Positions 1 to 64,000 of a DNA stretch of 64,000 nucleotides are shown here, piece after piece. Made by a program: the position numbers and the translations under genes. How positions within the stretch are numbered: the first letter of the stretch is position 1; every line of letters begins with the position of its first letter. The stretch is taken from NCBI RefSeq assembly GCF_000803265.1, contig NW_014575400.1:1-64000 (forward strand), read 5' to 3'. The notes below the pieces were generated by a model that worked only from the letters and a program-made list of their open reading frames with translations, was not told where the DNA came from and searched no databases. The DNA is from Ordospora colligata OC4. Taxonomy: Eukaryota > Microsporidia > Ordosporidae.

Positions 1-172
1 TGGGATAAAGCTCTGTAGAGTACTGAATCTCAAAACTTCGTAATTTTTTGTACTTTTCTAAACCATTTAGTGAATTTATCTTACAATCATAAAGTATAAG
101 CTCGGTTTCATTTGATAAATCCTGTTTTATTGAAGATATATCCTTGTAAACTCCTTTAGTTATCTGTACCAT
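1..172 (-). CDS. Leucine-rich-repeat protein, N-terminal fragment (runs off the window)
   Basis: A reverse-strand frame opens with ATG at 172 and stays open to base 1, giving 57 codons before the window edge. The peptide contains an LRR-like stretch, LILYDCKINSLNGLEKYKKL, with the L-x-L-x-x-C/N-x-I-x-x-L-x-G-L spacing of leucine-rich repeats. There is no obvious signal peptide; the start reads MVQITKGVYKDI. LRR proteins are common as species-specific families in microsporidia. The 264 bases between this start and the next gene, which is transcribed the other way, hold no other frame. The LRR assignment rests on little more than one repeat. Confidence 0.5.
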   Translation of the reverse strand, partial: MVQITKGVYKDISSIKQDLSNETELILYDCKINSLNGLEKYKKLRSFEIQYSTELYP

Positions 173-435
173 TATGTAGCCGTGTAGATAATTATTTTAT
201 ATATTTGCAACAATTGACAAATATGTATCTACAATGTATAATATGCGCATCTAGATATCCATGGTATATGTATGATAAAGTCATACTCATACAATTTGAT
301 TGGGTGTTGAACAAGGCTGCAACACAGAATCATCAAAACCTTTAATACACGCCATACTATGCAATGGATGAAACATGAATGAAACAAATACACATTTAGA
401 TATGTATAATGCGAATGATTGTGTGAAGTTAGAGC

Positions 436-1200
436 ATGCGTGCATCAACAAATGTTGTGGATGTGAACGATGATTATCAAGATAACACGCCCAATGTTAG
501 TAGTAAATACAAGATATGGACATCGGCAATAGTGGTAGTGTGGATAGTGTATGGGATATACACCATACTATTTACGAGTTCGAACATGTGGATTGAAATT
601 GTGATTATGATACTATTTGCAACACCATCAGTTATTGAAATCAAGGCATGGCATGATAGTGATAGTGATGGAGATAAAGGAGATAATGAGCATGAAATAG
701 AACAAAAAGATGATCAAAGCGCAGATATTGGATATATTAATCGTATGCGCAATTATTACAACGGAAATCAGGATGAAAATGCAACTCCAGAAAAAACAGA
801 TAACGACAATATGAATCCAGAAGAAGATCAGAATAAGGATAAGAACAAAAATAAAAATAATGATAAAAAACAGAATGCTAATCGCAAGCATGAATATAAC
901 GTTAGCAGAGAAGAAAGCAAGCATAATAAGCCTGGAATTATATTTAGATGGGTTTATATGCTGTTTAATGTGATAATATTTATGTATTTGTCTATTGCAT
1001 GCATTATGGCGTTTAAAAAAAAGATTGATGAGAAGATATCGTTGCTAACTATGTTTGTGCTTACAGTTGAGAGCATGTTTCGACTGGGATATTCAATGAT
1101 GGCGGAAAGTAGCAAATTTATACCATTGATAGCGTTTATAACCATGAGTATTGTTTCTGTAGCAGTTTGGGTGGGAATAGGAACAGGATTGATTGATTGA
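436..1200 (+). CDS. Multi-pass membrane protein with a central charged loop, function unknown
   Basis: This ATG-started frame encodes 254 aa. Two hydrophobic segments lie near residues 29-47 and 53-68. A very hydrophilic Asp/Glu/Lys/Asn-rich stretch follows at about 72-165, including a run of KNKNKNNDKK type. Three more hydrophobic segments lie near 171-192, 203-220 and 229-250, so about five membrane spans are predicted. I recognise no domain. The arrangement (membrane spans, a polar acidic/basic loop, more spans) resembles the interrupted reverse-strand gene at 62269-63138, so both may belong to one lineage-specific family; that is inference from layout, not alignment. No CCC/GGG element precedes the ATG. 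Confidence 0.6.
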   Translation: MRASTNVVDVNDDYQDNTPNVSSKYKIWTSAIVVVWIVYGIYTILFTSSNMWIEIVIMILFATPSVIEIKAWHDSDSDGDKGDNEHEIEQKDDQSADIGYINRMRNYYNGNQDENATPEKTDNDNMNPEEDQNKDKNKNKNNDKKQNANRKHEYNVSREESKHNKPGIIFRWVYMLFNVIIFMYLSIACIMAFKKKIDEKISLLTMFVLTVESMFRLGYSMMAESSKFIPLIAFITMSIVSVAVWVGIGTGLID

Positions 1201-1745
1201 AGAATCATGATTTTTTTGATTGCGTTGTGAGGGAGTAAATAAAGTAGCAATTATGTGAGAATAATAAAGAATATCAAATGTGCATTCGATTGATAATTGG
1301 TGTTGATCTAGAATGGCAATGATCAATAAACTTATTAGTTAATATGTGATATTGCGTGAATGACAGAGTAAAGAAAAAAGGTAAGTTTATGAGAAATATT
1401 CTGTAATAGATGTTTCCAATGAGCATTGGATATATGCTTGATAGAATGTGCAGCATTGAAACTATTTAGATGCGAAAAGTTCTATTTAACCTTAATAATG
1501 CAATGACGATGATGAGTACCTGTGTGAGATGGATGCTTAATGAATGATATAATTTGTATTTGAATAACAATGAAAATGAGAATATGATTCATGTTACGGC
1601 AGGATAGAGGTATATCTATGGCATATAATGAATTAAAAGTATGCATTTAAGTATGATGAAATGTGTAATATACTGGTTTTATTCATATCCTTTACATGAA
1701 TAATACGAAAAGGAAATAAATGTACTGGGGAATTGCTATACAATC
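1201..1745. other. Gene-free AT-rich stretch
   Basis: No credible ATG-started frame of useful length, tRNA or recognisable RNA lies in these 545 bases. Reverse-strand frames here are AT-rich and carry no protein-like pattern. A GTAAGT-to-TAG stretch at 1381-1409 looks superficially like an intron but has no open exon on its left. The stretch is unusually long for so compact a genome and lies between two lineage-specific loci, so it may be decayed coding DNA. Confidence 0.5.
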
Positions 1746-3316
1746 ATGAATGGTTTAAATCAAGTTGCTACTGATTTTTTAAATAAAGAAATAGAGAAGT
1801 ATAATAAAGAAAAAGGCGAAATTCAAACAAACTTCGAGGAACTTTTAAATAGGTTTCACAACAACAAACAAGAAATGACACCTGAGGATGTTAAACAAAT
1901 AGAAAATAAATTTAATACAATATTAAAGAATTTAGACGGCATAAACGGAAAGAAACGCATTATAAGTTTTTATGTGGTAAAATTTCAAGAAAAAATGATT
2001 TATATACAAAGAGAAATTAATAAATATAAAAATAAGCAAGGAATATCAGAAGAACTACAATGCATAATCGATAAAGAAATAGAAAAGTGCAAATAATCGG
2101 TGTAAAACCCTTGTTGGATGAAATACATGATTGAATCAGACGAAATATTAAATTGATGGCAATTGTATTTGCACTGCATAATGGTTTAAAACGTAGTAAA
2201 GAAAATGAATCTATACCTGATAATCAGGATCCTGTTGAATATTGGATTGATATACTTAAGAGTCAAAAGATAGTTAAGAATAGAATTATCCAAAAATATT
2301 GCATTGTTGTACACTAGGAAAGTTCGAAACGTCTACTAATATAAAACTTAAACACCATTTTGAAATAAAAAAATATTTATTTAATGGTATTATTCAGGAT
2401 CAAATATACATCAATGAAAATATTGATTTATATTCTGAGATAAAAAATCTAAAACCTGAATTGGAGGAACAACATAGATATGAAGCTCTTGATGTAATGT
2501 TAAAAAGATTAATGAAGATGAAAATGGGCAAAGGATTAATTATAATAGAGTTTTGATATTTAGGGAAACCCATCATGCACATATTGTAAGTCTATATAAA
2601 AACTATTCAGAACAAAAGTATTACCTAGATCATAACAAATGTTTACGATTGTCTGGCAAAATTGATGATAGTATCGAAGAATTAAGAGATAAATATAAAG
2701 ATATTCGATTAGATGTAACAAAAAATCAAGACACAGAAGATAAACTGAAACTCAAGATAGATATTCTACGTGTTGTTAGAAATATGTTATTAATAGATAT
2801 ATTTGCAATGACTGATGACAATAGCAAATATAAAAACTATAAAGGAGAATGGATTGGCAATGAAAAAATTGTTAACCGTGTATTGAAATGTATAAATGAT
2901 CATAAAGATGGTATACTAAAGGATTTGCTTGAACAGTATAAAAATGATGATGGAAATAAGTTTTTTATATGATAGATATAATTATTATGTATATTTTAAA
3001 AATATATATCTAAAATGAAAGCACTTGCGTATCAGAGATTTCAGATTGAGAGTGCCGTATCTGACTCCATCCTTGATTTTGATGTAATATAAATGACCTA
3101 AATGATAAGTATGTTCTTAATTCAAATCAAAAAGATAAAATCAGTACTGAATGTAACGAATTATTTAAAAACAGTGAGTTTATCATCAGAATATCAAAAC
3201 TATTTGCATTTATATTTACTTTTAGTGTTGCTACAACTTTTATTGCTTTGAAAAATCGTCATATCTATGGATTGGATCGCCTAGAAGTTATAAATAACAA
3301 GATAACTCATATTTAA
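1746..3316 (+). pseudogene. Decayed orphan gene with C-terminal membrane anchor
   Basis: Consecutive open pieces lie in changing frames. They are 1746-2096 (116 aa, Lys/Glu-rich, coiled-coil-like, ATG start), 2156-2317 (53 codons), about 2281-2556, 2553-2972 and a tail at about 3083-3316. The tail holds one hydrophobic helix (KLFAFIFTFSVATTFIALKN) and ends at TAA 3314. Pieces after the first lack a plausible ATG of their own but share the same Lys/Asn/Ile-rich composition. The change near 2500 falls at an A5 run, where a one-base length change would join two pieces. I read this as one former gene of about 500 codons with several frameshifts and stops. Homopolymer assembly errors are the alternative. 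The family is not recognised. Confidence 0.55.
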
Positions 3317-3359
3317 TATGTGTAATATTGAATAATAAATATGTTTATTTACTGTTTCG

Positions 3360-4127
3360 TCATTCGCATTGCGTGATGAGTTTTTGTGCTTTGTGATGAA
3401 GACCTTCAACATTTTGTGATATATTTAGCAATTCTTGGAGTTCGTTGGCAGTGAAAAATGCACTATCCACACAATCCTGAAAGACTGCAAGTGCCAGTTC
3501 ATCTCTTTCAACATCGTCTTTTTCATCATCCTCGAATCCTATTTCTTTGTTTGCTGTTTGGATTTTTGCTATGTTAGTCACCTCCATTCTGAAAAACTCT
3601 ATTCTGATTCTTGAGTTCTTGTTGTTCATCCTGATTGCTTTCAGAAGCATTGCCCTTGAACCTTCGAGATCACCCACGCTAAACAGCTTCATTGCGCAGT
3701 ATATCCAGAGCTCTGCATCTAGAGGAGTTCTTGAACAACACTCTGCAAACACATTCTTCATTTCACAGTGCATCTTCTTCTCGATTACGTATGCAGTAAA
3801 CTGCGAGATGATCTTTGGATCGTTGAATCTGTACAATGCACTTCTGTACAGTTCCACGATTTTCTTTGAAATGCTTGTGTCATAAAGTGATGCGTTTGCA
3901 TTCTTTTCACTCATTCTCTTATCTCTTATCTTCTCTAGCATGCATTCACTTTTTATGTATCGCACAAAATCAAGCAATTTTTTTTCTGACCGTTGGAGCC
4001 GAAGCTCGTGCTTCTTTCGTGTTTCTACGATTTTTCTAAGCTCGTGTGAAGAAAATATTCCTCTGTTTTTGTAGTCCTCGAGCTCCAATATCATTCTTTC
4101 CATGCTCAACTGTATTCTTTCTGCCAT
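3360..4127 (-). CDS. UTP6: UTP6-like U3 snoRNP component, HAT repeats
   Basis: The protein has 255 aa from the ATG at 4127. Its N-terminus (MAERIQLSMERMILELEDYK, then GIFSSHELRKIVETRKKHE) matches the Utp6 family pattern of an ER-x-x-x-M-I-x-E-L-E-x-x-x-x-x-G-x-F start followed by an EI-x-x-I-V-x-x-R motif. HAT-type helical repeats follow, for example around residues 85-170 (ELWIYCAMKL, AMLLKAIRMNNKNSRIRIEF). Utp6 belongs to the small-subunit processome acting on pre-18S rRNA in the nucleolus. The fungal protein is about 440 aa, so this copy is shortened at the C-terminus. An ATG four codons upstream exists, but CCC sits directly before the chosen ATG, which also matches family starts. It is divergent with RPC1. 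Confidence 0.75.
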   Translation of the reverse strand: MAERIQLSMERMILELEDYKNRGIFSSHELRKIVETRKKHELRLQRSEKKLLDFVRYIKSECMLEKIRDKRMSEKNANASLYDTSISKKIVELYRSALYRFNDPKIISQFTAYVIEKKMHCEMKNVFAECCSRTPLDAELWIYCAMKLFSVGDLEGSRAMLLKAIRMNNKNSRIRIEFFRMEVTNIAKIQTANKEIGFEDDEKDDVERDELALAVFQDCVDSAFFTANELQELLNISQNVEGLHHKAQKLITQCE

Positions 4128-4197
4128 GGGCGCTTTCATGCATTAGTTTTTAGATCTATTTGCTTTTTGACAATTCGCCGGCTTGATTCTACCCTGG
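4128..4197. promoter_or_regulatory. 70-bp divergent promoter between UTP6 and RPC1
   Basis: The two divergent start codons are only 70 bases apart. Each carries the microsporidian start-proximal triplet: GGG at 4128-4130 (CCC on the minus strand, touching the UTP6 ATG) and CCC at 4192-4194, three bases before the RPC1 ATG. The rest is AT-rich. Shared control is inference. Confidence 0.5.
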
Positions 4198-7100
4198 ATG
4201 CTTAGGAAAGCAGAAGAGGAAAATCTTGATGCCAGAATACGAAGGATATCGTTTGGAATACTGTCGCCTGAGGAGATTGAAAGACTGTCTGTGCATTCGA
4301 TTTCTAGCAAGGATCTTTATGACATACATACCCGAAGACCTTTGGCTGATGGTCCATTGGATCTGAGATTGGGCGTAGGAAACAAGAAAGACAAGTGTAA
4401 CACGTGTGGAGAAGGCTTAGCTGCATGCATTGGACACTTTGGAGAGGTGAAGCTCACACTTCCGGTGTTCAACATTGGGCTGATAAAACAAACAATTTCA
4501 ATGCTGAATTGTATCTGCAAAAGTTGCGGAGAGGTGCTTCTTAGCGATAAGAAAAAAGTGTATTTTAAGAAGAAGATCAGAGAAAGTAATGAACGAAGCA
4601 GTCTGGTGCTTGTGTTGAGGAGAGTTATTGCAGAATGCAAAAAATGCAATACGTGTCCTATATGTCTAGCAAGAAATGGACAGGTTAAAAAAACATTTGG
4701 ATTTAAGATAGTGCATGAAGTGGATGAGACAGGACGAAGAAAGAAGAAGGAAGGTGTGCCCGAGTGCAATACAGAAGAGATCAATCCTCTTACGGCACTT
4801 AATCTCTTTGGAATGCTTAAGCCAGATGATTATGAGTTTTTTGGACTTTCTGAATCTCCAGAGAGATTTATAGTTCAGAGTGTTATTGTTCCACCATGCT
4901 GTATTCGCCCAAGCGTGTCTATGGAAGACGAGGGGACCAATGAGGATGACATAACAATTAAGATCAGCGAGATAGTTCACACAAACAAGATTCTGAGTGA
5001 TGGGATACAGAAAGGAAATTCGTTGAATCTGATCAATGACGACTGGGACCAATTACAACTGCAGTGTGCATTACTAGTAAACTCGGAGCTTCCACAAATA
5101 GGGATTCCTGGACAGCCTATTCGTGGATTGGTTCAGCGTTTGAAAGGAAAGAATGGCAGGTTCAGGTGCAATTTAAGTGGAAAGAGAGTTGACTTCAGTG
5201 GGAGAACAGTGATATCACCAGACCCTAATCTGGGGATTGAAGAAGTTGGTATTCCAGTAAGAATGGCAAAAATAATGACGATACCTGAGAAGGTGACTGA
5301 ATTTAATAAGAAAAGACTACAAGAACTGGTGATGAATGGACCTGAGAATTATCCTGGTGCAAATTATGTAGTTGGAGAGAAGTTCAAAAGATTTTTGTTG
5401 TATGGAAAGCGAGACACAACGCTAAAGAATGGAGAAATTGTTGAGAGGCACCTTATGGATGATGACATTGTTTTGTTCAACAGACAGCCGTCGCTACATA
5501 GAATGAGTATTATGTCACACAGGGTAAAAGTACACAAAGATCGAACGCTTCGGTTCAATGAGTGTGTGTGCACACCTTACAATGCAGACTTTGACGGAGA
5601 TGAAATGAATGTTCATGTACCACAAACAGAAAAGGCAAGGGCTGAGGCATCTGTGTTGATGTCTATTTGCAACAATATTGTTACACCGAGACACGGAGAG
5701 CCAATAATAGCAGCTACACAGGACTTTATTACTGGAATGTATTTGATAACTGGAAAAGATACGTTTTTTGATAGAGAAAGGTTTGGACAGGTTGTAAGCT
5801 ACTTTTGTGAAGCACGTGTCTGTGTTAGGCCAGCAATAAAGAAGCCAGTTGAACTGTTTACTGGAAAGCAGTTGATTGAGGTTCTGATAAGAGACTCGCT
5901 GCTTATGAATGAGAAGTGGAATAAGAAGGGAAGAGTGGTGGATGCGGTGTCAATCATTGGCAAGAACAGAGGCTTTAAATCATTTGAGGATCCAAATGAT
6001 GGAAGTGTAGTTATACTGGACAATACATACTACTTTGGACGACTAGACAAATCGATTGTTGGAGGAGAGAATAAAAAAGATAGCCTGATATATGCTATGA
6101 TGAAGATTAGCAACGAGTCTGCAGTGCGTATGATGAATGGAATGACTAGACTGTGTTCCAGATACTTAGGAGAAGTTGGATTCAGCATAGGGTTGGATGA
6201 TGTACAGCCAGGCCCAAATCTTAGGAGCAAGAAGAACATGGTGGTGAATAAAGGATATGAGGAGTATGAATCGAAGATTCAGGAATATCAGCGGAAGGCA
6301 GGAAGTAATAATGAAGTGCTTGAGATGGAGGTTTCGTCGATTTTGAGTCATATACGAGAAGAATGTGGATCGATATGCATAAAGGAGTTGAGTGTTAGAA
6401 ATGCACCGAACATAATGCAAGCGTGTGGATCTAAAGGATCGAAAATCAATGTGTCGCAGATGGTTGCTTGTGTGGGGCAACAGATTGTGAGTGGAACAAG
6501 GATTCCGAATGGAATGGATGGCAGATGTCTGCCTCACTTTAAAAAAGGAGTTAACACGCCTGAATCCAAAGGATTTGTACTGAATTCGTTTTTTGATGGA
6601 CTGACCTCACCTGAGTTTTTTTTTCATGCAGTGAGTGGACGTGAAGGATTGGTTGATACGGCAGTAAAGACTGCAGAGACGGGATATATGCAACGGAGGC
6701 TAATGAAGGCGCTTGAGGACCTGAGTGTACAATATGATGGCACAGTACGTACGTCTGGCATGGAAGTGGTGCAGTTTGTATATGGAGAGGACCAGATTGA
6801 TCCTGTGATGGCCGAAAGCGACGAAGTCATCAACTTTGAGAGGATGTTTTTGCATGTGAAGTCGCAGTTCAGGAAGTTTCTGGAGAGTGGAGGAGTGCCG
6901 AGAATGCTAAATGCGTTTTTGAGTGAGGAAGAAATATTCAGCAGGCTTAAGCAGTGTATACCTCGAGAGTATGCTCATAACAATTTTCTTAATAAGAAGT
7001 TTTTGGATGGAATGTACAAATGTGTGATAGCCAAGGCTCATGAAACTTTTATATTTGGAACTGAATCTCTGCATATTTTACTGTGTGTTGAATTTATGGA

Positions 7101-8142
7101 GATACTTGTTTTAGAAGTTTCTAAGAAGATAGTACACATGATTGTTGAACCTGGGACAACGGTTGGAGCAATAGCAGGACAGAGTATTGGAGAGCCTGGG
7201 ACTCAGATGACCCTGAAGACGTTTCATTTTGCAGGAGTTGCCAGCATGAATATTACACTGGGAGTTCCGAGACTGAAGGAGATCATCAATGCAGTGTGCA
7301 ATATATGCACACCAATAATAAATGCGGAGCTGAGTTCTCCACAAGACCTTTTCCGTGCGGAGGTGATAAAAGGAAGCATTGGGAGGATATTTCTGCGTGA
7401 CATCTGTTCGTCGGTAACTGAGGTGATTGGGAAGGACGAGATGGCACTGGATGTGTGTATTGATATAGATAGTATATCCAGACTGAAATTGAACCTTGAT
7501 ATAAATAAGATAGAAAGATGTCTAGGGATTCAGGAGTCAACAAAGATTATTGATGGGAATGTGATCAGGATAGGAATCAAGAAGATTACAGATCAGAGTT
7601 ACTTTGGGATGCAGAAGATCAAGAAGAGGATCTTGAATACTAAGGTATGTGGAGTTTCTCAGGCAAGTAGAGTGGTTATAAACAACAACAGAGGGATGTA
7701 CAGCCTGGTGATTGAAGGAGGAGGCCTGCAGGAGATCATGAATACTGATGGAGTGAAGGGAGAGAACACCACATGCAACAGTGTGTCTGAAGTGGAGGCA
7801 GTGCTGGGAATAGAGGCAGCACGAGCACAGATTATCCATGAGATTGAGTATACGATAGGCAATCATGGGATTAAGATTGATCCAAGACATATTATGCTAC
7901 TGGCAGACACAATGACATACAGAGGAGAGGTATTTGGAATAACAAGGTTTGGAATATCGAAGATGTCTGGTTCTACGCTTATGCTGGCATCCTTTGAGCA
8001 GACAAGCGATTATCTGTTTGAAGCAGCGATTCACAGTCGATCTGATATGGTTTCTGGTGTCAGTGAGTCAATTATTCTTGGGATTCCAATCAGCATAGGT
8101 ACTGGATCTATGGATTTGTACTGGAAGGAGAAGAAGTATTAA
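4198..8142 (+). CDS. RPC1: RNA polymerase III largest subunit
   Basis: The protein is the 1314-aa catalytic beta-prime-like subunit of RNA polymerase III, which makes tRNA, 5S rRNA and U6. The N-terminus has the Pol III pattern FGILSPEEIERLSVHSISSK and a zinc site with CNTCGEGLAACIGHFG spacing. A second zinc-type cluster lies near residues 146-156. The catalytic magnesium motif NADFDGD is at residues 462-468. Bridge-helix and trigger-loop sequence is present near residues 820-850 and 990-1010 (GAIAGQSIGEPGTQMTLKTF). The family is usually about 1390-1460 aa. The longest frame begins with TTG at 4183; the first ATG is 4198, three bases after CCC. Pol III rather than Pol I or II follows from the N-terminal pattern and the lack of a C-terminal heptad tail. 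Confidence 0.95.
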   Translation: MLRKAEEENLDARIRRISFGILSPEEIERLSVHSISSKDLYDIHTRRPLADGPLDLRLGVGNKKDKCNTCGEGLAACIGHFGEVKLTLPVFNIGLIKQTISMLNCICKSCGEVLLSDKKKVYFKKKIRESNERSSLVLVLRRVIAECKKCNTCPICLARNGQVKKTFGFKIVHEVDETGRRKKKEGVPECNTEEINPLTALNLFGMLKPDDYEFFGLSESPERFIVQSVIVPPCCIRPSVSMEDEGTNEDDITIKISEIVHTNKILSDGIQKGNSLNLINDDWDQLQLQCALLVNSELPQIGIPGQPIRGLVQRLKGKNGRFRCNLSGKRVDFSGRTVISPDPNLGIEEVGIPVRMAKIMTIPEKVTEFNKKRLQELVMNGPENYPGANYVVGEKFKRFLLYGKRDTTLKNGEIVERHLMDDDIVLFNRQPSLHRMSIMSHRVKVHKDRTLRFNECVCTPYNADFDGDEMNVHVPQTEKARAEASVLMSICNNIVTPRHGEPIIAATQDFITGMYLITGKDTFFDRERFGQVVSYFCEARVCVRPAIKKPVELFTGKQLIEVLIRDSLLMNEKWNKKGRVVDAVSIIGKNRGFKSFEDPNDGSVVILDNTYYFGRLDKSIVGGENKKDSLIYAMMKISNESAVRMMNGMTRLCSRYLGEVGFSIGLDDVQPGPNLRSKKNMVVNKGYEEYESKIQEYQRKAGSNNEVLEMEVSSILSHIREECGSICIKELSVRNAPNIMQACGSKGSKINVSQMVACVGQQIVSGTRIPNGMDGRCLPHFKKGVNTPESKGFVLNSFFDGLTSPEFFFHAVSGREGLVDTAVKTAETGYMQRRLMKALEDLSVQYDGTVRTSGMEVVQFVYGEDQIDPVMAESDEVINFERMFLHVKSQFRKFLESGGVPRMLNAFLSEEEIFSRLKQCIPREYAHNNFLNKKFLDGMYKCVIAKAHETFIFGTESLHILLCVEFMEILVLEVSKKIVHMIVEPGTTVGAIAGQSIGEPGTQMTLKTFHFAGVASMNITLGVPRLKEIINAVCNICTPIINAELSSPQDLFRAEVIKGSIGRIFLRDICSSVTEVIGKDEMALDVCIDIDSISRLKLNLDINKIERCLGIQESTKIIDGNVIRIGIKKITDQSYFGMQKIKKRILNTKVCGVSQASRVVINNNRGMYSLVIEGGGLQEIMNTDGVKGENTTCNSVSEVEAVLGIEAARAQIIHEIEYTIGNHGIKIDPRHIMLLADTMTYRGEVFGITRFGISKMSGSTLMLASFEQTSDYLFEAAIHSRSDMVSGVSESIILGIPISIGTGSMDLYWKEKKY

Positions 8143-8321
8143 ACAAGTTTTTATCTATATTTGTGTTTTTAGTAATGAATTGACCAATAGTCAGTAATAA
8201 AGCAATAAGACAATCAACAATTAATAATGAGAAGATCATTGACTAGCAACGAAAACTTATTTTTGATTAACAATCAACGTTTCACAATCTCTTATATTTA
8301 TGATTAAGGTAAGGATCCCTG

Positions 8322-9050
8322 ATGTCTATACACCTAATTGCAAAGGCAGTGGATAACTTTGCGCCATTAAGAAAAGCCAAGACAAGTTGGGACAATGTTG
8401 GTGTTCTTATAGATTGTGGAAGCGAGGATACAAGAGTTCTCTTGACAATTGACCTTACAGAGCCTGTGTTGAATGAATGCATTGAAATGGGAATCAAGAA
8501 CATATTGGCATACCATCCTATAATATTTACGCCATTGAAGAAGCTGGATTTGAAGGAAAGGATTGTTGTTGAGTGTATTAAAAATAACATTAATGTGTTT
8601 TGTCCGCATTCGGCATTGGATAGAATGATGAATGAATATGTCTACAGGATGATGAACTATGGTGCTTTCTATCACAAGAAAAACCATGGACCAAATACAT
8701 CATCAATAGAAAACGCAATCCAAGTTCTCAAAGAGAAGAGCAGATTACAAAACCTTAGAGTGTGCATGGCAAGAGCGCATACGATGAACACAGTACCAGA
8801 GACTATGTATGTTGGTGTTGGTGCAACATTCAGGCACACAGTGATCAAGAAATCGATTATTATCACCGGAGAGATGTCGCACCATGACCTTCTTGCATGC
8901 ATTGCAAACGAGACAAGTGTCATACTTATGGAGCATAGCAACAGTGAAAGAATATGCCTGGAGTACATTAGCACAAAGCTAAAAGCGGAGCTTCCAGAAT
9001 ATGAAGTGTACATTTCAAAGAAGGACATGGATCCGGTGACAATCATGTGA
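8322..9050 (+). CDS. NIF3: NIF3-family metal-binding protein
   Basis: This 242-aa protein has the NIF3/YbgI fold pattern: WDNVGVLI near residue 23, a first metal-ligand region AYHPIIF near 64-70, HSALD near 96-100, and a C-terminal GEMSHHDLLAC motif followed by a late H-x-x-S-E-R (EHSNSER). In this family these His/Asp/Glu residues bind a di-metal centre. Function across eukaryotes is poorly defined; yeast Nif3 interacts with Ngg1, and bacterial members were once called GTP cyclohydrolase I type 2. The length of about 240-290 aa is normal for the compact form. CCC lies at 8317-8319, two bases before the ATG, which supports the start. Confidence 0.85.
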   Translation: MSIHLIAKAVDNFAPLRKAKTSWDNVGVLIDCGSEDTRVLLTIDLTEPVLNECIEMGIKNILAYHPIIFTPLKKLDLKERIVVECIKNNINVFCPHSALDRMMNEYVYRMMNYGAFYHKKNHGPNTSSIENAIQVLKEKSRLQNLRVCMARAHTMNTVPETMYVGVGATFRHTVIKKSIIITGEMSHHDLLACIANETSVILMEHSNSERICLEYISTKLKAELPEYEVYISKKDMDPVTIM

Positions 9051-9148
9051 GTTCCGAGATGACATGAGTTTATGCTAGTAATGGCATTGAATACCTTGAA
9101 GACGCTGAGAAAGAAGATAGATATTTTTTGAAAAAATTATCCCTTGAA

Positions 9149-9457
9149 ATGGAATACATAGCAGGCTCTATTTTGCTAACCAAGGTTGGAAGAGATGTTG
9201 ATGCAAAGTCACTGGAGATGCTTTTCAGGTCGATAGATGCACCTATTGAGAGCGAGACTCTTGACCTTTTCTTGTCGAAAGTGTCTGGGAAGAGCATGGA
9301 TGAGTTGATGGCAAGCGGCAGCGAGCTGATGAAATCGTTTGCTGTTTCCTCAGCACCTGCCAGCGCGAAGGCAGAGGAGAAGAAGGATGCACCTGCAGCG
9401 GCTGCAACCCAGGAACAAGATGATGACGCCGACTTTGATATTTTTGGTGCATTTTAA
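9149..9457 (+). CDS. RPP2: 60S acidic ribosomal protein P2
   Basis: The 102-aa P-stalk protein starts MEYIAGSILL like the P2 branch, has the helical dimerisation region to about residue 60, an Ala/Lys/Glu hinge, and an acidic tail ending DDDADFDIFGAF. That tail is the variant of the usual DDDMGFGLFD end that contacts elongation factors. P2 pairs with P1 on P0 in the large-subunit stalk. The longest frame opens with TTG at 9128; the first ATG is 9149, preceded by CCC at 9141-9143. No intron is evident at the 5' end, although ribosomal-protein genes carry most microsporidian introns. Confidence 0.9.
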   Translation: MEYIAGSILLTKVGRDVDAKSLEMLFRSIDAPIESETLDLFLSKVSGKSMDELMASGSELMKSFAVSSAPASAKAEEKKDAPAAAATQEQDDDADFDIFGAF

Positions 9458-9592
9458 TTAAATGTTCTTCTTGGATAATGTTTTGTAAGTAAGTATTTTT
9501 AAGTGTTGACTCATGTGCTGTAATGCTGATGAGGTATTGGAATGTAAAGCCATGAATGGTAGTCAATGATTTTATTTGCACATGTAATCCCT

Positions 9593-10267
9593 ATGATGAA
9601 GCAATGTAGCTACTGCGGCTTTAGAAGGATTGTTGCGCTGAACTCAAAATACTACTGCGAAGAGTGTGAAGTGTACTACACATATAGAAATAATAAACAG
9701 GAATACTCGAATTTTCCAATGGAAGAGACCGACCAGATTGCAGTCAAAAGTGGTTTATGCAAGAAGTGTGAGCCAAGGCATGAAAGTGGCAGATGTGTAT
9801 GCTGTAGGACGTTTCGGGAGTATTTTAAGAAGCTTCCATTCTGTAAGAAATGCAAAGAAAAAAATGAAAGATGCATTAAGAATGTGTTTTTCAGAAACTT
9901 CATACTCTACAAAACACATGATAGAGTGTTCCCAGTATTGCACATTATTATTTGTGTATTCTTGCTCTATTTTGTACGGAATAGCATTGTTTACAGCATA
10001 CCTGTGTTATTTCTAATTGAGTACCGCATTAAACGATCGCTTGGCATCTCAATGATTGCAAAGCTGGTTCTTGTAGCTGGAGTATTGCACTTATCATATG
10101 GAAAGCTAGTCTGTTATTTGTATTATATATACCTGATGATTTCCAGCAAGAAATGGCAATATAATGTTCCAATCAATCTAGATAAGCCTCCAAACGATCT
10201 CTTAAAGCATATACAGCATCTTTGTATAGGAAAATCAAGTACAGAATCAAAGCCACAAGTAAAATGA
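9593..10267 (+). CDS. Membrane protein with N-terminal zinc-ribbon cysteines, unknown
   Basis: The protein has 224 aa. The N-terminal 100 residues carry several CxxC pairs: CSYC, CEEC, CKKC, CVCC and CKKC. They look like two or three treble-clef or ribbon zinc sites. Hydrophobic segments follow near residues 115-133, 135-148 and 157-178, then a polar tail. I do not recognise the family. The cysteine-rich part may lie on the cytosolic or nuclear face of a membrane, but that is inference. The frame opens at 9566, but CCC at 9589-9591 lies one base before the ATG at 9593 (MMKQCSYC), so the shorter start is preferred. Confidence 0.6.
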   Translation: MMKQCSYCGFRRIVALNSKYYCEECEVYYTYRNNKQEYSNFPMEETDQIAVKSGLCKKCEPRHESGRCVCCRTFREYFKKLPFCKKCKEKNERCIKNVFFRNFILYKTHDRVFPVLHIIICVFLLYFVRNSIVYSIPVLFLIEYRIKRSLGISMIAKLVLVAGVLHLSYGKLVCYLYYIYLMISSKKWQYNVPINLDKPPNDLLKHIQHLCIGKSSTESKPQVK

Positions 10268-10334
10268 TCACTTCAATAAAACAGCCAACTTGTGCATTCA
10301 ATATAAAACTATCTGAATAAGAAGTAATTAAAAT

Positions 10335-11234
10335 TTATTCAACTTTGTGTTTCTTAGAGATATGCTCCTTGTCAGATTCATCGTCCTGATAATCATCAAC
10401 ACCAGCATCATCCTCCCAGTTTATTTCAAACGAGCTTATCACCGGTGGAATCATTAATTTCATTTCAATCAGCTTTTTATCAATTGAGTATCCACAATAC
10501 TCAAACACATCGCTACACTCACCATTAGATTTTTTAGAATGCTCTCCAACGCTCATATTCAGTTCTCTGTTTATTTCAGAATAAGAATCCGATCCAACTG
10601 CTTCTTCCATCTCCTCTGCTTCACCTTCAGATCCGTATAATCTTTTATTTCCATCAATAGCTCGTTGCTCTGCTTCTTCAATCAATGTCTTTGTTTCCTC
10701 TGTCTTTTTGTCGCCTTCACTGTCTTCCAAATCCTCTGATCCGTCTTCATCTTCATCTCCTTCGTCTTCTATATCATCTTCATCCTCATCAATGTCTTCT
10801 TCATCAACATCCTCCTCCTCCGTAATTTCTTCAGAATCATCTCCTTGCTCGTTATTCTCCAGTAAGCTGCTGGGAATGCCCGGATAGCTCACATCAACTA
10901 TATATCCGATCCTTACAAATTGTTGTCCCTTATACTTCCCGACTATAAGAATACTTGTCAAGCCAAACAGTTTGTTGAGTGGAATAAGATCCACGTTGGG
11001 TGCATCTGCCTCAATCGTAAACTCCACCTTTCCCTTCGGAATAGGCGCAACTTCAATCTCAGAAAGCACTTGGTCGTTCTTGTCTGAGTGCACATCCATG
11101 TTGTATAAGACAGTAAACTCCACTCCACTTTTTATCTCCTCAGCGCATGCCAGTTGAATCTTAAAAGTGAGAGGATCAACAAGTCGTTTTCCTGTCTCCT
11201 CAACCTCGATGCTTTTGAACTTTAAGTGACTCAT
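10335..11234 (-). CDS. ASF1: Histone H3-H4 chaperone ASF1 with internal acidic insertion
   Basis: The 299-aa protein carries the immunoglobulin-like ASF1 core in residues 1-120: VDPLTFKIQL, FTVLYNMDVHS, QVLSEIEVAPIPKGKVEF, then FVRIGYIVDVSY. ASF1 hands H3-H4 to assembly factors and is nuclear. In other fungi the core ends with a strand like FNIVWDN and a separate acidic tail follows. Here the matching final strand (ISSFEINWEDD, residues 267-276) comes after about 140 inserted residues, 122-260, rich in Asp and Glu. Only a short charged tail follows. The first ATG is at 11234; the longer frame starts with TTG. No CCC/GGG element is visible at this start. Confidence 0.85.
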   Translation of the reverse strand: MSHLKFKSIEVEETGKRLVDPLTFKIQLACAEEIKSGVEFTVLYNMDVHSDKNDQVLSEIEVAPIPKGKVEFTIEADAPNVDLIPLNKLFGLTSILIVGKYKGQQFVRIGYIVDVSYPGIPSSLLENNEQGDDSEEITEEEDVDEEDIDEDEDDIEDEGDEDEDGSEDLEDSEGDKKTEETKTLIEEAEQRAIDGNKRLYGSEGEAEEMEEAVGSDSYSEINRELNMSVGEHSKKSNGECSDVFEYCGYSIDKKLIEMKLMIPPVISSFEINWEDDAGVDDYQDDESDKEHISKKHKVE

Positions 11235-11311
11235 CCTACTTAGAAGGTGTAAATTTTTAGTATTTACATGGCTGTGCAAGTCAAAAATATTTTTTTATTC
11301 ACGCTGTAGCT

Positions 11312-14300
11312 ATGGCTATGGATTCATGCAGCATAAAAACCAAAACAAATGAACTGCACCGAGTCAAGGAATTCAGAGATCTGGTGAACAACATCAAAGA
11401 TTTTAGTGGAGATGAAAAGATTGCATTTGAGTACAAGCTTATTTTGTTCTTTGAGCAAGTTTTTGAAACATCTAAAAGTGACATTGTTAAGTATGTGAAG
11501 ATATATCATGATGCAGAGCCTAGATACCTGCATAAACAATCTTTAAGTATGTTTATGAAGAAAAACGAGTTGGTGAATGATTATGTTGCATCTGTGTTTA
11601 CTTGTATATCAGGTATTCTTCCGATTGGATTTGTTGAGATTCTCTTTGAAAACGAGTGTATATGCAAATACTATGATAAGGTACTACAGAGAATATACGG
11701 GAGTATGAAAAGAACCAGGAAAAGACTGGCAATTGAAGAGCATGATCCTTATGCTGTCAAAAGTATAAGCAAAGACACAATATCTAATATGATGAAATAT
11801 CCAGGACTGATGTTGTATTTTACAAAGCATATGATGCAGATGTCAGAAGATCAAAGAATACATTTGATAGTGAACTACCTGAAACGAGAAGATTTTGAAT
11901 ATTACCTGAATGTATTGGCTGATGAATGTAATGATGTGAAGTATAAAGAAGTGCTTGATGAGTATATCAATAATGGAGTTACAGCAGAAAAATCTGCAGA
12001 ATATCATGTGTTTATGAGCCTGTATCGATACATAAAGACAAGCAAAGATGATCAACTAATGTTCAAAAAAATACTCAGAAATTATAATGCAGTGAAATTT
12101 ATTGAGGACAGTATAGGCGAAATGTTTGTTAGTAGAACGATAGGATACATAGCATGCCGAGCGGATGAAGTTGAAATGTGCAGGCCAATTATATATTCAG
12201 TGTTGAAAGCGAGTGATTCTCGTGAAATTAGCGATATTGTGTGGAATGTACTGAAGGACAAGCGAATAATGTTTCTAGAATGCATTGAAAGATTCAAAGT
12301 GCCTATAGATCAAAGTCTTGCAAGCATTCTTATGCACTCTAAGGGTATTCATCAAAGTAAGCGGGTGTCCATATCTAAGGCAATGAGCTATGGAGAAGGA
12401 ATATATCGGAATGAAGCAGTGCAGTATATCAATGACATGTTTGTACTAAATGAAATAGTAGACATGGTTTTGAATACACAAGAAGATGAAAGAGATGTTC
12501 TATTGGAATGTATATACAGAAAGTCACTGTTAGGAGAATTTGATGCAAGAGTACTGCGCATTGAAGATGCAGAATGGATTGACAAGACTTTGGATGAAAT
12601 GTTCAAAACAATGGATCCTGGGATGTATGAGGTTTTAATCAGTAATAGGCCCGAGATGGCGTTTAATTACTGCTTTAGGCACCCTGAGCTGCGCAAAAGA
12701 TACTTTGATGGGGTTGATAAGATGAAATGCACTGTTGAAGAAGCAATATTCATACACAAGATCCTGAAGGAAGAATTTAACACCAAGAATAATTGTGATA
12801 CAATGGTTAATTCATATGCAGGTTTTGTATATAGAGATGAAAATATAGGGAATGAGATCTACATGGCCAGTGTACTTGCTAATCCAAAACAGATTGGAAA
12901 TACTCTTGAGTTTGTGTATCTTCTGACGTTGATTCGCCCGGATGACGCAAAATACTATTTTTGTGAATATTTCAAAGAGATCTGCTCTCATGCAAATTGC
13001 ATGTTGATGACTGAGAATGATTCATTGAGTGGAGGAGTGCATGATGTACTTGGATTTGATGACTTAAGAATGGTGTACTCGATACCTGTTTATAGAATGC
13101 TTGAGTATATTTTTTCAACACATTTAAAAGACAAGTATCTTGTTTATGCGACTATGGATGACCTGATTAATGCAATATACACTGGTGAACAATGCTTTAG
13201 ACTGCTGATACTGAAAGCCATGAATTCGAGTGTGGTTACTCCACAACATCTCGTTGATTTTATTGGCATGGTTACTGTTCTTATTCACGATTCAAATGGT
13301 CAGGTATGCCATGAAAGCCGAAGGCTTCTTATGGAGATTCCAGTTGCATCGCCTGAGCTGAAGTGCTTGAAGTCGCAAATGATTCAATCTATAATGGACA
13401 GAATATATGCAAAGTCATTTTTTGATGCATTTAAGACTCAGCAGTTCAATCATTATGTCTGCTTTAATGGACTGAATTTACTTGTACAAGCACTTAATAC
13501 GCATATGAAGGAGTTTCGCACGGATGTGTTTCCGATTCTGAAGAGTTTGAGGTTTTTTGTTCATCCTAATGATTTGAAGTCAGTAATACCGGTTATATTT
13601 GAGCATCTTTCATTATTTGTGATTGAAAATGCATTTTATAATGATGAGTGCTGTGAAGTTGTATCGTCTCTGATGAGATTTGGAGCACGCATATCATTTG
13701 AGAGTTTATTGAATAGTATAAGCCAGTCTCTTAGAGTTAATAAGTTTCTTGTGAAGAGTTTAAGGTCATGCTCGGAGGAAGTGATTGACGAGGTAATCAG
13801 TGAGATTATAAGAAGAGGATCAAATAAGCAGGAAGAATGCGAGTTTTACATAGAACCGTTCTTTCTTGCGTATGCACCCGAGCTTTCTGTTTTTGAAAAG
13901 TACATTCCTGTGTTTACGCCATTTCTCAAGAAACTCTTTGTAGATAGCGACCACACAAAACAAGAGATTGCATTCAAAGCATTTGAGACGATGGACGTGA
14001 CAGACTTTCTGTTGTATTGTTGTATTGTAGGGCAGTGGAAGTCGCGATTACAATGCATAGAACTTTTTGAAAAGAAAGAAGTTGCCGATAGTCGGATGTT
14101 GGCGATGCTTTTTATCCTTAGGAATGACATACACTCTACGTTGAGAAAGCGAGCATTTGAGATATGGAAGTCAAGAATATCTAACACAAATTTGGCGCTA
14201 AAAGATATCTACACGATTATTCTTGGATGCCTAAAATACCAAGGGTGCTCAGGATCATTTCATGATGCAATCGAAGGAGCATTGATTGATATAGTTGTAA

Positions 14301-15250
14301 AGTATACAAAGTATGCTGAAAAGTATGTTAGAGATGTTATAGAGCATATGGAATCAGGATGTGTTGATGATAATATAGCAAATCCATTGGGAACTGGAGA
14401 AGACCTGCATATGCTGAATAGTGTAAGTGAAAGCGAAGTTGTTGAAGCAATACTAATTGAATGTGTAAAGGCACAAAAGTGTGTTGATCTTGCACTAGAG
14501 TTTAGTATTCGTAAATGTTCAATAGGCATATTTAAACTATTGCTGAATAATTCTCAGTACAGAAGCAGAGTGATTGATGTGATTGGAGAAAGGATTGATG
14601 ACCCGGCCATTTGCCAGCTATTTCTAGGCAATGATCAGCTTGTGCATGACCTATTTTTAATGACTAAGAAGACGTTTCTATTCAAGTTTCTGAGTAATTT
14701 TCACAAGGCAAGTCTTGCAGAGCTTCTATTTGAGTCTGAGCATGAGAATGCAGAATACATCAAAGAGCTTATGAGATGCTCTGAACCATCCAAGAGAATG
14801 GAGCAGCTTTTGCTGGCACACAAGCCAATATACACGTCTATTTTGTATGGAAACCTTGAGAGAGCACAAGACTATGGAAGTGCTGTTGATCTATTCAAGA
14901 GAGCATTTGATGCGCTTGAATATATGGATCTCACACCGTTGATCAAAACTCAGTATCTAGAGTATTTATTGTGTGTTTCATATAAGAATGTAAATGAACT
15001 ACAGGAATTGGTTGATGTGCTGTGTACAGTAGATAGTATAAAAGCCTTAGAAAGACTGAATGAGGTTATTGGACATATGAATGTTAGAGATATCTTTGCT
15101 GTGTGTGGACACCTTCTACGAAACTATCTGTCATATGAAAAACGCGAGCCTGTGATTACTTGTCTTAAGACACTGGATAAAAAGTATCAGAATTCTTTGG
15201 GTGTTTTTGGATTGATGATTGATCGCATATTGCGTAATGATAAATACTGA
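11312..15250 (+). CDS. GCN1: Large HEAT-repeat protein, GCN1-like
   Basis: The 1312-aa protein is all helical with no membrane spans. Around residues 920-960 it matches the GCN1 HEAT pattern: LAMLFILRNDIHSTLRKRAF followed by EIWKSRISNT, like GCN1's RxDxxxxVRxxAxxxWKxxxxNT. Gcn1 binds ribosomes, including collided ones, and activates the eIF2-alpha kinase Gcn2. Yeast Gcn1 is about 2670 aa, so this copy is about half length and the N-terminal half is not alignable by eye. The assignment is moderate; another HEAT protein of the EF3 or importin type is possible. The ATG at 11312 is followed by an in-frame ATG at 11318. Confidence 0.6.
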   Translation: MAMDSCSIKTKTNELHRVKEFRDLVNNIKDFSGDEKIAFEYKLILFFEQVFETSKSDIVKYVKIYHDAEPRYLHKQSLSMFMKKNELVNDYVASVFTCISGILPIGFVEILFENECICKYYDKVLQRIYGSMKRTRKRLAIEEHDPYAVKSISKDTISNMMKYPGLMLYFTKHMMQMSEDQRIHLIVNYLKREDFEYYLNVLADECNDVKYKEVLDEYINNGVTAEKSAEYHVFMSLYRYIKTSKDDQLMFKKILRNYNAVKFIEDSIGEMFVSRTIGYIACRADEVEMCRPIIYSVLKASDSREISDIVWNVLKDKRIMFLECIERFKVPIDQSLASILMHSKGIHQSKRVSISKAMSYGEGIYRNEAVQYINDMFVLNEIVDMVLNTQEDERDVLLECIYRKSLLGEFDARVLRIEDAEWIDKTLDEMFKTMDPGMYEVLISNRPEMAFNYCFRHPELRKRYFDGVDKMKCTVEEAIFIHKILKEEFNTKNNCDTMVNSYAGFVYRDENIGNEIYMASVLANPKQIGNTLEFVYLLTLIRPDDAKYYFCEYFKEICSHANCMLMTENDSLSGGVHDVLGFDDLRMVYSIPVYRMLEYIFSTHLKDKYLVYATMDDLINAIYTGEQCFRLLILKAMNSSVVTPQHLVDFIGMVTVLIHDSNGQVCHESRRLLMEIPVASPELKCLKSQMIQSIMDRIYAKSFFDAFKTQQFNHYVCFNGLNLLVQALNTHMKEFRTDVFPILKSLRFFVHPNDLKSVIPVIFEHLSLFVIENAFYNDECCEVVSSLMRFGARISFESLLNSISQSLRVNKFLVKSLRSCSEEVIDEVISEIIRRGSNKQEECEFYIEPFFLAYAPELSVFEKYIPVFTPFLKKLFVDSDHTKQEIAFKAFETMDVTDFLLYCCIVGQWKSRLQCIELFEKKEVADSRMLAMLFILRNDIHSTLRKRAFEIWKSRISNTNLALKDIYTIILGCLKYQGCSGSFHDAIEGALIDIVVKYTKYAEKYVRDVIEHMESGCVDDNIANPLGTGEDLHMLNSVSESEVVEAILIECVKAQKCVDLALEFSIRKCSIGIFKLLLNNSQYRSRVIDVIGERIDDPAICQLFLGNDQLVHDLFLMTKKTFLFKFLSNFHKASLAELLFESEHENAEYIKELMRCSEPSKRMEQLLLAHKPIYTSILYGNLERAQDYGSAVDLFKRAFDALEYMDLTPLIKTQYLEYLLCVSYKNVNELQELVDVLCTVDSIKALERLNEVIGHMNVRDIFAVCGHLLRNYLSYEKREPVITCLKTLDKKYQNSLGVFGLMIDRILRNDKY

Positions 15251-15409
15251 TTTATGCTTAAAAGAGATTTGAGAATCCTCATGTGCTCATTTATTTTATG
15301 CTTAGAAGAGATTTTGGATTTCTGGAATATCGATTGCAATAAATATGGGTTGGTTTATTTGTGTATTTTATATAACAGCTTTTGCAACAATACAAATATT
15401 TTTCCGATT

Positions 15410-16300
15410 ATGAGTTGCATGGGGTTTTTAAAGATTGCAGAAAGGAAGTTAACGGCGGTGCCAACAGATTTGTGGATTACTGAGAGCAAATTGTATGTGA
15501 GCATGAAAAAAAACCACCTAGTTGAGACAACGCACGATATGTTAAGAGTCAGGTATATCCGCTTGAAAGAGAATGCAAGGACGATTGTTGGATGTGAAGA
15601 TGATTTGTTTATTTTTTCAGAGAAAGGAAGTATTTCTTCTTTGAATGTTATGATTGAAAATGCTAGAGAGGAAGTTAAGAAGGGAAATATGATTGTAAAT
15701 TCAGCAGTTTATGATAAACGCACGAAAAGCATAATAACTGGGACAAATAAAGGCAAGGTTCTGGTGATGAAGGATGGGCTTGAGGTATCGAAGAGAATGT
15801 ACGAGTCACAGTCTGGGGTTGTGAGTGTGTCTGTATCAAGTATGGGAATGATTGCATGTGCATACCAAATAGATTCTGTTATTCGAGTGTTTGACATGAA
15901 AAGTTCTGATGTGAGAAACATCAAGATTCCAAGTGGATTTCCACAAGCAGTTTGTTTTGAAGGACAATACCTGGCGATTGGATCAGATAAAGGAGTAGTT
16001 TATTTAGTGGATGAACTCAGTTTGAATGTGATTAAAAGTTTGAGCATTCCAAGTGCTGTGACATCGTTGTTTTTTAAGAACGGCCGCTTGATTGTTGGAG
16101 CAGAAGGTTTTTTGTATCTAATGAGTGTGAAGCATGGAGTTATAGAGATAATTGATAGCTATTGCTGTAATGGAGTAGTGAATATGATTGGCTCAAGCAA
16201 TGACTTCATAGTGATAATAACAGGAAAAGAAGGAAGGCTTGGACGATGGACAATAAATAAGAATTGGGAAAACAAGGTTGAGGTGTTGAAAATGAATTGA
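15410..16300 (+). CDS. WD40-like beta-propeller protein
   Basis: From the ATG at 15410 the protein has 296 aa. Repeated blade-like strands are visible: AVYDKRTKSIITGTNKGKVL, VSVSSMGMIACAYQIDSVIR plus VFDM, YLAIGSDKGVVYLV, and RLIVGAEGFLYLM. WD dipeptides are degraded. The frame is open back to ATG 15254, but those 52 extra residues are Cys/Leu/Ile/Asn-rich, show no blade pattern and lack conservation signals, so the internal ATG is preferred; ATG 15419 is a third option. The gene starts just after the GCN1-like gene on the same strand. Which propeller family it belongs to cannot be told. Confidence 0.55.
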   Translation: MSCMGFLKIAERKLTAVPTDLWITESKLYVSMKKNHLVETTHDMLRVRYIRLKENARTIVGCEDDLFIFSEKGSISSLNVMIENAREEVKKGNMIVNSAVYDKRTKSIITGTNKGKVLVMKDGLEVSKRMYESQSGVVSVSVSSMGMIACAYQIDSVIRVFDMKSSDVRNIKIPSGFPQAVCFEGQYLAIGSDKGVVYLVDELSLNVIKSLSIPSAVTSLFFKNGRLIVGAEGFLYLMSVKHGVIEIIDSYCCNGVVNMIGSSNDFIVIITGKEGRLGRWTINKNWENKVEVLKMN

Positions 16301-16599
16301 TCGGATATTGATTATTATGAGTACCTGCTATGCAATAATAAATAAAGAATGATGTTTAGAATTAGCTTATAATCAAACACTGTTTAGTTCTTAGGAGATA
16401 ATACTTGTAAAGAATAAGGCTCTATGTATCAATGCAGGTATTCAAGGAACTTTATTGGCATATGCATGAATTGAATGCTTGAGAAGATACGATTACGAAT
16501 TACAACTGAAACACAAAAAACCAATGATGATGTGAAGGATGCACTATAGGCCGTTTCAACTGGCGTTTGTGTTTTGCTATCACATTTAAAACATTTAGA

Positions 16600-17796
16600 A
16601 TGTTAAAACCATGCATGATGTCAGTTTGGGGAATGAACATCAGCTCTGTGCTTATGGGAAGTTTTTTGATAAGTGAGTTATCTGATAAGATGTATATTTC
16701 TCGCAAAGAGGAGTTAAGGCCATATCTTGAGCATTGCAAGACGGAGTATGAGTTTATTCCGAAAATAGACGACTACAATCTTGAGAAGCTGTTGGTGGTA
16801 TTCAGGCATGGCGCAAGAGCGCCTTTGAAAAATATCTCTGCACCATGGAAGGATCACAGTTGTGTAGCATGTGAGACTGAACAAGGAGCGATATCAAACT
16901 GCAAGACAAAGAAGTGTTCAGAAGATGGCGAATTGACAGAAAGAGGGTTTCTTCAGATGACTGATCTTGGAAGGTTTATAAAGAAAACATACAAGCGCTT
17001 CTTAGTGGATAAAGAAATTGAACTTGAACACATAAAGGCAAGAGCAACGAAGATCCCTAGAACGCAGTCATCTCTTGCTGGAGTCATTAAAGGTCTTACT
17101 GGAAGTAAACAAGTTAGTAATGTGTATATACCTGATTCAGATGATTCATTGATGAACAAGTTTGGATGTGTGACACCTGATGAGAAAACTGAGGCCAAAA
17201 AGCTGTTCCAAAAGACAAGCATACTTCTAGACAATGAAAAATATGTATATCATCCAAAACCACAGTACAGAGCTGATAATTACTATGCGAGCCTCTGTAG
17301 TGGTGTGGAGCTGGATTGTAAAGAACTGAATTGTAACATCAACAGTGTAGTGGATCACATGGATGCTGCAAACAAAGTATGGGAAAGAATGGCAGTCTCT
17401 GGATCGAAAGATAAGGCAAGCAGACAAGCGGTGTTCAAGGACTTTGCAAAGGATTTATTATCTGATATTGATGAGAAAAAGTATATTGTGCTTTACTCAG
17501 CTCATGACTCTTCTTTAGGATCGATCATGTCAGGATTAGACACAGGCATATCGAAATGGCCATCGTATGCATCTGCACTGTTTATTGAGCTATGGTGCAA
17601 CATGGGCGAGCAGTATATAAGAATGGTACTCAACAACAAGGTGATCAAGCCAAGAACATTTGCCGATGATTACATTCCCATAAATGAGTTCATAAGCTTT
17701 CTTAATGACATTTCATCCATAGGCAAAAAACAAGGACCTGAAAACCCAAATACAGGCAACAAAACACACAATATCATAAAACACAAGACTATTTGA
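16600..17796 (+). CDS. Histidine acid phosphatase, probably secretory
   Basis: The 398-aa protein has the histidine-phosphatase motif VVFRHGARAP with R69-H70-G-A-R-A-P and, near residue 306, the proton-donor motif SAHDSSLG. Both are diagnostic of the acid phosphatase branch, which hydrolyses phosphomonoesters through a phospho-histidine. The N-terminus up to about residue 30 is hydrophobic enough for a signal sequence or anchor. Several cysteines (CVAC, CKTKKC, CKELNC) suggest disulfides in an exported protein. The tail is rich in Lys, Asn and Pro. The longest frame starts with TTG at 16567; ATGs at 16600, 16615, 16618 and 16633 are all possible, and no CCC element chooses between them. Confidence 0.8.
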   Translation: MLKPCMMSVWGMNISSVLMGSFLISELSDKMYISRKEELRPYLEHCKTEYEFIPKIDDYNLEKLLVVFRHGARAPLKNISAPWKDHSCVACETEQGAISNCKTKKCSEDGELTERGFLQMTDLGRFIKKTYKRFLVDKEIELEHIKARATKIPRTQSSLAGVIKGLTGSKQVSNVYIPDSDDSLMNKFGCVTPDEKTEAKKLFQKTSILLDNEKYVYHPKPQYRADNYYASLCSGVELDCKELNCNINSVVDHMDAANKVWERMAVSGSKDKASRQAVFKDFAKDLLSDIDEKKYIVLYSAHDSSLGSIMSGLDTGISKWPSYASALFIELWCNMGEQYIRMVLNNKVIKPRTFADDYIPINEFISFLNDISSIGKKQGPENPNTGNKTHNIIKHKTI

Positions 17797-17903
17797 ATCC
17801 AAGACAGTTATAAACCATTCAAATTGCCAATACAATAATCTACCAAGTCAAATATAGATTTAGATCTCATGTAGTGATACAAACACATATAAAACAAATC
17901 CAT

Positions 17904-19076
17904 TTACTTCTTTTTATAATCCATCCTGGTTTCTAGCTTCTTTGTATTTGCTATTTTTCTGGCAGACTTTACAAAGTCATCGTGCTTTACATAATCCCTT
18001 TCATCCTTCAGGGCAATCATTCCAGCCTCAGTGCACACATTTCGAAGATCTGCGCCATTGAACCCTGCTGTCAGTTTCATAAGCATTTCATAGTCGATCT
18101 CCTCAATTGAGTTCATCTTCTTCGAATGGATCTTCAGTATTTCCTTTCTGCCTTGCTCGTTTGGAAGAGGTATCTCGATTTTCCTATCGAGCCTGCCAGG
18201 TCTCAGAAGGGCCGGGTCGAGAATATCAGGCCTATTTGTTGCCATGATCACCTTTACATTGTCAAGCTCATTGAACCCATCAAGCTGGTTCAGAAGCTCC
18301 ATCAATGTCCTCTGCACCTCTCTATCTGATGAGCTTGAGTCCTTAGACCGCTTTCCTCCAATCGCATCAATCTCATCCATGAATATTATGCATGGCGCCT
18401 TTCTCCTTGCATATGCAAACATTTCTCTTATCATTCTTGATGACTCCCCGATGTATTTTTCAATCAGTGCAGATGACACTACTTTCAAGAAGTTCACATC
18501 CATTGTTGATGCAACTATTCTTGCCAGCAGTGTCTTCCCTGTTCCTGGAGGCCCATACAGCAAAACACCTTTTGGCGCCTTAATTCCAACCCTCCTGAAT
18601 ATCTCTGGGTTTTTCAGTGGAAGCTCAATCACCTCTCTAAGCTCTCTGATCTGGTCTCTAAGCCCTCCAACAGACTCAAAAGATATGTCTCCTGGGGTTT
18701 CTTCTCCCATAGAGTATATCATCGGATCTACCTCCCTGGGTAACACAACCATGATTGTAAGCGTTGTTATATCAAGCGCTACACGTGTTCCTGTTGTTAT
18801 TTCTTTCCTATCGATTGCTTTCATGCATCCAACCACATATCTTGGCCCTTGACTACTCTTAACTATAAACTTTTCATCACTTAGATTTTCCAGAACCTCT
18901 CCAATGATATGTCCAACAGTCTGCAGTGCTTTAATATCCCTTTCACTCTTGTCAAACTGTTTCAGTGTTTGCTTGTATACCTCCTGCTCCATTTTAAGTG
19001 CCTTGTATGACTTTTCATTGTTGAGAAGTGCCTGTGCATATTCATCATAAAGCTTGTTTTTCTCTTCCTGAAACAT
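17904..19076 (-). CDS. RPT4: 26S proteasome regulatory ATPase Rpt4
   Basis: The 390-aa AAA ATPase matches the length of animal Rpt4 (about 389). It has an N-terminal coiled coil, an OB domain, and an ATPase with Walker A GPPGTGKT, Walker [14 protein letters not shown], and Arg-finger region [11 protein letters not shown]. The pattern [20 protein letters not shown] and the C-terminal [10 protein letters not shown] are Rpt4-like, corresponding to family KLESKLDYKP. It unfolds ubiquitylated substrates into the 20S core. The ATG at 19100 is upstream and in frame, but GGGG at 19082-19085 (CCCC on the coding strand) stands five bases before the ATG at 19076, so [10 protein letters not shown] is taken as the start. 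Confidence 0.93.
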
Positions 19077-19325
19077 TCGAAGGGGTTGGCACAACATCAT
19101 TTACGCATGTGCATATGTATCGCAGACAAAATCAACATGTTTATCAATCTCTATAAAATCATTGCACTTTGTTACAGTAAATAATGACACTATACAAATA
19201 TGCTTATAATTAAATATTTTCATGCGCATGATGCATTGTATATATATTTGTGGCGGTGTTATATGCATATATTTATGCTTTAGTGTGTAGACACACACTC
19301 AAATTGATCGAAATTGTCCCCTGGA

Positions 19326-19757
19326 ATGACAGAGTTCCATCCAAGCCTGTTCAGAAGAAAGTGTAAGGCTGAGGGACCAGCTGAAATTGATATGGCTACA
19401 AAGCCAGCACCTATTCCTCAAAACACGCTATATGAGGAGCCGTTAGTATCTCAGCACAGAGTTAAGAAGCGATATGTAACAGTGTATGGGTTTACTCCAG
19501 CGAATATGGAAACTGTTCTGGACATGATCAGGTCTTGCGGAGACATTCTTGAGATTGAGTATGGAAAGAATTGGGTGAATGTTCTATTTGGGGGCGAAGA
19601 TGGCATCAAAAAATGCCTGCGCATGAACACATCGATTGTTGGAGACGAAATGATTGGAGTGTTCAGACAGGGAGGAGGCGTAGTTGAAGACAAGGATATT
19701 TTTGTGAGACACAAAGGTATTTTTACATCGATGATGGAGTATTTTTTTGGAGATTAA
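19326..19757 (+). CDS. NUP53: Nup53/Nup35-type nucleoporin, minimal
   Basis: The 143-aa protein holds the atypical RRM (MPPN) of Nup53/Nup35: YVTVYGFTPANMETVLDMIR, then a GDILEIEYGKNWVNVLF strand pair and MIGVFRQG, residues 50-115. The C-terminal peptide GIFTSMMEYFFGD has the form of the membrane-binding amphipathic helix that ends Nup53 proteins elsewhere (EYIFGW-like). Nup53 links the inner ring of the nuclear pore to the membrane. Family members are 300-500 aa, so this copy keeps little beyond the dimerisation RRM and the terminal helix. The longest frame starts with TTG; the first ATG, 19326, follows CCCC at 19317-19320. Confidence 0.8.
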   Translation: MTEFHPSLFRRKCKAEGPAEIDMATKPAPIPQNTLYEEPLVSQHRVKKRYVTVYGFTPANMETVLDMIRSCGDILEIEYGKNWVNVLFGGEDGIKKCLRMNTSIVGDEMIGVFRQGGGVVEDKDIFVRHKGIFTSMMEYFFGD

Positions 19758-19846
19758 ATTGATGTTGACTACTTTGTAGTGTTAAGTGTATGAGCTATAC
19801 TACATGTGAATGAGATCATGCTTCGCAACAAGCACCCCTACAGAAG

Positions 19847-20725
19847 ATGGATTATGAGCCGGTGATGAACGAGCTGATAAACAAGGTTGTTCGGAAGTTC
19901 TACGAACCCCACCATGTTGTTATAATGGGGATTTTATTGAAGGCCACGCTTCTATATGACAATGAGCTTTGCGAAAGAATGAAGATGCTTTCAAAGGAAG
20001 TAAACAAGTTGATTATCAAGCTAAAAGAAGATAAGATGATTAAGTATGAGACTAAGGTTGAGAATAGAGAGAATAATGGGCAAATACTACGCACAGTGTA
20101 CTACATCAATTATGCAGAAGTGCGAGATGTCATCAAATACAAGATCTACAAGATGACGAAGAATTTGGAAAATAGCATTAAAATGGGGCAAGCAGAGGGA
20201 TATATATGCATAGAGTGTAACAGGGAGTATAGCTCACTGGATGCACAAGGACTTATGGAGAATTATGTTTTTAAGTGTGAGGATTGTAAGGGAGATCTGG
20301 CTGAGAACAGGAAAGACAGAAGTGAGGATTGCGAGATGTATTCGAATTTAATGTCTGAGCTGGATGGAATTGTTATGCTTTTGAAGGAGACCGACAAGTA
20401 CAGTATACCATCGATGGATTATTTCCAGGTTCTTGAGATGAAGAAGGATAGAGAATGCAAGGATGTGCATGTGCAAAAGGAAGAGGAGCATGTTCCGATA
20501 CATCAGTCGAGCATTGAGGAGCCTGAAATTGAAAGTCATTATGCAGATAATAGCGTGGTGATTCAGAATGAGGCCTGTGTGGAAATAAATGAATATGTGA
20601 TGGTCAGTGGAATTAGAAAGCGATTTTCTGATGTAACTGAAGAGGACAAAGAGAAGATGTCTGAGGAGGAATATGAAAAGTATTATGAGATATACTCTAA
20701 GTATTATGAAGAGCCAGATGCTTAG
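19847..20725 (+). CDS. TFA1: Transcription factor IIE alpha subunit
   Basis: The 292-aa protein has an N-terminal extended winged helix (residues 1-100, LCERMKMLSKEVNKLIIKLK) and a zinc ribbon with C121, C124, C144 and C147 (CIEC and CEDC). A helical segment and an acidic C-terminal part with EEDKEKMSEEEYEKYYEIYS follow. This order is that of TFIIE-alpha, which recruits TFIIH to the RNA polymerase II preinitiation complex. The family is normally 400-480 aa, so the acidic tail is reduced. CCCC at 19835-19838 lies eight bases before the ATG. It sits 89 bases after NUP53 on the same strand. Confidence 0.85.
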   Translation: MDYEPVMNELINKVVRKFYEPHHVVIMGILLKATLLYDNELCERMKMLSKEVNKLIIKLKEDKMIKYETKVENRENNGQILRTVYYINYAEVRDVIKYKIYKMTKNLENSIKMGQAEGYICIECNREYSSLDAQGLMENYVFKCEDCKGDLAENRKDRSEDCEMYSNLMSELDGIVMLLKETDKYSIPSMDYFQVLEMKKDRECKDVHVQKEEEHVPIHQSSIEEPEIESHYADNSVVIQNEACVEINEYVMVSGIRKRFSDVTEEDKEKMSEEEYEKYYEIYSKYYEEPDA

Positions 20726-20775
20726 TATAAAGGTTAAATTGTGTAAATATATTGGTTAGAGCTGAGAATCCCTAT

Positions 20776-23439
20776 ATGCACAGTAATCCTGACGAGACGG
20801 TATTTGCAGAGGATGCACATGGATTAGAAGATCGATGTATATGTGACGATTATATTGATTCTCTGTGTGATTCTAAAAATGGAATGGAAGAGGTGAAAAA
20901 TATGCTTGAGAGTATGAGGAAGATGCTAGAGATTGGAGATGATGAAGGGATTTCAGAGATTGTGATTAACGTTGTGGGTGACGAAAGCATTTATGCGAGG
21001 ATGAATGAATTATGGAACTCTGGAGAGTGGGATATGGATGATATTTTTTTCTATATTGTAATTTGGCTCAGAATGCGTAGGTTCCGATTTGATATGAAAA
21101 CAGCTGAGAATGTCGACTTGGCGCTGAAGCATGGATTATGTGTTGTTGAAAAGCAAATCAATAAATGGAAGGAGATATGCATGATGTCGATATTGAAAGA
21201 AATGAAGAATTATGCAGAGAATGATATTTTAGGATGGAACAGAGAAGCGATTTTGATGTTTCTATGGAAGGTTTGTATTGGAAGGTGTGGAGCAAATGGC
21301 ACTACGAGGGTTTTTGCATTGAACCTGTGTATGCAGATGAGTATGACTACAGATCTAATTGATATTCGAGACATTGTTCTAAAGGTTGAAGAGATGAAGG
21401 ACTTTGATGTTGGGGAGATGAGCTATGGAGATATGGTGATTCTACAGATATATTGGAAAAAGTCGTTTATTGAAGGTGTTTTTTGTAAAGACAGGCATGA
21501 ATGCGTTGTTGAGAGATTGTTTGATCGATATATGTGCTATGGAGAAGATGGCAGATATCACACAAGGCTCAGGTTGTTTGAATATAAGTCTATTGAGTCA
21601 GTGATTCTGTGTGTATCATTTGTGAAGTGTTTTATCCAAAAATTTAATGGCAGCGAAGACAAGTTTAATGCAAAGGTTTTGAGTGTTTTGATACGAAGGA
21701 TGACAGAGATAGCAGCAGATGCTAAAGAAAACGAGTATTTTGGATGTTTGTTTGGAAGCACAAAGCCAATCGTAGTAGTTGGAACGATGCTTCAGTCACT
21801 CGTGCTACTACTGCTGAGAAAGATGAGTGACAAGAAGTGTGGTAATCAGGTGAAGGCAGCAAGGATTCTAAGTAGAATAGATAGATTGGGTATTTTGCCT
21901 GGAAAGAAGATAAAAAACAAAATGATAAAGATCGTGAAGCAACAGATTGCACGAAAGCAGGAGGAGATTGTGGATGCATGTATCAATGTGTTGTATTGCA
22001 TAGATCCAGATGCGTTACAGATAGAGATGCAAAGGCCTTATTCTATGCCGACAAGAAGGAAGATGTTTGAAAAGACTAAGAATGGAAAGCAATCTGAGGA
22101 GAGTTATAGAACATATATTGAGTTGCTAAACAATGGAGCAGCAAATGATGTTGCTTATGAAATCAAAGATTCAAACATTTTTGCACGAGTTTTTCATGCA
22201 ATAGGTAGAAGACGAGTGTGTAAATTTCTTGAAATAAGCATGAATGAAGTGAAAGATGTTTATGTTGCAGAGTTGGCTGTTTGGTATTCAAAGGAGCGTC
22301 CAGATAGGTTTGATGTTGTTTATATGTCATCGATTCTGCTTGATTCTGGCGAGGACATAGTCAAGAGCAGGAATGTTGTGTTTTATAACTACATATTGAG
22401 GATTTTGATAAACATACACTACAAGATGGCGCTTGAGCTTCGTCGCAGAGTTTTTTTATTTTTGAGGAAGTTGGTGTTCTATGGGCCATATACAAAGAAT
22501 TCAGGGACGCTTATAAATTTTTTAGGATATGCAGGAATGGAGTTTCAACGACGAACGGATTATTTCCTTGCCATACTTGGAGCATGCGGAAGTGTTTTTT
22601 TGAGAGAATATCTCTGTGATTATACCTGGTCGATTAATAAGGAGCTTGGACTTGTGTACAGCCTAAGATTTGATCCTGAGCTAGGAGTGATGTACAAATG
22701 GAAAATTGATGAGATACTATCCAGGATATGCGATAAGGTAGAAGTAAAGGAAGCAGCAGTGTGTATAGAGCTTCTTGTGTTCTTAAGGGAGTCGATTGAG
22801 GAAGAAGGGAGGTGTTTTGAGTTTGCATTTGATGTTGTGGCAAATAGTTGCAAGACAATGATCTGTGGAGCGAATAATGCGAATCGAGATGTTTGCAGGG
22901 AGTCATGCATGCTTCTCAGTGCAGGAATTATTGCAAGAGCGATTATTCCCGATGTGTGTATTCCTGTTGTATTTCAGTGGTTGCCGGTGTCGTCAGAGAT
23001 CGTGCAAATGTATTTTACAAGTGTGATAAGCACGATTGGAAGCATTATTGATAATAAAGTTTGCAGGTTCAAGAATGAGGGATGTATAAGTGAGTTCAAA
23101 ACGATATATGAAATATATTTGAGCTCGCCAAGTAAAATAGTGCTTGTGGAGAAGTTGATTGAGATTTTTGACTCATGTGCAATTAAAACATATTATTTGA
23201 TGGTGCAGGTGATGAGATTTGATAAAAGAATGAGGATGAAAGTGATGAAGAGTGTTGAAGAGGCGCTTTACCTGTATGATTTATCAGAAGACAGGCTTGT
23301 TATGAAGATATGTGAGCTTTTTTGTTCATGCAATATCAGTAGATATACAGATATTCGAATTAGTGATGAAAATGTATTATTTTGCAAGGAGCCGGAACTT
23401 GAAGAGATTGAAAATCTTCAGTTATGCATAATAAAATAA
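20776..23439 (+). CDS. Large helical orphan protein
   Basis: The 887-aa protein looks all-alpha, with many long amphipathic helices and no membrane span, signal or catalytic motif. An acidic N-terminus (DETVFAEDAHGLED) is followed by probable HEAT/ARM-like pairs, for example around residues 600-640 (KMALELRRRVFLFLRKLVFY). I do not recognise the family; candidates of this shape include condensin-like, nucleoporin-scaffold or mRNA-processing scaffolds, and none is supported. The longest frame opens with TTG at 20752; the first ATG, 20776, follows CCC at 20770-20772 by three bases. Confidence 0.6.
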   Translation: MHSNPDETVFAEDAHGLEDRCICDDYIDSLCDSKNGMEEVKNMLESMRKMLEIGDDEGISEIVINVVGDESIYARMNELWNSGEWDMDDIFFYIVIWLRMRRFRFDMKTAENVDLALKHGLCVVEKQINKWKEICMMSILKEMKNYAENDILGWNREAILMFLWKVCIGRCGANGTTRVFALNLCMQMSMTTDLIDIRDIVLKVEEMKDFDVGEMSYGDMVILQIYWKKSFIEGVFCKDRHECVVERLFDRYMCYGEDGRYHTRLRLFEYKSIESVILCVSFVKCFIQKFNGSEDKFNAKVLSVLIRRMTEIAADAKENEYFGCLFGSTKPIVVVGTMLQSLVLLLLRKMSDKKCGNQVKAARILSRIDRLGILPGKKIKNKMIKIVKQQIARKQEEIVDACINVLYCIDPDALQIEMQRPYSMPTRRKMFEKTKNGKQSEESYRTYIELLNNGAANDVAYEIKDSNIFARVFHAIGRRRVCKFLEISMNEVKDVYVAELAVWYSKERPDRFDVVYMSSILLDSGEDIVKSRNVVFYNYILRILINIHYKMALELRRRVFLFLRKLVFYGPYTKNSGTLINFLGYAGMEFQRRTDYFLAILGACGSVFLREYLCDYTWSINKELGLVYSLRFDPELGVMYKWKIDEILSRICDKVEVKEAAVCIELLVFLRESIEEEGRCFEFAFDVVANSCKTMICGANNANRDVCRESCMLLSAGIIARAIIPDVCIPVVFQWLPVSSEIVQMYFTSVISTIGSIIDNKVCRFKNEGCISEFKTIYEIYLSSPSKIVLVEKLIEIFDSCAIKTYYLMVQVMRFDKRMRMKVMKSVEEALYLYDLSEDRLVMKICELFCSCNISRYTDIRISDENVLFCKEPELEEIENLQLCIIK

Positions 23440-23574
23440 GTTATTACATTATATACATATAAATTCTTGATCTAAGAGCAGAATTGATTAAAGATACTTC
23501 TGATATGATATGTCCAAGAAGTATATATCCAAAATTCAAGAGACAGGTCAATGCATGTTTATTGTACTGTTAAC

Positions 23575-23578
23575 AAAA
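23575..23578 (-). terminator. Pol III terminator of the tRNA-Gln gene
   Basis: A run of four A on the plus strand is TTTT on the tRNA strand, starting eight bases after the discriminator base. Such T runs end RNA polymerase III transcripts. Confidence 0.6.
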
Positions 23579-23585
23579 TGCAAAG

Positions 23586-23657
23586 TGGTTCCACCGAGAT
23601 TCGAACTCGGATTACTGGATTCAAAGTCCAGGGTGCTAGCCATTACACTATGGAACC
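23586..23657 (-). tRNA. tRNA-Gln (anticodon UUG)
   Basis: On the reverse strand the 72 bases fold as a cloverleaf. The acceptor GGTTCCA pairs with TGGAACC, with discriminator A. The D arm contains AATGGCTAGCACC. The anticodon stem CTGGA/TCCAG encloses the loop CTTTGAA (anticodon TTG), and the T arm is CCGAG-TTCGAAT-CTCGG. No intron is present. The D-arm A-box-like and T-arm B-box (GTTCGAATC) promoters are intact. The sequence closely follows eukaryotic tRNA-Gln. Confidence 0.97.
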
Positions 23658-23773
23658 TCGGAAATATTTTCCGCACACTGCTCCACACTGACGTGCAGTT
23701 CAAGCCATCCGTTTACAAAAACATTCCAGTATGACACTTAATATAGTCTTTGCTCAAAAACCATCACCCTGCA

Positions 23774-24154
23774 ATGAATGTCAACCTGAAGTGTATCCGT
23801 GAAAAGCTCAATAAAATCAAGCCTTATGCAATAAAAACCGTGTCTGATACGCTACAAGGATATGCGTTTGGATGCATGGTTGGTGCTTTTTCTCCAGAGC
23901 AGCCCCCCACATTGAGCAACATTCATAGGTCTGGAAAGTCGTTTGCCAGGATATCTCTGGTCTACTCCTCAACCGAGTCTGTTTTGCATGTATGTGGATT
24001 TAAGGAGTCTGCTTTCAATAGCTTCATCAGTGGGGCTGTTGCTGGTGGGATGGGACCAAGTAATAACACGAAGGAGTCTGCAGTATTCCGAGCATCTGCA
24101 CTTGCAACATATGCTGGTGTGTTTTCAATATTGAACCCAGGGTTGCAGAAGTAG
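23774..24154 (+). CDS. TIM22: Tim17/22/23-family mitosomal import protein, Tim22-like
   Basis: The 126-aa protein shows four short, glycine- and small-residue-rich hydrophobic segments: near 28-40 (GYAFGCMVGAFS), 53-73 (SGKSFARISLVYSSTESVLH), 81-93 (FNSFISGAVAGGM) and 105-120. The middle part fits the Tim17/22/23 signature, where a GKSFA-x-x-x-x-x-Y-x-x-x-E segment is followed by an N-x-x-I-S-G-x-x-x-G segment. In microsporidia such a protein would serve the relic mitochondrion (mitosome). Tim22 is preferred over Tim17/23 because of the spacing, but this is uncertain. The longest frame begins with TTG; the ATG at 23774 follows CCC at 23767-23769. Confidence 0.75.
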   Translation: MNVNLKCIREKLNKIKPYAIKTVSDTLQGYAFGCMVGAFSPEQPPTLSNIHRSGKSFARISLVYSSTESVLHVCGFKESAFNSFISGAVAGGMGPSNNTKESAVFRASALATYAGVFSILNPGLQK

Positions 24155-24225
24155 CACAGGATTAAATTTTGGCACAAATACTGATTTTGTTTGTTTTGGT
24201 TTTCTAATGGCATTGGAGCACCCTG

Positions 24226-26409
24226 ATGGATGAGGCAGATGCATTGCTTGGTGAGCTCAGGATCGATTGGGAAACGCTTGTTACCGATGATTTTAATCCG
24301 TTGAAGCAGGCCTTGAGGAACAAAAACAGCATGGTTGAGGCATCAAACTTCAGAAACCTATTCCATAAGGTCGAGAAGGTAATGGAAGGCATAATAGAGA
24401 AGAATTACAAGGGATTTAGCGATTCTGTGCTTTCATACATGGAATCGTACAAGTTGAACAAGCGATGTTCTGAAAACATCTCCGAGATCTCCAAGGCAGT
24501 TCAAGGACTTCTCGGAATGAAAATAGATGTGAAGGACATGACCAAGGAGTATGAAAGCATGGCGATGTATGAAAGTAATAACAGTATATGCAATGTACTT
24601 GTTGAGATGAGGAGATGCTTTGAAGAATTTAGTATGATTAAGGACGAAATTCAATGTGATGTGAAGAAGCACGATGGGATGTATGTCACAAGCCAAAGGT
24701 TTCTTGATGCAACTAAAAAGGCAAGCAGGCTGTATGATTTGATTGAAGAGAATGGATTGATGGAGATGGAGTGTGTATCTAAGTTCAAGGCCGAAGCAAG
24801 CATTGAAGTGAAGGAGTTCATGACAATGGTGTATAAGAGACTCGACAGATTTGTGTTCTATAATGAATACGATTATCAGGAAGATTTTAGGTGTGTAGTT
24901 ATGCTTGGAATGCTTTTTAGTTTGGACAGATATCAAACAAATAACTTTGAGAAAGAGTATTTTGGAATGGTTGAGTCGATTATCAGGAGTATTGATGGAG
25001 ATGGAGGAAATAACAAGGCAGAGAGACTTTCCAGAGCAATATGCAGCAGAACAGCAAATGTGATACACAACCTTGGAGTTCTTTGGGAGATGGCAGATGC
25101 ATCGTTTGAAGGCTTGAATGGAAAGACATTGAACATACGTGATAAGGCAAGTATTAGCAGAAGAATCGAAGCGGATATGAATGCAGCAAGTAATCAAAAT
25201 GGTTTGGATGCGATGCTTTGCATGTACGGACCAGATTGGCAAGAATTTGTGGAAGGGGTGATTGTTAAGGTTTTGAAGAAGTTTGTGAGTGAGTGTGTTG
25301 AAGGAATTGAGAAGTATTTTGATACTGAAATTTTTGAGGCAGAGCACTTTGCAGACGACATAGACTATGAAGCGGTGTTTGAGAAGAAGTATGTGATCTA
25401 TGAAAGGATGGTTATGGAAGGAGAGATGGAAGCAAAGTCACCTGAGAGATTCACTAAGGTTTTTGTATCTGGGATAGATATTGTAATTTATCTTGAAAAG
25501 TATGTGACTATTGAATCGATGAAGAGGTATTTATGGGAGATAATTAATGAAAAGTATGTGAAAGAGAAGCAGAAGCAGATAAGAAAGAAGATTGCGTATT
25601 TGTTTGAAGAAGAAGACTGGTGTGAAAATGATCATTTGAACAGAAGATTACGTTTCTATTCAAACTATAAGAAATGCATTGATGAATTCAGTATTCATGC
25701 AGATCTTTGCAGTATAAAAGATGTCTTTGGCTTTCTAGATGGTCTTTTTGAAAGGAAATTTGATGAGCTTTACAGAAAATTATTCAGGTCTGATATCATC
25801 AACACATGTTTTTTAGAAACAGATGAGAATGAGGCGGATATGGATGATACATTCAAGAAACTTCTTCTTGTTCGTGCAATGGACATAAATTCAGTGTATT
25901 TTGAGAAAAAGTATTATGAGAATATGCTTTTTGCATTAGATACAATGAAAGAAGCAATTTCTTCGATTGATGGAGACAAATTGAAAAGTGTTATGAATAA
26001 GATAGAAGTGGCGATCCGATTCCAGATGGTTCTTGAGATGCTTTATTTCTTTGATTTATTTTACAGGGAGGGAAACTACAGAGGTAAGGATGATTATTAT
26101 TTCCAGAAGATAGTTAAGGTTGCAGACGATATAAACAAGTGTATTGTTAAGACAGATATGGAAGGTGTTTTTGAATTTGTTTTTGATTGTCTGAACTTCT
26201 ATATTAAGAATAATGTCCAGAGACTGAATGTAAAAAGCATGGATGACCTGAAAGCGTTTGCAGCTAAAATTAAGCTACTTGATGAGATATTATGTTTGGT
26301 TAAGGGAGAAGGCAGCATGAGGGAGGCAATACAATTTATTGACGGGGTGGTTTTGGGAGAAGAGAAATGTGACAGTGGAATGAAGTTGAAAGCAAAGTTA
26401 AGCGTATGA
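24226..26409 (+). CDS. SEC8: Exocyst subunit Sec8-like protein
   Basis: The 727-aa protein is helical throughout. Its first 110 residues follow the Sec8/EXOC4 N-terminal pattern: DFNPLKQAL, then LFHKVEKVMEGIIEKNYKGF, then SVLSYMESY with the downstream helix ending in GLLGMK. Family members read (D/Y)NP(L/V)..AL ... E..L...V..HY.GF..S...Y. Exocyst tethers secretory vesicles at the plasma membrane. Family length is about 970-1065 aa, so it is shortened. No other domain is visible; a related tethering subunit cannot be excluded. CCC at 24221-24223 lies two bases before the ATG. Confidence 0.65.
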   Translation: MDEADALLGELRIDWETLVTDDFNPLKQALRNKNSMVEASNFRNLFHKVEKVMEGIIEKNYKGFSDSVLSYMESYKLNKRCSENISEISKAVQGLLGMKIDVKDMTKEYESMAMYESNNSICNVLVEMRRCFEEFSMIKDEIQCDVKKHDGMYVTSQRFLDATKKASRLYDLIEENGLMEMECVSKFKAEASIEVKEFMTMVYKRLDRFVFYNEYDYQEDFRCVVMLGMLFSLDRYQTNNFEKEYFGMVESIIRSIDGDGGNNKAERLSRAICSRTANVIHNLGVLWEMADASFEGLNGKTLNIRDKASISRRIEADMNAASNQNGLDAMLCMYGPDWQEFVEGVIVKVLKKFVSECVEGIEKYFDTEIFEAEHFADDIDYEAVFEKKYVIYERMVMEGEMEAKSPERFTKVFVSGIDIVIYLEKYVTIESMKRYLWEIINEKYVKEKQKQIRKKIAYLFEEEDWCENDHLNRRLRFYSNYKKCIDEFSIHADLCSIKDVFGFLDGLFERKFDELYRKLFRSDIINTCFLETDENEADMDDTFKKLLLVRAMDINSVYFEKKYYENMLFALDTMKEAISSIDGDKLKSVMNKIEVAIRFQMVLEMLYFFDLFYREGNYRGKDDYYFQKIVKVADDINKCIVKTDMEGVFEFVFDCLNFYIKNNVQRLNVKSMDDLKAFAAKIKLLDEILCLVKGEGSMREAIQFIDGVVLGEEKCDSGMKLKAKLSV

Positions 26410-26544
26410 ACACTTGGTGAAACATATTTTGCAACAAGTTTGTCTAGTAAAACATTTGTTGCAGAATATGATTTCAACGGTAGTTAGAGTGTTTATTGGT
26501 TATGTAATGATATAAATGGCGTTATACAGGTATAGTAGGTTTGA

Positions 26545-27441
26545 ATGGAGAGTTATAAAGACAGCATTGAATATTTTTTGAGTTATTTTGAATGTGCAGT
26601 ACCTGGTGATGTTTCTTTGGGAAGCTTGGTTGTTTTCAGTGAAAGGCATGCTCATGAAGATGAATCTGAAGAGCCGGTGATGTGGGATGAAAAAGATCTA
26701 CCCCGTACATGGTATCAGATGCGATTTGTAGATAGTGTCAATAAAAGTAAATATATTAAGAAAATGGCATATGCAGAGAGCATGGATGTGTATCATATTA
26801 CACCGAAAAAACTTTCAAAGGCGCTTACATCGATTGATCTGCAGTTTCTCAAAAAAATAACGCCGAATGACCTAGTGGAATATGATGGAGATGATGGCAA
26901 TGAGTCAAGCAGCATAAAACAAATCAGATTGAAGAATGAAGGACTGATGAACTTTGTGGCGCACGAGCTATCCACAAGGAAAAATTACAATTACTTCTTT
27001 AAGGTTTTGGAACATCTCGAGAAGATCAGGAATTTCAACTCGATTCATTGCATAACACGAGCATTTCAGATGCAGAAGCTTGATCTAAAGAGCCTAGGCA
27101 AGCTTTCTGTATATGTGAAAACAAGCTTAAGCTACTTCGACATGCGTCAGGTTTTAGACGAGCTTACTGCAGACGATATGTTTCTTGTATGTCCAATTGA
27201 CGTGTATATCAAGGATATCGAAGAGTCTAATAAGAATAGAGGCAGTGAAGTTGCATCGATGAGATTCTGCAGGCTTGTAGAGATTCTAATAAGACTACAG
27301 ACTCAGGAGCATGATCTTAGGATTCCACATATAACCGAGCATTTTCTATTTACAAGGTTCTGGAAGTATGCTCGGAATAATTCAGTGTTATATATCCAAG
27401 ACGATGCTATGAAATATGATGGACAGTTTTTGCTGTTGTAA
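26545..27441 (+). CDS. RasGEF (CDC25-homology) protein
   Basis: The 298-aa protein has the CDC25 catalytic pattern. Around residues 85-110 it reads TPKKLSKALTSIDLQFLKKI followed by TPNDLVEY. Residues 154-176 give FFKVLEHLEKIRNFNSIHCI, then AFQMQKLDLKSL, and the closing CPIDVYIKDIEE corresponds to the family's VPFLGVYLxDL. Such domains load GTP on Ras-type GTPases. The N-terminal module of larger RasGEFs is mostly missing, so this is a near-minimal catalytic unit. It ends two bases before the DPH7 gene on the same strand. No CCC/GGG motif is seen at the start. Confidence 0.75.
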   Translation: MESYKDSIEYFLSYFECAVPGDVSLGSLVVFSERHAHEDESEEPVMWDEKDLPRTWYQMRFVDSVNKSKYIKKMAYAESMDVYHITPKKLSKALTSIDLQFLKKITPNDLVEYDGDDGNESSSIKQIRLKNEGLMNFVAHELSTRKNYNYFFKVLEHLEKIRNFNSIHCITRAFQMQKLDLKSLGKLSVYVKTSLSYFDMRQVLDELTADDMFLVCPIDVYIKDIEESNKNRGSEVASMRFCRLVEILIRLQTQEHDLRIPHITEHFLFTRFWKYARNNSVLYIQDDAMKYDGQFLLL

Positions 27442-27443
27442 TT

Positions 27444-28331
27444 ATGATGTTTCAATATCAGAAGGAGTGCCCATATAAAACTTTAAGCATGAAAAGCTTT
27501 GATTCGATTATGCCTATTGATTGCCTATGCATTGTAGATGATATACTGATTGCAGGAGGATATCAGTTTACTGAGGCGAGTAGATCTGGAGGAGTATACT
27601 TGTATGATATATATAGTATGCAAATCAAGAACGAATTTGAAACGACAGGGATTCTTGATTGTAAGAAGAACGAAGAGATGGTGTTTTTTGCAGGATGTGA
27701 GGAGTTTGGAGCGATATGTCTTAAAAACAGTGCTATTGATAAAATATGCACTCCAGCGATTAATACATACGTTTGTGTTAATTCTAGCAGTGTTTTTGTT
27801 TGTGATATTATGGGGCATATAAGGCAGTTTGAAGGATATGGACTAGTCAATTCCAGAGACACTATAATAGGTGAGGAGCCTATATGGGTGGTTGAAGCGT
27901 ATGGAGATAGCATTGCATGCGGATCTGAAGATGGAATGCTGAGATTTATTGACACCAGGAGCTGGAGCGTACACCAGGAAATAAAAAGAAAGTCAGGTGT
28001 AACATCAATATATCATACTGAGAATTATACATATGTGGGGTCGTATGACGAGCATATTGAGATTGTTGATAGGAGGAAATATGATATAATAGAGAGGAAG
28101 TATGTTGGAGGGGGTGTGTGGAGGATTTGCTATTTTGATGGGAAGTACTTTGTTGCATGTATGTATGAAGGATTAAAGGTTTATGGAGATGACTTTAGTT
28201 TGTTAAAGCATTATGCAACAGAGTCGATTGCATACGGATTGGCATTATCTCACGATATGGTTGCATTTGCATCGTTTTATGACAAGAAGATCCACAAGAT
28301 TGAGTTTGAAGATATAAAGAGCATTGATTGA
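27444..28331 (+). CDS. DPH7: Diphthamide biosynthesis WD40 protein Dph7
   Basis: The 295-aa beta-propeller carries the Dph7/WDR85 hallmark GSYDEHIEIVDRR...GGGVWRICYF (about residues 197-234), where the family has GSYDE-x-x-x-x-D-x-R and GGGVWR-x-K. Dph7 is the methylesterase that demethylates methylated diphthine on eEF2 before final amidation. Other blades are visible near residues 150-180 (SIACGSEDGMLRFIDTRSWS). The gene begins two bases after the RasGEF stop codon and probably shares transcripts with it. The length is shorter than the usual 390-450 aa. Confidence 0.8.
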   Translation: MMFQYQKECPYKTLSMKSFDSIMPIDCLCIVDDILIAGGYQFTEASRSGGVYLYDIYSMQIKNEFETTGILDCKKNEEMVFFAGCEEFGAICLKNSAIDKICTPAINTYVCVNSSSVFVCDIMGHIRQFEGYGLVNSRDTIIGEEPIWVVEAYGDSIACGSEDGMLRFIDTRSWSVHQEIKRKSGVTSIYHTENYTYVGSYDEHIEIVDRRKYDIIERKYVGGGVWRICYFDGKYFVACMYEGLKVYGDDFSLLKHYATESIAYGLALSHDMVAFASFYDKKIHKIEFEDIKSID

Positions 28332-28468
28332 TTGAAATTAATGTTGGATTATTAATTGGTTGAGGTTTTCTTTTGAAGATATGAGATGTTGGTTGGATTA
28401 TTGATTGTTTAAGGTTTGAATATATCAAGAGTTTATGTATTAATTGGTTGAAATTAATGCTCGTATCT
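28306..28468. repeat. Three degenerate copies of a short unit at the DPH7 3' end
   Basis: Segments starting TTGAAGATAT at 28306 and 28373 and TTGAATATAT at 28416 are each followed by ATTGATTG or ATTAATTGGTTGA text; the phrase TTGAAATTAATG occurs near both ends. The first copy overlaps the last codons of DPH7. Spacing is uneven (67 and 43 bases), so these look like old tandem copies of gene-end sequence. Confidence 0.45.
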
Positions 28469-28536
28469 GGACATGAAAGATACAAGGAAATGTTGTGATG
28501 GATAGTTGAATAAAAAAGTTGATTTGTTTACCCTCA

Positions 28537-29637
28537 ATGAAGGTAAACATTCAGCACCTGAAGAATAAATTTGTTGTAGAGATTGATGACCTAGATATTA
28601 CGATTGAAGACTTGAAGAAGAAGTTGGAGGGTGTGATGGCTGAATCAGTCAGGATACCTGCTGCTGATCAGGCATTGATATTTGAACGCGAGAAGATGGA
28701 CGATGGCAAGAAGCTTTCGGATTATGTCAAAGGTGTGAAAGACGAGATCAAATTATTTGTTATTAAGCAACAAAGGAATACCAATCCAATATCAAAGCCT
28801 GTAGGAAGTTCTAATCAAGAGAGCAATAACCAAGCACAGTCGACACCAAATCCGTATCTCAGCAGTAATCAGCCAATGGGTAATCCATATGCGATGTACG
28901 GACAGCAGATGCCTCCCTATGGCTATGGATCACCACAGCCAATGTACGGACAGATGCCTTATGGATACGGCTCTCCACAACCAATGTATGGACAGATGCC
29001 TCCCTACGGCTATGGATCACCACAGCCAATGTACGGACAGATGCCTTATGGATACGGCTCTCCACAGAATGATGGATACAACAACGAAGCATTTTCGAAT
29101 GCCATGATGCAGCAAATGGAGCAAATGTTAAACAGCCCGGAGCTTTTAGATCAAGTGCTGAGCCTTCAGAATCCAAACATGACCCCTGAACAAAAGGAAA
29201 ATCATAAGAAGCTATTGAAAGATGCTTTGAATATGATGAAAGCAAATCCAGGACTTTTCCAGCAAGCATTTTCACCTGAGAATGTGAATATGGCAATGAA
29301 TACAATGGGTATGGGGCAAGGAGGAATGCATCCGCCGTATCCACCTGCACCAATGGGTGGTTATGATCCAAGACAACTCAGTGCAAGATTCTCTTGGAGA
29401 TATGGAGGATATCAATCGCCTGTGTATGGAGGGCCACGACCTGAGCAACAACCACAGCAAATTGATGAACAGGCATACTTGGTATCGTTGGAACAGTTGA
29501 AATCAATGGGTTTTGAGGAAGAAGAGGCAACAGATGCATTGAAGAAGGCAAAGGGAGATATAAACAGAGCATTGGACATACTTCATGAGGAGAGGAAGAA
29601 AAACAGCCAAAACAACGGATCGTATTCAAAAAAATAA
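28537..29637 (+). CDS. DSK2: Ubiquilin/Dsk2-like shuttle protein with YGSPQP repeats
   Basis: The 366-aa protein has a ubiquitin-like domain at residues 1-75 (MKVNIQHLKNKFVVEI ... DEIKLFVIK). A Gln/Pro/Tyr/Gly repeat region spans about 120-180, an STI1-like helical segment about 188-250 (MMQQMEQMLNSPELLDQVLS), and a C-terminal UBA about 315-357 (QLKSMGFEEEEATDALKKA). UBL plus UBA proteins of this kind ferry ubiquitylated clients to the proteasome; Rpt4 and a ubiquitin protease are in the same window. The tandem YGYGSPQPMYGQMP repeats are not a usual part of Dsk2. The longest frame starts with TTG; ATG 28537 follows CCC at 28531-28533. Confidence 0.85.
   Translation: MKVNIQHLKNKFVVEIDDLDITIEDLKKKLEGVMAESVRIPAADQALIFEREKMDDGKKLSDYVKGVKDEIKLFVIKQQRNTNPISKPVGSSNQESNNQAQSTPNPYLSSNQPMGNPYAMYGQQMPPYGYGSPQPMYGQMPYGYGSPQPMYGQMPPYGYGSPQPMYGQMPYGYGSPQNDGYNNEAFSNAMMQQMEQMLNSPELLDQVLSLQNPNMTPEQKENHKKLLKDALNMMKANPGLFQQAFSPENVNMAMNTMGMGQGGMHPPYPPAPMGGYDPRQLSARFSWRYGGYQSPVYGGPRPEQQPQQIDEQAYLVSLEQLKSMGFEEEEATDALKKAKGDINRALDILHEERKKNSQNNGSYSKK
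28909..29067 (+). repeat. 87-bp coding tandem repeat inside DSK2
   Basis: An 87-base unit (28909-28995) is followed directly by a second, nearly identical but incomplete copy of 72 bases (28996-29067). Each unit itself consists of two related halves of 45 and 42 bases encoding MPPYGYGSPQPMYGQ and MPYGYGSPQPMYGQ. Very few base differences separate the copies, so the duplication is recent. Length is a multiple of three and keeps the frame. Confidence 0.9.
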
Positions 29638-29787
29638 ATGTTTCATTACATAATATATACTCGAAATATACATATACTCTTTGTCTGTTTATTTATTCTC
29701 AGCATGTACAAATTGATTATGGCTTTAACCTTATGTAATTAATAATGACAGTGTAATTCAACAAAATGTAATTTTTCATGCGTCCCC

Positions 29788-31971
29788 ATGATATTAAATG
29801 GTCTTGCAGGTATTCTGAACATATACATGTTTCTTACTGGTGTGTTCAAGGCATCTGAGCCACCAAGTCAGATATCAACAGAAGCGGTTTCGAACAGTAA
29901 ATACACAAAGGTGATATATTTATTGCTTGATGGACTTAGGTTTGATTCCACAGTTGAAGTTAATAAGGAGGGATGCATATTCAACAAGATGCAGCATTTG
30001 AACTCAATCAAAACAAAGTATCATGCACTGAGTGTTAGTGGAATGCCGACAGAAACAAGTGCTAGAGTTATTGGATTAACCACAGGTGCGCCTAGCAACT
30101 TCTTGACAAGCATTATTGCCATACAAGGGACAACCATTAGCAAAGACAACATGGTTGATCAGCTGCTTAGAGACGGGAAATCATGCGTGTTCTTTGGAGA
30201 TTGTCAGTGGACAAAGTATTTTCCAGTACTGAAGTCGTGGCCTCATTTTACAATAGACCCATATGGTAGACATGAATTACGAGCACAAGAAAACATGCTA
30301 ATTGAAAAGATTGTGGAGAGTGTGAATAGCTATGATGTTATGATTGCACACCTGATAAACCTTGACTCTTATGGGCACATATACGAAACTATCCATCATG
30401 AGAGGATGCAGAATGAAATAGAAATATATGATAAGCTCATATATGACATATATCAGAAAATGTCTTCAGACACATTGTTGGTTGTGTGTAGTGATCATGG
30501 CGTTGATGACAATGGTGCCCATGGAGGAGTATCTACATTGGAAATGGCTTCTGTTGCGATCTTCATATCCAAAGATGACAGGTTTACAAACACATTGCCT
30601 CTGGAAGGCGTTGCTAAAGATGCTAGAAAAAGATGCATATCAAAGACATATGATGATGAACAGAATGTTATTAAAAGCACAGATTCATATCCAATAATAC
30701 ATCAGGACGATATTCTGCCAACAATGTGTTATCTGATGGGAATTCCAATTCCAAGTCTTTCTGGAGGCAACTTTGTTCATGAGTTAGTTTCTGAGACTGA
30801 AGCATACAGGAAATATGCACAACAGAAGTATGATCTCCTTGGAATTCCATTCAAAGTAGACACAAGTGACCGAGATGAGCTTTTGCACTTGAATTACATG
30901 CTTAGCGAAAGCGTACTAAAAAAGCTTGCAGGGAGAAATTACACAAGGCTAGGTCTATCAGTAGCCCTGTCAATAGGGATTGCAATTGCTATGCTATTCA
31001 AGTTGTCAAAATCGAAGTTTGGTAAACTCCAGATTGCATTAGCATTTGTGCTTGTGATGACTGCACACTCTGTTTTTTCGATCATTCATGAAGATTATCT
31101 CTGGGCAGTATTGTTTCTGATTTCTAATCCATCGATTAAGAATCTACTTGGCACGATGATGTTCTTGCAGATTGCACGTCCAGGATCAAGTATGAATGCA
31201 TTTTATGTACTTGTTGTTGAGAGGGTTAAGCTTTGTCCGTTCTTCAATGGAAATTGGCTATTTATTGTTGAACTACTTCTTTTTGCAATGATTAATAATA
31301 AGAAGCATCTTGAAGTTTCGTTAGAATACATTTATAACAGTGTTACAATGGTATTTAATAAGCACCCGCAGATAATCATCTCATTTATGAAGTACTTTTT
31401 ACACGGTAGTCTAGAAAATGCAGAATGGAGACTGTGCTTACTTATACAGTATCCCTGTATTGACAGTCTACTTGCATTGATTCTCAGACCAATGGAATCG
31501 GTGTACCTGATATACATACTTAGGAATCTTGATATATGTAACAACCCTGAAACATACTTCTCACTGACAAACATGGCATTCTTCTCTTCCGGATTGTGTA
31601 AACTATTGCAATCCATTAACTACAGCGTGTTCTTTACATTTTCTGACAGATTTGTCACCATTCCAGCAGTTATAATAGCATTTTATTACTTCATGTATCC
31701 AAGACTTAGAGCGATCTTGTTGATTAAGAATAACGAAAGACTCAAAAAAGCAAATGAAAATCATAATAATACGACTTTTGAAGATCTCGTCAATGTCGTG
31801 ATATCATTTTCCAGTATCAATATCTTGCTTGTTATGTGGTCTGGATACGCAATCAGCGATTCTCTTTCATTCTACAAGTTTTTAGGTGTTAGAGCGTTTT
31901 TTGAATATCTATACTATTTATGTGATATTACCTTGTTTTTTATATTCAGGATAATTAAAGCAAAGCTATGA
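29788..31971 (+). CDS. GPI13: GPI ethanolamine phosphate transferase, PIG-O/Gpi13-like
   Basis: The 727-aa protein has a short N-terminal hydrophobic anchor (residues 1-20) and then an alkaline-phosphatase-fold lumenal domain. The domain shows LLLDGLRFDS with D48, a GMPTETSARVIGLTTGAPSN nucleophile region, DNMVDQLLRDGKSCVFFGD, the IAHLINLDSYGH motif and SDHGVDDNGAHGG. These are the metal-binding sites of GPI ethanolamine phosphate transferases in the ER. About six to eight membrane spans follow from residue 385 on. Family length is 950-1100 aa, so the membrane part is reduced. The PIG-O branch is preferred over PIG-N or PIG-G but not certain. CCCC at 29784-29787 touches the ATG. Confidence 0.75.
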   Translation: MILNGLAGILNIYMFLTGVFKASEPPSQISTEAVSNSKYTKVIYLLLDGLRFDSTVEVNKEGCIFNKMQHLNSIKTKYHALSVSGMPTETSARVIGLTTGAPSNFLTSIIAIQGTTISKDNMVDQLLRDGKSCVFFGDCQWTKYFPVLKSWPHFTIDPYGRHELRAQENMLIEKIVESVNSYDVMIAHLINLDSYGHIYETIHHERMQNEIEIYDKLIYDIYQKMSSDTLLVVCSDHGVDDNGAHGGVSTLEMASVAIFISKDDRFTNTLPLEGVAKDARKRCISKTYDDEQNVIKSTDSYPIIHQDDILPTMCYLMGIPIPSLSGGNFVHELVSETEAYRKYAQQKYDLLGIPFKVDTSDRDELLHLNYMLSESVLKKLAGRNYTRLGLSVALSIGIAIAMLFKLSKSKFGKLQIALAFVLVMTAHSVFSIIHEDYLWAVLFLISNPSIKNLLGTMMFLQIARPGSSMNAFYVLVVERVKLCPFFNGNWLFIVELLLFAMINNKKHLEVSLEYIYNSVTMVFNKHPQIIISFMKYFLHGSLENAEWRLCLLIQYPCIDSLLALILRPMESVYLIYILRNLDICNNPETYFSLTNMAFFSSGLCKLLQSINYSVFFTFSDRFVTIPAVIIAFYYFMYPRLRAILLIKNNERLKKANENHNNTTFEDLVNVVISFSSINILLVMWSGYAISDSLSFYKFLGVRAFFEYLYYLCDITLFFIFRIIKAKL

Positions 31972-32077
31972 ATAATACATATTATATTCTTGTATTTATT
32001 AATAACACATCATCATGCATCTGGAAAAAATATGTGTTCGCATAAAACATAAATAATTATGCAATATTAAACTCATC

Positions 32078-33166
32078 TTAATCTCTTCTGATGAATGATG
32101 CTATGAAAAACCCTGTTGCGCCATCAGTATCTTTCTTGCATCTTATAATGTATTTGCTTACTGGGGATTCAGAAACTGTATTCTGTGGCCAAAACTTGCT
32201 TATATCTTCTAGTTGATACTTTGAGTCCTTGAGAGCTTCCTCTACAACATCTTCCCCCTCTTCCTTGTGCTCAGAGCATACTGAATACACAAGCCGCTTA
32301 GGATTGAACTGTAATGCATGCTTGACCATGTATATCTGGAATTGCTTCAGTTTACCAACTCGTTCTAAATCCATCTTGTAGTTCAAGTGCATTCCAGATC
32401 CAGAACAGCTTGGATCGCATAAAATATACTCAACATCCTTAAAGTCATCAGGCACAGACTGTAGAAAATCTCCTTCAATCACTTCTGTATTTCCAACCCC
32501 AAGCTTTTCAAGCTGTGTTCTAAGTATCTTTGCCCTCGACTCATCTTTCTCAAAGGCATGTATCTTGCCAGTGTTCTTCATGATCATTGAAAGATGAGAT
32601 GTCTTATTTCCAGGTGCTGAACATGTGTCTATCACAACAGATCCTTCATCTGGATTCAGTATTAATGCTGGTAAGCATGATGATATGTTTTGTATCACTA
32701 TCTTTCCTTGATTGTATGCTTCATCTCCATTTAATACTTCCGGATTCATAACCTTGAAAACACCATCAAGAGGCGTTTTTTCATATACAAACGCACTCAT
32801 GTCATTTTCACAACCACCTCTCAACGTATTAATTCGTACAAACACTGGTTGTCTTGTAAACTTCAGCTTAACTCCTCCCATCAGCTCAATGAACTTCCTT
32901 TTCATTCTTGCATTCTTCAACTTCCCATCAAGTATCTGGTAGCATCTCACCACTGCCATCTCAAGATCCTCGTTCATATAATTACTTTTCTTGACAATCT
33001 TAAGCAGCAACTCGTAGTTCTCAACAACCATGTGCACAAGCCTGTGATACATCTTCGGGTCTTTCTCTTTGTACACTGCTTTTCTTAACGCGATCTTTCC
33101 GTCCAGAATCTGCCTTATCATCTCCACACACTTATTATCAAATTTCTGCTTCGCATTCCCTCCCAT
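32078..33166 (-). CDS. RCM1: rRNA cytosine-C5 methyltransferase, NSUN5/Rcm1-like
   Basis: The 362-aa protein has the NOL1/NOP2/Sun catalytic core: SAM site VIDTCSAPGNKTSHLS, motif ILCDPSCSGSGM and motif YSVCSEHKEEGEDVVEEAL with the second cysteine. The DPSCSGSG form (rather than DAPCSG) is typical of NSUN5/Rcm1, which methylates a conserved cytosine of large-subunit rRNA. The N-terminal helical region and R-x-NTL motif (FVRINTLRGG) fit. Length is close to the minimal family size. No CCC element precedes the ATG. Confidence 0.85.
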   Translation of the reverse strand: MGGNAKQKFDNKCVEMIRQILDGKIALRKAVYKEKDPKMYHRLVHMVVENYELLLKIVKKSNYMNEDLEMAVVRCYQILDGKLKNARMKRKFIELMGGVKLKFTRQPVFVRINTLRGGCENDMSAFVYEKTPLDGVFKVMNPEVLNGDEAYNQGKIVIQNISSCLPALILNPDEGSVVIDTCSAPGNKTSHLSMIMKNTGKIHAFEKDESRAKILRTQLEKLGVGNTEVIEGDFLQSVPDDFKDVEYILCDPSCSGSGMHLNYKMDLERVGKLKQFQIYMVKHALQFNPKRLVYSVCSEHKEEGEDVVEEALKDSKYQLEDISKFWPQNTVSESPVSKYIIRCKKDTDGATGFFIASFIRRD

Positions 33167-33345
33167 TTACACTAGGATGATCACATTCAGTTATTAAATA
33201 AAATTTCGGCATTACTCATATTCAATTCATAAACATTCAACAACTCATAAACATCCGATGATTCATTTTAACCATTTAATACATACTTCATAAACCTTCA
33301 AAATCATATCAAGAACAACAAACCATTCATTGAATAAATATATAA

Positions 33346-34215
33346 CTACACAACTGTTCTGCACACAGGGCACTTGTTAGAATGACTGAGGAGCCATTTG
33401 TCAACACACTTCATATGAAACTTGTGCTCGCATGGCAATTCTCGCAGCTTCTGCTTTCTTGCAAAGTTACACATGCATATCGTACATTCTTGTGTTTCAT
33501 CAATTGCTCTTGCCTTTACAATCGTACTCTTATTGAGAGATTCCTTGGTGGCTGTCATAGGCATCTCTGAAGATCCATCAAGTATGTCAAAGTTGATCTG
33601 TATTTCATAAATAACTCCTCCCCTAGGCATTTCATTCGGAGAGAGAAACAGAACATGAACCTCATGAGTAGGTGTTGATGACAATTCGTTAGTATTCTCT
33701 AAATTATTTGCTGTACTTCCTTCTGTATCATTACTCTGTTCATTAGCAGATCCAGTGATTAATGGAGATCGTCCATTACCTGTAACAACAACAGAGGTCC
33801 TCAGAACAAATGGATTTCTAATATTTGAATATTCTTGTGCATTTGCATTATCTGCAGATCGTGTATTTTGTCTACGCCCTCTTGCTCTGCCCAACTCTCT
33901 TTCCGCTACATTGATTATCCTGTTGCATCTGTTAATTATTTCACGCTCCTCAGCATTTGGTGCATTGCCACTCAAGGGTATATTCCTCCTGGAACTTACT
34001 GTGTTCGCAGTAGCGCTCTCATTTGCACTTGCTCTATTCTCTGAATTATTCTCCACTCTACCACGTATAAGATCAGATAATCTACTTCTCAGTCTATCAA
34101 CAAAAGCTCCGCTGTGCACAGAACTTCCATCTACAGAATCCATCCGTCCTTCCAAAAATCTTAGCATTGATCTCATTATATCTATAAAATTGTTGTTCCC
34201 TTCTCTCCTTGCCAT
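33346..34215 (-). CDS. RING-H2 E3 ubiquitin ligase-like protein
   Basis: The 289-aa protein has a low-complexity Arg/Asn/Ser-rich N-terminal 200 residues and a C-terminal RING-H2 (about residues 239-286). Its ligands are CTICMC, CEHKFHMKC and CPVC, in C-x2-C...C-x-H-x2-H-x2-C...C-x2-C order. Such domains bind E2 enzymes. No membrane span is visible, so it is unlike PA-TM-RING or Hrd1 forms. The substrate is unknown. CCC (plus-strand GGG 34217-34219) lies one base before the ATG. Confidence 0.8.
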   Translation of the reverse strand: MARREGNNNFIDIMRSMLRFLEGRMDSVDGSSVHSGAFVDRLRSRLSDLIRGRVENNSENRASANESATANTVSSRRNIPLSGNAPNAEEREIINRCNRIINVAERELGRARGRRQNTRSADNANAQEYSNIRNPFVLRTSVVVTGNGRSPLITGSANEQSNDTEGSTANNLENTNELSSTPTHEVHVLFLSPNEMPRGGVIYEIQINFDILDGSSEMPMTATKESLNKSTIVKARAIDETQECTICMCNFARKQKLRELPCEHKFHMKCVDKWLLSHSNKCPVCRTVV

Positions 34216-34376
34216 AGGGCCAGCACCAAGACTCCATTTATTTCATTTGTCATCTCGAAAAATCTAGAAAATCGATGCATTGCCTGGAAATGCTCCAATT
34301 AAGGCACATGATCAATCATCCAAACAATATGCATAAACAACATAAATAACTCATGCTGCTATTCAAACTAATAAAT

Positions 34377-35384
34377 TCACACTGGAAACTCTTCAGACGA
34401 CATCTCTGCACGGATTCGTCTTCCTCCAAAAAACCTGCCATTCAGAATCTCAAACGAATGTCTCGCCTCTTCTTCAGAAGAATACAAACAATAAACAGCC
34501 ACATCAGGTATCTTAACAACCATAAACTTGACAACACTCCCATATTTCTTCATTTCTGCATGCATCTCCTGTTCAAACTCATCATCTGCTTCTTCATAAT
34601 TTATCAAATTCCTTAAAATAACCATTCGTCCTCTACTAAATAGCATACTTTCGATCCTTGTCTTGATTTCAAACACCCTTTTTGGAATTTCAGAGTGATG
34701 TACACACTCAGGCATCTCCATCTTAATCACTGTTGGACCAATCTTTAGCTTCATACCATATATTCCAATCTTGTTTGTGTATCCAAGAGCTTTTCTTGCA
34801 TCTGCAGCATTCGTAAACTTGACATATGCGTATCCTTTATGCACAAACCATGAATCATACAAAAACCTGACTGAATCAACCTTCCCTATCTTTGAAAATA
34901 TTTCCTCGAGATGCGCTTCCTCTACTTCCTGGCTAACATTCGATACATATATAATGCGTTTATCTGGACTTCTTATTTCATGCGGAATTTCAGACGGAAA
35001 AGAAGAAGTTCTGCCAGCTTTGAGCACTTTTCCATCAACTATCATTCCAGTCATCTCTTCCATGCACAGGTATGCTGCATGTGGATTGTCAAAGTCTACA
35101 AATACACACTCCTTGCTGCTGATGTAGTTTATTAAAAATCGTCCAAATACATTCAAAATGTCCATAATGGTGCTTTTTGAGCATGTTACATTTCCTATGT
35201 ATACCTTGTTTAGCAAAGACATATCGAACCTCGACTCTGTGTGCATTGTTTCGGAACTAATTACCCATTTGTTGTACTTACATACTTCAGAATACACCGT
35301 GTGCATTAAGTGTATGCCATGCTTCTTGGAATCAGCGATACTTTCAAGCAATTTAACAAGTTGTTCATCTACAAACTGTATCAT
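34377..35384 (-). CDS. PUF60/U2AF65-like splicing factor with three RRMs
   Basis: The 335-aa protein carries three RRM-type domains. The first, near residues 57-128 (LLNKVYIGNV ... LKAGRTSSFP), and the second, near 142-222 (RIIYVSNVSQEVEEAHLEEI ... GYAYVKF), resemble PUF60 RRM1 and RRM2. The last, near 252-330 (GRMVILRNLINYEEADDEFE ... EILNGRFFGGRRIRAEM), has the U2AF-homology-motif pattern with GRFFGGR where PUF60 has GRWFAGR. PUF60 and U2AF65 act at 3' splice sites. Its retention matches the presence of a mini-intron at 38059. CCCC (plus-strand GGGG 35386-35389) lies one base before the ATG. Confidence 0.7.
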   Translation of the reverse strand: MIQFVDEQLVKLLESIADSKKHGIHLMHTVYSEVCKYNKWVISSETMHTESRFDMSLLNKVYIGNVTCSKSTIMDILNVFGRFLINYISSKECVFVDFDNPHAAYLCMEEMTGMIVDGKVLKAGRTSSFPSEIPHEIRSPDKRIIYVSNVSQEVEEAHLEEIFSKIGKVDSVRFLYDSWFVHKGYAYVKFTNAADARKALGYTNKIGIYGMKLKIGPTVIKMEMPECVHHSEIPKRVFEIKTRIESMLFSRGRMVILRNLINYEEADDEFEQEMHAEMKKYGSVVKFMVVKIPDVAVYCLYSSEEEARHSFEILNGRFFGGRRIRAEMSSEEFPV

Positions 35385-35504
35385 CGGGGTATGATTAATT
35401 CTGCATTACCCATGTGTATTCAAGATATGTTTCATATTCTGTATTTTCATGCACATGTTTTTTAAAAGTATTACCTATTGTTAGTATAAACGAATTGTTA
35501 CTTT

Positions 35505-37919
35505 ATGCACATAATACATAAATTCATTGTAATTGAATACCTTTGCATGGAGTCCGTAGAGAATAGAACAGAGTTTATCAGGAAACTTAGATATAAAGGT
35601 AGCGGTCTACCATGTAAGCGCACGTGCATGCAACGAGGCTCAGTAGGAATAAAAATTGTCAACCAGATCCTGAAATTTCCATCACGAGAATCTGCATGCT
35701 TTGCACTTGAAATAATTAAATGCCTGTATGTATATGAGCCAATGCTTGGGACTCCGAAGTATTCTCTGGATAAAGCATTGGTAAGTCTTTGCGATAAGGT
35801 GTTTGTAAATGAAGTATATGAGGAGATAGAAAGAAGGATTAAAATGCATATCTTAAACATGGAAAAAAGTGGCAATGTAGAACAGAGAAACGAGATTGAT
35901 ATCACTCCTGAGATGTGCTATGGAGATATGCTGTTTGATGAAGTTCTTGTTGGATACTTCATCATCAAATACAGGAAATACGGTGTTTTTTACACGAAGG
36001 TTATTGATTTGATTGATAGAGTCAATCCAAGGTTAAGAGCAAAAGCAATCAGGGGTTTTGACGGATTGGCTCAAATAGAAGCAATACACGGATTTGAAGC
36101 AGAATTGGAAAGGCTTGCAGATGCATTGAAGCATGAATGCCATAAACCAGTATTAATGCAAAAGAAGAACCGTTTATTTATTGAAGATGAGTGTGAATGT
36201 GTAAGGCAAAATTATCTTTTGGTTTCATGCTTCTATGATATTCCAGAGACAATTACTGTGCCTTATTATGATTTGAGAAAGAACTTTCGGATTGAATGTT
36301 TTGCATACATTGAGTGCTGGAATGGATTTGTACAAGATAATGAGCTTGTTGGGCTTGATGGAAACAAAGATGTATCGTTGTTGAAAACCCAGTGCTTTGA
36401 AATGTGTATGAGAAGAACATATGATCTAAAACTGATAGATGAAGTGATTGTAAAGACAGTATCATTTGAGAGGATGTTTCTGGAAGGATATGCAAATGTT
36501 GTAAGACAAAAGCACCTAATTGCAAAAGCAAAGTTCAAAGAAGTTCTGGAAGTGATTGTTAGGCTTGGGATGGCATGTGTGCCTGAGATTCTTTTCCATG
36601 TGTATGATTTTCTGTCTCTATCGCATATGTATTGTGGAGAATACTTTGAGTGTATTTTTTATCTGAGTAAGGGGATTGAATTGGCACATAGACACCGCGT
36701 TGGCTTTATAGCAACATACTTTTTGAATTGCAGATTTGCCGCAGAACGAATAGCAGGGATGAGTGGGCCAGCACCGAAGGTTCGATTTGATTTATGGAGA
36801 GGTGTTCATAAGATTGAGGATGTGATACTGGACGAAGGATTTGTAAGAAGTAATAGAATATGTGCAAGTGTAGCTCTTTCAAATGAGATAAGCAGCTTAA
36901 GGGAGCTCAGAACAATCGAAAAGTTTGAAGCATTCAAGCCAAGCATGCTTTTAGGAAGTATAGAAAAGGCATTATTAGTATTTACAGGATATTATGTTAT
37001 TTCACTTTATTGTATTGATCGAGATTTGTATGCGAATGACTTCAGAAAGATTTTCAAGGTTTTTGATGACTTTACTAGTGCTAATGAAAGGATTAATGAG
37101 ATACTTAGTAGATCAAGGTGTATTTTAAAAGAAAATATGAATGGATCCGTTGATAAAGGAAGATGGTGGGCAGAAAGGATGAAGATGGATGTAGAGCTTG
37201 GCGATGTTTTATCTGATGTTTGCAGAGGGTTTAATGAGATTGAAACTGGAGATAGGGTGATTCTCGTGCTAGATGAAACAACAACAGAGTTTCCATTTGA
37301 ATCAATGTCTATTTTCAAATCCAAGGTTGTTTACCGAGTTCCTTCTCTGGAATACTTTGAGAAGTGGTTTGAGATGCATCCAAAGAAACTAACTACTGTA
37401 GATTCAAGCGAAAGATCTATGTTTTATGTGTTGGATCCAGATAATAATCTACAGAAGACACGAGAGCGCATTTCAAAAGGTTTAAGTGCACTGGGTATTA
37501 CAAACGGAGTGTGTGGAAGAAGCTTATCTAATAAAGAATGCAAGACAGTAAGTGAGTATAGCACATTATTGTATTTTGGCCATGGAAGTGGATCAAAGCA
37601 TTTACGAATCCATGGAGATGGTAAAAACATGCTTTTATTTGGATGCAACAGTGCAAGACTTCTGTGTATGAAGAACTACAAGAGAAGTGGATTTCTAATG
37701 AAACATTTGAGCAAAAACTCAACAGTGATGGGATGTTTGTGGGAGGTTACTGATAAGGACATAGATGTTTTCAGTATGAAGGTTGTTGAAAGACTGATGA
37801 GAGGTGAGGAGTGCCTTGGGATGCTAGCATCGATGTTCAGGGATGAGTTTAAGATGAAGTATTTGAATGGTGCTTCCGTTGTTGTTTATGGGCTGCCAAG
37901 AAGACAGCTACTTAGATGA
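35505..37919 (+). CDS. ESP1: Separase
   Basis: The 804-aa protein ends in a C50 caspase-like protease domain with LLYFGHGSGSKHL (catalytic His693) and LLFGCNSARL (catalytic Cys714). The characteristic VMGCLWEVTDKDIDVFSMKV follows. Separase cleaves cohesin kleisin to release sister chromatids at anaphase. Fungal separases are 1600-2000 aa, so the helical N-terminal part is much reduced. Securin is not visible in the window. Two starts are possible: ATG 35505 and, 14 codons on, ATG 35547 (MESVENRTEF); neither has a CCC/GGG element. The last 53 bases are also open in the frame of the next gene. Confidence 0.9.
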   Translation: MHIIHKFIVIEYLCMESVENRTEFIRKLRYKGSGLPCKRTCMQRGSVGIKIVNQILKFPSRESACFALEIIKCLYVYEPMLGTPKYSLDKALVSLCDKVFVNEVYEEIERRIKMHILNMEKSGNVEQRNEIDITPEMCYGDMLFDEVLVGYFIIKYRKYGVFYTKVIDLIDRVNPRLRAKAIRGFDGLAQIEAIHGFEAELERLADALKHECHKPVLMQKKNRLFIEDECECVRQNYLLVSCFYDIPETITVPYYDLRKNFRIECFAYIECWNGFVQDNELVGLDGNKDVSLLKTQCFEMCMRRTYDLKLIDEVIVKTVSFERMFLEGYANVVRQKHLIAKAKFKEVLEVIVRLGMACVPEILFHVYDFLSLSHMYCGEYFECIFYLSKGIELAHRHRVGFIATYFLNCRFAAERIAGMSGPAPKVRFDLWRGVHKIEDVILDEGFVRSNRICASVALSNEISSLRELRTIEKFEAFKPSMLLGSIEKALLVFTGYYVISLYCIDRDLYANDFRKIFKVFDDFTSANERINEILSRSRCILKENMNGSVDKGRWWAERMKMDVELGDVLSDVCRGFNEIETGDRVILVLDETTTEFPFESMSIFKSKVVYRVPSLEYFEKWFEMHPKKLTTVDSSERSMFYVLDPDNNLQKTRERISKGLSALGITNGVCGRSLSNKECKTVSEYSTLLYFGHGSGSKHLRIHGDGKNMLLFGCNSARLLCMKNYKRSGFLMKHLSKNSTVMGCLWEVTDKDIDVFSMKVVERLMRGEECLGMLASMFRDEFKMKYLNGASVVVYGLPRRQLLR

Positions 37920-37947
37920 TGTATTGTGTATTTTGTTGTATCCTGAA

Positions 37948-38268
37948 ATGAACTGGTATCGTGTAGAGAATTCATGTGTGAAGTTAACAGTTAAAGTAAA
38001 GCCAAATGCAAAGGTAACAGGAGTCAAAGAGGTTACAGACGATGAGCTTATTTTAAATGTAAGGAGACTTGGATAATTTCAGATAAGTGCACCAGCAGTA
38101 GATAACAAAGCAAACAAGGAGTTGATTGCATTTATGAGTAAATCTTTTAAGGTTCCAAAAAGCTCAGTAAAGATCACATGTGGAAGCAATACAACAAGCA
38201 AATTAGTGGTGATAAGTGGCTTGGATGAATGTATAGAAACAATAGAAGAATTTGTCTGCAGTAGTTAG
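37948..38268 (+). CDS. DUF167/YggU-family protein, two exons joined by a 24-nt intron
   Basis: Exon 1 (37948-38058, 37 codons) reads MNWYRVENSCVKLTVKVKPN ... DELILN; exon 2 (38083-38268) continues ISAPAVDNKANKELIAF ... KVPKSSVKITCG ... KLVVISG. Joined, the 98 aa give the DUF167 (UPF0235) pattern: K-x-x-P-x-A-K, then L-x-(V/I)-SAPAVDNKANKELI, then P-K-S-S-V-x-I-x-x-G. Without splicing the frame stops at TAA 38074. The domain is small and widespread (human C15orf40, E. coli YggU); its function is unclear. The ATG is the first one after the separase stop codon and gives a family-like start; the frame is open further upstream inside separase. Confidence 0.82.
38059..38082 (+). other. 24-nt spliceosomal mini-intron
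   Basis: The intron begins GTAAGG and ends GGATAATTTCAG, with a TAAT branch-site-like element just before the acceptor, as in microsporidian introns of 23-30 nt. Removal keeps frame (24 is a multiple of three), deletes an in-frame TAA at 38074-38076 and joins two halves of the conserved DUF167 core. Confidence 0.8.
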
Positions 38269-38389
38269 CTACTTATTGGCGTACTTAAATCCTCAACAAT
38301 AGATCAGCAAGATTTGAATAGATAGGCACTAGACAGCAAAATATAGATGTATCATTAACAGGATTTATTCAATAAAAAGAATTTGGTTA

Positions 38390-39205
38390 TCAGTTTGGTC
38401 TTCCACAGTGTTTTATGATGAATGGATGATTCAATGCTTCGTTTAGCTCCATTCTGTCGTTTGGATTCAACACAAGAAGCCTAGCTATGAAATCAGAAGC
38501 ATTTGGGCTAATTGTTTCAGGAATGATGTACTTCAATGAGTTGATCCTTTTATATGCCTCTCTCATGTTTCTATTTTTACTTTCAAATGGTGTCTTTCCG
38601 GTTAAAAACTCGTATGTAAGTATTCCCAGGCACCATAAATCTATTCCTGAGTTGTGTATATCATTGTTAACCATTTCAGGTGCAAGGTATTCCATGGTGC
38701 CACAGAACGTCATTCGGCGTTTGTCTGCATTGTAAACTGCCCATCCAAAGTCTGCTATTTTCAGCTGATCGTCTGCTCCAAGCAGTAGGTTTTCAGGTTT
38801 GATGTCTCTGTGTATTACATTACATTCTCTCATGTAAATCAGTGCCTGGACAACCTGTTTGATATATATAGATGTTTCTTTTTCTCCAAACTTGCCTCCC
38901 TTTTCACTTAGAAACTTGAAAAACTCTCCCTTTCCTGCATACTCCAAAATCAAGTATATGTTTTCCTTATCATAGAAGTGACCGTACATCCTCAGAATGT
39001 TGGGATGTTTCAGATTTGAATGTATCTCTATCTCTCTTCGGATTTGTCTTGCTGTCTCAGGCGTTTGTATTACACTAATCGGGATGATCTTCAATGCAAC
39101 AATGTGTCCTTTTGTCTTTTCTCTTGCAAGCCAGACCTGTCCAAACTTTCCACGTCCAAGCAGTCTTCCTATTTCAAAGTCATCTAGCGTTTGATTCTCA
39201 ACCAT
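38390..39205 (-). CDS. IPL1: Aurora kinase
   Basis: The 271-aa protein is almost only a kinase domain. The glycine loop GRGKFGQVWLA is at 17-27, the catalytic lysine is K39, the loop is HRDIKPEN (D134), and DFGWAV at 152-157 is diagnostic of Aurora kinases. The activation segment RRMTFCGTMEYLAPE keeps the autophosphorylated threonine (T166). Aurora controls kinetochore-microtubule attachment and cytokinesis with INCENP. The N-terminal extension of other Auroras is missing. The second substrate arginine pattern before the T-loop (RRMT) is slightly altered from RRTT. A CCC stands about 15 bases before the ATG, weaker than in neighbours. Confidence 0.92.
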   Translation of the reverse strand: MVENQTLDDFEIGRLLGRGKFGQVWLAREKTKGHIVALKIIPISVIQTPETARQIRREIEIHSNLKHPNILRMYGHFYDKENIYLILEYAGKGEFFKFLSEKGGKFGEKETSIYIKQVVQALIYMRECNVIHRDIKPENLLLGADDQLKIADFGWAVYNADKRRMTFCGTMEYLAPEMVNNDIHNSGIDLWCLGILTYEFLTGKTPFESKNRNMREAYKRINSLKYIIPETISPNASDFIARLLVLNPNDRMELNEALNHPFIIKHCGRPN

Positions 39206-39250
39206 ACGGCGCCTAAAGGGATTGCCAAACTCAAATATTTGTATTGAGAT

Positions 39251-39946
39251 TTATGCATTCAGAAGCGCATTGAGAACGACTGGAATAATTGCACCTGTAG
39301 GTGGTCTCTTTATGCTATATTTCTCCCTGATCCTTTTGATACTGACTTCAGATGCAATTGCTTCTTTTTCTGTCATGCACACGAGAATGCTATCCAGTGC
39401 ACAACAAAATATCAAACACACCACCAATGCTTCTGCCTTGTAGTCATCTTCATTTCCATTCACCAAATACAGCTTGATATAATTTATCAACTCAACTCTC
39501 ACATTGTAATCACACATTGTTATCTTGTTAAATATCATGTTTTTGCTTCCAACTTTGCATATGCGCTTTTCCTCAAGGCTCTTATAAACCCTTCGTCGGA
39601 CATTCTTCATATGAATGCTTCCTCCCCTTTTTTCTCCATTCAGTCTGTACATGAGCTCGTCCGGAGGAAGCTGTGCCATGTATATCTTGCCCATGGCTTC
39701 CTGCAAAAGAGGATTACCCACTGGCTGGGCTTTTCCAACAACCTTGCCCTCAACCAGCTCTATGGATTTTCTAAGTGCAAGATCAACTATTATGCATGCT
39801 CGGAGAGACAGCGAAACTCGATTGCACAGAAACTTTATTTCGTTTCTTGTTCTCAGAAGAATCACCAATTGCTCGCACAACACCAGACTACAGCGATCTG
39901 ATGTGCTTTGTGCATGGTCTCGCCTACGTGTGGATATTTCTTCCAT
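39251..39946 (-). CDS. VPS74: Vps74/GOLPH3-like Golgi PI4P-binding protein
   Basis: The 231-aa protein starts MEEISTRRRDHAQ, like the Arg-rich N-terminus of Vps74. It has the GPP34 pattern: VSLSLRACIIVDLALRKSIE, then NPLLQEAMGKIYMAQLPPDE, then HMKNVRRRVYKSLEEKRICK, where the family has NVRERLAKNLVEKGV. GOLPH3/Vps74 binds PI4P on Golgi membranes and retains glycosyltransferases. Family length is about 300-345 aa, so loops are trimmed. A longer frame begins at ATG 39967, but plus-strand GGG at 39950-39952 puts CCC three bases before ATG 39946, so the shorter start is chosen. Confidence 0.8.
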   Translation of the reverse strand: MEEISTRRRDHAQSTSDRCSLVLCEQLVILLRTRNEIKFLCNRVSLSLRACIIVDLALRKSIELVEGKVVGKAQPVGNPLLQEAMGKIYMAQLPPDELMYRLNGEKRGGSIHMKNVRRRVYKSLEEKRICKVGSKNMIFNKITMCDYNVRVELINYIKLYLVNGNEDDYKAEALVVCLIFCCALDSILVCMTEKEAIASEVSIKRIREKYSIKRPPTGAIIPVVLNALLNA

Positions 39947-40071
39947 ACAGGGCCTGCTTGCAATCATTATTGGTATTGAATGTTTGGAGAGTATGATTCA
40001 TGTGATGCATCTGATACATAAATATCCAACATTATTGAGTATTTGAAAACATTCTTACAGCCCTGAGGTGG

Positions 40072-41187
40072 ATGGCACAGAAGAAAGTGCTCAGAAGATT
40101 AATGGTTCAAGATATCCAAAGAATTCTTTTGTGGATATTCAATTCATGCAAGAGACCGTCATTCATGCCCTTGAAAGCATCAGAACAGCCTACAGCAGCA
40201 ATCATAGTGAAGATGAAAGACGCATCTACAAGCATAGAAAAACTTATATCGAAGCTTAGAATAAGGAGTTCTGTACTGATCAATGAAAGGATTCCTTTTG
40301 AAATGTTATTTGAGTGCATGCTGAGAGATGGTAGGTATGAAAATATCAACCCTTCTCTAGATTATGTGTCTGTTGAGAACCTGAATCTTGTTCCAATGGC
40401 AGACTTCAGAACAGTTCAGTACTCTGGAGTATTTGTACCAAACAAAACACCTCGAATAGAAGTTGATATGAACAAATACAACGAATCTCAGCAGATTTCT
40501 GTGCATGACATCCTTGCACTGGATGTAGAAAAGGTCAAAACAAGCCAAGGAAAAGAACTCGGACGTGTCTCACTTGTTGATAGCAATGGAAGAGTGGTGT
40601 ATGACAAGATAATCAAACCAAGGAGCGATGTTATCGACTATTTGACAAAATACAGTGGACTAACAAAAGAGATAGTGGATGAAGGCATAGATGCAGAAAT
40701 ATGCAAAGATGAGGTGCTTAGACTAATTGGAGCCAATACGGTTATTATTGGGCATGGGATCGAAAACGATCTGGAGTCCTTACAGCTGTATCACGACAAA
40801 ATAATAGACACTGCACATTTATTTTCAAGCCCAGAAGGAAGGAAAATATCATTAGATGAACTTTCGAAAAAATACCTTAAAAAATCAATTCACAACAGTA
40901 CACACGACTCCACAGTAGACGCACTCACGTGCCTTAAACTCCTATCAATCAAGATCCAACACATCCTTACACTTTTAAATCCACAAACTCCAAGCATTGA
41001 TATAAATGCAAGAATTTGCAATATGCATATAGAAGATCTCTCTGATGATGTAGGAAAAGGTGTGCTTGGTATGGTTGCTGCAGATTGTAAAGGTATTGAA
41101 AGATGCATGAGCATCCACAAAAAACGAAAAGATATACTATGGATGCTTACCTATGAGATAGGCAGTAAAACATATATCAGCTTCTAA
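40072..41187 (+). CDS. DEDDh RNA exonuclease, REX1/REX3-like
   Basis: The 371-aa protein has the RNase-T/REX exonuclease domain at about 145-300. ALDVEKV holds the first acidic pair (D151, E153). KYSGLTKEIVDEG matches the family's L-G-x-x-x-x-L, and VIIGHGIENDLESLQL and NSTHDSTVDALTCLKL with the HxxxxD site follow. These enzymes trim 3' ends of 5S rRNA, tRNAs or snRNAs. The first 140 residues are unassigned and basic. CCC at 40061-40063 lies eight bases before the ATG. The exact REX paralogue is not resolved. Confidence 0.8.
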   Translation: MAQKKVLRRLMVQDIQRILLWIFNSCKRPSFMPLKASEQPTAAIIVKMKDASTSIEKLISKLRIRSSVLINERIPFEMLFECMLRDGRYENINPSLDYVSVENLNLVPMADFRTVQYSGVFVPNKTPRIEVDMNKYNESQQISVHDILALDVEKVKTSQGKELGRVSLVDSNGRVVYDKIIKPRSDVIDYLTKYSGLTKEIVDEGIDAEICKDEVLRLIGANTVIIGHGIENDLESLQLYHDKIIDTAHLFSSPEGRKISLDELSKKYLKKSIHNSTHDSTVDALTCLKLLSIKIQHILTLLNPQTPSIDINARICNMHIEDLSDDVGKGVLGMVAADCKGIERCMSIHKKRKDILWMLTYEIGSKTYISF

Positions 41188-41254
41188 TCCATTATGCATG
41201 TTTTTGTACATTTTTAAATCTCGAATAAACTGTTTGAGATAATCTGATTCGTAT

Positions 41255-44185
41255 TCACGTACGGTCGCTTGGCTTCTCCAGCACCACTACGTCACAAAAC
41301 TCCTCAAATAGGTCTTCAGTCCCTAAAGGCGTAATAAGAATCCCTTGAAACCCTTGATCCTTGAAAAACTGCAATAGAAGCTTAATAATATGCTTTCTAT
41401 TCAAATTATCCATGAATACATCAAATTCATCAAGTATCTTAACCGGGCATGGCAAAGATACCCATAATGATAGCAACAGGCAAACACCTGCATATGATCT
41501 CTCTCCTCCAGAAAGCATGCTTCTTCCTCCACATTCCTTGTTTCCATGGACTTTCATTCTGATTTCCAAGGTTCTTTTCTCATGATCAAATTCAAGACAC
41601 CCTTCATATCCTCGATTCTTGGTTGTTCTGGCGAATTCCTCAGATGCATTTTTTGCTATTGTACTTCTAATCAGATTCCTTTTGGCTACTCTTGATTGTA
41701 TATCATTAATAATACCATTAATCTTCTCTTCACATTCATCAATCAAGCAGGCTTTCTTCTTCTTCATCTTTCTTAGACTCTCAAGTGACTTTTGTACATC
41801 GCACTCATCCCTTGAACTTTCGCACATCTCAACTTGTGCTTTTAAACCAGATATTTGTTCTATAATGTCACTTTCTGGTCTTACTGTTAAGATTTCATTC
41901 GTTCCATTGCTTTTCAGCATTATCACTTCTTGTTCATACGCTTCTTTCTCTTTTTTGTACTTTTCATTCAGAACATGCACATCTTCTTTGCATGCATTTC
42001 TTCGCATCTTAGTAGCATCCACTTCACTTACTTGCTTGTCTATCATCTGTTTTAGTTCCATTGTGTTCATCCTTTTCCACTTACGGACAGTCTCATCTTC
42101 TCTCATTAGACTTTCAATCTCATTTCGTATTCCATCCCGCTTTTTTTCAAGTAGATTCATTTGATTTTCTAAACAGCTTATTTCTTCATAAAGTCCATCC
42201 TCACGCACAACTTCCAGTTGTATCTCATACATCCTCTTGGCATTTTCAATCTCAATCTTTAGTGCATTTCCTCGTCTTTTGCATATCTCTATCATCTCAC
42301 TTGTTCTTGCCACCTCTTCTTCAGCTATCTTTAACTTCACCTTGACCTCTCCTTCCTTATGCATTTCTAGTCTCCGAAGCTCTTCCTTACATCTTTCAAG
42401 TCGTTCCTGTGTGTTCTCAAAATACAACTTATCAACTCCTCTTGTAACAAAGTCAGACAACCCTCCCCCAACCATCTTTATCTTATCTCCTTCCTTAGTG
42501 TATGCACACTCAACAAACATTGGTCTTGATCTTATTACCTCATATGCATTCTTTCGACTCTCAATCAGAATCGTTTGCTCGACCGACTGTGTTATTATTA
42601 GGTGATTCATCACCAATGGCTCATCTATCCTCAGAACATCAAGCAGTGTCTTGTACTTCATATTCGATTTGTATTCTAAAACCTTTTCTACTTTTGATGA
42701 TGGCATAGAAATTGGAAAGCTAACCCTATGCTTCCTGAAAATATTCAACAAGATTTCCTTATCTTTCTTATCCGTTGTAATGAATGTCGTCAAGGTATTG
42801 TTGAGGATAATACTGGCTGCTTTCGCCCACATTGGCTCTTTAAGTTTTATTCTTAATCCAATAGGCCCAATTACTTTCTGATTAAATTTTGTTCTGGAGA
42901 TCTCAGCAAGTAGTTCCTTAGTTCCTGGGCCAAAAAAACTTTCTCGATCACTTCTTGAATAAAATTCAATATGCTTTCGTAGCTGAAACATCTTTGCATT
43001 CCTTTCATTCTTCATATCTTCTTCAATAACCGCTATCTTCTTGCATTCTTCATACTTCTCCAGGATTGCTTCCATTGAGTCTTCTAGATTCCTTTGTTCA
43101 ATCATAAGTTCAGAATATTTAGATTCAAGCTGAGGACATTCATTCTGAACCACTCCATTCTGCTTTTCAAAGTCAGAAACTATCTTGGTTTTAAACTCCT
43201 TTGCTGCATTCATCTCTTCGTAATCGTTACAAATCTCTCTGTCCTTTGCTCGGAGCCTTGCAAGAGCATCTGCAATCTCTTCCTTTCTTTTATCTGCCAG
43301 TTTCTTCTTTTCTGCATCTTCATTTTCAATTTCAACTATCATTGCCCGTGCTTCCATAATAGAATGCTCAAGTACGCCAATAGTATTTGCATACTCTTCA
43401 AGCTCATGTTGCTTCTCAACAACCTTTTGATAGAGCTCCTCAGTGACTTTCTTTTTTTGAGCTATTCGCGCCCATTCAATTTCATCCTCCATTGTCTTAA
43501 TTAAATTCTCTATTTCCCTTGAATTCTTGACAATGCTCAAATATCTTTCCTCTTCATCGATCTTGTTTGATATCTCTTCAAGCTCACGCTTCGCATCTTC
43601 AAGAGTTTTTCGTATCGAGTCAGTCTTTGTAGTAGACTCTTCATTCAATCTACAGACCTCATCAATCTCCGTTCCTCTCATAAAAAGCTCATACAATAAT
43701 TCAGGCTGCATCACATTCAAAAACCTTTTTGCATGATCCTGTGTAAGGAAGCTCAATGGATTTTCAAACCTTAATGAAAAAAAATCAAGCAAAAGCTCAA
43801 GATCTTCCCTCCTGACAGACCAGACCTTACGATCATCATTCATAATACTCATAGACGTAGATCGAATCCCAATACGCTTCTCAATCCTAATCCTCTGTCC
43901 AAAAAAATCCTTTTTGAATCCTTTAGTATTATCAAGCACAATTCTCACTATTGCATTCGTTTCGTTATTCTTTATCAGCTCTTTGATGCTGTTTCCACGC
44001 TCAAGATGCTGTGCTCGTTGTCCAAGCACTATTCCAACTGCCGCCATTACTGCACTCTTTCCTGCACCATTGCGTCCAGAAATCACAGTCAAAGGCTTCT
44101 CAAACTTAATCAACAGATGATCATGGCACATAAACCGCACAAGCTCAATTGACACAATCAATCTCCTGCATCTCGCATCATCCAT
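41255..44185 (-). CDS. SMC6: SMC6
   Basis: The 976-aa protein has an N-terminal SMC head with Walker A GRNGAGKS (37-44) in the SMC6 setting RFMCHDHLLIKF, then TQDHAKRFLN as in the Smc6 Q-loop. A long coiled coil flanks a hinge near residues 435-610 (GPIGLRIKLKEPMWAKAASI), and the C-terminal head has signature SGGERSYAGVCLLLSLW near 890 and Walker B ILDEFDVFMD. Smc5/6 helps resolve recombination intermediates and sister chromatid links. Length is close to 1100 in yeast. The longest frame begins with TTG at 44266; the first ATG is 44185. There is no CCC/GGG motif. Confidence 0.93.
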   Translation of the reverse strand: MDDARCRRLIVSIELVRFMCHDHLLIKFEKPLTVISGRNGAGKSAVMAAVGIVLGQRAQHLERGNSIKELIKNNETNAIVRIVLDNTKGFKKDFFGQRIRIEKRIGIRSTSMSIMNDDRKVWSVRREDLELLLDFFSLRFENPLSFLTQDHAKRFLNVMQPELLYELFMRGTEIDEVCRLNEESTTKTDSIRKTLEDAKRELEEISNKIDEEERYLSIVKNSREIENLIKTMEDEIEWARIAQKKKVTEELYQKVVEKQHELEEYANTIGVLEHSIMEARAMIVEIENEDAEKKKLADKRKEEIADALARLRAKDREICNDYEEMNAAKEFKTKIVSDFEKQNGVVQNECPQLESKYSELMIEQRNLEDSMEAILEKYEECKKIAVIEEDMKNERNAKMFQLRKHIEFYSRSDRESFFGPGTKELLAEISRTKFNQKVIGPIGLRIKLKEPMWAKAASIILNNTLTTFITTDKKDKEILLNIFRKHRVSFPISMPSSKVEKVLEYKSNMKYKTLLDVLRIDEPLVMNHLIITQSVEQTILIESRKNAYEVIRSRPMFVECAYTKEGDKIKMVGGGLSDFVTRGVDKLYFENTQERLERCKEELRRLEMHKEGEVKVKLKIAEEEVARTSEMIEICKRRGNALKIEIENAKRMYEIQLEVVREDGLYEEISCLENQMNLLEKKRDGIRNEIESLMREDETVRKWKRMNTMELKQMIDKQVSEVDATKMRRNACKEDVHVLNEKYKKEKEAYEQEVIMLKSNGTNEILTVRPESDIIEQISGLKAQVEMCESSRDECDVQKSLESLRKMKKKKACLIDECEEKINGIINDIQSRVAKRNLIRSTIAKNASEEFARTTKNRGYEGCLEFDHEKRTLEIRMKVHGNKECGGRSMLSGGERSYAGVCLLLSLWVSLPCPVKILDEFDVFMDNLNRKHIIKLLLQFFKDQGFQGILITPLGTEDLFEEFCDVVVLEKPSDRT

Positions 44186-44318
44186 TTTATGGCCATCTGA
44201 ATTATCACCAAAAACCTTCGAAACTGCATCACAATCTGATACAGTCGTTACATATAGCAAGATCAATCGTTAAAACTAGGATTTAATGGCATGTGTAATG
44301 TTGATTATTACTAAAATA

Positions 44319-44960
44319 TTAACGAGCCTTGCCTGCCTTCTTAATTAAAAAACCACGAGAGCGGAGTGCTGCTCCAGGTGCTTCTGTACTTGGAGTCTCA
44401 CCATTCTGTTTTTGATCAGTATTTGGCGTAGTGCTGCCACTCTCTTGACCTGTAGACTGGCTGTTATCTGTGCTTTCATTTTCAGACGGTGTGGTGCTGT
44501 TCTCTTCACCTTCTGTGGTTGGTTGGTTAACACTGTCACTATTTGGACCATAATCCTCGACTAGATTCTCTCCGTTTACAACAAAGTAGTTTGTGTTTGA
44601 ATCTGGTGTCATGTTTACTTGTTGGTTAAATAAACTGATGATAGGAGCAGGTGCTTGGTCAATCCTATTACGGTCAACAAAGACAGTTGTTGATAGTGCT
44701 GGCGACAAGTTGGGATTCATCTTCTTGATCTCAGTCTTCGTCTCTGAGGCCTTGAACCCATTAGTATTCTCAAGTGTACTGACCTGATGGTCTTCTGTGC
44801 TATTAGTCTCGGAATTCACTTCTTCCTCAGGCTTTGGTACTTCTTCAGTGCCTTCATTATCTGTAGTTGTGCTTGGGTTTGTGTTTTGACCAGTCGTAGT
44901 ATCGGTGCAAGCAGCCTTTAAAAGATAGTACATGGCAATCTTGAATATAATGCTCTTCAT
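44319..44960 (-). CDS. Secreted Ser/Thr-rich protein, possible spore-wall or surface protein
   Basis: The 213-aa protein has a hydrophobic N-terminus, MKSIIFKIAMYYLLKAACT, that fits a signal peptide with cleavage near residue 18. Most of the rest is Thr/Ser/Asn/Glu/Pro-rich low complexity (TTTGQNTNPSTTT, STTPSENESTDNSQSTGQES), typical of O-glycosylated surface proteins. A middle block (about residues 85-130, STTVFVDRNRIDQAPAPIIS) is less biased and may fold. The C-terminus is basic (SRGFLIKKAGKAR). No GPI signal is seen. It may be a spore-wall or polar-tube associated protein, but nothing in it names a family. Confidence 0.6.
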   Translation of the reverse strand: MKSIIFKIAMYYLLKAACTDTTTGQNTNPSTTTDNEGTEEVPKPEEEVNSETNSTEDHQVSTLENTNGFKASETKTEIKKMNPNLSPALSTTVFVDRNRIDQAPAPIISLFNQQVNMTPDSNTNYFVVNGENLVEDYGPNSDSVNQPTTEGEENSTTPSENESTDNSQSTGQESGSTTPNTDQKQNGETPSTEAPGAALRSRGFLIKKAGKAR

Positions 44961-45228
44961 TGCTTTGGAAGATGCAAAGTGTGTTTTATATACTTTTTCT
45001 CTTACACATTGTTTTACAATCCACCATTCGTTGCCTATATCCTAAAACACATCGGCACATTGCATTTTTGCAGTTTTGAGATCACTGGTTGATGTTTATT
45101 TACATATATAACAATCAGGTACTACTGTTTACATCCGTGTGCTGAAACAAGAACTACAGCATGTCTATAAGCATCTGTTTCATGAGCACAATGCCTATCA
45201 AATTCAGCTTCCAAACATTGCCCTTCGT

Positions 45229-46122
45229 ATGGTGGTTCAAAAGAAAAAGGACAACCTGTTGCCAAACGGCCTGAGAAACAGGGGTAACACATGTTTTTTT
45301 AATGCAGCTATGCAATGCATCCTGTCGATAGGAGAGATTAACACATTCTACAAGAACACCGAATTTCCAAAGGAAAAGGAAGTTTCAAATGCATTTAAGC
45401 AATTTATTATGGAGTATGAAAAGTCTGGAACATGCAATCCTGGTGCTTTTATCAGTAAGGTTGGTAAGACGATCAAGTTGTTTAATGGTAGACAGCAAGA
45501 CTCGCATGAGTTTTTTATCAAATTTATCGATTTGTTGTACAAGGAGTTCGATGATAACAAAAGCAGATTTGAGTCGAGAGAGGAGTTTGAAGAGACAAGA
45601 AAAAGTAATGTTATTGCAAATATGCTGTTTTCAATAGACAGACACATGGTTCTTTGTGAATTATGTGGATTTTCATCTACTCGAACTGATTTGAAGAGCA
45701 CTGTGGGTGTTGTGCCATGTAAGAACATTCAGCAGGGCATAGACGAGTATTATAAGGACGAGGTTTTACAAGGCGGAAATGCATGGCAATGCGATGGATG
45801 CGGTATGAAGAAGAAGTCTCGTAAGAAGATGGAGGTTATTGTGCATCCAGAAGTTCTTGTGGTTCATATATTGAGGTTTAGTGCACAAGGCTCTAAGATC
45901 ACAGCAAATATTGATATTAATGATACTCTGGTCTTCAATGGAAGAAGATACAGTCTTTTTGGTGTTGTTTGCCAGAGTGGAACAATGAACGAGGGACATT
46001 ATGTTGCAGAGGCTAAAAGGGCAGGCACATGGAATTTGTATGATGACGAGAGAGTGATCAAAGCGTATAAGACATATAGTGGATCGAATCCTTACATAGT
46101 CTTTTATACACTTGGGTCGTGA
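45229..46122 (+). CDS. Ubiquitin-specific protease
   Basis: The 297-aa protein is a near-minimal USP fold. The Cys box is GLRNRGNTCFFNAAMQCI with C22, QQDSHEFF follows, and two CxxC zinc pairs occur (CELC and CDGC). The His box is GTMNEGHYVAEAK, and WNLYDDERV follows. It removes ubiquitin from proteins. The zinc-finger arrangement resembles the general USP group; no paralogue can be assigned. A longer frame opens with GTG at 45139. The ATG at 45229 lies five bases after CCC (45221-45223) and starts just before the catalytic domain, so it is chosen. Confidence 0.9.
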   Translation: MVVQKKKDNLLPNGLRNRGNTCFFNAAMQCILSIGEINTFYKNTEFPKEKEVSNAFKQFIMEYEKSGTCNPGAFISKVGKTIKLFNGRQQDSHEFFIKFIDLLYKEFDDNKSRFESREEFEETRKSNVIANMLFSIDRHMVLCELCGFSSTRTDLKSTVGVVPCKNIQQGIDEYYKDEVLQGGNAWQCDGCGMKKKSRKKMEVIVHPEVLVVHILRFSAQGSKITANIDINDTLVFNGRRYSLFGVVCQSGTMNEGHYVAEAKRAGTWNLYDDERVIKAYKTYSGSNPYIVFYTLGS

Positions 46123-46255
46123 TGATTAAATTAATGCAAGTATTTGTTTGTTGTTTTGGTTTATGTATGTGATTTGTTCGTCAGCTCGTTTGCGATTAGG
46201 TGCGTACACGCAGATGATTGGTGTATTATAGCACATAAACAAGCGAGTGCATGTG

Positions 46256-47125
46256 ATGAAAATGGTTTTTTGTATTGGGAGAAGAATGGGGATGTTTCCG
46301 TGGTTGTGTGGCAGACACAATAAGCAGAAGATAATTAGAAGCTCGTACCTGAATACATATGAAACCTTACATGATGAAGATAGCTGTGTAAACCACAGTA
46401 TGGATGAAATGGATATGTCTAAGATACGCAAGAGGCACGGTAACTGTGATGTAAAGAGATCTAATCGTGTTGAGAAACACATGGTTAATGAAAACGACAC
46501 CGAGAGTGCTAATGACAGCACATACGATTTACATGATGAGCATTGTAGTACTTATATGCATCCTGAAGAAGATTTGTATGATGCAGAAGATATTGATGGG
46601 TTTGAATGCGCATCTGAACAAACCGAGTTGAACTGCACATTCAGCGAAAGCAAATACAAAGGTAATAAATACGAAACGGATAACAATATTAACAATCACA
46701 GATGCCATATAGTTAATAAGAATGCTTCAAAATCACAGAGACATAAAAAAGAGCATTCATTTCATGGCAAGAATGGCGTAGCTAATGAAACAAGTGCTTC
46801 AGCCAAGAAGGCACAAATACTCGAAAAATACAAGACCAGGATATATCAAAACGAAAGCAAATCAAAAAACATCTCTATTGAGTCAGAAATAGGTACTGTC
46901 TGTAACAATGCATTATCTTCAACCAAAACCAACTGTATGCTTACGAAAACTCACACAAGTAACCGGTTTTCTGAATACTCTCCAGAAGAAAGTGAAAGCG
47001 AAATCAGTTTCATAATGGACCTATATGATAAGACTTCCTTGAATAACGATCTAAAGCAAAAAATGTCCAAATACTTAAGCTTACTTGAAAAAAGAAGTAA
47101 AGAGGAGCTAAATCATAATGCATAG
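46256..47125 (+). CDS. Hydrophilic orphan protein
   Basis: The 289-aa protein is rich in Ser, Asn, Asp, Glu, Lys and His, with several short low-complexity stretches. A short hydrophobic/cysteine start (MKMVFCIGRRMGMFPWLCGR) precedes them, and the C-terminal 35 residues may be a coiled coil (LNNDLKQKMSKYLSLLEKRS). I do not recognise it. GTG at 46247 begins the longest frame; ATG 46256 and ATG 46286 (MGMFPWLCGR) are candidate starts, and the GGG at 46278-46280 precedes the latter by five bases. It is likely disordered. Confidence 0.5.
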   Translation: MKMVFCIGRRMGMFPWLCGRHNKQKIIRSSYLNTYETLHDEDSCVNHSMDEMDMSKIRKRHGNCDVKRSNRVEKHMVNENDTESANDSTYDLHDEHCSTYMHPEEDLYDAEDIDGFECASEQTELNCTFSESKYKGNKYETDNNINNHRCHIVNKNASKSQRHKKEHSFHGKNGVANETSASAKKAQILEKYKTRIYQNESKSKNISIESEIGTVCNNALSSTKTNCMLTKTHTSNRFSEYSPEESESEISFIMDLYDKTSLNNDLKQKMSKYLSLLEKRSKEELNHNA

Positions 47126-47221
47126 CACGATGCTGCTATTCATGCATTTGCACACGAGTAGTTAAAATATAGAACACCGTATTATATAAATTATTGATTA
47201 TGAGTTTGCTTAATTATTATA

Positions 47222-48214
47222 CTATTTATTATCCATCTCTTGGCCATCGATCTCTACTTGCATCAAATTACTGTGCTTGTCTATGGCTTGTATATTCGCA
47301 AGAAATGCATTTCGGATATTGATGGATTGCTTCTCACCCAGCAACCTGAAGTTCTTATTTTCCTCATCCCATACCTGAAGCTCCTTCAATTTATTGCCAT
47401 GATCTCTCTTTATGAACGACAGCAATCCAGTTATACTCTTGTATTGTTTTGATATACACCTTGATGCATTCTTACCTATTCCAGGTATGTGCTGAAGTAG
47501 ATTCTGTAGATGCATTGTCTTCTGTGCCATTCCAAAACTCTTAGTTTTTGGGACATACGTCTTTTTGCTGCTCAGATGACTCATGATGCCTCTCAATGAA
47601 TCAGTCATGTCGTAAGATCCATCTACAAATATGTAGTTCTGTCCATTTGTAATCTGTGAATGATACAGCTTCCTCATCTGCTCACTGTAAACAGAGCTTT
47701 GTCTCACATACCTTGTACCATTCTTCAAAGCTTCTCTGTATTCTCTGTCTTCTTTTGCTTTGCACTTTACTCTGCATTTATTTCTATTGATCACAATCGA
47801 CATCTTGTATATTGAACTTTCAAAAGAGTCGCTTTCAAATTCAACAACACCGACAACACATTCCTCAGTTTCATCATCACATCTAATCACTTTCATAACT
47901 CTCTCATGTGTTATACTGTACCTTAGTTTCACTTCTTCAGTTCTATCCACAAATCCTATAAGAAGCCCACAAAACACAAAGTAATGTTCTGGCCAAGTGA
48001 AGTCTCCAGATGCATTTCCATTCATAGTCATATCACTCTGCTTCTTGTCGTCATTCATGCAAGTCCCAATTACACTAGGAATATCCAGAATCGAAATAGA
48101 GCTATCCGTATCCATAAAGTCGCATTTTCCTGCACTCACTCTCAAAACTTCATCTATCAGCACATCTTCTTCATTAGTACTCCATGCTGCTTTTTGTGTG
48201 TCACTCTCCTTCAT
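47222..48214 (-). CDS. Helix-hairpin-helix protein, possibly Eme1/ERCC4-family like
   Basis: The 330-aa protein has an acidic N-terminal part and a middle beta-rich region containing YIFVDGSYDMTDSLRGIMSH. The C-terminal helix-hairpin-helix segment is MHLQNLLQHIPGIGKNASRC, with the IPGIGK hairpin typical of ERCC4/Mus81-type DNA-binding tails, then ITGLLSFIKRDHG. No ERKxxxD nuclease motif is visible, which would fit a non-catalytic partner such as Eme1 or an inactive ERCC4-like protein. It lies just before the BRCA2-like gene on the same strand. The name is tentative. GGG, reading CAGGGATTGG, lies 11 bases before the ATG. Confidence 0.5.
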   Translation of the reverse strand: MKESDTQKAAWSTNEEDVLIDEVLRVSAGKCDFMDTDSSISILDIPSVIGTCMNDDKKQSDMTMNGNASGDFTWPEHYFVFCGLLIGFVDRTEEVKLRYSITHERVMKVIRCDDETEECVVGVVEFESDSFESSIYKMSIVINRNKCRVKCKAKEDREYREALKNGTRYVRQSSVYSEQMRKLYHSQITNGQNYIFVDGSYDMTDSLRGIMSHLSSKKTYVPKTKSFGMAQKTMHLQNLLQHIPGIGKNASRCISKQYKSITGLLSFIKRDHGNKLKELQVWDEENKNFRLLGEKQSINIRNAFLANIQAIDKHSNLMQVEIDGQEMDNK

Positions 48215-48238
48215 CACACCAATCCCTGTATGGCTATA

Positions 48239-49732
48239 CTATTTAATTTCCAGTCTAGGTTTTTTCCCACTTTTGCTTTTTACTACTCGCATGTAAGTTC
48301 TTCTTGTGCTAACAAAATGTTTCTCCTTAGTCATTCTCTTCATCGACGGAGTCAAACACACCATTCTAAGAACCTGGCCCTCTTCAACACCAAACGTAGG
48401 ATTCCACCATGTCACTATGCACTCTCCACTCTCATCCTTAACAACAAACTTAGTGTATGCATTGATCTTCAAGTCATTCGAGCAAAACACTCTCTCTGCT
48501 TTCATTGCCAACTCCTGTATCTTATCAAGCTCGGGTTCAATATCATCCGTAATGTTACTGTAATTCTCTACCTTCACCCGATACTTCGTTTCAATCACAT
48601 TAGTAACACATCCTTGAATACAGCTAATAGTTCCTCCACTAGCATTAACATCGCATATCCTGACTCGGAAGCACTTCTTCTTCTTAAATCCAAGCTTACG
48701 CTTCAAAAAAGTCACTTGGACTCCATTCGAATGAAACATCAGTGATGCACCAGAAATCTCAAAAATTGACTTCGGCTCACATACTAACTCAGTTCCAAAA
48801 ACCCGCAGCCTTGATCCGGCATAGATCTCCCCACTGCATATCCTTTGCTTCAATACTTCATCACACCGCACATATACGCTATATGATCCATCAAATACTT
48901 CAATACATTCCTCATCAATCCTTATCACAATGACAATCATGTATCTCCATGATGGCTCATCTCCTTCAACCATTCTCCTCAGAACAGAATATTCATTGTC
49001 AAGTCGAATCCTCATCTGCTCTTCTATCGCATCAGTTAATGCTGCAAAATCTTTTGTCTTATCTTGCATGAAAAAATATATCCAAGACCACTTGAACTGC
49101 ATAAAAACTCGATTCTCATCCTCCTTAATAAACCTTGTTTTGATCTCCTCATAGACATCCTTCATTTTGTATTCATCGCATTGCTCCTCTTCTTGCTCAT
49201 GAATGCCACAATCAATTTTATTCATCGTTACTTCATTAGCGTTGCAACCATCTTCGCTAAAAACCTGAAGTACTGCATTCACACTTCCTTTTCTAACATT
49301 AATTCTCTTCATGGACCCAGTCGTAAACCCAGAAAACATCATCTCATCACACTTGCGATCCAGATCTATCCTACTAAAGTGTAAAGACTCATCAGCACAT
49401 ATAACTGCTTCTTTATCATCACATGCATTCCTTTCATTACTTTCATTGCCATCTTGACTTTCATCACCCTCTAAAAACCCATCCTCAGCATCCGATTCAC
49501 TTACATTCATCATAGAAACATCAGCGCTGCCTTCAAAATCAGATCCAATTCCGCAATCTGTTTGATTGCTTTCCAAATCCTCAAGAAATTCATTTGTTGC
49601 ATAATCATATCTATCAGAGTCTAACACAAAAGCCTCGGAACTCGAGCTGTTCCAAGATGCATCAACCTCTGTGTTTGTCTCCATACTACTGCGGAAGAAG
49701 TCCTCAAAGTCAACCTCAGAATCCTTCTCCAT
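48239..49732 (-). CDS. BRH2: BRCA2-like recombination mediator with one BRC-like repeat
   Basis: The 497-aa protein has an acidic N-terminus, then a BRC-type repeat at residues 131-162 (FSGFTTGSMKRIN ... SVNAVLQVFSED), compared with the consensus F-x-TA-x-GK-x-I-x-V-S...F. In this copy the FxxA core is FTTG. A helical domain follows near 205-265 with FKWSWIYFFM and then BRCA2 OB1/OB2: VFDGSYSVYVRCDEVLKQRI, GEIYAGSRLRVFGTELV and KRKLGF correspond to LTDGWYAV, GQKI..GAELV and SRLGF. It should load Rad51 onto single-stranded DNA. The first ATG is at 49732, with CCC six bases upstream; the longer frame starts with TTG. Confidence 0.75.
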   Translation of the reverse strand: MEKDSEVDFEDFFRSSMETNTEVDASWNSSSSEAFVLDSDRYDYATNEFLEDLESNQTDCGIGSDFEGSADVSMMNVSESDAEDGFLEGDESQDGNESNERNACDDKEAVICADESLHFSRIDLDRKCDEMMFSGFTTGSMKRINVRKGSVNAVLQVFSEDGCNANEVTMNKIDCGIHEQEEEQCDEYKMKDVYEEIKTRFIKEDENRVFMQFKWSWIYFFMQDKTKDFAALTDAIEEQMRIRLDNEYSVLRRMVEGDEPSWRYMIVIVIRIDEECIEVFDGSYSVYVRCDEVLKQRICSGEIYAGSRLRVFGTELVCEPKSIFEISGASLMFHSNGVQVTFLKRKLGFKKKKCFRVRICDVNASGGTISCIQGCVTNVIETKYRVKVENYSNITDDIEPELDKIQELAMKAERVFCSNDLKINAYTKFVVKDESGECIVTWWNPTFGVEEGQVLRMVCLTPSMKRMTKEKHFVSTRRTYMRVVKSKSGKKPRLEIK

Positions 49733-49778
49733 CTCAATGGGTTGCTCAATAACTTCTACATCAAATACAATCAATACT

Positions 49779-52484
49779 TTATTCTATTCTCAATCCAAAT
49801 ATGTTATCTTTGTCATTCTTCGCTAAAAACCACACAATCTTGAAAAAGTCCTCAGGAAGAATCAGAAAAGACTTCGTTACTTCAGTGTTTGGATCATTGT
49901 AATATGACACCTTCTCTATCTCTTTAGTATCCTTGACACCCAGCTCAATTAGCGGAAGCACATCTGCATCAGGCCCACCACCCATCTCCGACCAGCTCTC
50001 CAAAAGCTCAATCCTGTACGCAAGCATCTTCTCAGTAAACGAGTCGAGGTACTCCTCTTCCTTGGTATTCAAAGGATAGTAGTGGCATGACTTGTAGAAC
50101 ATCTTCCTCAGGCTGTTACGGAAAATAAAAGTCATTAGAATGATCGGAAACAACATCGTTGCCAAATACATCCTTCCATCAGAGCACATCTTTGCAAATG
50201 TGGCCATCTGGAAGAAAATCAGAGAAAATGTTATGTTCTGACATGCAACATCCCAGTACTCCCCTCCTGATTCATACTCGTTCCTAGAGCAATATAGAAA
50301 TTCAGTCTTAAATGCAAAGTAACTGCATGCATAGAAAAATGCACCAAGAAAAAGAATAAGCGGACACATAGTTGCATAAACTATCGACATCGAAAATACA
50401 GTGAGTAAAGGCGGAAACATCACTCCAAAATCAAATGGTGGAGAGTACTCTGCATCACACTTCTCTCTCCTGGTCTTTCTCCCAACAAACGGAATCAATA
50501 GATAGTTAATCAACAGCGGTCCAGGTTTCAGCAGTATCATAGCAGTCCCAAAAAATGCCCTTTGGATTATTGTGTTTGCAAAAAACACAGAGGACTCAAG
50601 GGACTCTTCACTGAATGTCTCAATCACTTTTGTAAACTTTTGATCTCTGAACAACACGTCAGTAAACAAGCGATAGAAGCTCGATGCAAAAAACACCGAC
50701 ACAAAACCATTGAAGAATAGGAAGTTACAAAGCTTTCCCATCAGCTTCTGTTGAAATGAAGAGTAAGAATATATTCCTTCAAGGCTCACAAGCGCAGTTA
50801 TCACAGTGGGTACAAAAAGCAGCATAGAACTGTATATCAACGGAAATAAAATGCCTCTGAGTGACTCAGTAATTGTTTCATGCTTGCTGACATCTAGAAA
50901 AATCGAGACGAATTTGCTCTCTCGCAGCATCTCAGAGCTTACCAAGAGCGTGACCATGTATGCAACCATCGATGAAAACAGTGCTATGAACATAATGAAG
51001 AAAACAGTACCGAAAATTCCATATATGTAATTCTCAACCTCACTGCTTGTGATGTTTTCCCACATCACATTGTTTGGCGCTGGAGCATCCTCAGCAGCAA
51101 CTGAGAATATTCTCGACCCTATTTGGGACTGCTTTACAATGTTGGCGCTTCTCTGATCCTTGAATGTCACAAACCCTCGCTTAGTCCTTGATGGAAGATC
51201 CAGTGTGAAGTACATCTTGAACTTCTTAAAGTTGAACACATGATGGAAAGAAAAGAATCCTGCATCCTTAGATATGTCACTCCTTAAGAACAGAGAGTGA
51301 TTCTTAGTCACAAGCTCTATCATCCGAACCTCTCTATCTTTTGCTTCTTCGCTCTTTATTACTTCTTTTTCCAGGTTAATTCTATTATTTACATCATTGA
51401 GCATATCAAGATAGAAATCGACTTTTGGAATCTTACCTTCCTCAAGAAGATCGCAGAACTGCTGCGCACCGTTCAGAAACATCGCAACCAGCTGCCGCTT
51501 CTGTGCATCTTCAAAAACTCCCATAATATCTGCATTTCTTACTGTATTGATAATATTCTTGTTGAATCCAGTTATGGATTTCATGCATATTTCCTCGTTT
51601 TTTTCAGACCATTCATTTATTCTGAACAACTTCTCATTTATTTCCTTCTCAATGTTATGTATGTATTGATCCTTCTCATTGTAAAACTTCTGGAGAGTTG
51701 TGGTGTCATACACAAGCACACAATCGTCGACTTCACCAACGCCGAGGGAGTCCACGAATTCAAAGAGATCGGTGTCATTGTTTATGTAGAACGGCAGTCT
51801 CGAGAGAATAAGAGTTCTGTTTGGAAGATTCATATATTCTGTGGATCTTTCAGCAGATCCGAGTGTATATGAAAGCTTCTTTAGAGTTATTATCGATGTC
51901 ATAATTGCAGGGTTTCTTAGGTAAGCCTGTCTCAGAACAATGTATCTCTTGTAGTATATAAATATTGAATACATTATGAACACTGAAATCAAATACACTG
52001 CTGGAACAATACAGCCATATACTTTTGACATAGGATCGATGTTTTCTAGTGAAAGCCGCACAAAGAACTGGTTTGCATGCTCAGCACCTTTCCACTCGCT
52101 TTTCCAGAACAAATATCCTAGTGATGGGATGATGAATATCGACAGGATTAAAAGAATCCTGAACAACAGCATGATTGTCTGTAACATCATAAATGCATCC
52201 AGACCTATTATTGTGAGCAATGCAGTGTCGCTCACAGTGAGCACAGGTATGATCCAACTCAGAAAGCCAGTGTATCCATAGCAAGGATGGTGTGGTCTGT
52301 CCTTGATGTTTGGTGTATATAGCCACTTTGTCCTCTTCCTAAACACAAGATACACAAGCAGTATTGCTCCTGTTATCAAGCCCTGGAACACAATGTTCGA
52401 TACTATTGCGTTGTCAGCACCTGACAGGGGAGGCTTTTTAATATCCTGGACGGACATATCGCCATCAAAGGTTTCTTCGTCCAT
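49779..52484 (-). CDS. CSC1/OSCA/TMEM63-type osmosensitive channel
   Basis: The 901-aa protein has an N-terminal membrane helix (about 28-49), two more near 95-130 with GLDAFMMLQTIMLLFRILLI, and a fourth near 160-180. A cytosolic domain follows with NRTLILSRLPFYINND (the family R-T-L/V-L/F-V-x-x-L-P) and a coiled coil. Then come LDLPSRTKRGFVTFKDQRSA, an APAPNNVMWENI motif before the channel core, and about six more helices. That is the order of CSC1/OSCA channels, which open under membrane tension. The core contains the family's APxPxDIxWxN-like block. GGG/CCC stands nine bases before the ATG at 52484; GTG at 52487 is ignored. Confidence 0.85.
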   Translation of the reverse strand: MDEETFDGDMSVQDIKKPPLSGADNAIVSNIVFQGLITGAILLVYLVFRKRTKWLYTPNIKDRPHHPCYGYTGFLSWIIPVLTVSDTALLTIIGLDAFMMLQTIMLLFRILLILSIFIIPSLGYLFWKSEWKGAEHANQFFVRLSLENIDPMSKVYGCIVPAVYLISVFIMYSIFIYYKRYIVLRQAYLRNPAIMTSIITLKKLSYTLGSAERSTEYMNLPNRTLILSRLPFYINNDTDLFEFVDSLGVGEVDDCVLVYDTTTLQKFYNEKDQYIHNIEKEINEKLFRINEWSEKNEEICMKSITGFNKNIINTVRNADIMGVFEDAQKRQLVAMFLNGAQQFCDLLEEGKIPKVDFYLDMLNDVNNRINLEKEVIKSEEAKDREVRMIELVTKNHSLFLRSDISKDAGFFSFHHVFNFKKFKMYFTLDLPSRTKRGFVTFKDQRSANIVKQSQIGSRIFSVAAEDAPAPNNVMWENITSSEVENYIYGIFGTVFFIMFIALFSSMVAYMVTLLVSSEMLRESKFVSIFLDVSKHETITESLRGILFPLIYSSMLLFVPTVITALVSLEGIYSYSSFQQKLMGKLCNFLFFNGFVSVFFASSFYRLFTDVLFRDQKFTKVIETFSEESLESSVFFANTIIQRAFFGTAMILLKPGPLLINYLLIPFVGRKTRREKCDAEYSPPFDFGVMFPPLLTVFSMSIVYATMCPLILFLGAFFYACSYFAFKTEFLYCSRNEYESGGEYWDVACQNITFSLIFFQMATFAKMCSDGRMYLATMLFPIILMTFIFRNSLRKMFYKSCHYYPLNTKEEEYLDSFTEKMLAYRIELLESWSEMGGGPDADVLPLIELGVKDTKEIEKVSYYNDPNTEVTKSFLILPEDFFKIVWFLAKNDKDNIFGLRIE

Positions 52485-52655
52485 CACTGTTCAGGGATTG
52501 AAAATTTTATCGTCGTAATAACCAATCGCAATGCAGGTCTTTGTTATGAACCAGTAAACCACCTTTGTTAAGGAGTAGAGTGCCATGCAGCTTAATATCC
52601 GAAGAGCAGAGATGCATTACTGAATTGTTTTTAATTGTAGCAGCATCAAGGGTGC

Positions 52656-52949
52656 ATGAGGATAAAGTTTGTGGCCGAGGAGTCGATAAGGATTGAAGAA
52701 ATGGCGCAGGAGATGAAAGAGTCTTGGGTGGCAACTGTAGTAGAGGACAGACACGTTCTAATATTATCTCCTGAAGAGGAGGACGTTCTTGGGCACGAAG
52801 GCATATCCATAAATGCATATTACAGCGCAAAGAAGGACTTTTTCAAGAATGGAAAATCAGGACTTGATATGGCTCTTGACAGACTTAATATTGGAGATAA
52901 ACAGCGGAGCATAATCACAGGTCTGGTTTTGAAGATAGAATCTAGCTAA
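52656..52949 (+). CDS. Small orphan protein
   Basis: The 97-aa protein is mixed alpha/beta by eye, with no membrane span or known motif: MRIKFVAEESIRIEEMAQEM, VVEDRHVLILSPEEEDVLG, a central YYSAKKDFFKNGKSGLDMAL and a short IITGLVLKI end. The GGG at 52650-52652, three bases before the ATG, supports it as a real gene. It lies divergent to the CSC1-type gene and ends 56 bases before the convergent SNU13 gene. Function unknown. Confidence 0.55.
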   Translation: MRIKFVAEESIRIEEMAQEMKESWVATVVEDRHVLILSPEEEDVLGHEGISINAYYSAKKDFFKNGKSGLDMALDRLNIGDKQRSIITGLVLKIESS

Positions 52950-53005
52950 TAAAGAAATGTTTATTTGTTTTCAGAATAGGCGGTGAGCTGTTTTACACAT
53001 GCTTA

Positions 53006-53371
53006 TCACTTAAGAACCTCTCTTATTTTTTCTTCTAAGCGTAGAGATTGCGCACCTTTAGGACAATATACTGCACATGCTGATATTGGCCTGTGTATGC
53101 CGCATGCCACTCCCAATGCATTTTTTGAAGGGACATGAATGAATGGAACATCTTTGTCGTTACATATTATTGGAAGAAATGCAGAGAGCTCTGGAGGCTC
53201 AGTATCACATGCGATTACAACCAGCAGTGATGTTCCCTTGTTCAAGCACTTGATTGATTCGTTTATTCCCCTCTTGATGTTCTTGGAGCTTGCCATGCTC
53301 TGTACCAGCTTGAGCACGCTCTGTGCTTTTTCATCTGAAACTGACGAATATAGCAATGCATCATCTATCAT
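53006..53371 (-). CDS. SNU13: SNU13/NHP2L1 (15.5K) snoRNP and U4 snRNP protein
   Basis: The 121-aa L7Ae-family protein has the SNU13 features SSKNIKRGINESIKCLNKGT (family RKGANEATKTLNRG), IACDTEPPELSAFLPIICND, VPFIHVPSKNALGVACGIHR and PISACAVY. It binds kink-turns in box C/D snoRNAs, U3 and U4 snRNA. Length matches yeast (126). The longest frame starts with TTG at 53422; the first ATG, 53371, has CCC (plus-strand GGG 53374-53376) two bases upstream. It shares a 32-bp divergent promoter with the next gene. Confidence 0.93.
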   Translation of the reverse strand: MIDDALLYSSVSDEKAQSVLKLVQSMASSKNIKRGINESIKCLNKGTSLLVVIACDTEPPELSAFLPIICNDKDVPFIHVPSKNALGVACGIHRPISACAVYCPKGAQSLRLEEKIREVLK

Positions 53372-53403
53372 GAGGGAACCAATTTTTTTGAAGTTTATGG
53401 CCC
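53372..53403. promoter_or_regulatory. 32-bp divergent promoter with paired GGG/CCC elements
   Basis: Only 32 bases separate the SNU13 ATG and the opposite-strand ATG at 53404. GGG at 53374-53376 (CCC for SNU13) and CCC at 53401-53403 flank an AT-rich core with a TTTTTTT run near the middle. Both start-proximal elements must fit here, so transcription likely begins in the core or within the neighbouring gene. Confidence 0.55.
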
Positions 53404-53790
53404 ATGATGAATATGAAATCAAAGTATAACAAGGTGATAAAGACGCTATCTATTTGCCAGGAGGACATTTGGAATGCATTGAAAATGATTATTCCATTGG
53501 AAAACAGTTTTAACACTGAGACGATTGATGATAATGAGGTGTGTGTAGTGCCTAATGAGGCCAACTTTCAGCTGCCAAATGTTTTCCTGAGGACTGCTCC
53601 AAATCCAGGATACCAGAAGCTAATTAATTGCAATGTGAATGCAGTGGAGTGGAATAAAGTAGTGGATGAGGTTCTAGAGATGTTTGAGGAGATGGAAATT
53701 ATATCTGTTCCTGAAGTGTTGGCACAAAGATGTCCTGTTCAGCAAGATGTGTTGAAGCGGATGGTGTGTGAGAGATATGGATATAAATGA
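53404..53790 (+). CDS. Small orphan protein, possibly winged-helix at C-terminus
   Basis: The 128-aa protein begins MMNMKSKYNKVIKTLSICQE and ends EMEIISVPEVLAQRCPVQQD plus a short helix and YGYK. The CCC is adjacent to the first ATG. The C-terminal part might be a small winged helix, but no family is recognised. It is expressed divergently from SNU13. Confidence 0.5.
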   Translation: MMNMKSKYNKVIKTLSICQEDIWNALKMIIPLENSFNTETIDDNEVCVVPNEANFQLPNVFLRTAPNPGYQKLINCNVNAVEWNKVVDEVLEMFEEMEIISVPEVLAQRCPVQQDVLKRMVCERYGYK

Positions 53791-54019
53791 ATGAATGTAT
53801 TTGGTATGTTTGTCAGAATTATTGATTCTGTGAGAACCTGTGATTTGATATTTTAGTGATTGGATGATCTAAAAGAACAGGATACATCAATTCAATAATT
53901 ATCAGTTCCTTGAATAGAATTGATTGGATGCAGGTTGTATTCTATTGATTTTAAGGCAGTGGACCAATCTTTGTATATTAACTGATGACTAGTGTATATA
54001 AGTTGTTCCGTAACAGTTG

Positions 54020-55327
54020 ATGATGAATCTAGTGATTGAAAGACCTTCGAGAGTGATAAAGATTTGCATTGCAAATGATAATGACGGTGATAAACTTAGC
54101 TATGCAGATAAGGAGAATCGTTTTCGAAGAAAAACCGAATATGAAACCTGCATTGATGAATGTGCAGTGAGCGATGAAGTGCCTTTAGATATGCAGAACC
54201 TGAATGCCAAGCATCACAAGAATAGCATGTCTATTGATTTTTTTGAGCTGAATGAAGAAGCAAGCTCTGCAAATGAGTATGAAGATGTAGATTGTTCACA
54301 GTATAATCGCAACAGGATGATATTCGGAACAAAATTTATTGAGGCATCATTGAAGAACGACATACGGGTGAAGAGCACAGTGTTTGCAAATGATGCAATA
54401 TTTGTATATTTTTTTACTGTAAATGACTCCATATCATTCTACGAGCAATTCAATATGTATGCAGAGCTATCATTTTCAGATTTGTCTGGATTTGAACAAA
54501 TCCTTTCCATGCCTTTTTCTGAGTGGACGAGCTTGAGTCTAAGCACTGCTGATGGAATGTGCATTAATGATGATTGTATACTTGATAATTATGTGCCAGT
54601 AGAGCAATGCAGTCCAAAGCATTTTAGTAGCAATGAGATGAAGAACCTGCTTTTTCCAGGTACAATCTATACTGAGCTACAAGATATTAATCCGTCCAAA
54701 ATGTATACAGGCATGTATTCAACAATAGAGAGTATAGTGGACCATAGCAAGATTTTAAATGAGATTATTTTTGAAAAGAGATGTGAATATTTTCTTAGTA
54801 TTAGGAATTTATTTTCAAGGGCAGACTTAAAAAGCATGGTACAAGCGATTGAGGCAGGTAACACTGAATTTTTATTTAGGAACACCAAGGAACTAGCAGT
54901 TGGATGTAAGTCAAACAAAATTCTTCAGGAAGTTATTGAACATCTTTCAGAGGAGAACCTTTTCAGAATAGTTGAGAATCTAGGTGATGATATTGCACCA
55001 ATAGCAGCAAATAAGCATGGTGCTTACGTTGTGCAGATGCTTATATCGATGGCCAAGTTGCCGGAAACACAGTGTTTAATTTCAAGATGCTTTAAAAGAT
55101 ATGGAAGGTTTTTGATAACGCATGAGATAGGAAACTATGCGATTCAAAAGATAATACGGTTTGATGCAGACCTGATATTTGAATTCTTTGAGTCACGTAT
55201 TATGGATGTTTGCAACGATGAGTTGTGTGTAAGAATACTCAAGAGATGCATGGAGTTCTTCTCTGATGATAAATGTGCCATGCTTCAGAGTGTCTTGGAT
55301 GTGCAAGAGAGAAAGCCAAAGGCTTAA
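54020..55327 (+). CDS. Pumilio/PUF-repeat-like RNA-binding protein
   Basis: The 435-aa protein has an unassigned N-terminal half, acidic and Ser-rich. From about residue 260 on it carries PUF-type helical repeats: IAPIAANKHGAYVVQMLISM and LITHEIGNYAIQKIIRF show the repeat pattern with H/N-x-x-G-x-Y-x-V/I-Q-x-x-I. About four repeats remain visible, fewer than the eight of a canonical PUF. Such proteins bind 3' UTRs and repress or localise mRNAs. The first ATG is 54020; the TTG before it is ignored. There is no CCC/GGG motif. Confidence 0.65.
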   Translation: MMNLVIERPSRVIKICIANDNDGDKLSYADKENRFRRKTEYETCIDECAVSDEVPLDMQNLNAKHHKNSMSIDFFELNEEASSANEYEDVDCSQYNRNRMIFGTKFIEASLKNDIRVKSTVFANDAIFVYFFTVNDSISFYEQFNMYAELSFSDLSGFEQILSMPFSEWTSLSLSTADGMCINDDCILDNYVPVEQCSPKHFSSNEMKNLLFPGTIYTELQDINPSKMYTGMYSTIESIVDHSKILNEIIFEKRCEYFLSIRNLFSRADLKSMVQAIEAGNTEFLFRNTKELAVGCKSNKILQEVIEHLSEENLFRIVENLGDDIAPIAANKHGAYVVQMLISMAKLPETQCLISRCFKRYGRFLITHEIGNYAIQKIIRFDADLIFEFFESRIMDVCNDELCVRILKRCMEFFSDDKCAMLQSVLDVQERKPKA

Positions 55328-55360
55328 TGCAAATGGATGTAGTTATAATTAAACGGTGAT

Positions 55361-57049
55361 TTACTTTGAATGTCTTGTTTTACCATTGATTTTTATCACT
55401 TCTTTGACTGCATAAATCGCATTATTGTAGCAAGTCTCGTCTAAAAACATTTTCTTTATATTGATGTTTGCAAGAGGCTTTGAGCCTAATGAGGCCTCCA
55501 GCAGAAGAATTACCGCATATGCATCGTCCTCAGATGTGCACTCAGAGTTCATAAGCTTTGAGTGTGCCTCAGTAAGCCTAACAAGACTCTCCAACATTCT
55601 AATTGTGTTGAATTCGTTAATTCCATCGGTTCTTCTTTTGTAGTGATAATAACCAAGCAGGATTTCATTCAGATCCTCAGAAATCACATTATTTTGTTTT
55701 CTGACCATTGATATGTAATTCCGAAGCATTGTTCCAATCCAATAAGTCATTTCGCCTTTATCTACACTATCAATACCTGACTTTCTGCTCAAGATCTTTT
55801 CTGCAACAAGTGTGTCGAATTCTTCATTTTTGCCATCAAACATTCCAAAAATCAGATCAAATCTACTGATTAACGGTGTTGTGATTGTCGTGTTTTCAGA
55901 AACACTTTTGTTCAAATCGTAGCGATACTTCGTGCCTGCCGATGCAATAACAGAACACCTTGTGTTCAAGGATGACACCATTCCTGCTTTTGCTATACTG
56001 AGTGTTTGCTGCTCCATTGCTTCAAGTAATCCATTCTTCTCGTTCAGCCTGAGTTTGTTGAATTCATCGATACAGCATATGCCTGTGTCTGCAAGCACCA
56101 GAGCACCTGCTTCTAATGTCCATTCCTTCCCTTGTTTGACTGCACACGTAGTAAGACCTGCTTGAGTTGTTCCTGTACCATTAATAAGGACAGCAGGCGA
56201 CACAAGGCGAATGCATGTCTTTAGCATGTGAGACTTGCCCATCCCTGCATCTCCAACCAGAAGAACATGTGTATTACTGCGTGTAGATTTGCCATCAGGC
56301 TTTCCACTGCCACTGATCAATGCTAAAAGCAGTCCTAGTTTAACATTCTCAAATCCCTCAATCTCCTCAGCAAATGACCTTATTAAAAAAAGTCGTCTTT
56401 CAAAACGATCGAGCTCCTCCAGTTTTAGAATGCAGTTTCTACTGAACAAATCATTCATAGACTCTTCTTTATGCTTGTACACGTCTAATGCATGCATATA
56501 CATCGATCCAAGCATTTGCTCTCCTGCTCTAAATATTTTCCATTTTGTAAGTATCACGCCAGTTATTAACAATTTGTCTCCAGGATAAAACTTACCTGCG
56601 AGCTCCTTTTCAAGAACGATCTCCAGTGTCTCAGACATCGACTCAGAGTTTCCAATGTCTTGTAGTCTTATTCTCTGACTGGGTATAGGCTCTCCAAAGC
56701 TTCTTTTGTCTTTGACAACAGAGGATCCGCATGAATCACAGGATGTTTTTTGCTTTTTATTCCCAGACAGCTTTGCATATGTTTTTGAATTACATTTCAG
56801 ACAAACCATTTCATTAGAAACATTTCTTATAAGAACCTCATAAACCTTGATTACTGTCCCTTCTACAGTAACTATTTTATTGATGTTTTTACTATTCAAT
56901 GCTCTACTTGAAAATAATGCACATGGAATGTTCTTGAGAGTCTTCCTGTATACATCAGGATGTGCAGATACATCAACAGCGATGCTGTTTGCAAGCTCTG
57001 GATTTCGTTCGCACAGCTGAATCAAATCAATTTCGTTTTGAACTTCCAT
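55361..57049 (-). CDS. MCM9: MCM9-like helicase
   Basis: The 562-aa protein has an N-terminal MCM domain with a zinc finger (CLKC ... CDSC, near 80-105). The AAA core has Walker A GDAGMGKS, then EWTLEAGALVLADTGICCID plus EFN (Walker B) near residue 328, EAMEQQTLSIAKAG, and Arg finger SRFDL near 395. The WTLEAGALVLAD and LESLVRLTEAHSKLM patterns are closer to MCM9 than to MCM2-7 or MCM8. MCM9 works with MCM8 in homologous recombination; no MCM8 is in the window. Human MCM9 is about 1140 aa because of its long disordered tail, which is absent. The ATG at 57049 follows an in-frame TTG at 57052. Confidence 0.8.
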   Translation of the reverse strand: MEVQNEIDLIQLCERNPELANSIAVDVSAHPDVYRKTLKNIPCALFSSRALNSKNINKIVTVEGTVIKVYEVLIRNVSNEMVCLKCNSKTYAKLSGNKKQKTSCDSCGSSVVKDKRSFGEPIPSQRIRLQDIGNSESMSETLEIVLEKELAGKFYPGDKLLITGVILTKWKIFRAGEQMLGSMYMHALDVYKHKEESMNDLFSRNCILKLEELDRFERRLFLIRSFAEEIEGFENVKLGLLLALISGSGKPDGKSTRSNTHVLLVGDAGMGKSHMLKTCIRLVSPAVLINGTGTTQAGLTTCAVKQGKEWTLEAGALVLADTGICCIDEFNKLRLNEKNGLLEAMEQQTLSIAKAGMVSSLNTRCSVIASAGTKYRYDLNKSVSENTTITTPLISRFDLIFGMFDGKNEEFDTLVAEKILSRKSGIDSVDKGEMTYWIGTMLRNYISMVRKQNNVISEDLNEILLGYYHYKRRTDGINEFNTIRMLESLVRLTEAHSKLMNSECTSEDDAYAVILLLEASLGSKPLANINIKKMFLDETCYNNAIYAVKEVIKINGKTRHSK

Positions 57050-57257
57050 CAAATGTGTACAACCCTTATTGCATCAAGTATTTACACAATGATCATGCGA
57101 GCTATGATATTTTTATTACTCCTGCATGTGCCTATCAAAGCTCTTATCAATGATATTTCAGAGGTTGAATGATTCAGAAGAAAAGGAGAAAAGGAGAGTA
57201 TTCATCAATGATTGATTGATTCAAGCATAAAATAAAAGAAAACAAGAGTCTTAGTAA

Positions 57258-57812
57258 ATGGAATCAAGTCAAGATAGTGTTCTTAAAGCGGTAGATGCAG
57301 TTGAAGAAAAAACAAACTATGCAGTAGATGTAATAGGCAACTCTAGCATTGGTAATTACATTCCTCTTGAAGTGAAGTACCTATCGCTTTATGAAATGAC
57401 GGAGTATTCGATGTTTTTCACAATACTCGAGATTATTCCTGTGTACTTGATGGCACATGCAGATGGAAAAAGTACGTTTACTCACATCATGGGCACGATT
57501 TTTATTATCATTGCAATGCTATCTATAGGACTTAGTCTTGCTGCATTCTATACAAAAATGTTTGAACTGTACAAATACGTTGTAATAATGTCTATGACGA
57601 AGGTCCTGATCGCATCGATCATTGTAATTTTCCTGAACCTTAGTGACTGGTACATTGTTATTCTTGCATTGATCTATGCATTGAAGATTGTTGGATTCGA
57701 AGGGCTGTTTCTGTACTATCTTGCCATTCTGTTCAGAAGGTCTCAGTCTGATGAGTATGATGACCGTGGCGAAAAAATCAAGATAGAGGAGCGTGCAATG
57801 GAAGAAGTATGA
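57258..57812 (+). CDS. Four-span membrane protein, unknown
   Basis: The 184-aa protein has a soluble N-terminus of about 45 residues and then four hydrophobic stretches near 50-68, 76-99, 105-125 and 129-158. The acidic/basic tail is RRSQSDEYDDRGEKIKIEER. A Val/Ile/Leu-rich composition in the spans and lack of any motif leave function open. Compact four-span proteins of this type occur widely in microsporidia and may be transporters or scaffolds. No CCC/GGG element precedes the ATG at 57258. Confidence 0.55.
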   Translation: MESSQDSVLKAVDAVEEKTNYAVDVIGNSSIGNYIPLEVKYLSLYEMTEYSMFFTILEIIPVYLMAHADGKSTFTHIMGTIFIIIAMLSIGLSLAAFYTKMFELYKYVVIMSMTKVLIASIIVIFLNLSDWYIVILALIYALKIVGFEGLFLYYLAILFRRSQSDEYDDRGEKIKIEERAMEEV

Positions 57813-58036
57813 ATAAACATTTATGTCTATGTAGATAATGTTTTATTGATGGTTTTGTGTTTTTTCTCCTTCTACAGATCATCTGTGTTAGTAGTAAGTA
57901 CGATCATCTGTGCATTAATAGCATTGTGTTAATTCATTTGTTAGTATATTCAATAAAACATTCATATATGACAACATCGTTTAATTCATGCTCATTTCCA
58001 TACAGCAATTGCTTACCTTATACCTTACCTTATGCT

Positions 58037-59197
58037 TTATTGCGCTCTTATCAATCCGCCGATCATCCCATCTTCAAAATCTGCATGATCTATCTCATTA
58101 TCTATAACAACGACCTTGATCCTCTCAGGCAGTCCTATATTTTGGTTTGCTCTTAACTCCTCTGCTATTAAGCTCCACCATGATGAAAGCACTCGGCTTT
58201 TCTTGATTCCTATACCCTGGATATAATAATCAGAAACAAGATATGCAGCAACAACATGTTCTTGGATGGCTGCTCGAATCCCAAACCTGAATGCAAGCTC
58301 ATGGTTCTTGTCAAGCACGTCTTTATATCCATTGAGGAATAAGGCAGAGATTCTCAACTGTGCATCTGATTGCCCAAGATCTGCAGCTTTGAAGTACCAT
58401 TCAACGGCTCTCAGCACATCTCTTTCCTGTCCAAGCTCACCGTTTTCAAAGCACAGTCCTACTCTGAACTGACAGTTTGGGCAGTCAAGGCATGCACCCT
58501 TCATATAATTCTTGAATGCATATTCAGGATCTTTTGGCAGAATATCGATTTTACTTCCTTCCTCATAGCACCTTGCAAAGTCATATAATGCATATGGATA
58601 GAAGCTGCTTGCTTTTTTTGCCGCAAGGCTCAAATAGAAGTATCCTGCCTCCATCTTTCTGCTGCATATATTGTTTCCGAATAGTATAGTTGCTCCGTAT
58701 ATGTGCATAGAATCCACATGCCCGAGTTTTGCAGCGCATCTGTAGAAGTAAAGTGCTTTCTTTGTATTTTTTTGCTTTCCTATGCCTTTTTCATAGCACC
58801 GTGCGACTCTGAATGTTCCCATTGGATTGTTTAGTTGTGCAGATAAGATGTAATGGTTGAATGCAGTTGCATGGCACATATTCGCGCCAAAAAGACCTTT
58901 TTCGTAGCAAAACCCCATGTAAAGATGAACTTCTGATTGAGTTGCATGATTTAAGTGTGCAATTGCTGTTTTGTCCATGTATCTATCAATTATGACTTGT
59001 ATAAGCATCGTCTGTCTTTCTGTGAGATATCTGAGCGTGGAGTCGTGGTATATTCTAGGATCTGCAAACACAAATCTTCTTGAATCAACCCGCACGTCCT
59101 CTATTTTTCTTATATAGCATGATAGAAGAAGCAGTGCCTCTTCGAGATCGTCATCCGTTTCTGATTCCTCTGCTTCATCAATCATGCCAGGTCCCAT
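58037..59197 (-). CDS. Sel1-repeat protein, Skt5/Chs4-like
   Basis: The 386-aa protein is largely Sel1-like repeats: GTFRVARCYEKGIGKQKNTK and KALYFYRCAAKLGHVDSMHI show the A-x-x-x-L-x-x-x-Y-x-x-G-x-G-V-x-x-D-x-x-x-A-x-x-x-Y-x-x-A-A pattern. About eight are visible between residues 90 and 330. In fungi such proteins regulate chitin synthase (Skt5/Chs4), and the microsporidian spore wall contains chitin. CaaX-type membrane anchoring is not obvious, so the Skt5 assignment is tentative. Two starts, ATG 59197 and ATG 59185, are possible; the GGG at 59193-59195 favours the second. Confidence 0.7.
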   Translation of the reverse strand: MGPGMIDEAEESETDDDLEEALLLLSCYIRKIEDVRVDSRRFVFADPRIYHDSTLRYLTERQTMLIQVIIDRYMDKTAIAHLNHATQSEVHLYMGFCYEKGLFGANMCHATAFNHYILSAQLNNPMGTFRVARCYEKGIGKQKNTKKALYFYRCAAKLGHVDSMHIYGATILFGNNICSRKMEAGYFYLSLAAKKASSFYPYALYDFARCYEEGSKIDILPKDPEYAFKNYMKGACLDCPNCQFRVGLCFENGELGQERDVLRAVEWYFKAADLGQSDAQLRISALFLNGYKDVLDKNHELAFRFGIRAAIQEHVVAAYLVSDYYIQGIGIKKSRVLSSWWSLIAEELRANQNIGLPERIKVVVIDNEIDHADFEDGMIGGLIRAQ

Positions 59198-59441
59198 GGA
59201 GGCACCAATATGTTTTATTCTCTAACTTTAGAACCAATCACATGTTCAAGTGATACACAGGCAAAGAGGATGCTGAACAAATCACATAAGCAGAGCATCA
59301 ATCTGATTATTATCTTTAAACAAGCATTGTCGTTATGCAACTGATGTATATGCTTAGTACTGTCTATGTGATGCATTCAAGCATTGAATTGTAACACTGT
59401 AATTCACGAGGCATAGAATAGTCTTTCAATTCCAACCCAAG

Positions 59442-60422
59442 ATGCTGAGGATAAAAGATTTTAGAATAGGACGAGTTTTGGGAGTCGGTGCATTTGGAAA
59501 AGTACATTTAGCAACAATCGATGACGATCCAGAAATGATGTTTGCTGTTAAAATACTTGGTTTCAGAAAACTTCTTAAGCAGCGTTTAGTTGACCAATTG
59601 GAAAGCGAGGTGTCGATTCTAAGACAGCTCTGCGGTTGTGTATTTATTGCAAAGCTGTTTGCTACAGATTTTCACAATGGAAAGGTCAGACTGATCATGG
59701 AATATGTGAGTGGAGGCGAGTTGTTCTATTGGCTGAAGAAATGTGGAAGGTTCAATGAGAAGATGGCGAGATTTTATGCGGCAGAGATTATTTGTGCATT
59801 GAGATACATTCACAACAAAGGGATTCTGTACCGTGATCTGAAGCCTGAGAACATACTTATAGCGTCGAACGGACACATAAAGCTTGTTGACTTTGGATTT
59901 GCTGCATATGAGCACGAAGCAATATACATGATTTCAGGAACGCCAGAGTACATGTCACCAGAAAAGCTGGGTAGCGAGGATGACGGGCGTGCAAGTGATT
60001 ATTGGGGATTAGGAATAATACTATACGAAATGATCTGTGGAGATCCTCCGTTTTATGATGAAAGTGCAGAAATAATTTATCACAAGATTCTTGAGGCTCA
60101 GGTTGAATTTCCGCATTATGTGAGTTCATCAGCAAGGAGCTTGATAACTGGACTATTGAGCAAAAACAGAATAACTAGGCTAGGATCGCGTGGCATACAT
60201 GAAATAACTGATCACCTGTTTTTTGAAGGAATTAATTGGGATGATGCAGAAAACAGACGAATGGTTCCACCTTTTATTCCAAGATACTACAATGGCTCTG
60301 CAGATCCAAATGATAGTCAAGAAGAAAATAGTAGTGAGGATGAAGGAATTGTTTTTAGACCTTACAAACATATAAAAGCAGCATATACAGGTAAAAGAAA
60401 TCAATTTGAAGGATTTCAATGA
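59442..60422 (+). CDS. PKA-like AGC kinase lacking the activation-loop threonine
   Basis: The 326-aa kinase has glycine loop GVGAFGKV (14-21), K37, YRDLKPEN with D132, DFG at 150-152, GTPEYMSPE, and a C-terminal FEGF-Q that corresponds to the FxxF end of PKA catalytic subunits. The usual activation-loop threonine (W-T-L-C-G-T in PKA) is replaced: the segment reads IYMISGTPEY with M163 at that position. An acidic/Ser-rich stretch (about 288-303) precedes the tail. CCC at 59436-59438 lies three bases before the ATG. Confidence 0.85.
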   Translation: MLRIKDFRIGRVLGVGAFGKVHLATIDDDPEMMFAVKILGFRKLLKQRLVDQLESEVSILRQLCGCVFIAKLFATDFHNGKVRLIMEYVSGGELFYWLKKCGRFNEKMARFYAAEIICALRYIHNKGILYRDLKPENILIASNGHIKLVDFGFAAYEHEAIYMISGTPEYMSPEKLGSEDDGRASDYWGLGIILYEMICGDPPFYDESAEIIYHKILEAQVEFPHYVSSSARSLITGLLSKNRITRLGSRGIHEITDHLFFEGINWDDAENRRMVPPFIPRYYNGSADPNDSQEENSSEDEGIVFRPYKHIKAAYTGKRNQFEGFQ

Positions 60423-60732
60423 ATTATGCTTTATGTTCCAATTGTATGTTTTTTCTTCAGTTATTTAGCTTGTAGTAAATAAATTGTGTTTTCAAATGTT
60501 TATGCTGGCTATTTTATTTGAGATTTGTATGTTTCCAATATGGCAATCCATTTACATATATAGTTCTTTTATAATTTGTATAACATTGTATATGAATGAA
60601 GATAATGTGATTATTTGATTTATTATATGTTGTACTCATTAGTTATGCTTTGTATTATGATGATGCATGTGCTTTATGGGTAAACAGTTCAAATGCATGT
60701 GTATATAAATTTTGTTTTAGCCGAGGGGTATA
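60423..60732. other. Intergenic stretch, no gene seen
   Basis: This 310-base AT-rich gap holds no ATG-started frame of note, tRNA or recognised RNA. The only visible signal is the GGGG at 60725-60728, just before the next ATG. Confidence 0.5.
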
Positions 60733-61920
60733 ATGAGTGGTGAAGGAGCAAGAAAACCAACAACGATGTATGGAATGCTTCGAATGGCGTTTATTGGGAT
60801 TGCAGTTGGAGTTGGGATATACTACGTACTTCTGTTTTTGTTTGGAGTGGCGTTTTTGGATCCAGAGTACTACGGAAGCTATATGTATGCATGGAGAGTG
60901 AACTATGCAGACAAGCCAATGACTCATGGGAGATACAAGTTGATTAACGAGCTTGACTACCCAAGCACTGAGGAGAGACAGAAGTTCTATGAACTTGCAC
61001 AAGGAAGAGTGGAAACGATTGATGGAGTGAGCAAGGAGGTTGGAGATGCGTATTTGATACGATTCAATAGGCCTGAGCATTATCTACGAGGGTTTGATCA
61101 CCAGTCGAGTCTGAATTTCAATGAGTATGGGTCTTTTTTGAAGCTTAGAGAGAAGTTTATATGTGAGAGTGAGAATCTGAAGGTTGATGAGAGCTTGACG
61201 AATGAGCAGCTGAAGGATATGATGAAGAGTAAGAAGACAGTTGGAGGAGAGATGTTTTTTTCTGGATACAAGGGAAAGAGCATTGACTACATGATGAACA
61301 CATTACCTGAGAGTAAGACAGATCCTTGGTATGAGGTTGGATGTGCACTGATCAATGCGGTGTCTGGGATTCTATCATTAGATGCAGATAAGAGAGTGAA
61401 GTACATGTTTGATGGAGCTAAGGTTGGAGAGGGACTGAGAGCAGATATCAAAGCAGGACTTAGTGCGTTGAAAGAGCCAAGAAGTAAAGAGACCGGAGAA
61501 ATTCTGAGTGATGAACAGATTTACAAGGTGATTGATGAGTTTTTTGTGCATAATGGACGAGTTTGTGCATCACCTTATGAGACTTATGCATACTCGAGGA
61601 TGTATTACATGTTTAATTTTCTGACAGCAGGGCTTGAGTTTTCTGTGCCTAATTTCAAGGGATCTGATAAGGAAAGCAACGAGTTCCGAGAAGCAAGGAT
61701 GGAGTATGTGGCGAACATATTTGCAAGGATAATGTCGAGTGTTTATCCAAATGGACACAATAAGGATGTGAGTGAGATTGGATTTATTGAGAAGCTGAGG
61801 AATAAGTTCAGTCCGATGATGAATGTTGATGCAAAGAAGGAAGTTGCTGAGGATGACCTAGAGCTAGTGAGGACAAGCTTTGAGGAGGCAGCAAAGAAAC
61901 ATGTGTTGACAGTGCAATAA
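60733..61920 (+). CDS. Single-span (signal-anchor) protein, unknown
   Basis: The 395-aa protein has one membrane helix near residues 18-42 (AFIGIAVGVGIYYVLLFLFG), preceded by a short basic N-terminus and followed by a long polar, mostly helical domain of about 350 residues. No motif is recognised. The topology (type II, domain outside the cytosol or inside depending on insertion) is uncertain. The GGGG at 60725-60728 lies four bases before the ATG. Confidence 0.55.
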   Translation: MSGEGARKPTTMYGMLRMAFIGIAVGVGIYYVLLFLFGVAFLDPEYYGSYMYAWRVNYADKPMTHGRYKLINELDYPSTEERQKFYELAQGRVETIDGVSKEVGDAYLIRFNRPEHYLRGFDHQSSLNFNEYGSFLKLREKFICESENLKVDESLTNEQLKDMMKSKKTVGGEMFFSGYKGKSIDYMMNTLPESKTDPWYEVGCALINAVSGILSLDADKRVKYMFDGAKVGEGLRADIKAGLSALKEPRSKETGEILSDEQIYKVIDEFFVHNGRVCASPYETYAYSRMYYMFNFLTAGLEFSVPNFKGSDKESNEFREARMEYVANIFARIMSSVYPNGHNKDVSEIGFIEKLRNKFSPMMNVDAKKEVAEDDLELVRTSFEEAAKKHVLTVQ

Positions 61921-62268
61921 ATCAGGTTCTTTAATTGTTTTGTTGTTTTCTATAAAGTGTTATTCTGTAAATCAATTTATTATGGATAATATCTTAGGGA
62001 ACGCTAACTATGTGAAAATCACCAGATGTATCATAAACTGAAATATTTAGTATTATTCATTAGAACAGTACATCTATTAAGTCTTAACATTCTACCTCGT
62101 TTACTTCACACAAATACAAAGATATCAAATCTATTCGTTTATTCTTATTACTTTACTATTCAATATTATCTTATTCTATCATCAATATCTTAAACATTGT
62201 AATATCTAACACTTTACTAACACTCCAATAATACATTAATATTACCTTATCATTATCTCACTACCTTA
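61921..62268. other. AT-rich intergenic stretch
   Basis: These 348 bases are very AT-rich, with low-complexity A/T and C/T-biased text. No gene, tRNA or motif is seen. It lies where the conserved gene block gives way to orphan genes. Confidence 0.5.
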
Positions 62269-63138
62269 CTATTGTAATACTCCATCAATATCACCATTGA
62301 TAATCTCATACAAATTCATGTCAGGAATCATCCATCCAATTACTACTGCTAAAACTGCAATAAATATTCCAACAATATTCATAATCATACCATTCTTCCA
62401 CTTACCTAATATCACATTCTCATCCTTCTTATTCTTCTCATTTACTACTTCTCTATTCTTATCATTTACTACTTGACCATTCGTAATCTTCTTTCTATTA
62501 ATGTATACAACTACACTTGCTATTGTCATTAACAGACCGACCTATCACATCATCACTATGTTCATCACACTCATATACTCTCTTATCATTGCACTTGCAA
62601 GCATTACAGCTCTCATAGATCCTATAATCAGACTTCCTCCTATCATCACTCCATGATACCAACCTGCTTGATTCTTACTCATCACATATCTCATCATATT
62701 CAGTATTATTGCTATACTTACTGCTGTAGTAATCATCTTGTTAATATCATCAGTACTCGTATCATTCCCATTCCCATTCATTATACTTATTATTATCATA
62801 GCCATCTCAACTATCATTGCTAATACACATAATCCAACACATACCATCTTTGCAATCATTTGATCTCTCATGCTACTCACTACACCCTTCTCATGATCCT
62901 TGTTATCACTCTCATTCTTATCACCTTTAATCTCTTTTTTCGTCAATTCATACATATTATACGCATTGTATATAATAAATATTCCAATCACTACAGGTAT
63001 AGTCGTACATAAAATCCTTACTATTCCACTTCCACTCTGTCAAATCTCAATAATATTCAATTTACTCAATCCTATTGCACCTACTATAATAATCATCAAG
63101 AGCATCATTCCAACTAAACTATACAGGTCATTCATCAT
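62269..63138 (-). pseudogene. Multi-pass membrane-protein gene interrupted by in-frame stops
   Basis: Reading down the minus strand from ATG 63138 (MMNDLYSLVGMMLLMIIIVG) one frame runs 290 codons to TAG 62269, broken only by TGA at 63040-63042 and TGA-TAG at 62542-62547. No frameshift is needed. The pieces are membrane segments: about 10-20, the region after the first stop (IPVVIGIFIIYNAYNM), MVCVGLCVLAMIVEMAMIII, a charged loop KGDKNESDNKDHEKG, further hydrophobic segments, and at the end GMIMNIVGIFIAVLAVVIGW. Stop-only damage suggests a recently inactivated gene; suppressed stops or two or three separate genes are alternatives. The layout resembles the intact gene at 436-1200. Confidence 0.55.
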
Positions 63139-63155
63139 TGTGTCTTTTTTATCTG

Positions 63156-64000
63156 TTACATATTTCTATCCTCATTCATCATTATTCCTGCTACACTACT
63201 ATTAACAATCTCATTATTTGCTTCTGTACTCTTCATTCTATCATTCGCTATATTTATTGAGAGTTTTGATTCCTGTATGTTATTCTGTATCAATTTTTCA
63301 TAACACGAAATAAACTTCTTAATATCTTCATTGACAGATTCTTTAGTTTCATTAGATACTCCGTTTTTATCAGCACTCAAATACAGAATTTTTGCTACAC
63401 ATTTTACTTCCCTCATTGTTGCTTCTTTATCTCTTTTGTTAATACCTATACGCACTGCTGACGTTTTCATTGCATTATTATCTTCAACAGAATATGCAAT
63501 TAATAATCTCTTCATACTACGAACCATATTTTCCACTACTGATTCTGCTATATCTTTACCTTTAGGCTCTGCCATACAATTAACTATCGATAATAAGTTA
63601 CCTGCATGTTTAAAAAAAGCAGCATCCCTATCAGAAATTTCAAGTAACAATTCAAAATACATCTTTTCATTTAGATCAATGGAAGCATCACCTGTTGCGA
63701 ATGTTAATTCATTCAATTCTTTTAATGTATCTTGAAACTTTGGAAGCCAAACATTTCGTATTGTTTGCTTAATGTTTTCATCTTTTATCTTATCAATTAT
63801 GCTAGTTCTGATCCGTGAATCTTCTTCAATCCCACACCTCCCAACAAGTATATACATCTTATTATATACTTCAGTGATATCATCGTTATTAATAATATCA
63901 CGAATCTCTCTCTGATTTTCCAAAAGCTTTTCATACAAATTACTACTCTTCACTTTATCAATATGCGCACTAAACTCATTCCGATTCTCCCTGTGATAAT
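63156..64000 (-). CDS. Orphan helical protein, C-terminal part (5' end beyond the window)
   Basis: The frame is open from the right window edge, position 64000, to a stop at 63156-63158. No start is present, because upstream of GTG 63953 the codons remain open to the edge. The 280-residue piece is helical and charged with few hydrophobic runs (for example RIRTSIIDKIKDENIKQTIR). It carries no motif, signal or membrane span. It follows the interrupted membrane gene with only 17 bases between, on the same strand. I do not recognise it. Confidence 0.6.
   Translation of the reverse strand, partial: YHRENRNEFSAHIDKVKSSNLYEKLLENQREIRDIINNDDITEVYNKMYILVGRCGIEEDSRIRTSIIDKIKDENIKQTIRNVWLPKFQDTLKELNELTFATGDASIDLNEKMYFELLLEISDRDAAFFKHAGNLLSIVNCMAEPKGKDIAESVVENMVRSMKRLLIAYSVEDNNAMKTSAVRIGINKRDKEATMREVKCVAKILYLSADKNGVSNETKESVNEDIKKFISCYEKLIQNNIQESKLSINIANDRMKSTEANNEIVNSSVAGIMMNEDRNM

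Follow-up and report, generated by a model that had tools for sequence, protein, structure and literature searches.

Ordospora colligata OC4 encodes a real, conserved and strongly reduced ortholog of the fungal type of BRCA2. The gene lies in a 64,000-nucleotide stretch of contig NW_014575400.1 (hereafter the window), and its product is very probably a Brh2-type BRCA2, cut to 497 residues, which acts as a Rad51 mediator and delivers Rad51 to single-stranded DNA (ssDNA). The homology, the domain order, the single copy found and the conservation are plain from the data below; the protein adds a slimmed-down representative to an established family and is not a new kind of system. O. colligata is a gut parasite of Daphnia, filed by NCBI in the Microsporidia under 'Fungi incertae sedis', family Ordosporidae. 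Its genome was scanned in full (2,279,121 bases, 13 contigs). A sequence-only reading had placed a BRCA2-like gene at this position, with one BRC unit carrying FTTG in place of FxxA and with OB1 and OB2 in the C-terminal half, and all of these elements were recovered. The features are as follows.

48239..49732, minus strand: BRCA2/Brh2-like gene, 497 aa (ATG-to-stop open reading frame; OB1 at E=2.5e-12; 11 homologs)
49685..49732, minus strand: conserved N-terminal island, residues 1-16 (mean conservation 0.77, 3/16 residues invariant)
49253..49342, minus strand: single BRC unit, residues 131-160 (the genome's sole PF00634 match found, 49253-49336, below cut-off; aligned to BRC4 of 1n0w; modelled as hairpin plus helix, pLDDT <50)
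49316..49327, minus strand: FTTG tetrad at the FxxA position, residues 136-139 (F136, T138 and G139 identical in 12/12)
48968..49165, minus strand: helical-domain-like region, residues 190-255 (model helices 190-200, 206-222, 229-245 and 250-255)
48683..48988, minus strand: OB1, residues 249-350 (Pfam PF09103)
48263..48634, minus strand: predicted OB2, residues 367-490, near the protein end (model strands 369-485; structural alignment to 1mje_A up to 491)
48500..48541, minus strand: short predicted helix, residues 398-411, at the BRCA2 tower site (both models)
48404..48406, minus strand: Trp443, candidate counterpart of the ssDNA-stacking human W2990 (identical in 12/12; matches the Trp of 3dm3_A)

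A phmmer search, with candidates restricted to 0.55-1.75 times the query length, returned 12 proteins including the window protein itself. Among them are proteins of O. pajunii, of four named Encephalitozoon species and of one snail assembly, and all 12 measure 461-500 aa. The eleven homologs align along the protein, and Met1 is the same in all rows of the alignment. The O. pajunii homolog (75% identity) is titled 'putative BRCA2 domain-containing protein' and some database entries are titled 'BRCA2 OB1 domain-containing', so automated annotation had already noticed OB1. Two homologs were deposited as 'integral membrane protein', a title at odds with their domains; P0010, labelled Biomphalaria pfeifferi, carries this title wrongly and is probably a microsporidian contaminant within the snail assembly. 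A family profile search for more distant microsporidian homologs, word-based and of limited sensitivity, gave the same 12 proteins and none further. Matches of the window protein to Pox_T4_C and Matrix_Paramyxo_C were below cut-off and were dropped.

The BRCA2-specific OB1 model PF09103 scored 47.2 bits on the window protein (cut-off 25.6, E=2.5e-12), exceeded its cut-off in 12/12 family members and found one match in the 2.28-Mb genome (E 6.7e-13). When a profile of the whole family was searched against known structures, BRCA2-DSS1 chains were matched at E 1.7e-8. In Foldseek searches BRCA2-DSS1 structures took the top three places for the model of the window protein (551 matches, E 3.5e-12) as well as for that of the E. 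cuniculi ortholog (805 matches, E 9.6e-13). The AlphaFold2 models of two orthologs are of low confidence (mean pLDDT 51.2 and 49.6, pTM 0.31 and 0.29), and the structural match lists leave room for other families beyond residues 248-369 in the model of the window protein and beyond 255-357 in that of the E. cuniculi ortholog. In structure, RPA70N is nearly as good a match to OB1 as BRCA2 is. The protein could be read as an RPA-like DNA-binding protein with OB folds, in which the BRC-like stretch arose by chance and which is no Rad51 mediator. We consider this very unlikely: the OB1 model that exceeds its cut-off in every member is specific to BRCA2, the BRC model exceeds its own in 7/12, and BRCA2 structures lead both Foldseek lists.

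The helical region and OB2 are assigned from the structure models and not from Pfam. The predicted helical region falls well short of the 187 positions in Pfam's helical model. In the window model only 1iyj_B of three BRCA2 chains aligns over the helices (from residue 186), while 1mje_A and 1miu_A align only from residue 248; in the E. cuniculi model the helices are covered by all three, starting at residues 187-194 of that protein. Matches of the helical region to TRIM25 coiled coils (E from 0.00035) were taken as chance and are weaker than those of the BRCA2-DSS1 chains in the family profile. The models indicate, with moderate confidence, that OB2 follows OB1. A profile built from 11 OB2 pieces weakly matched the archaeal RPA OB domain 3dm3_A (E=0.031) and matched no BRCA2 chain. 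At the tower site, both models have about 25 residues between strands of OB2, with a single helix of 14 residues; in the window model, helix 398-411 is the only helix of at least four residues between strands 391-395 and 421-433. Thus, the modelled OB2 seems to be without a tower. OB3 is absent, the protein ending with OB2 in the model.

Within OB2, W442, W443 and P445 are identical in 12/12 proteins, Lys or Arg occupies position 428 in 12/12, and W443 lines up with a Trp of 3dm3_A. By eye, W443 and position 428 are candidate counterparts of human W2990 and K2971. In a mammalian mini-BRCA2 these two OB2 residues touch ssDNA (PMC3240595).

The BRC unit is the only one found. A six-frame scan of the 2.28-Mb genome with PF00634 gave one match, located in the BRCA2-like reading frame (15.4 bits, E=0.048); among 14 control genomes, E. 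coli likewise gave a match below cut-off. As a protein scanned by hmmscan, the window protein gave no PF00634 match at E<=10. The model matched 9/12 family proteins at E<=10 and exceeded its cut-off (20.3 bits) in seven of them scanned singly (P0004-P0010); P0011 (17.9 bits) and P0002 (11.9 bits) scored lower, P0003 gave no match and P0012 none at E<=1. The identity of the BRC unit leans mainly on the orthologs. The expectation that profiles would recognize BRCA2 domains in this protein was borne out for OB1 (over cut-off) and not for the BRC unit of the window protein (15.4 against 20.3 bits); the helical profile PF09169 gave no match in a search where no positive control rang.

Further support was obtained from direct comparison with human BRC4. 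Residues 132-160 align without a gap to BRC4 of 1n0w_B, and the ungapped BLOSUM62 score of the BRC piece against the 1n0w BRC4 stretch is 47 (protein shuffles 13.0 +/- 5.1), a score reached once in 5000 shuffled versions. The segment also ranks first among 1078 six-frame segments of the window (runner-up 30). The unselected whole-family profile matched human BRC4 at E=0.036, aligned onto the proposed BRC unit; the 51-residue piece alone found BRC4 at E=1.4, short of significance, and behind an interferon chain that has nothing to do with BRCA2 (0.24). Mean conservation in the 12-protein alignment is 0.71 in the BRC unit, 0.43 in the preceding stretch and 0.34 in the following one, and S134, G135, F136, T138, G139 and S150 are identical throughout. 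Both AlphaFold2 models place a hairpin and a helix here, with pLDDT <50.

The tetrad reads FxTG in 12/12 proteins. This satisfies the Fx[ST][AG] part of the older consensus Fx[ST][AG]xG (Lo et al. 2003, as quoted in PMC10684384), while the final G is missing in 12/12 and is replaced by Met, Leu, Arg, Lys or Asn. FxxG is stated for fungal BRCA2, and Nl_BRC3 of Naganishia likewise misfits the consensus (both PMC10684384). The unit thus departs from the textbook mainly by the lost following Gly and less by the change of Ala to Gly, because the older consensus permits G and FxxG is stated for fungal BRCA2. The same exchange raised the KD of a tetrapeptide from 280 to 1590 uM (about 6-fold; PMC4855620) and cost the Leishmania LiBRC1 repeat three-fold in affinity, whereas introduction of Ala into LiBRC2 did not substantially raise affinity, for which the authors blame the Arg at +1 (PMC9162458). 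FxxG therefore weakens binding in the tetrapeptide and in LiBRC1 and does not abolish it, given costs of 3- to 6-fold. With FxxG stated for fungal BRCA2 (PMC10684384), the change to Gly is not special to this protein. The O. colligata unit probably binds Rad51.

How it does so may differ from BRC4. In all 12 proteins F136 is preceded by Gly (-1), Ser (-2), F/Y (-3) and M/V/I (-4). The corresponding residues -4 and -2 are Val and Thr in Leishmania BRC1, and V/L and T in the repeats of Trypanosoma and Plasmodium (PMC9162458). The same mediator could bind Rad51 in a protozoan, Leishmania-like manner, in which an extended N-terminal hairpin provides the bulk of the affinity and offsets FxxG, while little of the LFDE contact is left. 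Consistent with this, Tyr205 and Met251 of the LFDE pocket are Leu and Ser in Leishmania RAD51 (PMC9162458) and Ile and Ser in O. colligata. However, Ile205 is the commonest residue (56) and Ser251 occurs in 24 among the best 120 of 7132 Rad51s, including lineages without a BRCA2 match, and because both are so widespread the LFDE pocket is not specific. The LFDE end is moreover partly retained in the family, with its F in 11/12 proteins and its last acid in 3/12. The numbering of Rad51 positions 205 and 251 also depends on F166, which we assumed as the anchor. We regard binding in the Leishmania manner as less likely than not.

Matches to Rad51 and to Rad52 were both found in the O. colligata genome. 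The oligomerization motif of the Rad51 (P0013) is FTTA, and a search of pre-selected candidates for a second Rad51 or a paralog with PF08423 gave a single match at E<=10. For E. cuniculi, a table published in 2011 gives a single RAD51 paralogue and no DMC1 (PMC3170485). The best 120 of the 7132 Rad51 matches served for comparison, and three of these (P0051, P0071 and P0072) have an oligomerization motif that itself reads FxxG where FxxA is usual, so that Gly seems tolerated in the FxxA pocket. A change in Rad51 compensating the lost methyl group was considered, O. colligata having Ile189 and Ser168, and was not upheld as specific, since Ile189 is present in 56 of these 120; Val and Pro are commonest at 189 and 168, respectively. 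Ile189 also occurs in Nosema and Enterocytozoonidae, for which candidates of similar length included no BRCA2. We claim no co-evolution, because the pocket changes of O. colligata are common to microsporidia without a BRCA2 match. Human numbering was presumed from F166 here too, and positions 168 and 189 are what we take to be pocket residues; these roles were not found in PMC8219027. DSS1 gave no match to PF05160 or to two motif patterns, in searches where no positive control rang.

Based on the domain order, we infer that the protein binds Rad51, binds ssDNA and hands over Rad51 from one to the other. The long N-terminal stretch, modelled as nearly structureless, would bear the one BRC unit, which would hold a Rad51 monomer at the pocket used by the FTTA of Rad51 itself. 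The predicted helical-OB1-OB2 block at the C-terminus would bind ssDNA, probably via Trp443 of OB2, and the ssDNA-bound block would thus carry Rad51 onto RPA-coated DNA. With FTTG in the BRC unit against FTTA in Rad51, the unit should be the weaker ligand and release Rad51 easily to the growing filament. The simplest reading would be delivery of Rad51 monomers to ssDNA, nearer to BRC-2 or to an artificial BRC-RPA fusion than to a full BRCA2 acting at junctions.

A decaying remnant of BRCA2 under relaxed constraint, with Rad52 as the mediator, would also account for a protein much smaller than basidiomycete Brh2, without OB3 and apparently without a tower, and for the Rad52 match in the genome. 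The uniform length of the family (461-500 aa in 12/12) and the invariant residues at the BRC unit and both OB folds argue against decay, which appears very unlikely, although decayed copies could escape a search in which only proteins of similar length were retained.

Residues 17-130 have a mean conservation of 0.43 against 0.77 for the N-terminal island. The island is acidic-aromatic and about as conserved as the BRC unit; it may bind RPA or another partner. On the same strand, 24 bases downstream of the gene, lies a reading frame of 330 aa (47222-48214, minus strand) without a Pfam family. Its segment LLQHIPGIGKNAS has, by eye, the look of a helix-hairpin-helix, and an EME1/Mms4-like nuclease partner would be a guess. 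PF21292 matched nowhere in the genome (one control genome matched below cut-off) and no PDB match was below E=0.46. The window also encodes an SMC-family protein (41255-44185, minus strand; 976 aa), in which the N-terminal and hinge domains are recognized, and an MCM helicase-like protein that is short at 562 aa (55361-57049, minus strand).

A microsporidian BRCA2 is unreported in the available sections of PMC13174016, PMC11061109 and PMC3170485, and 'BRCA' does not occur in the main text of three repair surveys covering microsporidia (PMC1851970, PMC9053307, PMC12134460). The first of these, the 2007 inventory of E. cuniculi, doubted homologous recombination, with over half of the yeast pathway proteins missing; yeast was its reference, and neither 'BRCA' nor 'Brh2' occurs in the text (PMC1851970). 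According to PMC10684384, Ascomycota have yielded no BRCA2 homologs. A structural-homology survey of 2022 had already brought to light many other repair components counted as missing (PMC9053307). About 250 BRCA2 homologs have been counted in 'fungi incertae sedis' (PMC10684384), the NCBI group that holds Microsporidia, which weakens any claim to novelty. Less known are the invariant G in 12/12 orthologs, the apparent loss of the tower, the DSS1 not found and the silence of the surveys' main texts on BRCA2.

A BRCA2-type mediator would help to close the gap in homologous recombination of E. cuniculi. At 497 aa the protein is small enough to be purified whole and is a natural counterpart of engineered mini-BRCA2s. 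There, a single BRC weakened activity and deletion of the tower abolished it, while in midi-BRCA2s that bind PALB2 the same deletion cost only about half (PMC3240595). The full proposal is that in some of the smallest nuclear genomes Rad51 is loaded, perhaps without DSS1, by a BRCA2 that naturally has no tower, two OB folds and a single BRC unit in which FxxG is fixed throughout the lineage; as a whole it seems to us rather unlikely. If true, it would show that a BRCA2 can do without four things at once, namely the tower, OB3, multiple repeats and the alanine of FxxA.

Among known systems, basidiomycete BRCA2 is similar in layout. Ustilago maydis Brh2 and Naganishia BRCA2 share OB1 and OB2 without OB3, have a helical domain where the O. 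colligata models predict a helical-domain-like region, and have one and three BRC repeats, respectively, against one in O. colligata; they are longer (1,075 and 1,193 aa against 497), a tower is present in the Naganishia model and was not seen in that of O. colligata, and DSS1 is known in Naganishia and was not found in O. colligata by PF05160 and the two motif patterns (PMC10684384). The single BRC and two OB folds of U. maydis Brh2 are also given in PMC8121103. C. elegans BRC-2 is likewise very small and, with 394 aa and one BRC, smaller than the O. colligata protein (PMC8121103), so that the place of a natural minimal example, proposed on the sequence for O. colligata, was already filled. 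BRC-2 similarly lacks a tower (PMC3240595), but has one OB fold (PMC8121103), described as nearer to RPA, whereas O. colligata has two, with a BRCA2-type OB1. In Leishmania infantum BRCA2, with two repeats, LiBRC2 has a natural FxxG as in O. colligata and is weak, with Arg at +1, where the O. colligata family has Ser in 11/12 (Asn in P0011); the hairpin residues -2 and -4 of LiBRC1 are similar in kind to those of O. colligata (PMC9162458). Human BRC4 (1n0w) shares GFxT and the F of LFDE over 29 gap-free aligned residues and differs in having FxxA instead of FxxG and a Gly two places on that is never present in the O. colligata family.
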